DNA of 64,000 nucleotides from an uncultured Gammaproteobacteria bacterium (GTDB taxonomy: Bacteria; Pseudomonadota; Gammaproteobacteria; Arenicellales; JAANXG01), in contig CAMYKK010000003.1 in assembly GCA_947258975.1 (NCBI GenBank), positions 150,503 through 214,502 on the forward strand. The letters run 5' to 3'. The notes under the pieces are model-generated. The model had not been told where the DNA came from. It made no database searches and saw only the letters and a list, made by a program, of their open reading frames with translations. Shown in pieces: positions 1-64,000 of the stretch. Positions within the stretch are counted from its first letter, which is position 1; every line of letters begins with the position of its first letter. The translations under genes and the position numbers were made by a program.

Positions 1-948
1 TGTTTGATAGGAGTCAACCGCGTCGTTGACCGCAGCGTCAACAGTCTCTTGCCACCGTACCGCTGCATCGTGTTCCAGCCGGACCGGCCGCAGCCATTCC
101 TCCCAGTGCTCATTGAGCAGGGCGCGGGCCCCCGTATCACGCAGCGTCGCGGTGACCGGCTGCAATGTCTTGTTTACCGTGCGCAGAAAATCGTCCGAAG
201 CCGGGTTCGCCAGCAATGTATGGAGGTTTCCGTCTTCAACGTAGGGTAAGCTGCAGATCGGGATTTCCTGAGCGTGATAACGCGACTCCTCAATCCGACC
301 TTGCAAGGCGGATCGCAGTCTTGGTAGGTCCTGGCTTGCTTTATTGAGACAAATGAGCAGCGGCCGACGCAGGGGAAACAGCAAGTCCAACAATTTCCAC
401 ACGGATAAATCGGAGTACTTCTCCCTGCTGACCACGAGGATGATCAGATCGGACAGCGTGGCGGCCTGGGTGACCAAGGTGCGATATTCCCGCGACGAGT
501 GTGAGTCAAAATCAGGGGTGTCCCACACGGTGTAGGCACTATTTGCTAGTGCCCTTTTCGGATCATCGATAGCAGACAAGGACACCAATTCTTTGCGTGT
601 CTGGGAGAAAAACGCACCAACTTTACCATGCTGTGTATCACTGGTATTCACGGTGAATCCTTGTAAGGTGCGCGTAAAACCGGCGAGTGGACTGGTCCTT
701 GCCGCCTCCATTCCCAGCAGCAGGTTGACGATCGTGCTCTTGCCTGACTGTGTTGGCCCCAATACGGTGATATGCAACGGCACGGGACTATGTTCCATGA
801 GGTCCTTGAGTGCACCGATCGCCAGGTCCAAACTAAACACCGGTCCGCTGATCTCGCTGCCGGAGTCGTTGTGGATGCGTTGGTACGCTGAGCGCAGGCG
901 TCGCAGAAAGCCGTGTAGCAGTTCTACGGCGTCCTTCGAGGGTGACAT
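1..948 (-). CDS. GTPase / dynamin-like P-loop protein, C-terminus beyond window edge
   Basis: Minus-strand frame open from ATG at 948 (MSPSKDAVELLHGFLRRLRSAYQRI...) with Walker A GPTQSGKST and a DTPDFDS G3-like motif; runs off the window start. Confidence 0.7.
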   Translation of the reverse strand, partial: MSPSKDAVELLHGFLRRLRSAYQRIHNDSGSEISGPVFSLDLAIGALKDLMEHSPVPLHITVLGPTQSGKSTIVNLLLGMEAARTSPLAGFTRTLQGFTVNTSDTQHGKVGAFFSQTRKELVSLSAIDDPKRALANSAYTVWDTPDFDSHSSREYRTLVTQAATLSDLIILVVSREKYSDLSVWKLLDLLFPLRRPLLICLNKASQDLPRLRSALQGRIEESRYHAQEIPICSLPYVEDGNLHTLLANPASDDFLRTVNKTLQPVTATLRDTGARALLNEHWEEWLRPVRLEHDAAVRWQETVDAAVNDAVDSYQT

Positions 949-1108
949 GATTAATCGACGGTGCGGAGGGTTGTCTGTTCTACGGGGCCGGGTCCCGTAG
1001 GGACGGGCGCGGTAATTCTTGACGCCGCCGCCACAAGTCGGGCTTGATTCTCGAGATCAAACCGCTATGCGTGTTTTCCACCGAATTGGCGAATATCCAT
1101 GCGCCCGG

Positions 1109-1396
1109 TCAAATCGCTTTATGATGCGTGGGGGGATGAAATTTTCGTACCGCCAGCAGATACTCCGATTTGGCCACTACGCCATCTCCATCAAGGTCGA
1201 GCAACTGATAATCAACCGGGAATCCGCCGCCCTCGGTGTGTGCGTATTCCTCGGAAGTCAAAACTCCATCGCGGTCTAGATCCATCTGTTCAAATAATCC
1301 GGTTGCGAACGACTCCATGGTTTTTGTGTCGAACTCTTGTGCGCGTGCTCCACTCACAACCAGTAACAGGATTAGAAAAACTATTGAATGTTTCAT
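1109..1396 (-). CDS. Secreted EF-hand domain protein
   Basis: Signal peptide MKHSIVFLILLLVVSGARAQ; two EF-hand loops DLDRDGVLTSEEY and DLDGDGVVAKSEY. Confidence 0.75.
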   Translation of the reverse strand: MKHSIVFLILLLVVSGARAQEFDTKTMESFATGLFEQMDLDRDGVLTSEEYAHTEGGGFPVDYQLLDLDGDGVVAKSEYLLAVRKFHPPTHHKAI

Positions 1397-1470
1397 GACG
1401 ATTCCGGTTCGGTCCTGGATGATCGCATTATATGCCAGAAACGGTCGCAGCATATCCAACTCGGGCGGTG

Positions 1471-3384
1471 TTACACATTATCCGCGTCGTGGGTGTAGGT
1501 CTCCAATTCCACAGCGGCATTCGACACTGTGCGTTTGGGCTGGATGAGAGGTTGTGGTTCACGATACGCGGTTAATTCCCTAGCGGGGATTCGCCAAAAA
1601 CAAATTGGGTCGGAAAATCCCGTCAGTGCAATCGTTTCCCGTACTGGAGAATAACCATCGAGTATCAGCGCAATCTGTGGATCATCGGCAAGTGCGGCCG
1701 ACATGACGATGTCGCCACCGTCACTTCGCGCTTGAAGCCTGGCGGCCAAATTGACTGCCGAACCATAATAATCGAGTCGGTCATTCAGGTTCACCGATAG
1801 GCACCGGCCGGTATGCAGTCCGAGTTTGACAATGATCGGGTCTCGATCGGATGTCCGATTAAACCAATTAATGTCATGCTGAATGCGTATCGCGCAATTG
1901 AGTGCGTCGACAGGATTAAAGAATACTGCCATAACTGCGTCCCCGATCTTTTTTACGATGCTCCCATCATGCTCATGGACCGCATCGCCGAGTATCTCGA
2001 AGTGCTCACGTACCAGTACATATGCCTGTGCGTCACCAATCTGATCGTACATCGCCGTCGACCCCTTGAGATCAGTGAACAGGAACGATATCGAATCAAT
2101 TTCGACGTCGTCCCCGGGACGCAGGACATCATCATTGAACAAGTCCCGAAATGCCTGCAGCGTAGTGGCACGATGAGCGGTCAAGGCGTCGCGCCGCCAC
2201 ATGAGTTCCTCGAGGATGAATGTCAACGGCCGGTGGCTGCGGTTGATGAACGCAACCATGCCCACGCTGACTGGCCCTCCGGTGGTAATGGCATCGCGTT
2301 CGGCAACCACCTCCGGAAAGCTTCCCCCTGTATAGGTCACGTTACATTCGTCTCCGGGTTCGAGGGTGCGAATCCTGTAGCCTACATCCGGCGTCAGTTG
2401 AACAGATTCCATGCGTTGTTCTCCGGCCGCAAGGGACAATTGCGCCAGAATATGCGGTGTGCTCATTGGTCCCATCAAGCAGTACTCCCGGTGGTCCAGG
2501 GCGCGGATTGTTGTAGCCGGATGAAAAACGAGTTCAATATTTTGTGAGAAACTTAATCCAAAGTCGATGTTGCAGGTCGAGCAATGAGCGCCCGTTGGTA
2601 GATCTTTCAGCGCCGCGACGCTGGCCTTGCCGGTTTGACATCGTGGACACAACAGTGACCAGCGTAATCCTAATAGACCCTGCCGTACCGCCTCCAAGCA
2701 CACCTCGATGGCATGGCGTTCAGGCACATCCCACAATCGCGCTAGAGCCAATGGCCGCATGCTCGCCACGTCGGCTTCCGGCCTGGTGATGACGTACTCA
2801 ACCAGCGTATGCGCAAGGTCATGACCGTGTCGTGTTGACTCGATTCGATCCGCGATTTGTGCGGTGCGTCGGGCCATTTCTTTTGGCAACGCCGGTGGCT
2901 TGATCTCGAATTGAGTCTCTCTCCACCCTTCGCAATACGCCTCCGCATCCGAAACCAAGCGCGTGAATTTACTGTATATCCGTTTGAAGAAACCGGGGCC
3001 GAGCAGAAGCTGGCCCAGGACGTTGGCCGGTTCGACTTCGATGGTGTACTCACCGTGGCTGCCGCCCCCGTTGGGGCGGAGCCGAAACGTGGCACAAAGA
3101 TAATTGAATGGTCCGTTGCGGAATCTTCTGCAATGACGGAACCATCGCTTCGACACCCAATTCTGCGGTTCATCATCCCAGGTGATGGTCAGCGGGCCGA
3201 CATTGGCATGAGCGACGAAGCTGACCGAACCGTCCGGCCGCGGGATCTCGTCGATATCGTGCTTGGGGAAACCGGCGGCTTCGTTAAAGAGCGCGGTGTC
3301 GGCCAACACAGACCACATGCGCTCTGCCGGAACCGCAAATTGCCAATCAAAGGTAATGCTTCTCACTTTCGACATGGGCGTCAA
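1471..3384 (-). CDS. SRPBCC-like domain, Cys4 zinc-ribbon-like region and class III adenylate/guanylate cyclase domain fusion
   Basis: 637 aa; C-terminal SFLFTDLKGSTAMYDQIGD...KKIGDAVMAVFF...DYYGSAVNLAARLQ is a class III cyclase; central CPRCQ...CSTCN; N-terminus resembles SRPBCC/polyketide-cyclase fold. Confidence 0.8.
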   Translation of the reverse strand: MTPMSKVRSITFDWQFAVPAERMWSVLADTALFNEAAGFPKHDIDEIPRPDGSVSFVAHANVGPLTITWDDEPQNWVSKRWFRHCRRFRNGPFNYLCATFRLRPNGGGSHGEYTIEVEPANVLGQLLLGPGFFKRIYSKFTRLVSDAEAYCEGWRETQFEIKPPALPKEMARRTAQIADRIESTRHGHDLAHTLVEYVITRPEADVASMRPLALARLWDVPERHAIEVCLEAVRQGLLGLRWSLLCPRCQTGKASVAALKDLPTGAHCSTCNIDFGLSFSQNIELVFHPATTIRALDHREYCLMGPMSTPHILAQLSLAAGEQRMESVQLTPDVGYRIRTLEPGDECNVTYTGGSFPEVVAERDAITTGGPVSVGMVAFINRSHRPLTFILEELMWRRDALTAHRATTLQAFRDLFNDDVLRPGDDVEIDSISFLFTDLKGSTAMYDQIGDAQAYVLVREHFEILGDAVHEHDGSIVKKIGDAVMAVFFNPVDALNCAIRIQHDINWFNRTSDRDPIIVKLGLHTGRCLSVNLNDRLDYYGSAVNLAARLQARSDGGDIVMSAALADDPQIALILDGYSPVRETIALTGFSDPICFWRIPARELTAYREPQPLIQPKRTVSNAAVELETYTHDADNV

Positions 3385-3625
3385 ACGTACGCAAGTTGCA
3401 AGGGACGAAACAACCTGCCTTTCTTAATAAGACGTAAAAACGTCCATAAATGGGCGGTTCGTGCCCGTCTCAATGCGGCCAATATTGGTGTAAGGGTGCC
3501 AGGATCTTGCTGCCTCGTTGACCACCTCATGATGGCCCCAGTTTGCGGCGTCTCAGCCCGCATGACGATGAGTGGCTGCGCGAAGCCATCGCTGAGCGAG
3601 TGTTCCTGTCAGAGCCCAACAAGCG

Positions 3626-4414
3626 TTACCACCGATATCGATTTCCCAGGATTGCAACAAGATCATCATTGGGTTGCTTGAAATATGCCGCTACTCTTTT
3701 GCGCGTGTCCGCCGACAGGTTCGTGTACCTTCCTACCTCCTGCGCCTGGGTGTTGTGCGGGTAAATCTTTTCGACGCCCAAGAACTCATAGACTTCGTCC
3801 AACGATTGTTTCGGGTCCTGAAAAAATTCTTCACTCTTGATAAATAAGAACTGGTCACGGTTGAAATGGCGAAGCCAATGTTTGATGTGATCTGCGTATC
3901 TTCCCCGATACAAATAGAGCGAACTTTGTTCGGATGACATGTCGTCGTTGGCGATAGCCTCCTCGAACGTCGGGAAGTCCCTCCTGTCCTCCCGTCGTTT
4001 GTTCATGCTGTAGGCAGAATATGCCCGGTCTATGGGATCTCGCAGAAGGGCAATCAACTTGACGTCCCGCAAGTCCTTTTTAATCCTCGGCGGTACGGTC
4101 TCGTCGAACAAATAGTACGGAGATGCTTCGCCGGTGAGCTGATGCCTGCTGAACAGACTCAACGGAAAGAAACTTTTGTACCATCCCAGCCCTTTGCCTC
4201 GCAAGGTGTAGTAATTGTAATAATGAATTTCCTTTATCGCCGAGACTCTGATACTTGGGTGCTGCGACAAATAGAAATACAGCGAAGAAGTTCCCGCTTT
4301 CTGGGCTCCGATAATGATAAAGTCGGGCATCCGGCGCCACCGGCTGGTAAGACGTCGATACACGCTGGCGACAGCCAAACGAGACTTTACAAGGAAGTGC
4401 GTGCATCGCAGCAT
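3626..4414 (-). CDS. Sulfotransferase domain protein
   Basis: PAPS-binding loop PDFIIIGAQKAGTSSLYFYLSQHPSI and LIALLRDPIDRAYSAY motif. Confidence 0.85.
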   Translation of the reverse strand: MLRCTHFLVKSRLAVASVYRRLTSRWRRMPDFIIIGAQKAGTSSLYFYLSQHPSIRVSAIKEIHYYNYYTLRGKGLGWYKSFFPLSLFSRHQLTGEASPYYLFDETVPPRIKKDLRDVKLIALLRDPIDRAYSAYSMNKRREDRRDFPTFEEAIANDDMSSEQSSLYLYRGRYADHIKHWLRHFNRDQFLFIKSEEFFQDPKQSLDEVYEFLGVEKIYPHNTQAQEVGRYTNLSADTRKRVAAYFKQPNDDLVAILGNRYRW

Positions 4415-4442
4415 ATGACAATATCTCGCCGATTTTCGTCGG

Positions 4443-5546
4443 CTATCGATTCCGTTTTTTTACGAACCGTTTGACGTTACCGTTATTTGGGACAGTACTG
4501 TCTTCAGGTTCGGATGTTGTGGCTACTTGGGTGCGATGCCAATATTTGGGCGCCCATTCTTGTATGGACAAGCTGCTGCGTTTGCCTAACGTGTTGAAAT
4601 TAGCCGTTAACCACGCGTCTGACTCTCGACGGCCAGTCTCGCGAAGCTTGGTCAGGAACGACCACGCGGTGTCATATTTCGTATGCATGCTGAATTGCTT
4701 CATCTCCTCGTTGGCGTGCACGAGATGAAAGTAGGTACGGTGGAACCTGGGATCATCGACGACGCCGGCTTCGATCAACCGTGTGATCTCGGCAATGTGC
4801 CGAATTTCGCGCATAAGATTTGAGTTGAAAGTGATTTCGTTCAAGCGTTCGGAAATGTCCTGTGCGGTTACCGGAACCTCTTCGCGGTGAGTGGGATTGA
4901 TTTGAACGATCAGAATATCGTTGGCGTCGCAATCATTGACCAACGGTTCCAATACAGGATTGCCGGTAAACCCACCATCCCAATAGTACTCGCCATCTAC
5001 TTCCACCGTGTGATGTATTTGTGGCAGGCACGCAGATGCAAGCAAAGCGGAAACGCTCAGTTCCCTGTTGGTAAAGATTCGCAGGCGGTTGGTGCGTATA
5101 TTAGTGGCCGATACGAATAGTTTGAGTTCCGAACAATGTCGCAGGCAATCGAAGTCGATGGTGTTGACCAACACATCTTTTAATGGATTGATATTGAACG
5201 GATTGAGTTGATACGGAGAGGCGAGATGAGACAGTATGTTCAGCCACATGGCCGTCGGTGGCCAAGCTGGGCCGGTGGGATTGAGCGCGCTAGAATGGTA
5301 TGGATTGAACGAACCATAGCGGCTCATGGTGCGCCAAAATTTTTCCAGCGCCGCGGCCGCCCCTGCGCGTCCATTTTTATGATAACCGTCCGCAAGCACC
5401 GCAGCGTTTATTGCTCCTGCGCTGGTACCGCTGATGCCATCGATTTTGATGCGTTCGTCTTCGATCAATCTTTCCAGTACGCCCCATGTAAAAGCCCCGT
5501 GGGCGCCGCCCCCTTGGAGGGCGAGCGATATCGATTTTGCAGTCAC
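4443..5546 (-). CDS. Patatin-like phospholipase
   Basis: ALQGGGAHGAFTWGVL, GTSAG nucleophile elbow, DGG motif; GTG start at 5546 preceded by AAGGAGG. Confidence 0.85.
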   Translation of the reverse strand: MTAKSISLALQGGGAHGAFTWGVLERLIEDERIKIDGISGTSAGAINAAVLADGYHKNGRAGAAAALEKFWRTMSRYGSFNPYHSSALNPTGPAWPPTAMWLNILSHLASPYQLNPFNINPLKDVLVNTIDFDCLRHCSELKLFVSATNIRTNRLRIFTNRELSVSALLASACLPQIHHTVEVDGEYYWDGGFTGNPVLEPLVNDCDANDILIVQINPTHREEVPVTAQDISERLNEITFNSNLMREIRHIAEITRLIEAGVVDDPRFHRTYFHLVHANEEMKQFSMHTKYDTAWSFLTKLRETGRRESDAWLTANFNTLGKRSSLSIQEWAPKYWHRTQVATTSEPEDSTVPNNGNVKRFVKKRNR

Positions 5547-5933
5547 GGTATCCTCCTTCTGGAGGAGAGCCCTACACTGCACCAAGCTTTCTGGATGACC
5601 GCACGGGTAGCGCGCGTTGACACCGCGCTGTAGCGACATCTATAGCCGTAGCTATGGATTGAGCGAATCACGAGTCGGGGTGTTCGAGATCGTGCGGACG
5701 CCGGGGTAGTCCGGCCTCTATTCGCGGTCTGCACCGGAAAGACGCACGGCGTGTCGTATAAGATCGGAAACATTCGATTCTCCAGGTTGCTTGGACGGAT
5801 TAGGGGTGGACCATCTTGGGCGATTTGTGGACTGGGATCTTCCGCGCACTCAGGATTCGTATTTATACCGACATTGATCGTGCGTGCAAGCTCTCAAAAA
5901 CAACGCCGTCCTCGGCCCTGATGTTGACGGCAA

Positions 5934-6012
5934 GTTTTACGCCAAGAATCCCGGAAGCTAGCGAAAAGACTTGTCCTGCGCGTAGTCGCAGGATCGGTTG
6001 GTGAGGACGCCG
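5934..6012 (+). repeat. Dispersed repeat, copy A
   Basis: GCCAAGAATCCCGGAAGCTAGCGAAAAGACTTGTCCTGCGCGTAGTCGCAGGATCGGTTGG, close to copies at 25.2, 42.8 and (minus) 20.0 kb. Confidence 0.8.
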
Positions 6013-6206
6013 TGCCCGTGTGTTGTGACGTCACGACCCATAATCCGCGGCGAAGCTTATCAGCTCATGGGATGGAACTGAAATGACCGCTGCAATGTTT
6101 GCCGCTGCGGGTACAATGCTGTGTGCGGTTACTCTGTGCCCTCGTCCGGCCTTTGGTATCGGCAAGGTCTCAATGGCTCGCGGGGCGACTTGGTGCGATG
6201 CACAGG

Positions 6207-6494
6207 TCAGTTCTCTCCCGCACGCTCGAATCGGCACCCGTACCGCGTGCTGCGTACCCCGGTTTGCTCGATGCGCACGATGACCCCACTAAATCGCAAG
6301 ATCGCACCGTTATGTTCCTCATGGATCTCGGCGTTAATTACGGTTCCCAGTTCGAGCTCGTGATCGCTCTCGAGCAGGATCCCGGTGCGACTCATGTCGA
6401 CGACGACGCCTTGTGCAATCTGGTTGTCGTTGTGCATGCGGAAGCGTATCGGGGCGCCGATGGTTAGCCGTGGCGCGTCGCGTTTCTCTGTCAT
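6207..6494 (-). CDS. PilZ domain protein
   Basis: MTEKRDAPRLTIGAPIRFRM...VVDMSRTGILLESDHELELGTVINAEI...GCRFE fits PilZ. Confidence 0.75.
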   Translation of the reverse strand: MTEKRDAPRLTIGAPIRFRMHNDNQIAQGVVVDMSRTGILLESDHELELGTVINAEIHEEHNGAILRFSGVIVRIEQTGVRSTRYGCRFERAGEN

Positions 6495-7111
6495 CGCAAT
6501 ATTTGACCCCGTTAGTGCGTACGTCAAAAGTGTTGCGGGACATTCACGCCGCAACTGGCCGTTGTCGCGCATACGCGACGCCCCGCCGATTGTTTGCTGG
6601 TGATTGGTGAACGCAATGGGTGATTGCGTCTTCCCAAAAACCCCCTAAAAACCTAGGATATTGTTCGGACAGTGATTAATATTTAAGTCTAGCAGTCCAA
6701 CCGCAAAATCAAGCCCGGATTCATTGCCGTCCCACACCGGCTGACGATTCCGCAAGGACCGCATTCACGAAACTCGCGGCCGTAACCGAAAACCCAGCGC
6801 GCTAGGGGCAGCAGAGCGGCGAACTGGAATGAAAACGGGATCATCCTCGCGCGTGTCGCCTCCTGTCTCGTGGGCAGCCCCGGGTATGGATTACAAGCTC
6901 TTGTATTTTTTACTATTATCCGGGCGGTATGCGTCGCCGCGAATACAGAACCTGGCGGTGAACAAGCATCCAATTCGACATATCAGACAATCCGTTAGCG
7001 CCGCTTTCCCGGTCTTGATGCAATATGCGAGTTACAGGATAAATGTGCAGATGACAGCTTGATGAGCGCAGGTATAATGGATCTACCGTAGCGAAATAGT
7101 GTTTCAAAGCC

Positions 7112-7369
7112 ATGCCGACCTATGATTATCTCTGTGGTGCCACCGGACGCGTATTCGAAGTCCGCCACTCCATTCACGGCAAACTGCGTTGCTGGGGCGA
7201 GTTATGCGCGGCGGTTGGGATGGACCCCGGCGATGTCGCGCTGGATACACCCGTAGAGCGCCTGATCAACGGTGGAAATGTGGTCAACAGCAGTGTGCTC
7301 AAAAACCCCGACGGTCCGCCTTGTGGTGCCGCCGCATCGCGCTGCAGGCGCGTATGTGGGTTGAATTAA
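7112..7369 (+). CDS. FmdB-like zinc ribbon family small protein
   Basis: N-terminus MPTYDYLCGATGRVFEV typical of FmdB-like proteins; Cys-containing C-terminus CGAAASRCRRVCGLN. Confidence 0.6.
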   Translation: MPTYDYLCGATGRVFEVRHSIHGKLRCWGELCAAVGMDPGDVALDTPVERLINGGNVVNSSVLKNPDGPPCGAAASRCRRVCGLN

Positions 7370-7397
7370 CGGGGCATGCCAGGCTGGTAACCCGGTT

Positions 7398-7964
7398 TTG
7401 AACGCTGCGCACCGGCAATTGCTTGTTCACGTTGGAGCCCGCCAGGTACCGCACTCCGGCCGCACCTTGCTCGATCATCTAAGGGGCACCTACGAGCTGT
7501 TAACGCAGTGGGAGTGCAACGAAGCGACGTGCGTTGCCGGTTTGTTTCACAGCATTTACGGCACCCAAACATTTGCGCATTCGTTACTCGACCACAGCCA
7601 ACGTGGCTATGTTCGCAGCCTGATTGGCGTTGCAGCAGAGCAGTTGGTTTATTTTTTCAGCACGACCGACCGCAATAAATATTTTGACAATATCGGCGCC
7701 AGCGATGTAATGCTATTGAACACTATTGACGGCGAGTTGGTGGAAGTTCCATCCGCGACTCTGAACGCTTTGGTCGCCATCGAAGTCGCCAATACCGTGG
7801 AGCAAATTCCGCATAAGCCGCGGATCTCCCGCGGGGTAATGGAAGTCTACACACGGCAATGTGAAGCAGCCAAAGCCGTCATCCCCGATGAGGCCTTTAG
7901 GCAATGTGTGCGCGTGTTTGCTCATCATCGCTCGGAAGCAGGTTTGGGCGATCAGCAGTTTTGA
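7398..7964 (+). CDS. DUF6817-like / HD-like domain protein
   Basis: HSGRTLLDHLRGTYELL...CVAGLFHSIYGT is characteristic of this family. Confidence 0.65.
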   Translation: MNAAHRQLLVHVGARQVPHSGRTLLDHLRGTYELLTQWECNEATCVAGLFHSIYGTQTFAHSLLDHSQRGYVRSLIGVAAEQLVYFFSTTDRNKYFDNIGASDVMLLNTIDGELVEVPSATLNALVAIEVANTVEQIPHKPRISRGVMEVYTRQCEAAKAVIPDEAFRQCVRVFAHHRSEAGLGDQQF

Positions 7965-8030
7965 TATGCCCTCAAAGCCGTGCGTGTGCAGATTCACAAA
8001 AGTACCCACTAGACAATTGAGGAGTATGAA

Positions 8031-8534
8031 ATGAAATACGGTGTACTGGTTGCCGCAGCCACTCTGTTCGTGAACACAGCGTTGTCGCACGCTGATGAAG
8101 AAGCACCGGCGACGCTTCCGATTCAGCGGTTGAGCCTGGACTTGGCGGTAAAAGCCGCCATGTCCACGATCGAGGCCTGTCGGGAGAAGGGCATGAACGT
8201 TACCGTGGCGATGGTGGACCGCGGTGGTCGGCAACAGGTCGTGTTGCGCGACACGCTTGCGATGCCGCTCACCGTGGACGTCGCGCAGCAGAAGGCCTAT
8301 GCGGCGATGAATTTCAATGCGCCGACGTCGCAACTCGAAAGTCGATTCACGTCGCCGTTCTCTCCCGGCAAGATAGAGGGGATCATATTGTCCGCCGGCG
8401 GTTTGCCCATAACCGCCGGCGGAACCATCATCGGCGGCATTGGTGTCAGCGGCGCGCCGTCCGGTAAAACGGACGAGGCATGCGCCAGCGCCGGTCTGGA
8501 TGCGATTACGGCGGAGCTAGAAATGTCCATGTAA
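8031..8534 (+). CDS. Secreted GlcG/HbpS family heme-binding protein
   Basis: Signal peptide; AMVDRGGRQQVVLRD...GGLPITAGGTIIGGIGVSGA is the GlcG/HbpS signature. Confidence 0.8.
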   Translation: MKYGVLVAAATLFVNTALSHADEEAPATLPIQRLSLDLAVKAAMSTIEACREKGMNVTVAMVDRGGRQQVVLRDTLAMPLTVDVAQQKAYAAMNFNAPTSQLESRFTSPFSPGKIEGIILSAGGLPITAGGTIIGGIGVSGAPSGKTDEACASAGLDAITAELEMSM

Positions 8535-8670
8535 CGATTGTTCTTATTTTAATTTCATTCAGCGTGTGTTCACACGTGGTTCAGCGCTGATTCATGGCCG
8601 ATGCGCTAGGGTGACGCGTAATCCAATCACTTGCGGATTTCCCGGCGAAACTTTAACAAAGGAGACGGCC

Positions 8671-9189
8671 ATGAAAACGTACGTAATACGATTCGTCCTG
8701 CCGCTGATCGGCACCACACTACTGGGTATGGGTCAGGCCGAGGCGCGGCAGTCCCATCTTCCGAATCACCAGCGCGTAGCGCAAGCGGCTGATGATTTCG
8801 AACAGGCGGCGGAGCACATGCATCATCACCTCCACCATATCCTGGGACGCGCTCACCTGACCAAATCGGCGCGCAAGCTCATCCGGGCCGCGAGACTATA
8901 CCGGCGCGCCCTCGAACCGCACGCGCCGCGCCGGCATCAGCGTCGGTTATTCGAAGAACTCGCTGCGGGTTTTCACGATTTTCGCAGCCAATACCGGTAT
9001 ACCTATCTCCCCGGGTCGCACCGCACCCACCAAGCGTTACGCCGGTTGCAGGGGTCGTTTCGGGATCTCAGACGTGAAACCCGCCATGCCCGTCGCCATC
9101 GCTACCAGTATCGGAGCTATGGCGGCGGCCGCAAAGATTATCCATGGTGGCCGAACAAGGGTGTTGTGGTGCTGGATGATTCACCCTAG
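8671..9189 (+). CDS. Secreted His/Arg-rich hypothetical protein
   Basis: ATG after AAAGGAG; signal peptide MKTYVIRFVLPLIGTTLLGMGQAEA; HMHHHLHH cluster. Confidence 0.6.
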   Translation: MKTYVIRFVLPLIGTTLLGMGQAEARQSHLPNHQRVAQAADDFEQAAEHMHHHLHHILGRAHLTKSARKLIRAARLYRRALEPHAPRRHQRRLFEELAAGFHDFRSQYRYTYLPGSHRTHQALRRLQGSFRDLRRETRHARRHRYQYRSYGGGRKDYPWWPNKGVVVLDDSP

Positions 9190-9239
9190 CTGCAGACACT
9201 ATAGCTACAACTGCCTCCGATTGCTCCTGCTGTGACTCG

Positions 9240-10145
9240 ATGACCAATCAACACAAAGCCTATATATTTGCTGCCATAACCGTGTTGTTGTGGTCGACCG
9301 TCGCTTCCGCGTTCAAGCTGTCACTTCGTTATATGGACTCCATTCAGCTGCTGTTTTACGCGAACCTGGTATCGGTGATTACTTTATTTGCAATCTTGCT
9401 CATCCAGAAAAAGCTTCACGTATTGCGTACCTATTCGCGGCAAGATCTGGTTCATGCGGCGCTATTGGGGACTCTAAGCCCCTTCTTGTACTACCTGGTG
9501 CTGTTCAAGGCCTACGACCTATTACCGGCGCAGGAAGCGCAACCACTGAACTACACCTGGGCGATAACGCTCACTCTGTTGTCCGTCCCTTTACTCAAGC
9601 AACGCATCGCGACCAGGCAGTTGCTGGCGATCTTGATCAGTTACTTGGGAGTCGTCATCATCTCCACCCATGGTGAGTTGTTGTCACTGCGGTTCAGCAA
9701 CGCCACCGGAGTGGCGCTCGCCCTGGGCAGCACGGTGATTTGGGCGATATACTGGATTTACAATACCAAGGATCGTAAAGACCCGGTGGCAAGCTTGTTT
9801 CTGAATTTCCTGTTTGGTTTGCCACTGGTATTCATTGCGGTGGTCGTTCTTTCGGACCTTCACATCGGGCATACCCTGGGATGGGTTGGGGCGGCATATG
9901 TGGGATTGTTCGAGATGGGTATCGCGTTCGTGCTGTGGCTAAATGCGCTGCGTCTGACGTGCGCCACTGCCAGTGTGGCAAATCTCATATTTTTCTCGCC
10001 ATTTTTGTCGCTGATCTTTATTCATTTTCTGGTTGGGGAGAAAATACTGGAATCGACACTGGTAGGTTTAGTGTTTATCGTGGCGGGAAATATTTTGCAG
10101 CAAGTCGGAAAAAAACCCATGCAGCCTGCGCCGGTCGCGGACTGA
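9240..10145 (+). CDS. DMT superfamily (EamA) transporter
   Basis: About ten hydrophobic segments; EamA-like repeat pattern. Confidence 0.85.
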   Translation: MTNQHKAYIFAAITVLLWSTVASAFKLSLRYMDSIQLLFYANLVSVITLFAILLIQKKLHVLRTYSRQDLVHAALLGTLSPFLYYLVLFKAYDLLPAQEAQPLNYTWAITLTLLSVPLLKQRIATRQLLAILISYLGVVIISTHGELLSLRFSNATGVALALGSTVIWAIYWIYNTKDRKDPVASLFLNFLFGLPLVFIAVVVLSDLHIGHTLGWVGAAYVGLFEMGIAFVLWLNALRLTCATASVANLIFFSPFLSLIFIHFLVGEKILESTLVGLVFIVAGNILQQVGKKPMQPAPVAD

Positions 10146-10176
10146 TACCGGTGGTTGAAAAGAACAGGCGTAGCCC

Positions 10177-11022
10177 GTGAGACTTAGTATCGAGGAATTC
10201 CACAACTGGGCGAACAAGAGCATTACCCTGCTGGGTATGTCCGGCGTCGGCAAGACACATCTGTCAGGTATTCTGCGCCGGCATGACTGGTTCCACTACT
10301 CGGGAGACTATCGCATCGGTACGCGTTATCTCGATGAACCGATTCTCGACAACATCAAGCAACAGGCGATGGAAATGCCATTCCTGCGCGACCTGCTGCG
10401 CTCCGATTCGATCTACATCGGCCACAATATTACGGTGGACAATCTGGAGGCGGTGCTGAGTTTTGTCGGCAAACCCGGAGATCCGGACAAAGGCGGCCTG
10501 CCCATCAACGAGTTTGAACGACGACAGGAATTGTATCGGCTGGGCGAGATTGCAGCGATGAAGGACGTACCGGATTTCATACGCAAGGCGCGGCAAATAT
10601 ACGGCTACAAGAACTTCGTCAATGATGTGGGCGGTAGCTTGTGTGAATTGGAAGATGCCAGCTCGATGGAGGTGCTGGTCAAACATACATTAATTCTTTA
10701 CATTCAGGTGACCGCGGAGGATGAGGCTGAGTTGATCGAACGCGCGGAAGCCGATCCCAAACCGCTTTACTACCGGCCGGCTTTTTTAGAGCAACAATTG
10801 AGCGCCTACCTCAGGGATCAAGGTCTCTCTGGCCACGATGGGATTGATCCGGATGCTTTCACTCGTTGGGTGTTTCCGCGCTTGTTTCATGCGCGGGTCC
10901 CACGCTATGAGTCCATCGCTAAGCCACATGGCTATACGGTGACCTCCGCTGAGATCTCACAGGTAAGGGACGACGAGGATTTTTTGTCGCTACTCGAAGC
11001 GGCCATTGCTCGCCGTGCCTGA
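10177..11022 (+). CDS. P-loop ATPase
   Basis: Walker A GMSGVGKTH; GTG start. Confidence 0.7.
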   Translation: MRLSIEEFHNWANKSITLLGMSGVGKTHLSGILRRHDWFHYSGDYRIGTRYLDEPILDNIKQQAMEMPFLRDLLRSDSIYIGHNITVDNLEAVLSFVGKPGDPDKGGLPINEFERRQELYRLGEIAAMKDVPDFIRKARQIYGYKNFVNDVGGSLCELEDASSMEVLVKHTLILYIQVTAEDEAELIERAEADPKPLYYRPAFLEQQLSAYLRDQGLSGHDGIDPDAFTRWVFPRLFHARVPRYESIAKPHGYTVTSAEISQVRDDEDFLSLLEAAIARRA

Positions 11023-11086
11023 TCGCTCCGGTGTCGTCCGGGATGTGTGGTATTGACCGCAATCGATTAATGGGAGTGAACAAGCT

Positions 11087-11593
11087 ATGGCGGTAAAGGA
11101 AGGTTGGCGGGGACGTTTTTTTGAGGATTTCGAAGTGGGCGATATCTACCGTCACCCACTCGGGCGCACTGTCACCACCACCGATAACATTTGGTTCACG
11201 CTGTTGACCCAAAACACGGCGCCAATTCATTTCGATCATCATTATTCCAAACAGACCGAATTCGGCCAACCGCTGGTCGACTCGACCTTTACGCTGGCAC
11301 TGGTGACGGGACAAAGCGTCACCGATATCTCGCAAAATGTGTTTGCGAATCTCGGTTGGGACGCGGTGACATTACCCAATCCCGTGTTCGAGGGCGACAC
11401 CATTTATTCGCAATCGGAGGTATTGGCCGCGCGCGAGTCGAAGTCCCGGGACAATGTGGGTATCGTTACGGTCAACACCATCGGCTATAACCAGTCTGGT
11501 ACGGTGGTGATCAGTTTTCAACGTACACTCATGGTGTATAAACGGGACTTCGCGCCGCAAATTCCGCGGCATGAACCGAACGGCGTGCCATGA
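11087..11593 (+). CDS. MaoC family dehydratase
   Basis: FFEDFEVGDIYRHPLGRTVTTTDNIWFTLLTQNTAPIHFDHHYS hot-dog hydratase motif. Confidence 0.85.
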   Translation: MAVKEGWRGRFFEDFEVGDIYRHPLGRTVTTTDNIWFTLLTQNTAPIHFDHHYSKQTEFGQPLVDSTFTLALVTGQSVTDISQNVFANLGWDAVTLPNPVFEGDTIYSQSEVLAARESKSRDNVGIVTVNTIGYNQSGTVVISFQRTLMVYKRDFAPQIPRHEPNGVP

Positions 11594-13005
11594 CTGACGC
11601 CACGCAAAACGTGACGCGGGAGCTCGCCGCATTCCTGGCGAACTTATCGTTTACGATGCTGCCGGACGACGTTGTGGCGCGCACCGAGGAGCTGTTCCTT
11701 GACTGGATGGCCTCGGCATTCGCGGGCCGGGCGGCGCCTCCGGTGGTTGCTCTGGAGCGCTTTGCCGACAGCATGGGCCCCGCCACTGGGCCCAGTGAGA
11801 TCCTGGTGTCACGACGGCGCACCTCGCCATTATTCGCCGCGTTGGTTAATGCGGCCAGTTCGCACGTGGTGGAGCAGGACGATGTCCACAATGGTTCGGT
11901 GTTACATCCGGGCACGGTGGTATTTCCCGCGGTGTTGGCGGCTGGACAGTCCATCGGCGCCACGGGGCAAGACCTGATCACCGCCGCTACGGCGGGTTAC
12001 GAGGCGGGCGTCCGCATTGGAGAGTTTCTCGGCCGCTCTCATTATCGTGTATTTCATACCACCGGCACTGCGGGAACGTTGGCCGCCGCCGCTGCGGTGG
12101 CGCGTTTGCTGCGGCTCGACGGGGACACCATGCTGCATGCGTTGGGCAACGCGGGGACGCAGGCCGCGGGCCTGTGGGAGTTTTTGCGCGAGGGCGCGGA
12201 TTCCAAGCAACTCCACACCGCAAAGGCCGCCGCTGACGGCGTGTTGTCGGCGTATCTCGCGAGCGAAGGATTTACCGGTGCGCATCAAATCCTGACCGGC
12301 AAGCAAGGCATGGCCGCGGGAATGTCGGTGGATGCCGACCCCGCGCGCCTCACTGATCAATTGGGAAAGCGATGGGCGTTGACCGAGACATCATTCAAGT
12401 TCCATGCCTCGTGCCGCCACACGCACCCTGCCGCCGACGCGCTTTGCCAACTGATGCATCGCCTGGGATTGGGGCACCAAGACATCGTGCGCGTGGACAC
12501 CCATGTACACCAGGCCGCGATCGATGTGCTGGGGCCGGTCAGCGCCCCGCGGACCGTGCATCAAGCGAAATTCTGCATGGGGTTTGTATTGGCGTTGCTG
12601 GCGGTCCGCGGCCGCGCGGGCGTCGATGATTTTAACGATGAAACGTTGAATGACCCGGTAATTATTGATTGGAGCCAGCGGGTGGTCATGGTGTGTGATC
12701 CGGAAGTGGAAGCGGCGTATCCGCAACGCTGGCTGGGTAAAGTGAGAGTGACGACCCGGGATGGACGGGTTCATGAAATGCGCGTGGACGCGCCCCGGGG
12801 TGACCCCGGCAATCCGCTCAGCCGACCACAACTAGAGAACAAGGCGCTGCGGTTGGCGGCCTATAGGCAGGCGGCAACACCAGATGAGATGCACGGCCTC
12901 ATCCAACTGGCTTGGAATCTGCGCGACACGGGCAGTATTCAGTCGCTCTTTGCCGGCGGATTCGGGAAGCACCACCGGCAAGGCGCCGCAGGTGCTTGGG
13001 TGTGA
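11590..13005 (+). CDS. MmgE/PrpD family protein
   Basis: 471 aa with PrpD-like motifs (FKFHASCRHTHPAADA); ATGA overlap with upstream stop. Confidence 0.85.
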   Translation: MTDATQNVTRELAAFLANLSFTMLPDDVVARTEELFLDWMASAFAGRAAPPVVALERFADSMGPATGPSEILVSRRRTSPLFAALVNAASSHVVEQDDVHNGSVLHPGTVVFPAVLAAGQSIGATGQDLITAATAGYEAGVRIGEFLGRSHYRVFHTTGTAGTLAAAAAVARLLRLDGDTMLHALGNAGTQAAGLWEFLREGADSKQLHTAKAAADGVLSAYLASEGFTGAHQILTGKQGMAAGMSVDADPARLTDQLGKRWALTETSFKFHASCRHTHPAADALCQLMHRLGLGHQDIVRVDTHVHQAAIDVLGPVSAPRTVHQAKFCMGFVLALLAVRGRAGVDDFNDETLNDPVIIDWSQRVVMVCDPEVEAAYPQRWLGKVRVTTRDGRVHEMRVDAPRGDPGNPLSRPQLENKALRLAAYRQAATPDEMHGLIQLAWNLRDTGSIQSLFAGGFGKHHRQGAAGAWV

Positions 13006-14159
13006 CCGGTTCTCGCGATTACAACGAACTGCGCGGCCCGGTCGGCGATCTATGCCGTCGCTATCCGGATGAATATTGGCGCCGCATCGATCGCGAGCGT
13101 CTGTATCCACAGGAATTTGTCCATGCGTTGACCGAGGCGGGCTGGCTGGGGGCCTTGATTCCTGAGCAATACGGCGGCTCCGGACTGGGTATCGCCGAGG
13201 CATCGGTGATTCTCGAGCAGATCAACCGCTGCGGGGGTAACGCGGCGGCGTGTCATGCGCAGATGTATACCATGGGCACGGTGCTGCGCCACGGTTCTGC
13301 GCAACAAAAGCAACGCTATCTGCCCAAGATCGCCAGCGGTGCATTGCGGCTGCAGGCATTTGCCGTCACCGAACCGAGCGCCGGCAGCGACACCACCAAG
13401 ATCCGCACCACCGCTATCCACAATGGCAACCGCTATGTCATCAACGGTCAAAAGGTATGGACATCACGGGTGCAGCATTCGGATTTGATGCTGCTGTTCG
13501 CGCGCACCACCCCGGTTGAACAAGTCGCCAAAAAGACCGACGGCCTGTCGGTGTTTCTGGTGGACCTGCGTGAGGCCATCGGCAACGGGCTGACGGTGAA
13601 GCCTATTGACACCATGATCAACCACGAAACCAATGAGTTGTATTTCGACGATCTTGAAGTACTCGAGGAGAATTTGATCGGCGAGCAGGGCAAAGGGTTC
13701 CGCTATCTGCTCGATGGATTGAATGCTGAGCGCATCCTGATCGCCGCGGAGTGTATTGGGGACGGGGACTGGTTTGTCGAGCGCGCCACTGCGTATGCGC
13801 GGGAACGCGTGGTGTTCGATCGGCCCATAGGTCAAAATCAGGGGATTCAGTTTCCGCTGGCTCACGCCTACGCCAAGCTGCGTGCCGCAGACCTGATGCG
13901 CTATCGCGCCGCCGAGTTGTTCGATAACGGATTTCCCTGCGGGGCCGAGGCGAACATGGCGAAGTTATTGGCCGCTGATGCCTCTTGGGAGGCCGCGAAT
14001 GCTGCATTGCAGACCCACGGTGGGTATGGATTCGCCAGCGAATACGACGTGGAGCGAAAGTTTCGCGAGACGCGCCTGTTCCAAGTAGCACCGATTTCCA
14101 CCAATCTGATTTTGTCTTACATCGCAGAGCACGTGCTCGGTCTGCCGAGGTCGTTTTGA
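13002..14159 (+). CDS. Acyl-CoA dehydrogenase
   Basis: FAVTEPSAGSDTTKIRTTA, LQTHGGYGFASEYDVERKFRETRL; GTG start overlapping PrpD stop (GTGA). Confidence 0.88.
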   Translation: MTGSRDYNELRGPVGDLCRRYPDEYWRRIDRERLYPQEFVHALTEAGWLGALIPEQYGGSGLGIAEASVILEQINRCGGNAAACHAQMYTMGTVLRHGSAQQKQRYLPKIASGALRLQAFAVTEPSAGSDTTKIRTTAIHNGNRYVINGQKVWTSRVQHSDLMLLFARTTPVEQVAKKTDGLSVFLVDLREAIGNGLTVKPIDTMINHETNELYFDDLEVLEENLIGEQGKGFRYLLDGLNAERILIAAECIGDGDWFVERATAYARERVVFDRPIGQNQGIQFPLAHAYAKLRAADLMRYRAAELFDNGFPCGAEANMAKLLAADASWEAANAALQTHGGYGFASEYDVERKFRETRLFQVAPISTNLILSYIAEHVLGLPRSF

Positions 14160-15293
14160 ACGTGCTGCCGCTGGACGGCGTCATCGTAGTGTCGTTGGAA
14201 CAAGCGGTGTCCGCCCCGTTCGCGACGCGCCAACTCGCCGACCTCGGCGCAACGGTGATAAAAATTGAGCGGCCTGGAGACGGTGATTTTGCGCGACACT
14301 ACGACAAAACCGTGTACGGCATGTCGAGCCACTTTGTGTGGCTCAACCGCTCCAAACAGAGCTTGACCTTGGATATCAAGCATCCGCTGGCCGGGGATGT
14401 CCTCCATCGGTTATTGACCCGCGCGGATGTATACGTGCAGAACCTGGCGCCCGGCGCCGCCGCACGGGCCGGACTGGACTCGGCCGTTATCGCACAACAC
14501 AATGCAAGATTGATCCAGTGCAATATCTCCGGTTATGGGAAAGGTGGTCCATACGAGCACAAGAAGGCCTATGACCTGTTGGTGCAGTGTGAGACGGGCC
14601 TGGTGTCCACTACCGGCACCGGTGCCGACATGGTAAAGGTGGGCGTGTCCATTGCCGACATCGCAGCCGGCATGTACGCGTACAGCGGCATTTTGACTGC
14701 CTTGTATCAGCGTGAAAAAACCGGCCGGGGGACGGTGCTCGATGTGTCGCTGTTTGATGCGCTCGGAGAATGGATGGGATATCCCGCCTATTACACCGCC
14801 TACGGGGGCGCGGCGCCGCCGCGCAGCGGTTTGAGTCACGCGACCATCGCTCCCTATGGACCGTACGCAACGGGTGACCGTCGATGGGTGATGTTGGGAA
14901 TTCAAAACGAACGGGAATGGCAGGCATTTTGCCGCGAGGTGATAGGTCAACCCGAACTCGTCGCTGACGCCCGCTTTCAGAGCAACTCGCAACGGGTCGC
15001 GAATCGTGAGGATATGGATGAGTTTATCGCCACTGCCTTCAACTCATCTTCTACAGTGGAAGATCGGTCTCCAGGGAAAAGGCCAATAAAATCAATGGTC
15101 GGATCTTGAATTCTGCTCAAGTGTAGTGCCACGTATAGCCTTGCAAGCCCTGCTTCCCCCCATGGTGATGCACGGCGTCGAGGCAAGGATGGATCGAGTG
15201 CCGTCGTTGGGGGAACATAGCCACGAAATCCTGCGCGACCTTGGGTATGGGGACGATGATATCCACCGCCTCCAAGATGAAGCGGCGATATAG
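14156..15293 (+). pseudogene. CaiB/BaiF family CoA-transferase, decayed 3' end
   Basis: Intact to about 15040 (LEQAVSAPFATRQLADLGATVIKIERPGDGDFAR...), then frame changes: EKANKINGRILNSAQV is in another frame at about 15070-15123, and the native C-terminus ALQALLPPMVMHGVEARMDRVPSLGEHSHEILRDLGYGDDDIHRLQDEAAI* is in a third register ending at 15293. Confidence 0.75.
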
Positions 15294-15385
15294 CCCGTAC
15301 CACGCACCGGCTCGTCGTGTGCATAAGGCCGGACTATCCGGCCCCTACCCAGCCGGCGGTTTCCATCATGAATGTGTGCGCATGA

Positions 15386-15590
15386 GGGCTTGTCCTCGCA
15401 AAGCAGAGGGCTTGTCCTCGCAAAGCAGAGGGCTTGTCCTCGCGCAGCAGAGGGCTTGTCCTCGCACTGCGCTTGTCCCCGCACAGCAGGGGAACTACGC
15501 GCAGCACAAGCGCAGCGGAGGGCTTGTCCTCGCGTAGCGGAGGGCTTGTCCTCGCACTGCGACTACGCGCAGCACAAGCGCAGCACAGGC
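15386..15590. repeat. Tandem/nested array of a ~22-bp unit GGGCTTGTCCTCGCAAAGCAGA
   Basis: Three contiguous 22-bp units followed by variants and blocks of CTACGCGCAGCACAAGCGCAGC. Confidence 0.9.
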
Positions 15591-15689
15591 GGTGTTCCGC
15601 CTCAGGCTGATAACAGCACATGTTAATGGCTGATTAGGCCCAGATTTTCCCCCGGATCTTTAAACATTGTCTTTAAGTGTGCGGTATCG

Positions 15690-16640
15690 TTACTGCGTCA
15701 CTATGCGCGGTTTTAATATTACGGAAATGGCTCGCCGGTTTCGCTGTCGACCCACAGCCGTATTATTGTCTGCGATTGGGCGAATCTCACCATATCCTAC
15801 CGTACTGATGCGACTGCCTTCGATACCGTAGTCGCGAATGAATTTTGTCTTCACCGCATTGGCGCGGCGCTGCGACAAACCTTGGTTGTACGCTTCGGTA
15901 CCGATCCAATCAGTATGTCCTTCAATGGTCATGCTGATATCCGGGCTCTGCCTAAGAATTTGGGCGATTTCTTCAAACTGGGGTGTATAGACTTTTCTAA
16001 TGTCATACTTGTCAAAGTCGAACTCCACCAAGAGTTCATAGGTATCAATCACCTCGTTCTGCCGCGGTACGGATTCGGGTTGGGCCACAGGCGCAGGTTG
16101 TGATGCGGCCACAGTTTTGGGTTTTCGAAAATGCCAGTTTAGAGCCAGTCCTAACGCTTTATCGGAATTTGACTCATCGCCTAGGTCGAAGAAAACCTGG
16201 TATCCCAAACGCAGTTCGAGATTATTCGATAGATCTCCCGATACGCCGAAACCGCCTTGAATCTGCTGGGTGCTGCTATCAGTAGCGTTATCAACATCAA
16301 AGGCACTGACTCCGGCCGAGAGATACGGTTTCCACTTTTTGACGCCGAAAAATCGATAACCGTTGATATTAGCGTGGTCAGTACCCACCTCACCGCTGAA
16401 ATCGGTTCCCAGCGTCAGGTCTAGCGCCCACTGATCGTTGAACTGATATCCAATCAATCCGTTCAACATCTTGGATGAGTGACCGGGAGAGCTGGTTGGA
16501 ATATCAACCACCCGGGAATTATCTAACGCCAGCGCGCTGGCTCCCAAACCTAGGTAAACATTCCCCTCGGATTCAGCCGAAGCAGAATAGGCATAAATAC
16601 TCATGAAGGTCGCTAAGCCTAGAACGCGTAATTTTCTCAT
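15690..16640 (-). CDS. OmpA family outer membrane protein (N-terminal barrel, C-terminal OmpA domain)
   Basis: Signal peptide; SMTIEGHTDWIGTEAYNQGLSQRRANAVK OmpA peptidoglycan-binding motif. Confidence 0.9.
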   Translation of the reverse strand: MRKLRVLGLATFMSIYAYSASAESEGNVYLGLGASALALDNSRVVDIPTSSPGHSSKMLNGLIGYQFNDQWALDLTLGTDFSGEVGTDHANINGYRFFGVKKWKPYLSAGVSAFDVDNATDSSTQQIQGGFGVSGDLSNNLELRLGYQVFFDLGDESNSDKALGLALNWHFRKPKTVAASQPAPVAQPESVPRQNEVIDTYELLVEFDFDKYDIRKVYTPQFEEIAQILRQSPDISMTIEGHTDWIGTEAYNQGLSQRRANAVKTKFIRDYGIEGSRISTVGYGEIRPIADNNTAVGRQRNRRAISVILKPRIVTQ

Positions 16641-17011
16641 CTCTTTATTTTCCCTTTCGCCATTGTCGGTCTGGCATAAGTTTTGCGGTGCTTGTAAGTG
16701 TATGTAAGTGCATTATTCTATCCTAAACAAAGGGGAGTGGTTTTAGCAATGGAATATCGCGCTGTGTCGCGCCGAGACATTCCGGCCGCTTAACGTCCGG
16801 AGTGTTCGTTCTCCATATTTCCGAGATTGGGATCAATCCCGTGTGTCTCGACCTAACTGCAAGAAATACGCGCGTCCGTGCTGTGGCGCCACCATCGCGG
16901 CCGCCCCGATGCGCAACTCGCTCCTTCCCGGGCGCCGGCTATCCCGTGAGCTGTCACATCGGCGTTGGGTCACCCAGGTGTGCCGACCCGACTGCGGAAT
17001 CTTCACGCCGT

Positions 17012-18532
17012 TCAATGTTCGCCACCTGCTTTGAAATGAAATACCGCGCCGTCCTTGATACCCGATGGCCATCTCGAAGTAATGGTCTTCATGCGCGTGT
17101 AGAACCGCACCCCCTCGGGCCCGTGTATGTAATGGTCTCCAAACAGCGAACGCTTCCAACCGCCGAAGCTGTGGTAGGCCACGGGTACCGGTATCGGCAC
17201 GTTCACACCGACCATGCCGATGTTGATTCGCGTGGTGAAATCACGGGCGCAGTCGCCGTCACGGGTAAATATGGCGGCGCCGTTGCCATATTCGTGGTCG
17301 TTGACCAGCCGCACCGCCTGCGCGTAATCGTCAGCCCGAACCACGCTCAGCACCGGACCGAATATCTCTTCTTGGTAGATTTTCATTTCGGATTTGACAT
17401 GGTCGAACAGGCAGCCGCCGAGGAACGCGCCGTTTTCATGACCTTCCACCAGAAGCTCCCGGCCGTCGACCACAAGATCAGCGCCTTCGGCCACGCCGAT
17501 ATCGACGTAGTTGCGTACCTTTCGTTGGTGCTCAGGGGTGACCAAAGGGCCCATCTCCGCCGACTCATCCGTGTATGGGCCGATCTTGAGGCCGCGTACT
17601 CGGGGCGCCAAGCGATTGATCAACTCGTCCGCGGTATCGCTGCCCACCGCGACCACGACTGAAATCGCCATACAGCGTTCACCCGCCGACCCATACGCCG
17701 ACCCCATCACTGCATCGGTCACCTGGTCCATGTCCGCGTCGGGCATGACCACCATGTGGTTTTTTGCTCCGCACAACGCCTGCACCCGTTTCCCGTGGGC
17801 GCAGCCGGTTCGATAGATGTGCTCACCGACCGGTGTGGATCCGACAAAGCTTACCGCGGCCACTCGTGGATCGCTCAACAGCGTGTCAACCGCCTCTTTG
17901 TCTCCGATGACCACGTTCAGTACGCCGTCCGGAAGTCCCGCCTCTTTCATCAACTCGGCCATGCGCAGGGAACAGGATGGATCCTTTTCCGAGGGTTTGA
18001 GTACAAAGCTGTTGCCGCACGCGATGGCGACTGGAAACATCCACATCGGCACCATGGCCGGAAAGTTGAATGGTGTAATTCCGGCGCATACGCCTACCGG
18101 CTGGCGGATCGAATAACTATCCACGTTCGTGGCCACGGTTTGAGCATGTTCGCCCTTGAGTAGTTGTGGGATGCCGCACGCGAATTCGACGACCTCCACA
18201 CCGCGCGTGATCGAGCCCTTGGCATCTTCGATGGTCTTGCCATGTTCGCTGGACACAATCTCGGCCAGCTCCTGGATGTTTGCTTTGACCAAATCCCGGT
18301 ACGCAAACATGACTTGGGCCCGCTGAGCGGGCGGTGTCTGCGACCAATCCGCGAAAGCGTCGGCCGCAGCGCCGATGGCACTTCGCACTTCATCCGCGTT
18401 GGCAAAGGGTGCATGCTTTGCGACCTCGCCGGTCGCCGGATTGTACACGTCGCCGGTACGGCTGCTCTGTCCCGCGACCTTCTTGCCATTGATGAAATGA
18501 TGTAGTGCAAACGGTTTGAGTTTCGCTGTCAT
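17012..18532 (-). CDS. mmsA: CoA-acylating methylmalonate-semialdehyde dehydrogenase
   Basis: ALDH fold with MMSDH-type FNFPAMVPMWMFPVAIACGN and GSAGERCMAIS catalytic Cys; internal ATG at 18532. Confidence 0.88.
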   Translation of the reverse strand: MTAKLKPFALHHFINGKKVAGQSSRTGDVYNPATGEVAKHAPFANADEVRSAIGAAADAFADWSQTPPAQRAQVMFAYRDLVKANIQELAEIVSSEHGKTIEDAKGSITRGVEVVEFACGIPQLLKGEHAQTVATNVDSYSIRQPVGVCAGITPFNFPAMVPMWMFPVAIACGNSFVLKPSEKDPSCSLRMAELMKEAGLPDGVLNVVIGDKEAVDTLLSDPRVAAVSFVGSTPVGEHIYRTGCAHGKRVQALCGAKNHMVVMPDADMDQVTDAVMGSAYGSAGERCMAISVVVAVGSDTADELINRLAPRVRGLKIGPYTDESAEMGPLVTPEHQRKVRNYVDIGVAEGADLVVDGRELLVEGHENGAFLGGCLFDHVKSEMKIYQEEIFGPVLSVVRADDYAQAVRLVNDHEYGNGAAIFTRDGDCARDFTTRINIGMVGVNVPIPVPVAYHSFGGWKRSLFGDHYIHGPEGVRFYTRMKTITSRWPSGIKDGAVFHFKAGGEH

Positions 18533-18748
18533 CTGTGATCTCCCGGGCTGGCCATTGGTTCGAGGCGTACCCATTTTAAACAAGAATCCCCACCGCGTCG
18601 TCGCTGAGCGAATCTCCGGTTGCAGGGTACGCACCATGCGCGGCAGCATCCAAGTAAACCCGGCTAACAGATCATTCGTAGCTTTTCGCCGATCGAGGCG
18701 TGCCCCCATCGCGCAGCGCCTGCCCGGCATGCGTTCCCTGCAGGGCCC

Positions 18749-19870
18749 TTAGATCGCCCGTAAAACATCTATGGGATCCACATAGTCATATCCCAGATCG
18801 CGAGCCACCTCCTTACAGGTTACTTGGCCGTGGATGACATTGAGGCCGTTACGCAGATGCGGATCGTCGATCAGCGCCGACTTGTATCCCTTGTCCGCGA
18901 GCGTGATAACGTGGGGTAGCGTGACATTGTTGAGTGCGAACGTCGACGTTCGCGGCACCCCACCGGGCATATTGGTCACGCAGTAGTGAACGACGTCATC
19001 GACGACGTAGGTGGGTTCGGCGTGGGTGGTAGGCCGCGATGTCTCGAAACACCCCCCCTGGTCGATCGCCACGTCTACCACGACAGCGCCGGGCTTCATC
19101 TGCCGGACGGTCTCAGCGCCGACCAATTTCGGCGCCGCAGCGCCGGGAACCAGGACGCCGCCGACCACCAATTCAGCCACGAGTACGTGGCGCTCGATCG
19201 CGTCCCGGGTGGCGAACACCGTGTTCGTCGAGCGTCCGAACTGACGCCAGTGAGACGTCAACACGTCCGGATTGCGATCGAGGACCCAGACGTCCGCGCC
19301 CATCCCCACCGCGATGTGGGCGGCATGAGTTCCGACGACGCCGCCGCCCAGAATCACGACCTTGGCCGGATCCACCCCAGGCACGCCGCCCAACAGCATC
19401 CCAAGTCCGCCGTGGGGTTGTTCGAGGCAATAGGCGCCCGCTTGAATCGCCATGCGACCGGCGACTTCGGACATCGGTGCCAACAGCGGCAGGCCGCCAT
19501 TGGGCGAGGTCACCGTCTCGTAGGCAATGCATACCGCGCCGCTCTCAACCAAGTCGCTGGTTTGCTCGGGGTCCGGAGCGAGGTGCAGATACGTAAACAG
19601 TATTTGATCGGCGCGCAACATCGCCCGTTCGCCGGGCTGTGGTTCCTTTACTTTCACGACCAACTCGGCTTGCGCAAAGATCTCCGCGGCCGCATGCGTG
19701 ATGTTGGCCCCGGCACTCTCATACTCGGCATCGGTGACCCCGATGCCCACTCCGGCATCGTGTTCAACGATGACTTCATGGCCATGATGCACCGCCTCAC
19801 GAACGCCGGCCGGCGCGAGGCCGACCCGGTACTCATGGTCTTTGATTTCTTTGGGAACACCGATTAACAA
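18749..19870 (-). CDS. ald: Alanine dehydrogenase
   Basis: LIGVPKEIKDHEYRVGLAPAGVREAVHHGHEVIVE...VVILGGGVVGTHAAHIAVGMGADV...VVDVAIDQGGCFETS. Confidence 0.92.
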   Translation of the reverse strand: MLIGVPKEIKDHEYRVGLAPAGVREAVHHGHEVIVEHDAGVGIGVTDAEYESAGANITHAAAEIFAQAELVVKVKEPQPGERAMLRADQILFTYLHLAPDPEQTSDLVESGAVCIAYETVTSPNGGLPLLAPMSEVAGRMAIQAGAYCLEQPHGGLGMLLGGVPGVDPAKVVILGGGVVGTHAAHIAVGMGADVWVLDRNPDVLTSHWRQFGRSTNTVFATRDAIERHVLVAELVVGGVLVPGAAAPKLVGAETVRQMKPGAVVVDVAIDQGGCFETSRPTTHAEPTYVVDDVVHYCVTNMPGGVPRTSTFALNNVTLPHVITLADKGYKSALIDDPHLRNGLNVIHGQVTCKEVARDLGYDYVDPIDVLRAI

Positions 19871-19990
19871 GGTCCACCTCCCCGCAGGACTGTTTGATGC
19901 ATTGACCGCCCCGAGGGCGGCTGGTTTTATCTTCCAAGACCCGGAGAGTTTTGTCGAGCGCAATCGTGGTATGTGGGTAGTCTCCGCAGC

Positions 19991-20072
19991 CGCCGGACCC
20001 TGCGACTATCGGCGGTGCAAGTCTCTTCGCCAGCTTCCGGACTCCTTGGTGCAATATCCGGGCGAAGTCCGA
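19991..20072 (-). repeat. Dispersed repeat, copy D
   Basis: Reverse complement reads CGGATATTGCACCAAGGAGTCCGGAAGCTGGCGAAGAGACTTGCACCGCCGATAGTCGCAGGGTCCGG. Confidence 0.75.
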
Positions 20073-20129
20073 TAGACCGGCAGCCCCGATTGCCGGCTAT
20101 GGGCGTGTGTGAGCGCCTTAGTCTCTGCG

Positions 20130-20996
20130 TCAGCGGCTGGCCCGGGCGAAGGTGTCGCAGGCGCCTAGTTTGCCGCTTGTTAAGCCGGTTCGAAACCAAT
20201 GCACGCGTTGTTCTGCGGAACCGTGGGTGAAGGACTCGGGTTGCACGCGTCGCCCGGCCATCTGCTGCATGCGGTCATCTCCCACTGACGCTGCGGCGCG
20301 CAGACCCTCTTCGGCATCGCCGGGTTCGAGAATGCGCCGTTGTTTGTGTGCATGATGTGCCCATACGCCGGCATAACAATCCGCCTGCAGCTCGGTGAGT
20401 ACCGACAACGCGTTGGCTTGCGACTGCGAGGCCTGGGCTTGCGCTTGCCTGACTTGTTGCGACGTCCCCAGCAGGTTCTGCACGTGATGAGCGATTTCAT
20501 GACTAACGACATACGCCTGGGCGAAATCACCGGAGGCGCCGAATTGCCGTAACTGGCGGAAGAATCCCAGATCAATGTACACCTTCTGATCAGGGGGACA
20601 ATAAAACGGCCCGGTTGCCGCCGAGCTGAATCCGCATGCAGATTGTACGTGATCTGTATACAACACCAGCTTGGGAGGTTGATACCGCGCCCCGGCGGAC
20701 CTGAACAGTCCGCTCCAGGTATCCTCGGTATCCGCCAGCACCACGGACACGAACTGTGCTCCCTGGTCCTCGACCGCACCTGGGCGCGGGGCCTCTTGCC
20801 GCTGCGGGCTCATCGAGCCGCCGCCGGCGAGCATGTTGAGGATCTGGGTGGGGTCCCCACCGAGAAACAGGACCGCCACCAACGCCAGCAAGCCGAACCC
20901 GCCGCCGAACTTGATGCCCCGCGGTACGCGCGGAGTCGATCTGCGGCCACGACGATCCTCAATGTTGCTGCTGCGTCTACCGGTTCTCCATCTCAC
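20130..20996 (-). CDS. ypfJ: YpfJ family neutral zinc metallopeptidase
   Basis: MRWRTGRRSSNIEDRRG start, AYVVSHEIAHHVQNLLGTS zinc motif, ELQADCYAGVWAHHA. Confidence 0.88.
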   Translation of the reverse strand: MRWRTGRRSSNIEDRRGRRSTPRVPRGIKFGGGFGLLALVAVLFLGGDPTQILNMLAGGGSMSPQRQEAPRPGAVEDQGAQFVSVVLADTEDTWSGLFRSAGARYQPPKLVLYTDHVQSACGFSSAATGPFYCPPDQKVYIDLGFFRQLRQFGASGDFAQAYVVSHEIAHHVQNLLGTSQQVRQAQAQASQSQANALSVLTELQADCYAGVWAHHAHKQRRILEPGDAEEGLRAAASVGDDRMQQMAGRRVQPESFTHGSAEQRVHWFRTGLTSGKLGACDTFARASR

Positions 20997-21355
20997 GCTT
21001 GTGCTACCGACTTACAATGGTTCATTACATCATGTTGATTACTCGGAGGGTCGGTACGATAAATAAACTCGGGAAGATTGTCGAATTTTCGCCACGATTC
21101 ATCGTGTCATCTCGCCCAATTGCATGTCCTTGTATGATGCGCATATGGCCCGAGGTGTCGCTCGGTTGTCTGTGCGCACTAGCCGTATTCGACGCCACAG
21201 CGCAAGCCTGAAACATGTCCCGGCTCGACGTGCGGATTGGATCAGCGGCTTGACGCAGGTCCAGGCGCTAGCGAAGATCGCGGCTCATTTTCGTTAGCGG
21301 GTCGAGTACGGCTCGCCGCGACGCTTGGTGCAACGCAAGAGGGATATCCATTTCA

Positions 21356-22258
21356 ATGTTTCTGCCTCCTCATGTATTACTGATCCTATGTGTGTTTTTT
21401 TGGGCCGGTAATGCCATCGTTGGCAAGATCGCAAGCGGCCACATTCCGGCATTTACTCTGTCTTTTTGGCGATGGGCTATTGCCTTGATCATTATCCTGC
21501 CGTTTGGGTACCGTTCGGTGTTCCGGCAGTGGCAGTTTTACCGCACTAATTGGAAGTATTTGCTGGTGATCGCATTTCTGAGCGTCACGGTTTACAACAC
21601 CTTTCAATATTGGGCGCTGAATTGGACGTCGGCGATCAATGTCGGCATCATCAGCGCCTCGTTGCCGATCATCATCTTATTGCTGACCACGTTGACAGGC
21701 CACGATAAACCCAACGCGTACCAATTCAGCGGGGCTTTTTTGGCTGTCGTGGGCGTGCTCTACGTTATCAGCCATGGCGACATCGAGGTGTTGCTCAATC
21801 TAGGCGTGAATGTCGGGGACGGCTTGATTCTGGTTGCGGTGCTCGGTTGGGCGGTATATTCCGTGCTCCTCAAGCGTTTGCCCGATGATATCAATCAAGT
21901 CGGGCTTCTGACTGTGCTGATCGTATTGGGTGTCACCGGGATTATTCCGTTTTACACCTGGGACTTGATGCACGGAAATACCTTTGTGCTGGACCGCACT
22001 GCGATTATCATTTTAGGTTACGTTAGTATTTTCCCCTCAGTATTGTCCTACGTGTTTTGGAACCGTGCGGTTCATGCCGGCGGCGCAAATCTGGCAGGTT
22101 TGTTTGTAAATTTAACGCCAGTGTTCGTTGCCGTGTTGGCAATTATTTTCCTGGGAGAACGATTGGCGAGCTATCACCTTGTCGGTGTCAGCTTGATATT
22201 CGCCGGTATCTATGTCGCGACCCGACTTGCGAATCGCAGCTTGCATCACAATTCTTAA
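21356..22258 (+). CDS. DMT superfamily (EamA) transporter
   Basis: Ten hydrophobic segments; FFWAGNAIVGKIASGHIPAFTLSFWRW typical of EamA. Confidence 0.87.
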   Translation: MFLPPHVLLILCVFFWAGNAIVGKIASGHIPAFTLSFWRWAIALIIILPFGYRSVFRQWQFYRTNWKYLLVIAFLSVTVYNTFQYWALNWTSAINVGIISASLPIIILLLTTLTGHDKPNAYQFSGAFLAVVGVLYVISHGDIEVLLNLGVNVGDGLILVAVLGWAVYSVLLKRLPDDINQVGLLTVLIVLGVTGIIPFYTWDLMHGNTFVLDRTAIIILGYVSIFPSVLSYVFWNRAVHAGGANLAGLFVNLTPVFVAVLAIIFLGERLASYHLVGVSLIFAGIYVATRLANRSLHHNS

Positions 22259-22761
22259 GCCTTCGGCTCCGCGCCGGGCCCGCAGTTGGGCGACGGTTTC
22301 TCCGGTTGTGTTGCGGGTTTGACATAAGCACCGGGGATTTCTGCGGCGTACGCTGGGACGCTTCCCACGCCAATCCGGGGAGCGGAAAAACGTGTTCGGA
22401 TAGGCCGGGCGCCCGCTATTTTTTTGCCACGTCCCGCAAAAATAGGCCAATCTTTTCGCCCCTCCTGCGACCCTTTCCAGTGCGACGTGACACCTTGCCG
22501 TCCGTCCGATGTAGCCCACGGCGATCGGATTCTCCACGGCGTTCTCGCCGGCGGCGCTCAGAACCAGAATATTTAGTGGAAATGACCACTTCTTCCACAG
22601 CGTCCCAACGGTTTCGATCTTCGCGCCCTATCATATCTCACCCCCACAGTGAGACTCTTACAAATTAAAAATGACATCCAGATAATGGGATACTTGTTCG
22701 CGACATGCCGTTGGGTCTAGTCCAAGACCGCCCTGACACACGCCGCATACCTTGGACACCC

Positions 22762-22796
22762 CAACCACGCCCGGAATCTAGGACCGGGGGTGGTTG
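22762..22796. terminator. Hairpin with 13-bp arms (one mismatch), possible terminator or palindromic element
   Basis: CAACCACGCCCGG - AATCTAGGA - CCGGGGGTGGTTG. Confidence 0.45.
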
Positions 22797-23286
22797 AGAT
22801 TTGCTAACAAGTTAGAGTGTAGTCGCAAAAATCCATAGCGCCAATAACGATATGGCTATGGTTGACCGCTTTGCATCTATCAACCTTTCCGTTTTGTGGC
22901 GCTGGTCTATACTTTTCATAGCCCAGTCTTTTCGGGTAGGGGTAGTTCCGGCCACCGCCGGAAGTCAATTCCTTGAGTTGTTGTGTTGTCCCGCCTTTCG
23001 GATAGGTGGGGAAGTGGGTCGGTGGCCGATCCGTACTGGCCGCCGGCCTTTTTTTGACGACCGCCTGCGACGGAGTGCCGTGGAGGAACATGTGGGCTCG
23101 TGGGACCGGCGCGGTACAGCGCCGCAACATGTAGCCGCGGTGGAATCGAGCACGTTTGCACTTCACGGTGTTGGCGTCTGGATACCCATATTCAATAAGA
23201 CAGGTTTGGATTTGGGATCCACATCATGTGGGTGGGTCGTTGGCCATCGGCACTACCGCATCCCGAATGCCCGGCGATCCTGAAGT

Positions 23287-23841
23287 TCAACCCTGATCTT
23301 TGGGCCCGGCGGGTTCGCACGCACCTTCGCTATTGACTTCGACCCGCGGGCGGTCCCAGATCCCCCGGCGTCGCAACACGATAAGAGATTCGTCAACGAA
23401 TGCCTCGAAGGACGAAAGGCCACCGGTTTTTTTTACCATGAGTTGCCCGTCGACCCGTAACTCGGCGCTGACCAGGCGATCGCCACAATAGTTGCCGATC
23501 GCTTGAACAAATTTACCGCTGGTGACGTTGCTGCAACCGTCAAAGCCCTGTCGTTTAATCTTGATGGTTTGAATGCCGAACTGTTTCAAGGCTCTGCTGG
23601 CGTGGGGCAGCGCGCCATCGAAGCCATAGCGCATAATAGCGGACTCCATAGCAGCTGAAGCACTTGCCTTTTCTTGGACAGAAAGATCGTCACCCTCCAC
23701 AAAGACGCTACCGGTCATGAATTGGCAGTTTTCATATATCCCCACCATCGTTGCGCTGGCGCCATGCGCGGGAGTTGTAGACCACAGCGCCATAGCTAAT
23801 ATCAAAGTAGACAGTTGTAGCAGCGAGTGTTGTGTTGTCAT
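23287..23841 (-). CDS. Secreted hypothetical protein
   Basis: MTTQHSLLQLSTLILAMALWSTTPAHGA signal peptide; longer ORF upstream looks spurious. Confidence 0.55.
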   Translation of the reverse strand: MTTQHSLLQLSTLILAMALWSTTPAHGASATMVGIYENCQFMTGSVFVEGDDLSVQEKASASAAMESAIMRYGFDGALPHASRALKQFGIQTIKIKRQGFDGCSNVTSGKFVQAIGNYCGDRLVSAELRVDGQLMVKKTGGLSSFEAFVDESLIVLRRRGIWDRPRVEVNSEGACEPAGPKDQG

Positions 23842-24400
23842 GTCTCGACCCCTACTCGGTCGGTTAAGCAAATCATCTAAGAAGGCAAGAGTTCTCGGTA
23901 TCCAACCGCATCGCGGTGACCCCGCTGAGGACCCGTTCAACCGCTCACGAGGCGATCCACTGGTAGATCCCGCTCGCTGGCGGCAGCGTCCTTCGCGGCC
24001 GTTGGCCTGTCGACCTGTCGACCCGCTACCGCTATGGTATCCGCTTTTCGGCAGGGATCGCCAGGCTTGTGGATCATGCGCGGCCGTATTGAGCACTTGC
24101 CCCACCGCATTGAGCGGCCGGGGCTCGTCAAAGGTGTAAGTCTCTCTTACACTGCAAGCCCGACTAAAAACCGGCATATTGCAACAAGATTGGGAAAAAT
24201 GGGGTAACGGCGTGTTTGCGAGAATGGCTTCGATAATCGTTAGATGCCCGTGTCGTACCCGAGGTCTGGACAATTCCAGTTCCGGCTGGGCCGTGACCGC
24301 GCGGATGCACGCTTCACTGTGCAGATGAATCAGGATCAGAATCGTCGGCTCGGCCGCCCGTTGTTCATCCCTCCAGCGCCGCCTCCTGCCGCCGTTATTC

Positions 24401-24428
24401 GGGATCCTTGGTGCAATGCGCGGGCTAA
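24401..24428 (-). repeat. Partial dispersed repeat, copy F (left part only)
   Basis: GGGATCCTTGGTGCAATGCGCGGGCTAA resembles the left part of copy D in the same orientation. Confidence 0.55.
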
Positions 24429-24464
24429 TGGGTCGGCGCCGTAAGCAGCTTGGGATGATGAACA

Positions 24465-25400
24465 GTGGGGACAGATATCGTGGCGAAATCTAAACGCCGG
24501 CGTCGCGGCCCCGGTCGCTTGATTTTGAAACTCGTAAGCGTCGTTGTTCTTCTGTCCGTGTCTGTTGTGTGGGTGCTGCGCTGGTATCCGCCACTGACGT
24601 CCGCCTTTATGCTGCGAAGCCAGTATTTTTCCGATAACGGCGGTACCCGGATTGCGCATCGTTGGGCTCCTTGGGAGCGTATTTCGCCCCTTGTGGCGCT
24701 CGCCGTGATTGCCGCCGAAGACCAAAAGTTTCCGCGGCATTGGGGTTTTGATCTCCAGCAAATTAGAAACGCCGTTCGAGAGAACAAGCATCGAAGCCAT
24801 GCCCGCGGGGCCAGTACGATAACTCAGCAAGTCGCCAAGAACTTGTTCCTATGGCCCGGCCGCAGCTACGTGCGCAAGGGGTTGGAGGTGTATTTCACGG
24901 TCGTGCTCGAATTGCTGTGGTCAAAGCAACGCATTCTCGAGGTCTATTTGAACATTGCCGAATTCGCACCCGGCGTATTTGGTGTGGCGGCGGCGAGCAC
25001 GCGTTACTTCGCAAAATCAACAGAGAGTTTGGATGCTGATGACGCTGCGTTGTTGGCTGCGGTACTGCCAAATCCGCGACGGCTCAAGCTTAGCCGGCCT
25101 ACCCCGTACTTGCGTACCCGGGCGCAGTGGATACGCCGGCAGATGGACCAACTCGGCGGCGTGAGATACTTGGATAGCCTCGCCGGCATGTCGGGCCACG
25201 GATTCCGGATGGTGGCAATGGGAGAGGCGCCCAGCCGGGGTATTGCGCCAAGGATTGCGGAGGCTGGCGAAGAGACTTGTCCTGCGTGTAGTCGCAGGGT
25301 CTGTTGGAAAGAACGCCGCGCTGGAACGAGACCCATAGTTGGCTATGAGTCGAGTGAAGGCCAAGCGCTGATGGACGAGAGCCGGCCGGGGCCGGGATAG
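24465..25400 (+). CDS. mtgA: Monofunctional biosynthetic peptidoglycan transglycosylase with atypical C-terminal extension
   Basis: [59 protein letters not shown]51 motifs. GTG at 24480 is an alternative start. Confidence 0.88.
25232..25320 (+). repeat. Dispersed repeat, copy B (inside mtgA 3' end)
   Basis: AGCCGGGGTATTGCGCCAAGGATTGCGGAGGCTGGCGAAGAGACTTGTCCTGCGTGTAGTCGCAGGGTCTGTTGGAAAGAACGCCGC. Confidence 0.85.
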
Positions 25401-25511
25401 GCGTGACCGTCGTAAACCTGTGTCGTAAACTTTGGCGCAATGCCTCGCATGCTGACGCGGGCTCTGCGTGCCTGAAGTTGCGCATTAATCAATACCGGCC
25501 CGGGGCCGGAA

Positions 25512-26450
25512 TCATAGATTCCAGCAACTCGGCAGCATTTCGACTTTCGGGTATCGCACCAGGGCGTAAATCCTCGTCGGAAAATCGCCGACCTTGATTT
25601 CGTTGAGAACAATATCGTTGACCGCCCCCACGCCGTTCCGCGGTTCGATGACCCCCAACCTGGATATTCGCAGTCTGCGTCGGCGCAGCGTCAACAACTC
25701 TCCTGGTCGGCTCAAGGTAGCAGTCAGCTCCTCGACATAGGTGGCGGGGTTTTTGAAATTTAATCCGCAGCAAAGCAATTTATCATTTTGCGTGTTTCGC
25801 GCTGTACGCAATATTAATCTAGGCGCTGAGACGCGGAGATAGGCCGCAACGTTGGTGAGCAGGGTGTGTGTTAGGGCCTCGCGAACCTGGTTCTCAGTGG
25901 CGCAGGGTGCTAATAACTCGTGATCTGTAAAACTCAGCGTAGTCTGCGGCATATCACGCACGACAATGTTTCCCTGCAGGCCAAAGCCAAACGTATTCTT
26001 CTCCATTTTTGTGACGATAAGTACGGCGTAGGCCTCTTTCAGTCCGCGCGATGGCTCCGATAGGAAATACCGGTTCAACTCGCGTGCGTGACTGAAGATC
26101 CTCCGGATCTCCTGCGTGTTGGCGAAAATGGCGTTCACCAGCGGGTCAGCCGCGTAGGCTTTCCTGTTGACCGCAACGGCCACCGGCAAACTTTCCACGA
26201 TTGCTTCGACGTGCCGCAACAGAGATCTCACGCCGATCCGCAGCTTTTTCTTGTAAGCACTCACACACCGGATTCTCGCATCGGTGTCGTTAACGAAACT
26301 TTCAACGGTGTCCAACACCTTTTGTGTCTCCTTCCGTGTGTCTGATCGTTGCCTGAGCCATTCCCGGGATAACTGTTGAATATGCCCCCACTGCTCCTGA
26401 AAAAACCGGCGCATGGCAACGTTTCGCGGACCCCGGCGCTCTGCATGCAT
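25512..26450 (-). CDS. Hypothetical protein
   Basis: Long 312-aa ORF with no competing plausible frame; no family recognised. Confidence 0.6.
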   Translation of the reverse strand: MHAERRGPRNVAMRRFFQEQWGHIQQLSREWLRQRSDTRKETQKVLDTVESFVNDTDARIRCVSAYKKKLRIGVRSLLRHVEAIVESLPVAVAVNRKAYAADPLVNAIFANTQEIRRIFSHARELNRYFLSEPSRGLKEAYAVLIVTKMEKNTFGFGLQGNIVVRDMPQTTLSFTDHELLAPCATENQVREALTHTLLTNVAAYLRVSAPRLILRTARNTQNDKLLCCGLNFKNPATYVEELTATLSRPGELLTLRRRRLRISRLGVIEPRNGVGAVNDIVLNEIKVGDFPTRIYALVRYPKVEMLPSCWNL

Positions 26451-26716
26451 CGTCGCGATTACTCCCTGATCTTTATCTATATATACGACCCTGGCGGAGA
26501 AAGCTTTAGCCTGAAGACTGCATCATTGCCCGCGATGATCGTGTACGGATCGGGTGGCTGCTCGCCTTCTGCGGTCCGGTCGCGCATGGAAACCGCCGCC
26601 ACCTGCGGGCTAGCCGCGGTTAAGGCTCCACGCAGTGGCCGCCGCAAAAAACCGGTGCCCAAATCAAATCGATTCCACGTATGTCCAGCCGCGGCTATAA
26701 ATCTTCTCGCGCGTCG

Positions 26717-27223
26717 TTATGAGCTGGAAGCTTGCGGGATAAATTGTAGCGCGACGCCATTATTGCACCAACGCTTGCCGGTGGGGGGTGGGCCGTCTTT
26801 GAATACATGTCCTTGATGCCCGCCGCAACGCGCGCAGTGATACTCGGTTCGTGGATAAATGAGTTTGAAATCAGTCCTGGTTTCCAGATGGCCCTCGATG
26901 GAAGCATAAAAACTCGGCCAGCCGGTTCCGCTGTCGTACTTGGTTTGAGACAGAAACAACTCCAACCCACAACCCGCGCATACGTATACGCCTTTTCCAT
27001 ATTCTTTATCCAGGGGGCTGCTAAACGGCGGTTCGGTGCCTGCTTCGCGCAGCACCCGATACTGGTTCGACGTTAGTTGGCGCTTCCATTCTGCGTTCGT
27101 CTTAGAGATTCTTTCAATGCCGTTGGGTTCCTGATCCCTGGTACCAGCGCTGAGCATGCGATTTTTTGCAAATACCGCTGTGCCAAGTCCCAGCACGCCT
27201 AACACGAAGGTGCGTCTTTTCAT
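26717..27223 (-). CDS. msrB: Peptide-methionine (R)-S-oxide reductase with N-terminal export-like signal
   Basis: CAGCGLELF...YDSGTGWPSFY...CARCGGHQGHVF...RWCNNGVAL; N-terminus MKRRTFVLGVLGLGTAVFA. Confidence 0.92.
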   Translation of the reverse strand: MKRRTFVLGVLGLGTAVFAKNRMLSAGTRDQEPNGIERISKTNAEWKRQLTSNQYRVLREAGTEPPFSSPLDKEYGKGVYVCAGCGLELFLSQTKYDSGTGWPSFYASIEGHLETRTDFKLIYPRTEYHCARCGGHQGHVFKDGPPPTGKRWCNNGVALQFIPQASSS

Positions 27224-27279
27224 GGTCGGTTTCTTCGCTGTGATCTATATGCCATTAGATGGCTGGTCGCGGCATCAGT

Positions 27280-28275
27280 TCAATCCGTGAAATCCTTGTG
27301 ATGCGGCTCGGCGGCGTGAGTGCGGGTCTCGGCGGTGATTGCAGCACGCAGCGATGCGCGCGGCGCGCGATCGTTGAACTGTATTTTCTGGTGTTGGGCG
27401 TTGACGCCCAAATCATCCCACAGGGCGGGCAGATCGATGGCCTCGGGTGAGTCCTTCATCCGTTCGTACAGCGTGGTCAGCGCGAGGGTTCCGGTCGCCG
27501 CGTCGGCGACCGCGAACACGCGCGATAAGGAGTCGACCTGATTGGTCATATCAAGTCCAGCATTGACAATGCCACGCAGCGCATCGCGCAGCGTCATTTT
27601 TCCACCGCTTGCCGTGCGGATATCGATGTCCGCAAGAAGGCAGAATAGCGCTCCCCCCCAATAGGTGCGTCCCCAGGTTGGGGTGAAATCCAGGCCGCGG
27701 TCACCGGTGCGAGGCAGCCCGTGGGGCATCCCGCGCACGAATCCGTGCCATACCTCTTCCGGGGTCAAGGCTCCGGCATTTGCGCGTGCGATCGATTCAA
27801 CGTACACCGCGAGCCCTTCCTCGATCCAATGATGACGGTCCGGAACCCTGGGAAACGCCAAATGGATCAATTCGTGAATCAATACCCAGTCCGACTCGAG
27901 ATCATAGGGCGTGGACTCGACGCCCACGGTGATGTTCACCGTGGGACCGTGTCGTAGGGCGCGCCCGTTCTTGACGCCGGCGCCCGTGGCCGCCCGCACC
28001 CCGATATAGGCCTGCTCGGTTGGGAAGCGCGCATAATAATTGACGACGACAGCGGCGCTGCGCCGTATCCAACTCACGATCTCCTTGTTTGGCAAACGAA
28101 AATCAGAATTCTCTATGACCACGTGCAGTTGGCTGCCGGCCACATCGACTCTCGTCGCGTTTTGTGTCGCCCATACCGGGCACGCATTTCCGGTGAGCAC
28201 GGCGATCAAAAACACGATGGTAAGCGGACGCTCTAGCTTTCTAACGGTCGCAGCCACGTTAATAACGACAAGCAC
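27280..28275 (-). CDS. Putative metallopeptidase-like secreted/membrane protein
   Basis: N-terminal hydrophobic segment; LIHELIHLAF...HHWIEEGLAVYVE gluzincin-like HExxH...E pattern. Confidence 0.6.
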   Translation of the reverse strand: MLVVINVAATVRKLERPLTIVFLIAVLTGNACPVWATQNATRVDVAGSQLHVVIENSDFRLPNKEIVSWIRRSAAVVVNYYARFPTEQAYIGVRAATGAGVKNGRALRHGPTVNITVGVESTPYDLESDWVLIHELIHLAFPRVPDRHHWIEEGLAVYVESIARANAGALTPEEVWHGFVRGMPHGLPRTGDRGLDFTPTWGRTYWGGALFCLLADIDIRTASGGKMTLRDALRGIVNAGLDMTNQVDSLSRVFAVADAATGTLALTTLYERMKDSPEAIDLPALWDDLGVNAQHQKIQFNDRAPRASLRAAITAETRTHAAEPHHKDFTD

Positions 28276-28288
28276 ATGACCGCGAAGT

Positions 28289-29944
28289 TCACCGCCTGGT
28301 GATGGCGTCCATCGCGGGGCCGGTACGTCCTTTCAGCCGCTCCACGACATGCAGGAACTCGCGGAAGCCGTTGACGACGAGGTCCGGCTGGTGGGGATGG
28401 CGACTGGTGCCGGGGAAGATCTTGGCCTGCCATGCCTTGTCCCACTTAGCGCCATTATAAAATATACTGGTGGCGCGCGCGTTTTTGGCGGCGATGGTGT
28501 CAGTGGTGCTGTCGCCCACATACCAGCAATGCGGACCGGCGGCGAGATGCAGGTTATCGAGCGCCTTGAAAACTGGGTCGGGTTCGGGTTTTCGCCGCCG
28601 GGAGTCATCACCCGCGACGATGGTGTCAAACAGATCGATCCAGCCGACTCCGTCTACGACCCCGAGTTCGTGTTCAAGAAATTCACGATCTCGATTGCTC
28701 AAAACGCCGGTCTTGATGCCAAGCGTTTGTAATCGTCGAAGCATACTGGGTATCTCTGCTTCCAGCGGTTCCACGGCGCCGTAATGAAGGCGGTAGCAGA
28801 TATTGAATGCTTCATGCGCCCTCTGCTTCGCCGCATAATCCTCGCCGAACAATATTTCGAATATGTCGGTGCGCGAGATCTTCCGTGCCGCTTTGATTTT
28901 GGGGTGTAGTGCATAGTTTTCCATGACGTATTCCACCAATTTTTGGTCATCCTCGTTCTTACTTTGCTGCGGATCAATCAAGCGTTCCACCAATCCCAGG
29001 GGCTCCAGCTGCATCAGCATGTCGTCTACCGCACGGTACATTGCGTCCAATGTGTCAACGAGTGTGGCATGCCAGTCAAATAAGATAACGGCAGGTTCCG
29101 CAAGGCTTGCTATTTGACGCTCTCGCTGTTGGTCCCAACACTGATCAACCAGCGTTAACAGCTCCTTGAAGTCGTTGACTACGTAGTCCGGCCGATGGGG
29201 ATGATCCGGTGTATCCGGAAATATTTTCGTGATCCAATTCGGGTCCCACCCGGCGCCGTTGTAAAATACATTGGTGATCCCTGCGGCCTTCGCGGACATC
29301 GTGTCCGTAGTGCTGTCACCCACGTACCAAATGTCGGCATCGGGTCGCAGATCGGCTATTTGCAGCGCCTTGAGGACCGGGTCCGGCCATGGTTTCAGCC
29401 GCGCGGCGTCATCACCGGCGACAATAATTTCGAACAGGTCGCCCCAACCGCCGGCTTCGATCTCTTCCAGTTCATGAGCCAGGAATTCATGTACGCGGTT
29501 GGTCAAGATTCCCACCTTGATGCCCCATGCCTTGAGCGCTTCAATCACTGCGCGAATCTCGGGTTCAAAGGGCACGACCGCACTATAGTGGTCGCGATAG
29601 TGCCGGTTAAACGCCTGATGGGCGAGCCGTTTGGCCTCCTCGTCCGGTCCGAATAGGACCTCAAAAATGTCGGTGCGGGATACTTTCTTTTCTGACTTGA
29701 GTTTCGGATGCAGTCGTTTGTGCTCGTTGACGTAGGCTACCAATCTGCGATCGTCCTCGGTTTTACTGTCGCCCGGCGGCGTGAGCCGCGGGCGCAATTC
29801 GAGAGTATCGAGTTCGGCCAAGGTGTCATCCATGGCCGCATACATCGCCTCCATGGTGTCCGCTAAAGTTGCGTGCCAGTCAAACAATATCAAAACAGGC
29901 GGTGTTAAATCGTGCACTTTGTTGCGCCTGGAGTTTGGAACCAT
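28289..29944 (-). CDS. Tandem-duplicated HAD-family protein (two HAD domains)
   Basis: Two copies of (L/I)LFDWHATL(A/V)DT...SRTDIFE(V/I)LFG...WYVGDSTTDT...FYNGA in one ORF. Confidence 0.85.
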   Translation of the reverse strand: MVPNSRRNKVHDLTPPVLILFDWHATLADTMEAMYAAMDDTLAELDTLELRPRLTPPGDSKTEDDRRLVAYVNEHKRLHPKLKSEKKVSRTDIFEVLFGPDEEAKRLAHQAFNRHYRDHYSAVVPFEPEIRAVIEALKAWGIKVGILTNRVHEFLAHELEEIEAGGWGDLFEIIVAGDDAARLKPWPDPVLKALQIADLRPDADIWYVGDSTTDTMSAKAAGITNVFYNGAGWDPNWITKIFPDTPDHPHRPDYVVNDFKELLTLVDQCWDQQRERQIASLAEPAVILFDWHATLVDTLDAMYRAVDDMLMQLEPLGLVERLIDPQQSKNEDDQKLVEYVMENYALHPKIKAARKISRTDIFEILFGEDYAAKQRAHEAFNICYRLHYGAVEPLEAEIPSMLRRLQTLGIKTGVLSNRDREFLEHELGVVDGVGWIDLFDTIVAGDDSRRRKPEPDPVFKALDNLHLAAGPHCWYVGDSTTDTIAAKNARATSIFYNGAKWDKAWQAKIFPGTSRHPHQPDLVVNGFREFLHVVERLKGRTGPAMDAITRR

Positions 29945-30174
29945 AACTACGGTAACAATACTAGGAAAGTATGGATAAGTGAAAACAAGTTCACCGCAGG
30001 CCGCTCGCGTGCTCGGAAACATCTTGCTTCACGGCGATTTGTGTCCGACAATTTCCAACGAGCATGGCAGAGCGCACAGACGTGTCTACTATCCAGGCCG
30101 ACGTCTTGCTGAGGATGGGGCGGTGTTGAAATGATCGCCTGTCAGGCGTCGTCCTACTCACATCGGTGTCGGGC

Positions 30175-30672
30175 ATGAGAGCAATTATCATACGATTCCA
30201 TCAATGGTTACAGCGTCTTAACAACGATCGCCGCCAATATTTCGACGAGGACATTGATCCAGACCTGTGGGATCTACTACAAACTTCATCCCTGCTCGAG
30301 ATCAAGGAATTTGACGTCTTCAAGTTGGCGTACAAAGAGTGGTTTGGTCATTTTCCGCAGCCCCATGTTTCCGAGGCTCATTTCGCAAACTATATGTTCA
30401 ACCAGCAAATACCGGTTTGGGTGCGGCGCTACGCTCGCAAGGTCATCGAGCTACACAAACAAGACGCCCTAAACCCGCGCGAGCTGGGAGTCTATCAGCC
30501 TTTACCAAGCAGGAGACTGAAGCGTATCGGGAAGATCTACACCGTGATGTTGTTGGCAGTGATGCTGTACCTGACCTTCCTTGCTTACCGGGACACGGAA
30601 TTGTTACAAACCTTGCTGCCCGTGAACGCGCCCGAGGGGAAAATCGGTCCGCACAATTACACAACGCCCTAA
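30175..30672 (+). CDS. Hypothetical protein with a C-terminal hydrophobic segment
   Basis: 165 aa; IYTVMLLAVMLYLTFLAY transmembrane-like segment. Confidence 0.5.
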   Translation: MRAIIIRFHQWLQRLNNDRRQYFDEDIDPDLWDLLQTSSLLEIKEFDVFKLAYKEWFGHFPQPHVSEAHFANYMFNQQIPVWVRRYARKVIELHKQDALNPRELGVYQPLPSRRLKRIGKIYTVMLLAVMLYLTFLAYRDTELLQTLLPVNAPEGKIGPHNYTTP

Positions 30673-32123
30673 ACCGGAGTACGTGGTGATCCGTTCAGCC
30701 GGGCAAGTTCAAGCACGTCCTCGGATTGCCCGACCACCTGTTTTCGCAGATCCCGCAGGGCCGCTTGCAGTCCTTCCTCGATGGCGGGGTGATAGAACGG
30801 CATCTTGAGCAGATCGAATACGCTTTGGTCCTGCTGCATGGACCATGCCAGTAGATGGGCCAAGTGTTCGCCGTTCGGCGCTATCATGGAGGCACCCAGT
30901 AACCGTCCGTGTTGACGATTCCCGTAGACGCGCAGCACGCCTTTGTTTTTGCCCATCAGAAGCGCACGGCCCACAGGACCAAAACGGATCTCCCCGATCA
31001 CCACTTGTTCCTGCTCGAGTTCAGAAAAGGGCAACCCCACGTGGGCAATATTGGGATCGGTGAAGGTGATCGCCAGCGGGATTCTGCGCCGGTAGCACAC
31101 AACCTCGGCGGCCACAGCATTACTTCCCGCGATGCGGCCCTCGTCGGCGGCTTCGTGCAGAATCTGACGTTCGGCGTTGACGTCACCGGCAATGAATATC
31201 GGCATATCGTGAATCTGCATAGTGTGAGGGTTGTACTGCGGCATGCCGCGAGCGTCGGTGTTTATGCCGATTCCCCGTAAACCCAGCCGTTCCAGATTTG
31301 GTCGCCGTCCAAGGCAGGCGAGTATCTTGTCGACGTGAACGCATTGCTCGCCGCTTGTTACCGCCAGCTTGCCTTCATCGTCCCGCACCTCAATCTCATG
31401 TCCGAGCCACAGGGGGAACTCCTTGCCCAGAAGGCCCACCGCCGTCTGGTTCACCACCGGATCCGTGATTCCGCCGATGGTCTCCAGCATATCCACGCCC
31501 GTAACCGCCACGCCCATACGGCTCAGGGCCTGGCCGAGTTCGACACCGATTACACCTAGCCCCGCCACTGCAACTGACTCGGGCAAGTCGTCTTGTTCGA
31601 ATAGATTATCGGTGGTCAACACACGGTCCGCGAAGACCTGCCATGCCTTGGGTATGATGGGGCTGGAACCTGTGGCGATGACGGAGTTCGCGGCGCGAAT
31701 CCGTTGGCCCGCCACTTCGAGCACATCGGGTTCAATATAACGCGCGTAGCCATCGATGAATTTGTCGTCCAGGTTATCGGTCGTGCCCGCCAGCACACGG
31801 TCGACAAAAATATCGCGCAAATCCCGTGTATGCTCCATCGCCTCGCGTCTATCCAATGTCAGATAATCGTCTCCGTCGATGCCCAGGCGGTCAAAGATGT
31901 GTCGACGGTGAAAATCCTCGGCGACCTGAATGATCGCCTTGGATGGCATACATCCCACCCGCGCGCAGGTCGTACCCAACTCGCCGCCGTTAATTAATAC
32001 AAAATTATCGGTGGCCCGGCGGACTTGGGACATCGCCGCCAGACCAGCGGTTCCAGCGCCGATGATGGCAACGTCTACTGTGCGATTAAGCTTTATGCCG
32101 TTCATGATCTCGTGACTCTCCAA
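30669..32123 (-). CDS. Dihydrolipoamide dehydrogenase-like pyridine nucleotide-disulfide oxidoreductase
   Basis: GAGTAGLAA FAD motif, redox GTTCARVGCMPSK, C-terminal dimerisation domain. Confidence 0.87.
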   Translation of the reverse strand: MESHEIMNGIKLNRTVDVAIIGAGTAGLAAMSQVRRATDNFVLINGGELGTTCARVGCMPSKAIIQVAEDFHRRHIFDRLGIDGDDYLTLDRREAMEHTRDLRDIFVDRVLAGTTDNLDDKFIDGYARYIEPDVLEVAGQRIRAANSVIATGSSPIIPKAWQVFADRVLTTDNLFEQDDLPESVAVAGLGVIGVELGQALSRMGVAVTGVDMLETIGGITDPVVNQTAVGLLGKEFPLWLGHEIEVRDDEGKLAVTSGEQCVHVDKILACLGRRPNLERLGLRGIGINTDARGMPQYNPHTMQIHDMPIFIAGDVNAERQILHEAADEGRIAGSNAVAAEVVCYRRRIPLAITFTDPNIAHVGLPFSELEQEQVVIGEIRFGPVGRALLMGKNKGVLRVYGNRQHGRLLGASMIAPNGEHLAHLLAWSMQQDQSVFDLLKMPFYHPAIEEGLQAALRDLRKQVVGQSEDVLELARLNGSPRTPV

Positions 32124-32298
32124 AGTGGACTGCCCGCATCTTGCGCCGGGGCCGGGACTGCCGCGCGTCTATTTTTGCCAAGCAACAATGAGCATCGAAC
32201 GTCTCTATTTGACAGCAGTGACGTTGCGGATCTCTCCAGCGCATACCATGCATCGACACGGCGCCCCTGGGGACAATATGCTTCCCGATATCGCCCCG

Positions 32299-33405
32299 CT
32301 AAGCAATGTGCGTTTTGGCAAGGTATTCGTGTGTTTGCATTTCCGCGAGGCGGCTTGTGGTTCGCGCGAACTCGTCTCGCATCCGTGTCCCGGTATAAAG
32401 TTCAGCCGGTGCCGCTGCAGCGGAGGCGAGCAGCTTTACGCCGTGATCGTACAGGATATCAACCAAATTGATTAGACGACGTGCTGCATCGTCGGATTCC
32501 GCGTCCAGCCGGGGAATTCCGGATACGAACACGGTATGGAAGCACTTCGCTATTTCGAGGTAGTCATTCTGTGAACGTGGGCCGGCACATAGTACGTCGA
32601 AGTCAAACCATACCACATCGCCAGCATGGCGAACTGTTTGTATATCACGTCCCTCGATTTCCAGGGTCGCTCCGTTGACACTTGGTTCCGGCGCTATACG
32701 CTGGAAATTATGTAACAGGCCGGCTTCAGCAGCGTCGTCTACGGGGCTGAAGTAGATGTTCGCGCGCCCCAAGAATTGCAGCCTGTAATCCATGCTGCCG
32801 GTAACTTGGACGACCTCTGTGTGGTTCTTTATGAGTTCGATTGCGGGTCGGAAGTGATCACGTTGCAAGCCGTCTTTGTACAACTCGTCGGGAGGGATGT
32901 TGGAGGTCGCGACCAGCACCAGTTTGCGCGACAGCAGGTGTTTCAATAGTCCACCCAGTATCATTGCATCACCGATGTCCTTGACGATGAATTCATCAAA
33001 GCACAGCACCCGGTTCGTATCTGCGAATCGCTGCGCGACAATTGCCAGGGGATCTGTTTGATCGCGCAGGGTCTTCAGTTGCTCATGGATCTTGTTCATG
33101 AAGCGGTGAAAATGTGTGCGTTTTTTATCGGCAAAAGGCAGGCAATCAAAGAACATATCCATGAGATAAGTTTTGCCCCGGCCAACACCGCCCCATAAAT
33201 ACAGGCCGCGCATCGGTTCTGTTGACCGATCATTGGTTAACGTGCTGGTGATCCATGACAGCCAACCAGCTTTGGCGGAGGGGCGCTGGGTCAATTCTTC
33301 GTACAGCCGTTGCAAGTGCCGTACTGTTTGTTCCTGCGCTGCATCGTGCTGAAAATCCTGCTTGGCCAGATCGGCCTGGTAGCAGTCGATCGGCGTCATG
33401 CTCAT
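32299..33405 (-). CDS. zapE: Cell division protein ZapE (AFG1-like ATPase)
   Basis: GLYLWGGVGRGKTYLMDMFFDCLPF...LCFDEFIVKDIGDAMILGGLL; start at MSMTPIDCYQADL. Confidence 0.9.
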   Translation of the reverse strand: MSMTPIDCYQADLAKQDFQHDAAQEQTVRHLQRLYEELTQRPSAKAGWLSWITSTLTNDRSTEPMRGLYLWGGVGRGKTYLMDMFFDCLPFADKKRTHFHRFMNKIHEQLKTLRDQTDPLAIVAQRFADTNRVLCFDEFIVKDIGDAMILGGLLKHLLSRKLVLVATSNIPPDELYKDGLQRDHFRPAIELIKNHTEVVQVTGSMDYRLQFLGRANIYFSPVDDAAEAGLLHNFQRIAPEPSVNGATLEIEGRDIQTVRHAGDVVWFDFDVLCAGPRSQNDYLEIAKCFHTVFVSGIPRLDAESDDAARRLINLVDILYDHGVKLLASAAAAPAELYTGTRMRDEFARTTSRLAEMQTHEYLAKTHIA

Positions 33406-33460
33406 CGTGAAGCAATTACTACCGATATGCCGATGCCGATGCGCAGACGGGTTTACCGAC

Positions 33461-33808
33461 TCAGCCGGTTTCCAACCAAGCGCCGGCGCTGTCCAGATTC
33501 TCGAATTGTTGGACCTCGGCATCGACAAAGGCGCCGGCAAGCCATCCGACCCAGGCATGCCATTGGTTGTCGGTGACAACGGCAATACGTTCATAATCAC
33601 GGGCATGCTGTTTGTTGAATTTAAGTTCCTCAACGGCCACGTCCATACTGAAACGCTCCATATTGGTGAGATCGAATAAGACTTTCACGTGCTCGTATTC
33701 GCGGAGTTCATTGGACACCGCGTCTTCAAATTCGCGGAAATCGTCCAATGTGAATTCCGCATAGACATGCACCTTCAAAACGTCGTTAAGCTCCTCGATC
33801 ACGATCAT
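33461..33808 (-). CDS. STAS/SpoIIAA-like protein
   Basis: MIVIEELNDVLKVHVYAEFTLDDFREFED...VLFDLTNMERF pattern. Confidence 0.65.
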   Translation of the reverse strand: MIVIEELNDVLKVHVYAEFTLDDFREFEDAVSNELREYEHVKVLFDLTNMERFSMDVAVEELKFNKQHARDYERIAVVTDNQWHAWVGWLAGAFVDAEVQQFENLDSAGAWLETG

Positions 33809-34296
33809 GTCTTTCGCTCCCGCTTGTTCAAACTGTATTCGGATACGACGATACCATCGGTATCCGCATACACATAGGCGCCGGGCGTAAAACTCACCCC
33901 CGCAAAGTCAACCACTATGTCTCGTTGCCCCTCGCCGCGCTTGGCGCTTTTTGCGGGATTGGTGTTTAATGCCTTGACGCCGACATCCATGGTTCTAATC
34001 ATCTCTGCGTCCCTTATGCAGCCATTGAGGATGATTCCTGACCAACCGTTATCAACCGCTAATTGCGCCAGTTGATCACCGAGCAAGGCGCAGCGTAATG
34101 AACCACCCCCATCTACCACTAGGACCTTGCCCGCGCCGGGCTGATTCAGTGTTTCCCGCACCAGCGAATTGTCTTCAAACAGCTTCAAGGTCGTGATCTG
34201 ACCGGAAAACGCGCGCCTTGCCCCGTAGTTCACGAACGCGGGGGCAACCACCTGTAGCTGTTCTCCGTAGTCGTCATATAAGTCCGCAGTTTTCAT
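33805..34296 (-). CDS. rraA: RraA family regulator of ribonuclease E
   Basis: MKTADLYDDYGEQLQVVAPAF...VLVVDGGGSLRCALLGD...GIILNGCIRD. Confidence 0.92.
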   Translation of the reverse strand: MKTADLYDDYGEQLQVVAPAFVNYGARRAFSGQITTLKLFEDNSLVRETLNQPGAGKVLVVDGGGSLRCALLGDQLAQLAVDNGWSGIILNGCIRDAEMIRTMDVGVKALNTNPAKSAKRGEGQRDIVVDFAGVSFTPGAYVYADTDGIVVSEYSLNKRERKT

Positions 34297-34395
34297 AGTG
34301 TTATGTTCCGTCAGCAGGCTGATATTGTATTGATACAATGCAATGATACCGTCTGCCTCGATATTGAAGTCAACACGCATTGTTGTTCGTTTGCG

Positions 34396-35106
34396 TCATT
34401 CGTTTTCAATGTCATCCAGTTTAATACCAGGCATGATGTCGTCAAAGGAGTGAAGTGCCTGAAACTCCTCCACTTCCCGGACGGGTTGCTGTGAGTCCGG
34501 CTGATAGATGGCAAACAGATAACGAACGCCGTGTCCCCGCGCGGCTCGCAATACGTTGAGATTATCGTCGACTAACAAAGTCCGCCGGGGATCGAAGGGG
34601 TGACGCTCGTGCAGCAGGCTCCAGAATTCAGGCGCCTCTTTCGGGGCTCCGATGTCGTGTGAGCAAACAATCATTTCGAAATACGGCGCCAATCCGGTGT
34701 ACCTCATTTTCATCTGGATTGCCTTATTATGGGCGTTGGTTACTAGGCGAAGATCAATGCTCAATCCATGCAAAGCATCCAGAAACTTAATGACCCTGGG
34801 TCTAATGGATATTTTGTGGGACATGTCATGTTTCAATTGCACAATATCCAAGCCGAGTTTGTCGGACCAGTAGTCCACGCAATACCACTCTAGAGAACCT
34901 TCCACTTCCCGATAACGGGAAACCAGTTCCTGCATGGCCTGTTCGATGCCCATGCCGTGCATATTGGCAAATTGGTGGGGTACGTGAGTCAACCAAAAAT
35001 GATTGTCGAAGTGCAAGTCCAGCAACGTGCCATCCATATCGAGTAGCACGACATCGATGTCGTCCCAGTCAACCATGGCGCCCTGTTGTGTTAGGTATTT
35101 ATCCAC
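34396..35106 (-). CDS. yrfG: GMP/IMP nucleotidase, HAD family
   Basis: VVLLDMDGTLLDLHFDNHFWLTHVP...RRTLLVDDNLNVLRAARGHGVRY. Confidence 0.87.
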   Translation of the reverse strand: MDKYLTQQGAMVDWDDIDVVLLDMDGTLLDLHFDNHFWLTHVPHQFANMHGMGIEQAMQELVSRYREVEGSLEWYCVDYWSDKLGLDIVQLKHDMSHKISIRPRVIKFLDALHGLSIDLRLVTNAHNKAIQMKMRYTGLAPYFEMIVCSHDIGAPKEAPEFWSLLHERHPFDPRRTLLVDDNLNVLRAARGHGVRYLFAIYQPDSQQPVREVEEFQALHSFDDIMPGIKLDDIENE

Positions 35107-35174
35107 TCATAATTTCGCGGTTAATAATTGACAACGCGGTTATAATGCAAAAACTCGCGCAGCGCCTGGATTCT

Positions 35175-35717
35175 ATGAATAAAAAACCCACGGTCTTACA
35201 GCAGCAGATAATCGCCGCTACCAATGTGTTCTCGATCGAGCGTGTTAGCCTTAGATTTTCCAATGGTGCCGAAGTCGATTATGAGCGGTTATGCAGCCGC
35301 GGCGGAGGCGCGGTGATGATTATACCTTTACTGGATGCGGGTACGGTGCTGCTGATTCGCGAGTACGCCGCCGGGGTTGACCGCTACGAGCTGGGATTTC
35401 CCAAAGGATTGATGGAGGATGGCGAGTCGATCGAATACGCGGCGGAACGTGAAATTAAAGAAGAAATCGGGCATGGTTCTCGGCATTTGACGAGATTAAA
35501 AACATTGTCCGTGGCCCCGGGATACGCCGACTTTGAGACCCATGTGGTATTAGCGGAAGATCTATACCCTGAACGGAATCCCGGGGACGAACCGGAGCCG
35601 ATCGAAGTAGTGCCATGGAAGGTCGGCGATTTCGCATCGCTTCTTGAACAGGAAGATTTCCTAGAGGCGCGGAGTATCGCCGCGCTGTATTTACTTCAAC
35701 AATATTTGGACAACTGA
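35175..35717 (+). CDS. nudE: ADP compounds hydrolase NudE
   Basis: Nudix box GLMEDGESIEYAAEREIKEEIG; NudE-like flanking sequence. Start 35145 also possible. Confidence 0.87.
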   Translation: MNKKPTVLQQQIIAATNVFSIERVSLRFSNGAEVDYERLCSRGGGAVMIIPLLDAGTVLLIREYAAGVDRYELGFPKGLMEDGESIEYAAEREIKEEIGHGSRHLTRLKTLSVAPGYADFETHVVLAEDLYPERNPGDEPEPIEVVPWKVGDFASLLEQEDFLEARSIAALYLLQQYLDN

Positions 35718-36550
35718 TGTTTACCGAACAAGATCTTGCAAATTTGATTCCGGAAGTCGCACGGATCGCGCGGCAGGCAGGGGAGCGCATACTGGACATC
35801 TACGAACACGGTTTCGAGGTGCATACCAAGACCGACGGCACGCCGCTGACGACCGCTGATCGGGCCTCCCATGAGCTTGTGTGCCGGGAATTGGCCGTCC
35901 TCGACGGTAATATGCCGGTGTTGTCGGAGGAGTCGGCAGCAGACAATTACAGTGGTCGGGAGGGCTGGCGTCAGTTCTGGTTGGTCGACCCCCTGGACGG
36001 TACGCGGGAATTCGTGAAGCGCAATGGTGAATTCACCGTCAATATCGCTCTGATCGACGGTCACCGGCCGGTACTGGGTGTCGTCCACACGCCGGTCAAA
36101 GGCCTGACGCACTGGTCCCATACGGGGGCTCCGGCATACCGCTGTAGTGGTGACGACGAGGCGCAGCGCATTCAAGTGGCGCAATATCGCGGCGGACCGC
36201 CTCAGGTCGTGGCCAGCCGCTCTCATGGACGCGAAGCCTTGGTCCAGTTCCTGCTGCGGCTCCGGGAACGGGAGGGTGGATACGACACCATAAGCATGGG
36301 CAGCGCCCTCAAGATCTGCATCGTTGCGGAGGGTCGCGGCGATGTTTATCCGCGGTTGGGGCCGACCTATGAATGGGATTCGGCAGCGGCTCAATGTGTG
36401 CTCGAATCGGCTGGCGGTAAGCTGACCGACCGCCGCGGGGTTCCGCTGCGCTATAACAAGAAGTCGTTGTTGAATCCATGGTTCATAGCCAGCGGCTCAG
36501 GGGATTATGATTGGTACAGTCTGCTCGACGGGATCGAGGAAACGCCCTAA
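35717..36550 (+). CDS. cysQ: 3'(2'),5'-bisphosphate nucleotidase CysQ
   Basis: EESAADN, WLVDPLDGTREFVKRNGEFTVNIALI, YEWDSAAAQCVLESAGG. Confidence 0.92.
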   Translation: MFTEQDLANLIPEVARIARQAGERILDIYEHGFEVHTKTDGTPLTTADRASHELVCRELAVLDGNMPVLSEESAADNYSGREGWRQFWLVDPLDGTREFVKRNGEFTVNIALIDGHRPVLGVVHTPVKGLTHWSHTGAPAYRCSGDDEAQRIQVAQYRGGPPQVVASRSHGREALVQFLLRLREREGGYDTISMGSALKICIVAEGRGDVYPRLGPTYEWDSAAAQCVLESAGGKLTDRRGVPLRYNKKSLLNPWFIASGSGDYDWYSLLDGIEETP

Positions 36551-36776
36551 TCGCGCGCTTGTCCGCGTATCCAATCCCCACAGGCAATGGCGCACTCGCT
36601 TCCGGTCTGGCGCCGGTACAGATATATCCGTGCGCGGCCAGGCCCGGTCGCGAAAATCGAGCGTTGATAACGGTCGGGACAATCCTCCAGCTGCCGCCCC
36701 CCCCTCCTTTTTTTGCAACTCCGCGGAAATCGCGCAACCCACGTCGCCAACAAAGTACCGAGACGGAGTATCGAAA

Positions 36777-37454
36777 GTGAAGCGCATTCCCGAACCGGAA
36801 TTGATGGATGAGCCTGATCAGGCCCGTGCCTATGCCGAGGCCGACTTTGACCAACCGAACGCGTTATTTGTAGAGACGTTTACGCGCTGTTTCCCGGATT
36901 TTAACCGCGGGCGTCTGTTGGATGTCGGTTGCGGACCGGCAGACATACCGATTCGATTCGCCGGCCTGTTTCCGGAGATTAACGTGGTGGCCGTTGACGG
37001 CGCACAATCAATGATATCTCATGCTGATCGCGCCATTGAGCGTGCCGGAATGGCGGCCCGAATTAGGACAATCTGCTGGCGCGTCGGACGCGAGTACGGC
37101 CCCGCGGCAATCCACGGACGTGTCGACGGCGTGATCAGCAACAGCCTACTGCATCACTTGGATGAGCCCGCGGCGCTATGGCGTGCGATCTCGCGGTACG
37201 CCAAATTTCAGGCTCCCGTGTTGGTCATGGATCTCAGACGGCCGCGCTCCCACAATGCCGCGGAAGACATCGTGGCGCAGTATTCGGGAAACGAACCCGA
37301 AATATTGAAACGGGATTTCTATCACTCGCTGCTGGCCGCTTATCGCGAGGATGAGGTGCGGGAACAGCTAATCGCGGCCGGGTTGCCACATTTCAGCGTT
37401 GAGCAAATCAGCGATCGACATCTCGTGGCTTATGGAAGGTTATCGGCCGGCTAG
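36777..37454 (+). CDS. Class I SAM-dependent methyltransferase
   Basis: LLDVGCGPADIPIRFA motif I; GTG start at 36777. Confidence 0.75.
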   Translation: MKRIPEPELMDEPDQARAYAEADFDQPNALFVETFTRCFPDFNRGRLLDVGCGPADIPIRFAGLFPEINVVAVDGAQSMISHADRAIERAGMAARIRTICWRVGREYGPAAIHGRVDGVISNSLLHHLDEPAALWRAISRYAKFQAPVLVMDLRRPRSHNAAEDIVAQYSGNEPEILKRDFYHSLLAAYREDEVREQLIAAGLPHFSVEQISDRHLVAYGRLSAG

Positions 37455-37753
37455 TCTTTTTGCGGCGGCTCGATGTTGGGAGTTCGATAACCGACCGCTG
37501 ATTTCAGTCTTTGCCACCACTGCTTCATGGTGGCGAGCATCTTTTTGGCACATGGGAAATCCACGGACAATAGAATGAGTCCCAATGGCAGCATCCAGAA
37601 TCCGAGCACCGGTAAGACTCCAAAAATGCCTCCGGTAACGAGTAGAATACCAGCGGTGATACGCACCCCTTTTTTGGGGTGCGTTTTCAGGTAATGAACT
37701 TTCTGGGTGATGTAGGACTTCACTCGTTGTTGCTTGAGGATCTTTCCGCGCAA
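37451..37753 (-). CDS. Small membrane protein
   Basis: RITAGILLVTGGIFGVLPVLGFWMLPLGLILLSVDFP hydrophobic region. Confidence 0.65.
   Translation of the reverse strand: MRGKILKQQRVKSYITQKVHYLKTHPKKGVRITAGILLVTGGIFGVLPVLGFWMLPLGLILLSVDFPCAKKMLATMKQWWQRLKSAVGYRTPNIEPPQKD
37661..37687 (+). terminator. Intrinsic terminator-like hairpin within the antisense gene
   Basis: ACGCACCCC-TTTTTT-GGGGTGCGT followed by TTT; 9-bp perfect stem. Confidence 0.6.
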
Positions 37754-37779
37754 CTATACAACAGTCTGTGAAGAGAATG

Positions 37780-38613
37780 GGTATAAAGTTCACCAAGATG
37801 CAAGCGCTCGGCAACGACTTCGTTGTCATTGACGCAATGTCGCAGGTAGTCGCGATCGGTCCTGAACAAGCACGACGCATCGCCGACAGACGGTTGGGCG
37901 TAGGCTGCGATCAGATCATCCTGGTCGAAAATCCATCTAGCGATGATGTGGATTTTAAGTTTCGTATTCTCAACGCCGACGGTGGAGAGGTCGCGCAATG
38001 CGGAAATGGAGCCCGCTGCTTCGCGCTGTTCGTGCGTGAAGCCGGGTTGACGGACAAGACCGAGATCAAGGTGGAGACCACTGAGGATGTGTTGACGCTA
38101 AGCATTCTGCAAGACGGGCAAGTGCGCGTGAACATGGCCGTGCCGCGCTTCGAACCGGCAGAAATTCCATTTATCGCAACCGCACGGCAACACGTGTACG
38201 ATTTGGCATTGGAGGATACGGACATCGAGATATCAGCGCTGTCATTGGGCAATCCCCACGCGGTGCGAGTCGTCAAGGACGTGGAACTGGCCCCGGTGGC
38301 TGTACAGGGACCGATGATAGAACGCCATCAACGATTCCCACAGCGGGTCAACGCTGGATTTATGCAGGTGTGTGGCCGTGACCACATTCGGTTGCGTGTA
38401 TACGAGCGGGGGGTAGGGGAAACACCGGCTTGTGGGAGTGGCGCCTGTGCCGCGGTGGTGGCTGGGAGAACACGCGCTTTGCTCGACGAGTCGGTAATCG
38501 TAGATCTGCCCGGTGGCCGGCTGCGGGTCGAGTGGTCCGGTAATGCACAGCCGGTATATATGACGGGGCCTGCGCAGTCCGTCTTCGAAGGGAAACTAAC
38601 ACTGATTTTGTAA
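37780..38613 (+). CDS. dapF: Diaminopimelate epimerase
   Basis: KFTKMQALGNDFVVIDA, ADGGEVAQCGNGARC, ETPACGSGACAAVV. Confidence 0.95.
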   Translation, partial: GIKFTKMQALGNDFVVIDAMSQVVAIGPEQARRIADRRLGVGCDQIILVENPSSDDVDFKFRILNADGGEVAQCGNGARCFALFVREAGLTDKTEIKVETTEDVLTLSILQDGQVRVNMAVPRFEPAEIPFIATARQHVYDLALEDTDIEISALSLGNPHAVRVVKDVELAPVAVQGPMIERHQRFPQRVNAGFMQVCGRDHIRLRVYERGVGETPACGSGACAAVVAGRTRALLDESVIVDLPGGRLRVEWSGNAQPVYMTGPAQSVFEGKLTLIL

Positions 38614-38633
38614 TTGTGGCGGCCGGAGGGCAA

Positions 38634-39332
38634 ATGACGCAGAAACAAAACTTTGATCAGACCGAGAATCTGCAGGACGAGCAGCGTATCATCGAGTATT
38701 TGCGCGGTCACCGGGATTTTCTGGACCGGCATCCGGACCTGCTTGTCGACATGCATGTGCCGCATGAGTCGGGCAGCGGCTTATCACTAATTGAACGGCA
38801 GGTCGACGCTCTGCGTGAGGAAAATGCAGCGCTGAGGACGAAGTTGCGCACGTTGATCGAGACCGCGAAGCGGAACGAGTCTCTTAATCAGCAACTATAC
38901 AAGGTATTGCTGATGGCAATCGTTCAGAGCGATCTGGACACCGCGTTAGAGGTGTTGCCAGACACAATCAAAGAGCAGTTCGATCTGCCGTTGGTGGTCA
39001 TTCGAATCGCGAACGATGATCGCGAGATGGGCGCGCGTATTGAAATGGCTGACAAATCCGATATCCACTACCAACAAGTACATGCGCGTGTTGCTCACGG
39101 AAAAAGCGTTTGCGATGATCGTCTTCCGACGCAGGTCCTGAAGTACTTGTTCGCCGACCAATCGGAGCAGGTGGGTTCCTGTGTATTAGTGCCGTTGGGT
39201 TTTGGTGACCCGTTAGGCGTGCTTGCGCTCGCATCGTCGGACGAAAATCGATTCCGCGCCGATCTCGGCACATTGTTCCTAGATCGCATGGGCGTTGTCA
39301 TTGGAGTGGTTTTGAAACGTCTGCTCGGCTGA
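38634..39332 (+). CDS. DUF484 family protein
   Basis: IIEYLRGHRDFLDRHPDLLVDMHVPHESGSGLSLIERQVDALRE; between dapF and xerC as in other gammaproteobacteria. Confidence 0.88.
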   Translation: MTQKQNFDQTENLQDEQRIIEYLRGHRDFLDRHPDLLVDMHVPHESGSGLSLIERQVDALREENAALRTKLRTLIETAKRNESLNQQLYKVLLMAIVQSDLDTALEVLPDTIKEQFDLPLVVIRIANDDREMGARIEMADKSDIHYQQVHARVAHGKSVCDDRLPTQVLKYLFADQSEQVGSCVLVPLGFGDPLGVLALASSDENRFRADLGTLFLDRMGVVIGVVLKRLLG

Positions 39333-39338
39333 ATATCG

Positions 39339-40241
39339 GTGTTGCCGGGATCCCAAAAACGATTGGCCGATTTCTTGGAGTATCTAGGCATTGAGCGGCG
39401 TATGTCTAAACACACACAATCTGCTTATGCCCGGGATCTAAAAAGCTTAACCGCATATTGCGATGGGCTAGGGTGCGCCGCATGGCGGGAACTTGACGTG
39501 CACCGCGCGCGTTTATTTGTCATCCACTTACACAAATCCGGCTTATCGGGGCGAAGCATACAACGCGCGCTGTCGGCGGCGCGTAGTTTCTTTCGCTACC
39601 TGATCCGCGAGCGGGCAATCGAGAACAATCCCTTCACCGGTATCCGTGCCCCGAAATCCGAGCAGCGTTTGCCCACGGCATTAACCGTGGACCAAGCGTC
39701 CTTGCTCGTCGCGGTGAAAGCGAAAGACCCACTGGCGTTGCGGGATCGTGCGATCATGGAGTTATTTTATTCATCGGGACTGCGGTTGTCGGAGTTGATC
39801 GGCCTCGATCTACCGCAACTGGACCAACAGCAGGCTTTGGTGCGAGTTAGCGGTAAAGGCGGCAAAACACGGGAGGTTCCCGTGGGGCGTCTGGCCATGC
39901 GCGCCATCGCCGAGTGGCTGCCGCAACGCGCGCGCTTGAGCAACGCCGACGAAGCGGCATTTTTCGTAACCAGGAACGGGAAACGTATGACGCCACGGGG
40001 GGTACAACAGCGCATCAAGTACTGGGGGAAACGCCAGGGGTTGGATGTGTCAGTGCACCCGCATGTGCTGCGCCACAGTTTCGCGAGTCATTTGTTGGAA
40101 TCCAGTGGCGAGCTTAGAGCGGTTCAGGAACTGCTGGGCCATGCCAACATCAGTACCACCCAAGTGTATACCCATTTGGATTATCAACATTTAGCACAGG
40201 TCTACGACCGCGCGCATCCAAGGGCCAAAAAAAAGGATTAG
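39339..40241 (+). CDS. xerC: Tyrosine recombinase XerC
   Basis: SGKGGKTREVPV, HVLRHSFASHLLESSGELRAVQELLGHANISTTQVYTHLD. Confidence 0.93.
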   Translation: MLPGSQKRLADFLEYLGIERRMSKHTQSAYARDLKSLTAYCDGLGCAAWRELDVHRARLFVIHLHKSGLSGRSIQRALSAARSFFRYLIRERAIENNPFTGIRAPKSEQRLPTALTVDQASLLVAVKAKDPLALRDRAIMELFYSSGLRLSELIGLDLPQLDQQQALVRVSGKGGKTREVPVGRLAMRAIAEWLPQRARLSNADEAAFFVTRNGKRMTPRGVQQRIKYWGKRQGLDVSVHPHVLRHSFASHLLESSGELRAVQELLGHANISTTQVYTHLDYQHLAQVYDRAHPRAKKKD

Positions 40242-40406
40242 CAGTCGCCCTGGGAATTCTCAGCTTGCCCATGGCGGGTGGCCGGCTTCATCAGGAGTAT
40301 GCGGACTCCCGCCACGCACGTGGCGCGAGCGCAGCGACAAGAGGAGTCAGAAGTGCATGGCACGTACTCAAGGGATAATGACACGCTGAACCGAGTGGCC
40401 ATTCCC

Positions 40407-40468
40407 GGGACACGCCGTCAATACCTCCATGTAGGCTCGGCGCCAGCATCCTTGCTGGCGACGGTCCC
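40407..40468 (+). repeat. REP-like double stem-loop element
   Basis: GGGACACGCCGTCAATACCTCCATGTAGGCTCGGCGCCAGCATCCTTGCTGGCGACGGTCCC with perfect inner hairpin CGCCAGCA-TCCT-TGCTGGCG and complementary ends. Confidence 0.65.
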
Positions 40469-40778
40469 GCAAATTCTCCCTCAATTCAGCACTTTTTGGC
40501 CCCGGTAAGGCTTGAGTAAGTGCCATTCGAGTCAGAAGTATAATAACAGGCACATCTGCGGGGATGGTCGTGCCGGATTGTAATCGCTTGCGACTCATAG
40601 ATGATTAGCTTGACTTAAGTGAGTTATGATACGCGATGCGCCGTCGGAATATCCGCGCGGCAGTGGGACCATCGCTCAGCGGGGACCCAAAATTTGTATT
40701 CGGTCATCCCATGGTAGCCGTGTCGTGACATCAAACGTTACCACGGTGCAACCACACCCAGCATGATAAGGGGAAATT

Positions 40779-42788
40779 ATGTCGTTCGAAGCATTGATTC
40801 CAACTCTTCTTGGCGTAGGCGGGTTGTTCGCAGCATACAAGATCTTCCAAATGGTCCTGGAATACGACCCGGGTAGCGGTAAAGTCATTGAGATAGGTGA
40901 AGCCATACATAAAGGTGCGATGGTGTTCATGCGCCGCGAATACAAGGTACTGGCGATTTTCTCGGCAGTGGTGATCGTCCTCATTCTATTCTCGCCGCTG
41001 GGTTGGCGCACCGCGTTCGCGTTCATCGTCGGAGCGCTGTGTTCGGCGGGCGCAGGTTATATCGGCATGTACACCGCCACCCAGGCAAACGTACGCACCA
41101 CGACCGCCGCCCATGACAAGGGTGCCCCGGAGGCATTGACGGTGGCTTTCTTCGGGGGCTCCATCATGGGGCTCACGGTTGCGGCCATGGGACTGTTTGG
41201 ATTGGGGCTGCTCTATTTGTTTTTCGGCGGCGACCCACACACCGCTCACGTGATCCATGGGTTTGGCATGGGGGCCTCCTCGGTGGCGCTGTTCTCGCGT
41301 GTCGGCGGCGGTATTTTTACCAAGAGCGCCGACGTGGGCGCGGATCTCGTGGGTAAGGTGGAAGCGGGGATCCCCGAGGACGACCCACGCAACCCCGGGG
41401 TTATAGCCGACAATGTGGGAGACAACGTGGGAGACGTAGCCGGCATGGGATCGGACATTTTTGAGTCCTACTGCGGCGCCATGATCGCCACCATAGCCAT
41501 TGCCTCGACGATGGGTACGGCGGATTTGGAGTTGGTCGGACCGCAATCGACATTGATGTTTCTGCCATTGATGATGGCCTCGGTAGGCTTATTGTGTTCC
41601 ATCGGCGGGATCTATCTGGTACGGCGATATTCAAGCAAGTCACCGGAAGTCGCTTTGCGCATCGGCACCGTGGGTGCATCGGTGTTGTTTATCGTCGCCG
41701 CGTTTTTGGTGATCGCCGTTTCCGATGCCAGCATGCGGGTGTGGGTTTCGGTGCTGGTGGGGGCCATCGGCGGCATTATTATCGGTCTGGTCACCGAGTA
41801 TTACACCGCCGGTCCTCCGGTTCGCAAAATAGCCGAGGGCGGAGAAACCGGCCCGGCCACGGTGATGATTGCCGGTATCGCCACCGGTATGGAATCGGTC
41901 GTCGTGCCGTTGCTGTCACTCAGCGCCATTATTCTCATCTCGAGTCAGCTCTCGGGGCTTTACGGAGTCGGCATCGCCGCAGTGGGCATGCTCGCCACGG
42001 TCGGCATCACCATGGCCATCGATGCCTATGGGCCGGTGGCGGACAATGCCGGCGGTATCGCTGAGATGGCCGGCTTGGGCGAGGACACGCGTAAGATCAC
42101 CGATTCGTTGGACGAACTCGGCAATACCACCGCCGCTATCGGCAAGGGATTCGCCATCGGCGCCGCGGCGCTGGCGGCGCTGGCCATCATTACCGCCTAC
42201 ATCGCGGTGGTGTCGAACCGGATCGCGGATTTCAGCCTGCAAATCAATAACCCCTGGGTGCTTGCCGGTATGTTCATCGGCGGAATCTTTCCGTTTCTGG
42301 TCGGTAGTATGACGATGAAAGCGGTGGGCGACGCCGCGTTCGACATGATCAAAGAAATTCGTCGACAATTTAGGGAGATCCCCGGGTTGCTGGAAGGTGA
42401 GGCGCAACCGGACAACGAGCGTTGTATAGAGATCGCCACCGATGCCGCACTCAAGCGGATGGTGCCGCCTGGGGTGCTGGCGGTATCCGCTCCGGTGGTG
42501 GTTGGTTTCGTCCTCGGCCCCGAATCCTTGGGCGGTATGCTCGCGGGCGCACTGCTTGGTTGCGTACTATTAGCCCTTACCATGGCGAATGCAGGCGGGG
42601 CGTGGGATAACGCCAAGAAATATGTGGAGCGCGGAAATCTGGGCGGCAAAGGATCCGATACCCACAAAGCGACGGTGGTCGGCGATACGGTCGGCGATCC
42701 ATTCAAAGATACGTCGGGACCGTCAATGAACATCTTGATCAATGTAATGGCGATCGTGAGCCTGGTTATCGCACCGTTGCTCGGTTAG
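40779..42788 (+). CDS. hppA: Membrane-bound proton/sodium-translocating pyrophosphatase
   Basis: [80 protein letters not shown]. Confidence 0.96.
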
Positions 42789-42850
42789 TACGAAGGATCC
42801 CGGAAATCGGCGAAGAGGCCTGCGCTGCGCGTAGTCGCAGGGTCGGGCGT
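42789..42850 (+). repeat. Dispersed repeat, copy C (abuts hppA stop)
   Basis: GAAGGATCCCGGAAATCGGCGAAGAGGCCTGCGCTGCGCGTAGTCGCAGGGTCGGGCGT. Confidence 0.75.
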
Positions 42851-42958
42851 GCGCGCGGCGCTGTGGGTCTGCTCGGCGCGCAGCCATGTATAGAGGGACA
42901 CGGGGCGCTGGTAGCCTCGATCAGGGTAACGGCACGTGCGGCGCCGGCAATATGCGGT

Positions 42959-43159
42959 TTAGCCGATAGATCCGAATCGTGTGCCCGCCTCGAATCCGAA
43001 AATCGAACCTAGATCAAGATCTTTGATGAGCTTGTCAACCGCTGCCTGACCGTGTTCCCGGTGCACTTCGGCCAAGATCAAACGCGCCGAGTTGCGGTTG
43101 TAAAAACCGCCAAAATCGGCTTGCACCTGTAACAATTCGTAGGCCTTATCGAGGGTCAT
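42959..43159 (-). CDS. Small conserved-looking hypothetical protein
   Basis: MTLDKAYELLQVQADFGGFYNRNSARLILAEVHREHGQAAVDKLIKDLDL; compact 66-aa ORF downstream of pfp on the same strand. Confidence 0.6.
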   Translation of the reverse strand: MTLDKAYELLQVQADFGGFYNRNSARLILAEVHREHGQAAVDKLIKDLDLGSIFGFEAGTRFGSIG

Positions 43160-43223
43160 TGCGTAGCTGCTCGATGAGCATGAGCGATACTACGGCGTTA
43201 AAGTGGCCGTTCAGGTGCATCGC

Positions 43224-44495
43224 TCAGACGATGAACTGTTCTTTTAGCTTCTTCGTTACCAGCTTGTTCTTGAGCCGAATATATTGCGGCAAGCCGTTTC
43301 TATACGGGGGGTAATCCTCACCCTTGATGAGCGGTGTCAAATATTCGCGACATTTGTCGGTGATGCCGAAACCATCCCGGGTAATGAAAGTTTTTGGCAT
43401 CATTTTTTCGACATTGGCGATTTTGTGCAACGGCGCCTTTACAATTTTCCATTTGTAGGGTTTGTTGGATACACGTTGGATCGCCGGCATCACCGCATTC
43501 TCACCTTTCAAAGCCATCCTTACCGCTTCGCGACCTATGGCGTAGGCCTGGTCGACATCGGTCCTGGATGCGATGTGACGCGCGGCCCGTTGCAGGTAGT
43601 CGGCTACCGCCCAGTGATATTTCAGATCCAGGTCCTGTTTGACCATGCCTGCCACCACCGGTGCCACGCCCCCGAGTTGCGCGTGACCGAAGGCATCCTG
43701 CAAACCTTGATCAGATAGAAACCTGTCGTCAGGCCCCTTCAGACCCTCGGAGACCACCACCGACACGTAGCCGTGTTTGGTTACCAGCTGATCGACCTTA
43801 TTCATGAATTTCTGGCGGTCAAATCGAACCTCCGGAAACAAGATCAATATCGGGATCTCGGTGTCTGCGCTCGACGCCAGCCCGCCGGCTGCGGCGATCC
43901 ATCCGGCATGGCGGCCCATCACTTCGAGTATGAATACCTTGGTGGATGTCTTTGCCATGCTGGCAACATCGAAGCTGGCCTCGCGTGTCGAGACCGCAAT
44001 GTATTTCGCCACCGAGCCGAATCCCGGGCAATTGTCCGTGATAGGCAGGTCATTATCGACCGTCTTAGGGGCATGAATGGCCTGGATCGGATATCCCATG
44101 GTCTCCGCAAGTTGCGACACCTTCAGGCATGTGTCCGCCGAATCGCCCCCGCCGTTATAGAAAAAATATCCGATGTTGTGGGCTGCGAATACCTCGATCA
44201 ACCTTTCGTACTCGCGTCTGTTTTCTTCCAGGCTCTTGAGTTTGTAGCGGCAGGATCCAAACGCACCGGATGGCGTATGACGCAGCGCGGCGATGGCCCG
44301 TGGCCTCTCCCGGCTGGTATCAATGAGATCCTCGCTCAGGGCGCCGATAATCCCGTTGTGCCCGGCGTAGACTTTACCGATCTTATTCTGGTGTTTGCGC
44401 GCGGTCTCGATCACACCGCAGGCGGTGGCGTTAATGACTGCAGTGACTCCGCCGGATTGGGCGTAAAACGCATTTTTAGGCCTAACTTTTGGCAT
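43224..44495 (-). CDS. pfp: Pyrophosphate-dependent 6-phosphofructokinase
   Basis: YAQSGGVTAVINATACGVIE, FYNGGGDSADTCLKVS, KTVDNDLPITDNCPGFGS, EVMGRHAGWIAAAGGLA. Confidence 0.92.
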   Translation of the reverse strand: MPKVRPKNAFYAQSGGVTAVINATACGVIETARKHQNKIGKVYAGHNGIIGALSEDLIDTSRERPRAIAALRHTPSGAFGSCRYKLKSLEENRREYERLIEVFAAHNIGYFFYNGGGDSADTCLKVSQLAETMGYPIQAIHAPKTVDNDLPITDNCPGFGSVAKYIAVSTREASFDVASMAKTSTKVFILEVMGRHAGWIAAAGGLASSADTEIPILILFPEVRFDRQKFMNKVDQLVTKHGYVSVVVSEGLKGPDDRFLSDQGLQDAFGHAQLGGVAPVVAGMVKQDLDLKYHWAVADYLQRAARHIASRTDVDQAYAIGREAVRMALKGENAVMPAIQRVSNKPYKWKIVKAPLHKIANVEKMMPKTFITRDGFGITDKCREYLTPLIKGEDYPPYRNGLPQYIRLKNKLVTKKLKEQFIV

Positions 44496-44541
44496 GATTC
44501 CCCTCTTGTTGACGATTGAAGCGCGAGCACAACTATTTGAA

Positions 44542-44910
44542 CTACAGGTCTTTTCCTGTGGAGCCCGAGGATACGCCCTCACGCTCGCGCTCGCTATCTG
44601 ACTGGACTTGCAACAACGTAGACACACACGTACCGATGTCGTTGTACCGGCTGTGGCCGGTGCTGAACTGATCACCGGGCGCGTAGAAAAACTGGCATCG
44701 AAACTCATCAGATGCGGATTTAGCCACCACAAAGCTGCAATTCCGCACCTGCCAAAATACCGCTGGGCACTCGGTCAATTCGTTCGATGCGGGATCCAAG
44801 CGCAACTCGACATCTGCAAGGTGGACCTCCACCGATTCCTTGAATCGCAGTTGCAAAAGATCTTTTATGATATCGAGTTCAGAGTCGGAAAAATTAGAAA
44901 TTACAGACAT
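44542..44910 (-). CDS. Hypothetical protein
   Basis: MSVISNFSDSELDIIKDLLQLRFKESVEVHLADVELRLDP; upstream of pfp on the same strand. Confidence 0.55.
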   Translation of the reverse strand: MSVISNFSDSELDIIKDLLQLRFKESVEVHLADVELRLDPASNELTECPAVFWQVRNCSFVVAKSASDEFRCQFFYAPGDQFSTGHSRYNDIGTCVSTLLQVQSDSEREREGVSSGSTGKDL

Positions 44911-44952
44911 CTGATTGCCTCCAGCACGTATTTTTCCCATATTACAGAGAAT

Positions 44953-45130
44953 CTGCAAGCGTTGTGGATATCAAAGCTGTTGGTGCCGGGATAGGGGACA
45001 TTGATAGATTTCTGGTTTTGGACCATTGCGGCCCGGCCGGATTGCAAGCATTGTGGACGCCAAAGCGGTTGGTGCCGGGAACGGGTGCGTTTATAGTTCT
45101 CCGGTCTTGGCACTTTGCGCACCGCGTGGA
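44953..45130. repeat. Two-unit 89-bp imperfect direct tandem repeat
   Basis: Units 44953-45041 and 45042-45130 align end to end without gaps, sharing TGCAAGC(G/A)TTGTGGA...AAAGC(T/G)GTTGGTGCCGGGA. Confidence 0.85.
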
Positions 45131-45144
45131 TAATGAGACGATAA

Positions 45145-46194
<1,050 letters not shown>

Positions 46195-46233
46195 GTATCA
46201 CAGGAAAGTACATCACGGAGAGTGACACGGCCG

Positions 46234-46629
46234 ATGTCTAAGGGAAAACCGACGCCAACCGACATCACGCTCCACCAGCAATCACGGGTGCTGGAGATCG
46301 AATTCGACGACGGCAGCCAGTTTGAATTGCCCTGTGAGTATTTGCGTGTCTACTCGCCGTCTGCGGAAGTTCGTGGGCACGGTCCGGGACAGGAAGTACT
46401 GCAGATCGGCAAAGAGAAGGTCAATATTGCGGCTGTCGAGCCGGTCGGCGCCTACGCGGTCATGCTGCGTTTCGACGACGGACACGATACCGGAATATTT
46501 TCTTGGGAGACCCTGTATGAACTGGGGGCAAATCGCAAGGCGTACTGGGCGGATTACCTCCAGCGTTTGGCTGATGCCGGTCACCACAGGGAGTCCCAGG
46601 CCTATGACGAGAAGATGAGCGGTGACTGA
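46234..46629 (+). CDS. DUF971 family protein
   Basis: [31 protein letters not shown]...[19 protein letters not shown]. Confidence 0.88.
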
Positions 46630-47380
46630 GCCGGATCGCGACAACACCACCCATTTCGGTTTTCGGGATGTGCTGGAGAAGGACAAGCCACGCCTGGTTG
46701 CCGAGGTCTTCCGTTCGGTCGCCGATAAATACGACTTAATGAACGATCTGATGTCGTTCGGTGTGCATCGAGCCTGGAAGCAATTTGCCGTCGGCTTGAG
46801 CCATGTTCGATCCGGACATCAAGTGTTGGATGTCGCCGCCGGCAGTGGCGATCTCGCGGGCAGATTTGCCCGGTTGGTGGGCAGTTCGGGGATGGTCGTG
46901 TCTACCGACATCAGCGAGGCGATGTTGCAACGTGGACGCAAGCGCCTCACCGACGTTGGCATCGTCGGCAATGTGTTGTATGTCCAGGCGGATGCCGAGT
47001 ACCTGCCGTTTCGTGACAATTTGTTTCACTGTGTCAGCATCGGATTTGGATTGCGCAACGTGACGCACCAGCAAGTTGCGTTGCAGTCTATGTATCGGTG
47101 CTTACGACCAGGAGGCCGGGTACTCGTCCTTGAGTTTTCCCGGCCTACTACAAAATGGCTGCGCAAAGTCTATGACCTGTATTCGTTCAATCTGTTACCC
47201 CAAGTGGGGCGGCTCGTGGTCGGCGACAAAGCCAGTTATCAATATTTAGTCGAGTCGATTCGCAAACAACCGGCTCAGGCCGAATTACAGTCAATGATGG
47301 AAACGGCCGGGTTCGAACGCGTCGCCTATCATAACCTGAGCGGGGGAATTGTCGCGGTGCACACTGGCTATAAGTTCTGA
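46622..47380 (+). CDS. ubiE: Ubiquinone/menaquinone biosynthesis methyltransferase UbiE
   Basis: [47 protein letters not shown]. Confidence 0.96.
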
Positions 47381-47614
47381 TTCGACATAAACCGGAAACC
47401 TAACCTGCATATTGCCTCAAGGCAGCGACAGGAGGATCAAACAGTTTGTTCGTGATGAAGCAATCGATCAACATCCGGTGCCCCGGTTTGGTGCCGGATG
47501 CTGGACTTAGTCCGGTACCGGGTTGTTCGCCAACGCCTGGGTTTGTGCTTCGCGCAATCCACAGCTACCGCTCCGCATATCATTCCGACGCGACGTCGAG
47601 CCGCGTCATCACTC

Positions 47615-47642
47615 GAGATCCTTGGTGGGATATACCGGCTAA
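47615..47642 (-). repeat. Partial dispersed repeat, copy E (left part)
   Basis: GAGATCCTTGGTGGGATATACCGGCTAA, similar to copies D and F. Confidence 0.45.
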
Positions 47643-47673
47643 CAATGACCAATCGCAGGCGAGCAGTGTCTAA

Positions 47674-48270
47674 ATGATTACCAATTTACTTGCGTCCATC
47701 GGGAGTCGATTTCTGCGTCTGGATCCGGACGCGCTTCAGCGACTCCAGGAGTTCGAGGGAAAGCTCATCTGCCTGGAACTCGCGGGCATTGACAGGAAAC
47801 TGTATTTGTCTGCCGGTGAAACCGGCATTGTGATTCGCGAGGTTTCGGAACACGAACCCGACGTTACGTTGACGGGTTCGCCCATCTCCTTCGCCGAACT
47901 AGGACTGCGGGGCTTGAACGTGACGCTGTTTCGAGAAGGCAAAATGAAGATTAGCGGCGACATCGAGTTAGGCCAAAAAGTGCAGCGATTTATCGAGGAA
48001 GTGGACATCGACTGGGAGGAGGTTCTGTCGCGGTACATCGGTGATCTAGCCGCGCATCAGACTGGGAATCTGTTTCGTGGACTCAACAATTGGCGGCTAA
48101 ACGCGCATCAAACCGCGGAACGAAACGTCTCCGAATTCCTTCAAGAAGAGGTCCGCCTGCTTGCCTCGGCGTCGAGTGTGGCCCGATTTTCGAATGCGGT
48201 GGATGATTTGCGCTCTACGGTGGACCGGCTAGAACAACGGGTGCAACGGCTGCAAGCGCGCTTGTCATGA
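47674..48270 (+). CDS. ubiJ: UbiJ, SCP2-domain ubiquinone biosynthesis factor
   Basis: SCP2-like N-terminus, C-terminal coiled coil, position between ubiE and ubiB. Confidence 0.9.
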   Translation: MITNLLASIGSRFLRLDPDALQRLQEFEGKLICLELAGIDRKLYLSAGETGIVIREVSEHEPDVTLTGSPISFAELGLRGLNVTLFREGKMKISGDIELGQKVQRFIEEVDIDWEEVLSRYIGDLAAHQTGNLFRGLNNWRLNAHQTAERNVSEFLQEEVRLLASASSVARFSNAVDDLRSTVDRLEQRVQRLQARLS

Positions 48271-49922
48271 TACGGCCGCTCCAGTTTGTCAGACTCCTGC
48301 GAATCACTCAGGTGTTTGTGAAACATGGTTTGGATGATTTCGTCGCAGCCATTCACCTGTTTCGTCCGTACCGTTACATTGCCTATTTCATGCCCTGGCG
48401 TTGGCGCCCCTCCATAAGAAAGCCACGCGGTGAACGCTTACGTGAGGCGCTGGAGGAGCTCGGCCCGGTATTCGTGAAGTTCGGTCAGATGTTGTCCACC
48501 CGGCCGGATCTTTTGTCGGTGGATATCGCCATGGAACTCAGCAAACTACAGGATCAAGTCCCCCCATTTCCCGGTGATGCGGCAAGGGCCGTTGTCGAAA
48601 AGGCTTATGGTGCGCCGCTGGAACGACACTTCGCGTCATTCGAGTCACGGCCAATCGCGTCGGCGTCCGTGGCCCAGGTTCACGCGGCGAAACTACTGGA
48701 TGGTACGGATGTGGTCGTTAAGGTGTTGCGTCCCGATATACTAACGGTCATCGAGCGTGATTTGGCATTGCTCTACACGGTGGCGCGGTTGGCGGAGAGA
48801 TATTGGGATGAAGGCCCACGCCTGCGTCCCGTTGACATAGTCGATGAATACAACAAGACCATCCACGATGAACTGGACTTGAGACGGGAAGCGGCGAACG
48901 CTAGTCAGCTGCGTTCCAACTTCGAAAGCTCTGACATTATCTATATTCCGCGAGTGTATTGGGATGTCACCACCCGGGAGGTAATGGTCATGGAGCGTAT
49001 CTATGGTATCCCGATCCGGGATATGGAGGCCTTGAAGGCAGCGGGCATCGATATGCGCAAACTCGCACACGATGGTGTCGAGATATTTTTTACGCAGGCG
49101 TTTCGTGATGGATTTTTCCATGCGGATATGCACCCGGGAAACATCTTCGTCTCGGAGTCGGGCCAGTACCGAGCGGTTGACTTTGGCATTATGGGGACGT
49201 TGGAAGACAAAGATAAGCGTTACCTGGCGGAGAACTTTCTCGGATTTTTCAATCGCGATTATCGGGCGGTGGCCGAGGCTCACCTGCATGCTGGATGGGT
49301 GCCGGCGCACACGCGGGTGGATGAGTTCGAGGCAGCGATTAGAACGGTGTGCGAACCGGTCTTTGCGAAGCCAATCAGTGAGATTTCCTTCGGCAAGCTC
49401 GTCGTGCAACTGTTTCAAACCGCACGGCGCTTCGAGATGCCGATACAGCCACAGCTTGTGTTGCTGCAGAAGACCTTGTTGAACATCGAGGGTCTGGGCC
49501 GGCAGCTGTATCCACAGTTGGATTTGTGGGAGACCGCTAAACCGTACCTCGAGCGCTGGATGCGGCAACAAGTGGGGCCGTTGGCATTTCGTGATGGTCT
49601 CAAGCGTGAATTGCCGAAATGGGGGAGGATGTTGCCTGAAATACCCACACTGGCACATGGCCTGTTGCGTAAATTTCATGATGATGAGACCGCGAGCCGG
49701 CAGCAGGCGGATGAGTTGCGGCGCTTGCGCCGCGAGCTTACCGGGAATCAACGCCGGCAATACATCGGCACGCTGGGCGCCGCGTTGTTGTTGGCGGCCG
49801 CGATCCTGGCGGCATTGGACGGTTACGCCCCGCTGATGCTGCACAACGTGCCGGTGTCCACTTGGGTGTTGGGGGGGCTCGGCGTCTTGCTGCTGATGGT
49901 GAGCTGGCCGAAGGGGAAATAG
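48267..49922 (+). CDS. ubiB: UbiB kinase-like ubiquinone biosynthesis protein
   Basis: LGPVFVKFGQMLSTRPDLLS KxGQ motif, ASVAQVHAAKL, C-terminal transmembrane segments. Confidence 0.95.
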   Translation: MIRPLQFVRLLRITQVFVKHGLDDFVAAIHLFRPYRYIAYFMPWRWRPSIRKPRGERLREALEELGPVFVKFGQMLSTRPDLLSVDIAMELSKLQDQVPPFPGDAARAVVEKAYGAPLERHFASFESRPIASASVAQVHAAKLLDGTDVVVKVLRPDILTVIERDLALLYTVARLAERYWDEGPRLRPVDIVDEYNKTIHDELDLRREAANASQLRSNFESSDIIYIPRVYWDVTTREVMVMERIYGIPIRDMEALKAAGIDMRKLAHDGVEIFFTQAFRDGFFHADMHPGNIFVSESGQYRAVDFGIMGTLEDKDKRYLAENFLGFFNRDYRAVAEAHLHAGWVPAHTRVDEFEAAIRTVCEPVFAKPISEISFGKLVVQLFQTARRFEMPIQPQLVLLQKTLLNIEGLGRQLYPQLDLWETAKPYLERWMRQQVGPLAFRDGLKRELPKWGRMLPEIPTLAHGLLRKFHDDETASRQQADELRRLRRELTGNQRRQYIGTLGAALLLAAAILAALDGYAPLMLHNVPVSTWVLGGLGVLLLMVSWPKGK

Positions 49923-50021
49923 CCGGTCGCAGCCGTGGCCTATGGCGCCCATCCCGATGGAGGTATATATTCCCTCTTACCTTCTGGGGGATTATTCGTT
50001 AGATTAGAGGGCGCTAATATT

Positions 50022-50046
50022 ATACTTGATTAAAACACTGGGTTAT
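50022..50046 (+). promoter_or_regulatory. Candidate IscR type 1 binding site upstream of iscR
   Basis: ATACTTGATTAAAACACTGGGTTAT resembles the 25-bp E. coli type 1 consensus ATASYYGACTRWWWYAGTCRRSTAT. Confidence 0.55.
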
Positions 50047-50129
50047 TTTACAGTTCATTATGACCTGCCCGACCGTTGGCGCGGCGAGTTTCGTACCCGA
50101 GTTGGGCAGTAACCGCGGGAGTTGCAAAT

Positions 50130-50606
50130 ATGAGACTAACTACCAAAGGACGTTATGCCGTTACGGCAATGATGGATCTGGCCATTCATGAGGTATCAGG
50201 GCCGGTGACCTTGAGCGAGATTGCAACGAGCCAGAATATCTCGCTGTCTTATCTCGAGCAGTTGTTTGCTTCGCTGCGTAAGGCCGGGCTGGTGAAGGGT
50301 CTGCGCGGTCCCGGGGGCGGCTATCGTTTGGCTTTGGCGGCAGCCGATATTTCAGTGGCCGATATCATTGTTGCGGTTGACGAGAAAGTCGATATAACCC
50401 GTTGCGGTGGGAAAGGAGACTGTCAGGATGGTGAGCCATGTTTGACTCACGAGCTGTGGAAGGACTTGAGTCAGCAGCTCTATGAGTTCTTGGACAAGAT
50501 TAAATTAGGGGAACTCACTGAATGGCCTTGTGTGCAGGAGCGGACGTTGCGCCAGGACGCACAGATGGGGCGGCGTGCCAGTTCGGCGTCGAGCATCAGT
50601 GTGTAA
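50130..50606 (+). CDS. iscR: Rrf2 family Fe-S cluster regulator IscR
   Basis: [21 protein letters not shown]; cluster ligand region [20 protein letters not shown]. Confidence 0.93.
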
Positions 50607-50642
50607 CCCTGGTGATACAACCACGTAGGAGCAAAAATTTCG

Positions 50643-52088
50643 ATGGGCACTCCAGCGAATGACATCGATCGCTTAGTCAAACGTGAATACAAGGAAGGCT
50701 TTGTCACGGATATTGATTCCGAGACGCTGCCGCCGGGTCTTGATGAGAGCGTGGTTCGCTTCATATCGGAAAAGAAAAGCGAGCCGGAGTTCATGTTGGA
50801 ATGGCGCTTGAAGGCCTATCGTCATTGGTTAACGCTCACTGAGCCGCAGTGGGCGCATGTGCATTATGAACCGATCGATTATCAGGCGATCAGCTATTTC
50901 TCCGCACCAAAGGACAAGGACGGTCTTAACAGCCTGGACGAGGTAGACCCGAAGCTGCTCGAGACCTACGAAAAGTTGGGGATTCCACTCGAAGAACAGA
51001 AGGTGCTGGCGGGCGTGGCGGTGGATGCGGTATTCGACAGTGTATCGGTGAAAACAACTTTTCGCGAAAAGCTGGCGGAAGTTGGCGTCATCTTTTGTTC
51101 GATCTCCGACGCGCTCCATGAATACCCGGATCTGGTAAAGCGGTATCTCGGCAGCGTGGTGCCGGCGGGGGATAATTTTTATGCCGCACTGAATTCCGCG
51201 GTGTTCAGCGACGGATCGTTCGTATACATCCCCAAGGATGTACGTTGCCCAATGGAGCTGTCGACATATTTCCGGATCAATGCAATGAACACCGGGCAGT
51301 TCGAGAGAACGCTGATTGTCGCCGATGAAGGGAGTTATGTGAGTTACCTCGAGGGTTGTACGGCACCGATGCGCGACGAGAATCAACTGCATGCAGCGGT
51401 GGTTGAATTGATCGCGATGGAAGGCGCCCAGATTAAGTACTCCACGGTGCAGAATTGGTATCCGGGTGACGAGCATGGCCGCGGCGGTATCTACAATTTC
51501 GTGACTAAGCGCGGCGCATGCCGCGGCAGAAACTCCAAGATATCCTGGACCCAAGTGGAAACCGGATCCGCGATTACCTGGAAGTATCCCAGTGTGTTGC
51601 TTGAGGGAGACGATTCGGTGGGCGAATTCTACTCTGTCGCGTTGACCAACAACTGGCAGCAGGCAGATACCGGGACCAAGATGGTGCATATTGGCCGGAA
51701 CACCACCAGCACCATTATCTCCAAGGGCATCTCTGCCGGCCACGGGCAAAATGCTTATCGGGGATTGGTGAAGGTTTTGAATAAAGCGGACAAAGCGCGA
51801 AACTACTCGCAGTGCGATTCGCTATTGCTGGGAGATCGCTGCGGAGCCCATACCTTTCCCTACATGGAGGTCAAAAATCCAACCGCGCAGGTCGAACACG
51901 AGGCTACGACATCGAAAATCAGTGACGATCAGTTGTTTTATTGCCGGCAGCGAGGGCTATCGGAAGAGGATGCCGTATCGATGATTGTGAATGGCTTCTG
52001 TAAGGAGGTATTCAAGGAATTGCCGATGGAGTTCGCCGTCGAGGCGCAAAAGCTGTTGGAGATTAGCCTCGAGGGAGCCGTGGGCTAG
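50643..52088 (+). CDS. sufB: Fe-S cluster assembly protein SufB
   Basis: 481-aa Suf[21 protein letters not shown]-like core, [23 protein letters not shown]. Confidence 0.96.
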
Positions 52089-52174
52089 TTACCTGCGGAG
52101 ACGTTCTCAGGGGCGCCGGGCGCCGGCACCATACACACAGGGTCGCTCACCTTATAGCTGGATTCGGACTGACT

Positions 52175-52951
52175 ATGTTATCGATTAACAATCTGCACGC
52201 CACGGTGGCAGGCAATCCTATTCTCAAAGGCATCGACTTAGAGGTTGGAGCCGGAGAAGTACATGCCATCATGGGTCCCAATGGATCCGGCAAGAGCACC
52301 CTTGCGAACGTTCTCGCAGGCCGGGATGGCTATGACGTAACCGAGGGACAAGTGATATACCGGGACAAGAATCTTCTTGAATTTTCCGTCGAAGAGCGTG
52401 CCTGCGAGGGAATTTTCGTGGCCTTTCAGTATCCCGTCGAAATACCAGGGGTGAGCAACTTGTACCTGCTCAAGACTGCGTTGAATTCGGTCCGCAAGCA
52501 TCGTGGATTGAATGAACTGACAGCAGTTGAATTTTTGAAACTAATCAAAGAGAAAATCAAACTAGTCGAGATGAAGGAGGAATTTCTACATCGCTCTGTG
52601 AACGAAGGATTTTCCGGCGGTGAGAAGAAGCGCAACGAAATTCTCCAGTTGGCGGTTCTTGAACCCGCGTTGGCAATACTTGACGAAACCGATTCCGGAC
52701 TTGATATCGACGCCCTCAAAGTGGTCGCAAACGGAGTCAACTCATTACGCGATGCACAGCGAGCCATCATTGTGATCACCCACTACCAAAGGCTGCTCGA
52801 TTACATTGTTCCCGATAAAGTCCATGTTCTTGCAAATGGCCGGGTGGTGAAATCCGGCGATAGAACACTGGCGTTTGAACTTGAGAAACATGGTTACGCG
52901 TGGGTTGCACAAGATCCCAATGACGCGGTGGCGCCCTCGCCAGGGTCCTGA
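52175..52951 (+). CDS. sufC: Fe-S cluster assembly ATPase SufC
   Basis: GPNGSGKSTLANVLAG, FSGGEKKRNEILQLAVLEPALAILDETDSGLDIDALK. Confidence 0.97.
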   Translation: MLSINNLHATVAGNPILKGIDLEVGAGEVHAIMGPNGSGKSTLANVLAGRDGYDVTEGQVIYRDKNLLEFSVEERACEGIFVAFQYPVEIPGVSNLYLLKTALNSVRKHRGLNELTAVEFLKLIKEKIKLVEMKEEFLHRSVNEGFSGGEKKRNEILQLAVLEPALAILDETDSGLDIDALKVVANGVNSLRDAQRAIIVITHYQRLLDYIVPDKVHVLANGRVVKSGDRTLAFELEKHGYAWVAQDPNDAVAPSPGS

Positions 52952-54298
52952 TTGATCATGTTCGAGGCGGCGCAGCAGGCTTACGTCAACACCTACAAGG
53001 GTATCGCGCCCGATTTGCCCGGAGGCTCTGTTCCCTGGGTGCGTCGAGTTCGTGATTCCGGATTGTCAAGATTCCGTGAGATTGGTTTTCCGACCCCCGG
53101 TGATGAAGACTGGAAATACACGAACGTGCGCCCAATCGCGAAGCAATCCTTTGCCCCGGCCTTGAACGGACATAATGGTATCGATTTCACTCAGATTGAG
53201 ATCCTCAAGGATAACCGTTTGGGTAGCTGCAGATGTGTGTTCGTGAATGGGCATTTCGCGCCGCGTTTGTCGAATCTCGACCAACTGCCTCGCGGTGTCG
53301 CCGTGATGAGCCTGAGCGATGCGCTCAATCATCGCGCCGACGAGCTGGAGAACGAGCTTGGCCGCTGCGTACCGAACAAGTTGCATGGTTTTGCTGCGCT
53401 CAACACTGCGTTCCTGGCCGATGGCGCGTACATCCGCGTCGGTCCCGATTGTGACCTGGAGTGCCCCATCGAGCTGGTTTATGTCTCCACCGGAGACGGT
53501 GACCAACCGCAGGTTTCCTATCCGCGCAATCTGGCGATTCTCGACTCCGGCAGCCGTGCCGTAATCATGGAACGTTACTTGAGTCTGGGGCAGGGTCGTT
53601 ATCTAACCAACGCGGTCACCGAAATTGTGGCGCGGACCTCGGCGCAGGTGGACTATTACAAGCTGCAGGAGGAGAGTACGGATGCGTTTCATGTCGGGGG
53701 ACTGTTCGTAAACCAACATCGAGATAGCACCGTAACGACCAACAACATCGCCATCGGCGGCGCCATTGCACGCACCGATTTGCACGTCACGCTTAACGAC
53801 GTGGGCGCGCGCAGCAATCTGAACGGCCTGTACATAGGTATGGGCAGGCAGCACATAGATAACCATACCCAGGTTGATCATCGCGCTGCTTCGTGCACTA
53901 GCAGCGAATTCTACAAGGGCGTGCTGTCCGGGCGTTCCCGCGCAGTGTTCCACGGGCGAGTCGTGGTGCATCAGGATGCCCAAAAGACCGACGCGCAACA
54001 ACAGAACAATAATCTCTTATTATCGCGTGACGCTGAAATCGATACCAAACCACAACTGGAAATCTACGCCGACGATGTCAAGTGTTCCCACGGCGCGACA
54101 ATCGGCCAACTCGATCCAAACTCCATTTTTTATCTGCAATCCCGCGGCATAGACGAAACAACCGCTCGTGGCTTATTGACCTATGCCTTTGCCAACGACG
54201 TGATCAATCGCTTTGCCATCGAGTCAATTCGCAACGAGCTGGAACACCACTTAACCCGGACGTTGTTACATGGCAAGCACGTTGAGGCGCAGGCATGA
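52952..54298 (+). CDS. sufD: Fe-S cluster assembly protein SufD
   Basis: C-terminal YADDVKCSHGATIGQLDPNSIFYLQSRGI. Confidence 0.95.
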   Translation: MIMFEAAQQAYVNTYKGIAPDLPGGSVPWVRRVRDSGLSRFREIGFPTPGDEDWKYTNVRPIAKQSFAPALNGHNGIDFTQIEILKDNRLGSCRCVFVNGHFAPRLSNLDQLPRGVAVMSLSDALNHRADELENELGRCVPNKLHGFAALNTAFLADGAYIRVGPDCDLECPIELVYVSTGDGDQPQVSYPRNLAILDSGSRAVIMERYLSLGQGRYLTNAVTEIVARTSAQVDYYKLQEESTDAFHVGGLFVNQHRDSTVTTNNIAIGGAIARTDLHVTLNDVGARSNLNGLYIGMGRQHIDNHTQVDHRAASCTSSEFYKGVLSGRSRAVFHGRVVVHQDAQKTDAQQQNNNLLLSRDAEIDTKPQLEIYADDVKCSHGATIGQLDPNSIFYLQSRGIDETTARGLLTYAFANDVINRFAIESIRNELEHHLTRTLLHGKHVEAQA

Positions 54299-55557
54299 CG
54301 CTTGCCGAGTCGTCTGCGGCACGGGCGGCGGGGACCCAGGACTTTGACATTGATCGGGTGCGAGCCGATTTTCCCATACTGCAACAAGAAATACACGGTC
54401 GGCGGCTGGTCTATTTAGACAATGCCGCCACTACACAAAAACCAGTGTCGGTGATCGAAGCCTTAGAGCGTTATTACTATCTCGATAACGCCAACGTGCA
54501 TCGAGGCGTGCATGAATTGAGCGAACGCGCGACGCGTGCGTTCGAGGCCGCGCGGGCGAATGTGCGCGATTTCTTAAATGCGCGTAATGCGGCGGAGATT
54601 GTTTTCGTGCGGGGGACCACAGAGGCCATAAATTTGGTCGCGCAAAGCTACGGTCGTTGGAGGTTCAAACAGGGCGACGAGATCTTAATCACTGCGATGG
54701 AGCATCATTCCAATATAGTCCCGTGGCAACTGCTGTGCGAACAAACCGGCGCGGTGCTCAAGGTCGCGCCGATCAACGAGCATGGCGAATTGATAATGGA
54801 TGAATTCGATCGGCTGCTCACTGAACGAACTCAGTTGGTGGGCATCGTGCACGTGTCTAACGCACTGGGGACGATCAATCCGGTCAAGACATTAATCCGA
54901 AAAGCTCACGCCGTCGGAGCAGTGGTTTTGGTCGACGGAGCGCAAGCGGTTGCTCACATTCAAGTTGACGTGCGTGACCTGAATTGCGACTTCTACGCGT
55001 TTTCCGGCCATAAAATCTACGGTCCAACTGGGATCGGCGTGTTGTACGCCAAGCAATCAATACTCGAAGCGATGCCGCCCTATCAAGGCGGTGGAGAGAT
55101 GATTGAACATGTCACCTTCGAGAAGACGACTTACAACAAACTGCCTTACAAGTTTGAGGCGGGCACTCCGAACATCGCCGGCGCGATCGGACTGGGTGCC
55201 GCTATCGACTACGTCACGTCCATGGGTTTAGGTGCCGTGTCTGCCCATGAGAGGAGCGTGCTGCAGTATGCTTCACAGCGCGCGCAGCAAATCGAGGGCT
55301 TGCGACTCGTGGGCACCGCAGATTTAAAATGCAGTATCCTGTCGTTCGTGGTGTCGGGAACCCACCCGGCGGATTTCGGCACTATTCTCGACCAGCTTGG
55401 GGTGGCAATTCGAACCGGCCATCACTGCGCGATGCCGGTGATGCAATATTTCGATGTTCCCGGAACCGCTCGGGCATCGATCGGAATGTACAATACCCGA
55501 GAAGAAGTCGACGTATTCATCGATGGCGTGGCGCGTGCCAGGCAAATGTTGGTTTGA
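54295..55557 (+). CDS. sufS: Cysteine desulfurase SufS
   Basis: YLDNAATTQKP, DFYAFSGHKIYGPTGIGVLY, RTGHHCAMPVM. Confidence 0.96.
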   Translation: MTLAESSAARAAGTQDFDIDRVRADFPILQQEIHGRRLVYLDNAATTQKPVSVIEALERYYYLDNANVHRGVHELSERATRAFEAARANVRDFLNARNAAEIVFVRGTTEAINLVAQSYGRWRFKQGDEILITAMEHHSNIVPWQLLCEQTGAVLKVAPINEHGELIMDEFDRLLTERTQLVGIVHVSNALGTINPVKTLIRKAHAVGAVVLVDGAQAVAHIQVDVRDLNCDFYAFSGHKIYGPTGIGVLYAKQSILEAMPPYQGGGEMIEHVTFEKTTYNKLPYKFEAGTPNIAGAIGLGAAIDYVTSMGLGAVSAHERSVLQYASQRAQQIEGLRLVGTADLKCSILSFVVSGTHPADFGTILDQLGVAIRTGHHCAMPVMQYFDVPGTARASIGMYNTREEVDVFIDGVARARQMLV

Positions 55558-55565
55558 TTTAGACG

Positions 55566-55913
55566 ATGAGCGAAGAAATGATACCCTCTGACGATCACGA
55601 AGGTGCGCGCTCCAGCCTTACAGAACGTGTAGTGGACGCGCTGAAGACCGTTTACGATCCGGAGATTCCGGTCAATATCTATGATCTGGGGCTGATCTAC
55701 AACATCAGCATCAGCGATGATTTGGTGGTGACAATCGATATGACCCTGACTGCGCCGGGTTGTCCGGTGGCGCAAACCTTCCCGGGCGTCGTTGAAAACA
55801 CCGTGAAATCGGTGGACGGGGTGAAAGACTCGATTGTCGAATTGGTCTGGGACCCGCCCTGGGACCAGAACAAGATGACTGAGGCGGCTAAGCTCGAGTT
55901 GGGCCTGTTGTGA
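55566..55913 (+). CDS. sufT: SufT/DUF59 family Fe-S assembly protein
   Basis: TVYDPEIPVNIYDLGLIYNISISDDLVVTIDMTLTAPGCPVAQ. Confidence 0.9.
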   Translation: MSEEMIPSDDHEGARSSLTERVVDALKTVYDPEIPVNIYDLGLIYNISISDDLVVTIDMTLTAPGCPVAQTFPGVVENTVKSVDGVKDSIVELVWDPPWDQNKMTEAAKLELGLL

Positions 55914-56089
55914 GCGTGAGAACAACCCAGAGGCCCTGTTGATTATTCGGACGGCAGCCTCATAAAAATATTTGCGGCGCGTCGGGAGGCAGGCTGTAAA
56001 ATCTGCGCGCACGGGGCCGGCATCTCGAATGGCACACCATCTCCTAGCGGCAAACACGGTACACTTTTTATTTGTTATCTTGTTTCAAT

Positions 56090-56416
56090 ATGTCTGATTG
56101 GGTTGACGTCGTACGTAAAGATGAGCTGACTCACGGTCAGCACGTAATTATCGATATCGAAGACGTGGCGGTCGCTGTATTCAATATCGACGGCGAATTC
56201 CTGGCCGTCGAGGACGTATGCACCCACGATGGCGCGGAGCTGGCGAGCGGTGACTTGGAGGGAGATGCGATCGTTTGCCCTCGCCACGGAGCCAAATTCT
56301 GTTTACGAACCGGCGCGGTGTTGGCGCCGCCGGCGTACGAACCGGTCGCGATCTTCCCGGTTCGCATTCAAGACGGCATGGTTCAAGTCCGGGACGACAG
56401 ATGGGACGACGGCTAG
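56090..56416 (+). CDS. Rieske-type [2Fe-2S] ferredoxin
   Basis: CTHDGAEL...CPRHGAKF Rieske ligand motifs. Confidence 0.9.
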   Translation: MSDWVDVVRKDELTHGQHVIIDIEDVAVAVFNIDGEFLAVEDVCTHDGAELASGDLEGDAIVCPRHGAKFCLRTGAVLAPPAYEPVAIFPVRIQDGMVQVRDDRWDDG

Positions 56417-56531
56417 GTGCATGGACCGCAGTCGAGCAGTATCGCACGATCTTGTTACGTGACACGATGTGCCGCGCACTGCCGCCGAGTGCCTGGTGCG
56501 TAACCATGTGCTCCTACGTCGCCGCTTGAAC

Positions 56532-57584
56532 ATGCCGGTTTCCAGGACGATTACAGTGTCTCTTGCGATGATTGCCACGGTGGTCATTTTTTATGTCCTT
56601 GCGGTGGGCAAGTCACTGCTCGTGCCGTTCGCAGTGGCAGTGATGATCTGGTACATCATCAATGCATTGAGCCGCTCGTACGGGCGATGGTTGCTGCGCG
56701 GCAGACGAAGCACGAACTGGGTAACGTTAATTCTGGCGTTGGTAACCATCATTCTGATCGCGGGAGTACTCGTGGACATGGTGCAGGAAAACATTGCCCA
56801 GGTCTCGGAGGCCGTTCCCGGCTATAGGCTCAATCTCGAACGGATGTTGGACAAGGTGATGATGTTGACCGGGTTGGAACAATTACCCAGCATCAGCCAA
56901 TTGACTGACCAGATTAAATTTGGCCCGGCGATATCGCAGTTGGTGGCGGCGCTTACCGGAGTTCTCGGTAATACTGGATTGATTCTCATCTATGTCGGGT
57001 TTTTGCTGGTCGAACAAAAGACTTTCTCCCGCAAACTGGATTATCTATTTACCGACCCGCAGAATCGTGCGTCCACAGAGAAATTGTTGTCTCAAATCCA
57101 ATCCGATATTCAGACCTACATCTCAATCAAAACACTCATGAGTCTGGTGACCGGATTGCTGAGCTATGGGATATTGATTGCGGTGGGGGTTGATTTCGCG
57201 GCATTCTGGGCGTTTACAATTTTCCTGCTTAACTATATTCCCACGATCGGCTCTATTGTTGCGACGGTATTTCCGGCGTTGCTGACACTGATTCAGTTCG
57301 ATAACGTATCTCCGTTTCTGGTCGTGGCCGTAGGCCTGACCGGGATTCAATTTTTCGTGGGTAACGTCGTGGAACCCAAGCTGATGGGCAACTCCCTCAA
57401 CCTTAGTCCGCTCGTCGTGCTATTGTCCTTGGTTCTGTGGGGCAGCGTCTGGGGTATTGCCGGGATGTTTCTGAGTGTGCCCATTACGGTCATAGCAATG
57501 ATCGTGCTGGCGAGCTTTGCCGGTACGCGGCCCATCGCCGTGTTGTTGTCGAAGGACGGTCGGCTGAAAAAGCTGGCGGAATGA
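56532..57584 (+). CDS. AI-2E family transporter
   Basis: VGFLLVEQKTFSRKL...LLNYIPTIGSIVATVFPALLTL...VGNVVEPKLMGNSLNLSPLVVLLSLVLWGSVWGIAGMFLSVPI. Confidence 0.92.
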   Translation: MPVSRTITVSLAMIATVVIFYVLAVGKSLLVPFAVAVMIWYIINALSRSYGRWLLRGRRSTNWVTLILALVTIILIAGVLVDMVQENIAQVSEAVPGYRLNLERMLDKVMMLTGLEQLPSISQLTDQIKFGPAISQLVAALTGVLGNTGLILIYVGFLLVEQKTFSRKLDYLFTDPQNRASTEKLLSQIQSDIQTYISIKTLMSLVTGLLSYGILIAVGVDFAAFWAFTIFLLNYIPTIGSIVATVFPALLTLIQFDNVSPFLVVAVGLTGIQFFVGNVVEPKLMGNSLNLSPLVVLLSLVLWGSVWGIAGMFLSVPITVIAMIVLASFAGTRPIAVLLSKDGRLKKLAE

Positions 57585-57649
57585 GCGCTTATTCTACGAC
57601 CGCGATTGGTTCTCACACATCTGCGCTTGGCCTGCGCTCGACAGAAGAA

Positions 57650-57681
57650 AACGGGACGGAGTTCTCACACTTGGTCCCGTT
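57650..57681. terminator. Hairpin between convergent genes
   Basis: AACGGGAC ... GTCCCGTT perfect 8-bp arms between the AI-2E gene and ctpA. Confidence 0.4.
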
Positions 57682-57756
57682 CTCGTCGTTCTAGCCGGCA
57701 TATCTCGACAGGACCCCAACGCCGGCGTGAGGAATGCGGGCCGGGACCGGCGCCAC

Positions 57757-59073
57757 TCAACCGGCGGTTTTTCCGCTCACGATATTGACGCCTTTGAGCA
57801 GGTTCAATGCTTCACGCAATTGAAAGTCGTCAGCGATGGACGGTTTCTTCTTCGTCTCAGCACTTGCGTCAGCGGCATCTTCGTCGCCATTCTCATTCTT
57901 GAGATGACGGGCAAGGTCCTCCTCGCGGATGCGTCGTGATCCGCGGCGCTCTTCTTTTGCAACCTGCAGATCCTCCACCACCACGTCGGGCACGATGCCG
58001 GACGCCTGAATGGAACGATCCTTGGGGGTGTAATAGCGTGCGGTAGTGATCTTTAGCGCCGCGCCGTTATTCATCGGCAGAATGGTCTGTACAGAGCCTT
58101 TACCGAACGTTTTGGTTCCCAAAATGATTGCGCGTTTGTGATCCTGTAACGCGCCGGCGACGATCTCCGATGCGGATGCCGAACCGCCGTTCACCAACAC
58201 TACCATCGGGGTATCGTCGAGATAGTCGGTGGGTGTGGCGGTAAACTTGAGTTGTGAATCCTCGATTCTCCCCTTGGTGGTGACTATTAAGCCCTTGGAC
58301 AGAAATGTGTCGCTGACTGCGACGGCCCCGTTCAGTACACCGCCCGGGTTATTTCGCAGATCCAGCACCAATCCGTCTAATTTGCCACCTGCCTTCTTCT
58401 TCAATTTCCCCAGTTCGCGGCGTACGGTGTCGGCGGTGGTGGACTGAAACTGGGTGATTCGCAGGTAACCGTAGCCGTCCTCCAAGATATTGCTGCGGAC
58501 GCTGGCGATCTTTATCACCGCGCGCGTGAGCACGAACTCCAAAGGTTGCGGTTCATCTTCACGCACGACGGTAAGCTTTATTTTGGTGTTCGGCTTGCCG
58601 CGCATCCGGCGCACCGCCTCACTAAGCGTCATTCCCTTGACCGGAGTGTCATCCAGTCTGGTGATGAGGTCGCCGGCCTTGAGTCCCGCATGATCTGCGG
58701 GCGTATCGTCAATCGGCGCCACCACCTTGACAAAGCCGTTCTCCATCGTGACTTCAATGCCAAGTCCCCCAAATTTGCCCTCAGTGCCGATACGAACCTC
58801 TTTAAAAGATTCCGGATCGAGATATGCGGAATGGGGATCGAGGCCGGACAACATACCGTGGATCGCGTCAACCAAGAGTTTGTCGTCCTTGACGGTTTCG
58901 ACATAATCACTTTTGATTTTACCGAAAACTTCCGTGAACACCTTTAGTTCGTCCAGCGGCAGGGGCTGCAGAGCCTCCTGGCGTTTGGCCTGGACGTCGC
59001 GATAGAACGTCGCTCCGACGCCTATAGACGCACCTAAGGCCAATATAAGAAAGTAATGAGCTAATTTTTTCAT
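57757..59073 (-). CDS. ctpA: S41 family carboxyl-terminal processing peptidase
   Basis: PDZ domain; NGGSASASEIVAGALQDHKRAIILGTKTFGKGSVQTILP. Confidence 0.94.
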   Translation of the reverse strand: MKKLAHYFLILALGASIGVGATFYRDVQAKRQEALQPLPLDELKVFTEVFGKIKSDYVETVKDDKLLVDAIHGMLSGLDPHSAYLDPESFKEVRIGTEGKFGGLGIEVTMENGFVKVVAPIDDTPADHAGLKAGDLITRLDDTPVKGMTLSEAVRRMRGKPNTKIKLTVVREDEPQPLEFVLTRAVIKIASVRSNILEDGYGYLRITQFQSTTADTVRRELGKLKKKAGGKLDGLVLDLRNNPGGVLNGAVAVSDTFLSKGLIVTTKGRIEDSQLKFTATPTDYLDDTPMVVLVNGGSASASEIVAGALQDHKRAIILGTKTFGKGSVQTILPMNNGAALKITTARYYTPKDRSIQASGIVPDVVVEDLQVAKEERRGSRRIREEDLARHLKNENGDEDAADASAETKKKPSIADDFQLREALNLLKGVNIVSGKTAG

Positions 59074-59128
59074 ACTGCTAGTCTCCCGTCGCGCGGACGT
59101 TTACTCGGGCCACGTCGTGATGGTGATC

Positions 59129-60292
59129 TCATTTTGCGGCGCACCAAATCAGCGGATTGCGTGGTTTTCCTTTGTACCTGATCTCAAAATATAATCCGGC
59201 CTCCGTCAAACCGCCACTGGTGCCCACTGCGGCGACCGGTTCTCCGGTCTCGACCCAATCTCCAACCTGTTTGTATAACACCTTGTTATGGCTGTACAAA
59301 CTCATGTAACCGTCGCTATGGTCAATGATTAATAATAACCCAAATCCACGCAGCCAATCGGCAAATGCGATTCGGCCATGGAAGACGGCGCGCACCGCCT
59401 GGTCTTCTCGGGCGTTTAGGAACAACCCATTCCAACGCATATTACCCTTTTTGGGCTGATCGAAGCGTGCGCCGATCCGGCCGCGCACCGGCAGATGAAG
59501 TTTTCCTTTCATCTGGCTGAATCGCATGTCCGCCCTGAGCTCGGTTGGAACATCCCGCATCAGCGCCGATAACTCGTCAAGTAATCGCTGCAGGCGGTGT
59601 TCGTTGCGGCGCAACGATTCCAGTTCCTGGCCCTGGTCGACAATGCGTTGCTCGAGCCGGCCGATCAACCGCTCTCGTTCACGGCGGCGCTCTTGCAAGG
59701 TCTTTTGGCTATGTACTTGAGACTTCTCTAGTTCGTGAAGTTCCCGGTGTTCAGTGTCCAGACGCTCCTTCAAGCGTTGTAACGTCGCCAGCGTCTCATT
59801 GATCTGCTCGATCTGACGCGTGCGGGCGCGGGCGAAATAGCGATAATAGGTAATGGCCCGCCCTAGCCTGGTCGGGTCCTCCTGATTGAGCAGCATCTTG
59901 ATGTATCCCTGACGCCCCATGACGAATGTGGCGTAAACGAGGCGTCCGAAGTTATCGGTTTGTCGTGACAGACGCTGTTGATGACGTTGATAATCGGCAG
60001 CCAGCCACTGGATGCGTTGGCTTCTTTGTTGGAGTTGTGTGCGTGTGTTGCGCAGCTTGGCGTTGATAGCCGCAATCTCCCGTTCGGTGGCGTTCAATGC
60101 CTCCCGGGTGGTGTCCCGCTGGCTTTTGTCCCGTTCGATGTCGGCCGTCAGGGACCGAATTTTGCCCCGCAGGCGCTCCAACTGCGCCGCATACGTTTGT
60201 TCCTCGGCACCGACCGACACCCGCGGTTGCCCAGCGCAAAGGGCCGCCGCCAACAATGCCGCGCTGAACGTGTTGACAATCAGGGAGCGCAT
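59129..60292 (-). CDS. envC: Murein hydrolase activator EnvC family (LytM/M23)
   Basis: N-terminal coiled coil, C-terminal LytM domain GRIAFADWLRGFGLLLIIDHSDGYMSLYSHN. Confidence 0.9.
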   Translation of the reverse strand: MRSLIVNTFSAALLAAALCAGQPRVSVGAEEQTYAAQLERLRGKIRSLTADIERDKSQRDTTREALNATEREIAAINAKLRNTRTQLQQRSQRIQWLAADYQRHQQRLSRQTDNFGRLVYATFVMGRQGYIKMLLNQEDPTRLGRAITYYRYFARARTRQIEQINETLATLQRLKERLDTEHRELHELEKSQVHSQKTLQERRRERERLIGRLEQRIVDQGQELESLRRNEHRLQRLLDELSALMRDVPTELRADMRFSQMKGKLHLPVRGRIGARFDQPKKGNMRWNGLFLNAREDQAVRAVFHGRIAFADWLRGFGLLLIIDHSDGYMSLYSHNKVLYKQVGDWVETGEPVAAVGTSGGLTEAGLYFEIRYKGKPRNPLIWCAAK

Positions 60293-60386
60293 GGATCTTA
60301 TATTATACAAAGAGGTTTTATGTTAAATATATTAGTGTATAATCGAGTTCTAATAGACTTTCGTATTCGTTTAAGGGTCGAGTTCT

Positions 60387-60749
60387 ATGAGCAACTCAAA
60401 ATCCAGCGCCGATGATGCTTCCTCCGTCAACAGCACAGCGGAAATGCTGCTCGCCAGTGAGGCGGACATACATCATGCGTCGCGATCGCTCAAGGCGATG
60501 GCGCACCCACTAAGACTCAAGATCCTGTGTATCCTGGGTGGTGCCAAGGAAACCAGTGTGCAGGATCTCGTCGATATGGTCGGTACGTCGCAAAGCAACA
60601 TCTCCCAGCACCTCTCGATCCTGCGAGATAAGGGAATTCTGGAATCCCGCAAAGACGCCAATAAAGTGTATTACCGCATCGGAGATCAACGGATTTTACG
60701 GCTCATGGAATCCATGCGCTTGGCGTTCTGCACGTCTCCAGATCTTTGA
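60387..60749 (+). CDS. ArsR-family regulator, candidate BigR/SqrR/YgaV-type
   Basis: AMAHPLRLKILCILGG...TSQSNISQHLSILRDKGILESRKDANKVYYRIGDQ...LAFC; two cysteines (C48, C115). Confidence 0.8.
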   Translation: MSNSKSSADDASSVNSTAEMLLASEADIHHASRSLKAMAHPLRLKILCILGGAKETSVQDLVDMVGTSQSNISQHLSILRDKGILESRKDANKVYYRIGDQRILRLMESMRLAFCTSPDL

Positions 60750-60890
60750 CCAATATATCCGGTCCGGTTGCCGCCTGTTACGCCGCGGCCGTCCACCTCC
60801 GGGCGCATCGCTATTGCTGAGCGTGTCTATAACCGGTAATCTGCCCGCCGTTTCCAAATTTGCCGGAAAGCTGGTTTATCGAGTCCCTGG

Positions 60891-61307
60891 ATGACTGCCC
60901 AATTCGTCATTGACAACTGGTATTTGTTTGCGATGGCCGCCGCAATCATTGTAATGCTGTTGCTGGAGCCTATTCGCCAGCGCGCCTCCGGTATTCGTTC
61001 CGTGGGTGCTTTGGAGTTGCCTGCCTTGCTTCGCGACGACGCGGTAATTCTAGACGTCAGCGAGCCCCATGAGTTCAAAAAATCCCGTATTCCAAATTCC
61101 GTCAACGTTCCTCTTAAGAAATTATCCGGAGATCTGGGTAAGCTGGGAAAGAGCAAAAACAAGACCATAGTGATAATTTGCCGCGCGGGTAACCGTTCGG
61201 CGGCTGCCGCTCGATTGCTTACGAAACAAGGTTTTGAGAGCGTGTACACCCTGGCAGGTGGACTGCTTGCCTGGGAGAAAGAAAAGTTTCCGATGGAAAG
61301 AGGTTAG
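60891..61307 (+). CDS. Rhodanese-like domain protein (YibN-like)
   Basis: N-terminal TM segment; active-site loop ICRAGNRSAAAA; precedes secB-gpsA as yibN does in enterics. Confidence 0.9.
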   Translation: MTAQFVIDNWYLFAMAAAIIVMLLLEPIRQRASGIRSVGALELPALLRDDAVILDVSEPHEFKKSRIPNSVNVPLKKLSGDLGKLGKSKNKTIVIICRAGNRSAAAARLLTKQGFESVYTLAGGLLAWEKEKFPMERG

Positions 61308-61331
61308 ATCCAATCCTAAAGGTAGCCCGTC

Positions 61332-61877
61332 ATGGCAGAGCAAGAATACAGTGAGGCAAAATTTGGAATAAGAAAAATATACCTCAAGGACGTGTCCTTT
61401 GAATCACCCCAAGCACCGCAAATCTTTGTGCAACCCGACGTTACGCCCAAGATCGATGTCCAGATCCGCATCGGGCACACTGTGTTAAACAAAGAGGCCG
61501 GATTTTATGAGGTTGTATTGACGATGACGGTAACCGCGAAGTCCGGCGACCAGACTACTTTTTTGATAGAGGCGCAACAAGCCGGGGTATTCGAAATCAT
61601 GGGAATCAGCGAGCAAGAGCTTCCGTTGGCATTGGAGGTGGCGTGTCCCAACACACTCCTGCCTTTTGCCCGCGAAGCGGTGTCTGATTTCGTGGCAAAG
61701 GGAGGATTTCCGCAACTCCTGGTTAATCCAGTGAACTTCGAGGCCCTGTATGTGCAAAAACAGCGACAGGTGGAGGAACAGGCGTCTACCCCTCCAGATC
61801 AGGCAGAGGGAGCGGAAGCCGACGCGGTCAAACCCAAGGATCCCCATTCGTCGCAAAACAAAACCACGCGTGCTTGA
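61332..61877 (+). CDS. secB: Protein-export chaperone SecB
   Basis: FGIRKIYLKDVSFESPQAPQIF...CPNTLLPFAREAVSDFVAKGGFPQLLVNPVNFEALY. Confidence 0.96.
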   Translation: MAEQEYSEAKFGIRKIYLKDVSFESPQAPQIFVQPDVTPKIDVQIRIGHTVLNKEAGFYEVVLTMTVTAKSGDQTTFLIEAQQAGVFEIMGISEQELPLALEVACPNTLLPFAREAVSDFVAKGGFPQLLVNPVNFEALYVQKQRQVEEQASTPPDQAEGAEADAVKPKDPHSSQNKTTRA

Positions 61878-61913
61878 ATCAGCGCGCACAGATTTCTCGT
61901 TACCAGTTGATCA

Positions 61914-62939
61914 ATGTCAGAACCAAAGCCGTCGACGGCTGTAAATTCCGTCGTCGTGCTCGGGACTGGTTCCTGGGGTACGGCATTGGCCGTACTCTTG
62001 GCCCGCAATAATGTGCGGGTATTCCTATGGGGACATGATCGCGAAGAACTAGCGCGGGTGGCCGCGGAGCGGGAAAACCAAACCTATCTTCCGGGCGTGC
62101 CGCTACCGGAATCGATCCGTGTCGATTCCGATCTGGATCGTTTGGTTGGAGACAACGACCAAATTCTGGTTGTTGTGCCCAGTCACGCTTTCCGGGAGAC
62201 GATCTCAAGAATCGGAAGCGCGCGCGCCGAACGCGATGGCTTGATCGTGGCGTGGGGCACGAAAGGATTCGACCCGATCCGGGGGGTCTTGCTAAGCGAC
62301 GTGGTGACGGAGCTGCTTGGCACCACGGTATCGCGAGCAGTCATATCTGGACCCAGCTTCGCCAACGAAGTCGCCAAGGCGTTACCGACGGCACTGACGG
62401 TGGCGTCGGACGACGCAGCTATCGCGCATCGAGTGGCAGCCTGGTTGCGCAATGATCGCGTACGGGTTTACACCAATGACGATATGGCCGGCGTGCAACT
62501 CGGTGGCGCCATCAAGAACGTAATGGCGGTCGCCGCGGGGATAAGCGATGGCCTCGGATTTGGCGCCAATGCCCGCGCGGCGTTGATCACGCGGGGATTG
62601 GCGGAGATGAACCGTCTGGGTGTCGCACTCGGTGGTAAGCAACCGACCTTCATGGGATTGACTGGGGTCGGGGACTTGATCCTTACCTGCACGGATAACC
62701 AATCCCGAAACCGCCGTGTCGGTATCGGTCTTGGGCAGGGCAAGTCATTGCAGCGCGTGCTCGCCGAGATCGGTCAGGAAGCCGAGGGCGTAAAGACAGT
62801 CCGTGAGTTGTATGTCATGGCAAAAAGCCTGGATGTGGAGATGCCCATCACCGAACAGGTCTACCAGGTGATCTACCAGGAACGGTCGCCACAAAAGGCG
62901 GTCGAGGAGCTGTTCGGACGCGAACCCAAAGCCGAATAG
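61914..62939 (+). CDS. gpsA: NAD(P)-dependent glycerol-3-phosphate dehydrogenase
   Basis: VLGTGSWGTALAVLLARN, SGPSFANEVAKALPTA, GAIKNVMAVAAGISDGLGFG. Confidence 0.96.
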   Translation: MSEPKPSTAVNSVVVLGTGSWGTALAVLLARNNVRVFLWGHDREELARVAAERENQTYLPGVPLPESIRVDSDLDRLVGDNDQILVVVPSHAFRETISRIGSARAERDGLIVAWGTKGFDPIRGVLLSDVVTELLGTTVSRAVISGPSFANEVAKALPTALTVASDDAAIAHRVAAWLRNDRVRVYTNDDMAGVQLGGAIKNVMAVAAGISDGLGFGANARAALITRGLAEMNRLGVALGGKQPTFMGLTGVGDLILTCTDNQSRNRRVGIGLGQGKSLQRVLAEIGQEAEGVKTVRELYVMAKSLDVEMPITEQVYQVIYQERSPQKAVEELFGREPKAE

Positions 62940-63024
62940 AGTTAATGGGGGCAATAACAAACCTAATGGGAGAATGCTTCATCACCCCCCGGCAATCGTT
63001 ATCTTCTGCTCCGCGACAACAAAA

Positions 63025-63038
63025 TTGATATAAGTCAA
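63025..63038 (+). promoter_or_regulatory. Candidate FNR/DNR-type box
   Basis: TTGATATAAGTCAA: one mismatch to TTGATNNNNATCAA; in the gpsA-dsr intergenic region. Confidence 0.5.
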
Positions 63039-63251
63039 TATTCGATTACGGACTCGTATGCTATGTAAACATGAGCACCTGCACCGACAAGGAACACGCA
63101 GGCGCGGTTACGGAGAACTGAAACATATCAAACGCTGCAAAACAGAGTATTTCGCTAACCTCGATCCAAAGCCGGCGAGAATCTCTGTGTCCGTTTTCAA
63201 GAAACCTGGAACGGTCGAGTTGGTCGCGGCTGTTTTTACAAGGGGGAGATA

Positions 63252-63605
63252 ATGTCTATTGAAGTGAACGGTAAGGTGATCGAGATCGATGAAGAGGGTT
63301 ATCTCGTTGATCGGGAAGATTGGTCCGAGGACGTGTCTGAAGCCATCGCTAACCGTGACGGTATAGATTTAAAAGATGAACACATGGGGCTGGTCGATTA
63401 TTTTCGCGATTATTACGAAGAACATCAGGTTCATCCCACCATGCATGTGCTCGTACAACGGCTTGGTGGCAAGATCGGAGAGAAGTTCCATGAGCACAAG
63501 GAGTATGAGAAGTTTCTCTATATGTTGTTCCCCACCGACCCTGTTTCCGAGTTATGCAAATTGGCCGGATTACCCAAGCCGTTACCTTCCGAGCACGATG
63601 GCTAA
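63252..63605 (+). CDS. DsrC/TusE-family protein lacking the C-terminal (penultimate) cysteine
   Basis: MSIEVNGKVIEIDEEGYLVDREDWSEDVSEAIANRDGIDL...ELCKLAGLPKPLPSEHDG*; DsrC fold, only the upstream Cys of the C-terminal arm present. Confidence 0.88.
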   Translation: MSIEVNGKVIEIDEEGYLVDREDWSEDVSEAIANRDGIDLKDEHMGLVDYFRDYYEEHQVHPTMHVLVQRLGGKIGEKFHEHKEYEKFLYMLFPTDPVSELCKLAGLPKPLPSEHDG

Positions 63606-63763
63606 CGCTTTCCAACCATGCGGCGCTTAAGGCGCCGGTCTGTTGGCGGCAAAAAGGTACGGCCTTGTTTTAATGACGTATGCTCATCCCCGGTTCCGCT
63701 CGTGCGATCGCCGGTGTTTGCGTTTAGGGCATAAATAACCTCAGCTTGAGTAGGAGGCTGTTG

Positions 63764-64000
63764 ATGGCTAAGAAAGAAGACGATAAAGGAACGAACCCGG
63801 GATTAAACACCCCGTTGCTGGATCAACTGGAGGGGGGGCCGTGGCCCAGTTTCGTCTCTGACCTCAAACAGTGGTCAGAAACCAAACCCCAGGTGGCGCA
63901 GCTGTTGAATCAACTCGAGGAATCCTACGAGAACCGATGGAACTACTGGACCGGCACCGTTCTGAACGTATCAGGTTATGGCGGCGGCGTCATTGCACGC
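63764..64000 (+). CDS. dsrA: Dissimilatory (reverse) sulfite reductase alpha subunit, truncated at window end
   Basis: ATG at 63764 after TAGGAGG; MAKKEDDKGTNPGLNTPLLDQLEGGPWPSFVSDLKQ...YENRWNYWTGTVLNVSGYGGGVIAR matches DsrA N-termini. Confidence 0.88.
   Translation, partial: MAKKEDDKGTNPGLNTPLLDQLEGGPWPSFVSDLKQWSETKPQVAQLLNQLEESYENRWNYWTGTVLNVSGYGGGVIAR

Follow-up and report, generated by a model that had tools for sequence, protein, structure and literature searches.

The window analysed here is a stretch of 64,000 nucleotides (contig 3, positions 150503-214502) from the genome of an uncultured gammaproteobacterium, which was searched as 5.49 Mb in 214 contigs. Apart from protein-coding genes, among them a transglycosylase (mtgA-like) ORF, an H+-pyrophosphatase gene and ubiE, it contains a dispersed repeat, referred to below as a MITE for the reasons given later. 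A search of the window with a profile of complete units detected eight copies, mostly intergenic. They are listed here together with the target-site duplication of the best-preserved copy and a related tandem array.

5573-5819, plus strand: old full-length copy just upstream of copy A (profile match of 82.3 bits, E 4.6e-25)
5934-6015 (profile 5935-6015), plus strand: copy A, left half of the MITE, with a degenerate terminal repeat and the core hairpin module
15380-15600, no strand assigned: 22-24 bp units in tandem, akin to the core hairpin module and without MITE ends
19992-20065 (profile 19992-20063), minus strand: copy D, left end only, with the terminal repeat TTCG followed by CCCGGATATTGCACCAAGGA, a broken hairpin and no recognised right part
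24170-24427, minus strand: degenerate full-length copy
25233-25448 (profile 25233-25424), plus strand: copy B, a MITE of almost full length, located where the transglycosylase (mtgA-like) ORF 24465-25400 has its 3′ end
32143-32285 (profile 32143-32263), plus strand: right half of a MITE copy, found as a profile match
42783-42963 (profile 42790-42852), plus strand: copy C, a shortened MITE that follows the H+-pyrophosphatase gene immediately downstream, with the right end GCAATATGCGG followed by TTTAG
47400-47403, plus strand: target-site duplication CTAA, left copy, flanking the 47404-47638 element
47404-47638 (profile match 47401-47641), minus strand: best-preserved copy, a MITE complete at 235 bp, in which both inverted ends are present and the core hairpin module is absent
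47639-47642, plus strand: target-site duplication CTAA, right copy, flanking the same element

The initial annotation had described four copies of about 80 bases, A (5934-6015, plus), B (25233, plus), C (42783, plus) and D (about 20065, minus), and all four are there, at a chance expectation of zero in 100 shuffles. The palindrome CTGCG-NGTAGT-CGCAG is, as described, kept in A, B and C and broken in D. These copies are mostly left ends and cover the left third of a unit that measures about 270 bp. The two "partial copies" reported at 24.4 and 47.6 kb do exist, but each is the left end of a complete element on the minus strand (24170-24427 and 47401-47641, respectively). The copies at 5573-5819 (plus) and 32143-32263 (plus) had been overlooked, as had the right-hand part of each element. 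The proposed genome-wide dispersal was borne out: one copy used as a BLASTN query matched 41-44 places in the 5.49 Mb, the terminal repeat with up to 3 mismatches gave 60 matches versus 0 for its reversed control, and 147 places matched, at E<=0.01, a left-end model based on sequence alone. At copy B, the mtgA-like ORF runs on into the repeat, and thus its final 50-odd codons seem to be MITE-derived.

The anatomy of the element was examined in 60 complete units drawn from the window genome and its relatives, which measured 102-374 bp with a mode near 267-269 bp. Each is bounded by inverted repeats, CCCGNATATTGCACCAAGG, lying inside a duplicated 4-bp YTAR site, so that the unit reads YTAR, CCCGNATATTGCACCAAGGATCCCGG, the interior, GCGCCTTGGTGCAATATNCGGG and YTAR. 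The ends are 19 bp long and in inverted order, and in most units one tip is AAGGA (left) and the other AAGGC (right). When genome copies were aligned, the similarity started sharply at YTAR followed by CCCGNATATTGCACCAAGGA, and intact units stopped at the inverted counterpart, GCCTTGGTGCAATATNCGGG followed by YTAR. YTAR flanks were found on the left of 43 and on the right of 41 of the 60 units (about seven in ten), CTAG being the commonest. The two flanking tetramers matched exactly in 19/60 units versus 10.3 expected after the flanks had been re-paired or shuffled (p 0.001); for the four bases beyond them this was so in 1/60. The YTAR flanks and the excess of exact matches, with unmatched outer bases, thus identify target-site duplications; the initial annotation had suggested looking for these, and they are present at 4 bp. 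Many window-genome copies have unmatched flanks, as expected of old copies.

The earlier statement that no annotated gene explains the repeat was upheld. The interior is without evident coding. Its description as "REP/MITE-like" stands for the MITE-like part and not for the REP-like part, given that the unit measures about 270 bp, has inverted ends of 19 bp and duplicates 4 bp of its target. Five features of a MITE were found: a short non-coding unit (below about 600 bp), terminal inverted repeats, a target duplication, a high dispersed copy number and presence/absence polymorphism.

The polymorphism was observed at the 47404-47638 element, which sits between ubiE (46622-47380) and an SCP2-domain gene (47674-48270) that is probably ubiJ, judging from its position. 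Four congeners lack the element at this site, with a flank-to-flank gap of 21 bp in G002 and G004, 50 bp in G005 and 57 bp in G001, and their alignment continues across the target (ACTTATAATG and similar). The empty orthologous site in four congeners marks this copy as a recent insertion, which on the simplest reading occurred in the lineage of the window.

The search for a transposase, a RAYT or another, which had also been suggested initially, had a divided outcome: the three RAYT-type Y1 genes of the genome are not flanked by the repeat, but IS1380-family transposase genes with nearly the same ends were detected in relatives. Genes of this family (PF13701; NCBIfam NF033539 equivalog, 403-405 bits) are present in the host and in relatives of the same order, and in the relatives they have the following terminal repeats.

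G001, intact gene: YTAR followed by CCCGGATATTGCACGA
G032: CCCGGATATTTCACCA
G017: CCCGGATAATTCACCA
G040, three copies: CCCGCATATGTCACCA, with the flanks TTAG/TTAG, CTAG/CTAG and CTAG/CTAG

The MITE end agrees with the IS1380 ends of these four genomes at 14-15 of 16 positions (13 for the other G032 end), the CCAAGG tip not being shared; as a control, ORF-sized placements made at random in the window reached at most 10/14 at both ends. The host's own intact IS1380 (C102:7219-8577; L118) has CTAG followed by CCTGGATTTCTCACCG at both ends and agrees with the MITE end at 11/16. The host also carries a second MITE set, whose ends, CCCGCATTTCTCACCAGG, agree with the host IS1380 at 13/16 and whose interior is common to the first set. 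Members of this second set in the window's own genome are L023, L030, L175, L192, L197, L199 and L202.

Since the ends are alike and the target and its duplication are the same, IS1380 is the best-supported mover. The repeat is thus very probably the left end of an IS1380-type non-autonomous DNA transposon (MITE). Its ends, its target duplication, its dispersal and one insertion against an empty site are established, while its movement by IS1380 transposases, and in trans, is inferred. On this reading, both inverted ends would be bound by a DDE transposase of the IS1380 family, provided in trans, which would mobilise the unit; insertion into YTAR tetramers, mostly CTAG, would then duplicate the 4 bp. 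Of the 109 genomes searched in the order, none held an IS1380 gene framed by the exact CCAAGG tip, and no autonomous copy with exact ends turned up in the end-rich genomes of the class either. Moreover, no IS1380 gene above the cut-off was found in the end-rich genomes G002 (123 ends), G007 (77 ends) and G231 (303 ends in a single contig). In these genomes the partner may thus have been lost, may belong to another family or may be hidden by gaps in the assembly, the last being unlikely for G231. Weak PF13701 matches in G231 (L302-L306) were rejected, as they resemble another DDE element and carry no MITE ends.

The interior of the MITE is modular, with the hairpin CTTGTNCTGCGCGTAGTCGCAG, the palindrome AACCCATAGCCGGCTATGGGTT and further palindromes that are gained or lost among copies. 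The core hairpin of the initial annotation is missing from the complete copies L042, L077 and window 47404, and its stem showed no compensatory change, covariation not being above that of shuffles, and no consensus pair in RNAalifold. The hairpin 22-mer has 94 genome matches, often in tandem at 24-bp spacing, and the window array at 15.38-15.60 kb has one such unit among related ones. Being absent from some copies, without compensatory change and with arrays of its own, the hairpin is a module of the interior that a copy may or may not have, and it does not define the element. The tandem hairpin arrays, of 22-24 bp units, occur in CTTGTGCTGCGCGTAGTCGCAGTG and GCTTGTCCTCGCGCAGCAGAGG variants, the 94 genome-wide matches being those of the first; in G000 they lie at C16:10296-10461, C37:59345-59619, C22:31982-32075 and C5:20585-20654. 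In other copies a palindrome of the form GGGGTCGGAGTC...GACTCCGACCCC replaces the second internal palindrome, and in the window's own genome L008, L041, L052 and L022 have it at this site together with a loss of interior. The hairpin arrays and the swapped GGGGTCGGAGTC palindromes indicate that the interior is a mosaic of separately repeated palindromic modules. Perhaps, though we put this forward tentatively and consider it somewhat less likely than otherwise, one non-coding interior was captured by two IS1380 end sets (TTGCACCAAGG and TTTCTCACCAGG) and serves as an exchange or landing platform for palindromic modules such as the 24-bp hairpin arrays and GGGGTCGGAGTC; this would be a modular, end-swapping MITE system with interiors that outlive their transposases.

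Another mover has to be weighed. IS5 and IS701 are also attributed a YTAR preference, and one of these DDE families may have moved the MITE, its likeness to IS1380 ends then being convergent or merely ancestral; G231 has 303 ends and no IS1380. We consider this unlikely, as the MITE ends agree with those of IS1380 base by base, the flanking YTAR included, and there are two MITE sets that are similar to two types of IS1380 end. A quite different origin, as a short palindromic repeat of the REP/BIME type that a RAYT (Y1) transposase has spread, would account for the core hairpin, the high copy number and the mostly intergenic copies of the window. The genome does have three Y1 transposases, and the hairpin module, which contains GTAG and exists as 24-bp tandem arrays, may itself be REP-like. 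But the whole unit of about 270 bp has long inverted ends and target duplications, features that REPs lack, the hairpin is absent from L042, L077 and window 47404 and shows no compensatory change, and all three Y1 loci (3/3) are without MITE ends or hairpin, two of them carrying GGGGTCAGACCCC-type palindromes instead. Given these other palindromes at the Y1 genes, an optional hairpin without compensatory changes and its separate arrays, a REP/RAYT origin of the element was rejected as highly improbable, in favour of an IS1380-driven MITE. The Y1_Tnp (RAYT-type) genes at L205 and L206 in the window's own genome are adjoined by GGGGTCAGACCCC and AAAGGGGTCAGCACCC palindromes.

A conserved RNA element or regulatory leader, with a functional hairpin under selection, is the least probable reading, with hardly any chance of being correct. 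Full copies do fold stably as single strands (z -5.3 and -4.0), but the outer stem of the fold is formed by the terminal inverted repeats and the core stem is without covariation. Copies also lie in both orientations relative to genes, and one locus differs in presence or absence between congeners. Selection on RNA structure in the core stem was rejected, RNAalifold giving no consensus pair and covariation not going beyond shuffles.

The end of the IS1380-type MITE, with up to 1 mismatch, was found in 10 to 136 copies in 4/5 other members of the window's genus and in one copy in the fifth. Four other members of the family had 77, 18, 1 and 1 copies, and one genome from another family of the order had 11. 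Across the class it was sporadic (8/369 genomes), and the reversed control had no match in any genome of the survey. In the elements elsewhere in the class the ends are the same and the sequence just inside them differs. This patchy distribution suggests horizontal spread. G231 (a single contig of 3.0 Mb, from another family of the class; L288, L293) has 303 terminal-repeat copies, including a pair in direct order at a distance of 176 bp.

Bacterial MITEs are already a known kind of mobile DNA, so the element is not new in principle, its unusual side being the mosaic interior. MITEPye1, for example, is a bacterial MITE with IS1182-type ends and 1-3 copies per chromosome (PMC11578231). The present element is likewise short and without a transposase, with terminal inverted repeats, target duplications and ends like those of an IS family, but its ends are of IS1380 type, its copies are far more numerous and its modular interior is common to two end types. 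With IS1380 itself (NF033539 / PF13701; G001, G032, G040 and the host) it shares the terminal repeat YTAR followed by CCCGSATATTKCACCA and the 4-bp YTAR duplication, but it has no transposase gene, its tip is CCAAGG rather than CGA/CCAA and it measures about 270 bp rather than about 1.6-1.8 kb. In IS1247 the duplications are given as 5 bp (PMC3281130). REPs are defined by a GT(A/G)G head and a short palindrome as the whole unit (PMC2817692); abundant short palindromes and the GTAG inside the core hairpin module are a likeness to this system (PMC2817692), from which the element differs in its long inverted ends and target duplication, and no RAYT was found carrying it. The piggyBac superfamily has been studied with IS1380 as outgroup (PMC10813416). 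The element resembles piggyBac in its 4-bp TA-centred target and in the DDE transposase related to IS1380, while piggyBac is eukaryotic and strict for TTAA.

In the open-access literature searched, which our search covered in part, we found no earlier description of an IS1380-derived MITE, and the terminal sequence itself was not found in the open-access literature searched; the MITE family with IS1380-type ends thus appears to be previously undescribed within that coverage. The IS1380 family, whose mobilisation of resistance genes (ISEcp1) is better known, thereby gains a large and apparently undescribed MITE set whose ends are clear and for which there are a target rule and an empty site. 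This set also accounts for many intergenic repeats of this lineage that would otherwise be mistaken for REPs or RNA elements. That G231 has 303 ends while no IS1380 gene is recognisable in it raises the question of the way in which such MITEs spread and persist beyond their transposase. Elsewhere in the window, at 44954-45131, 89-bp units form a tandem pair and are 74% identical.
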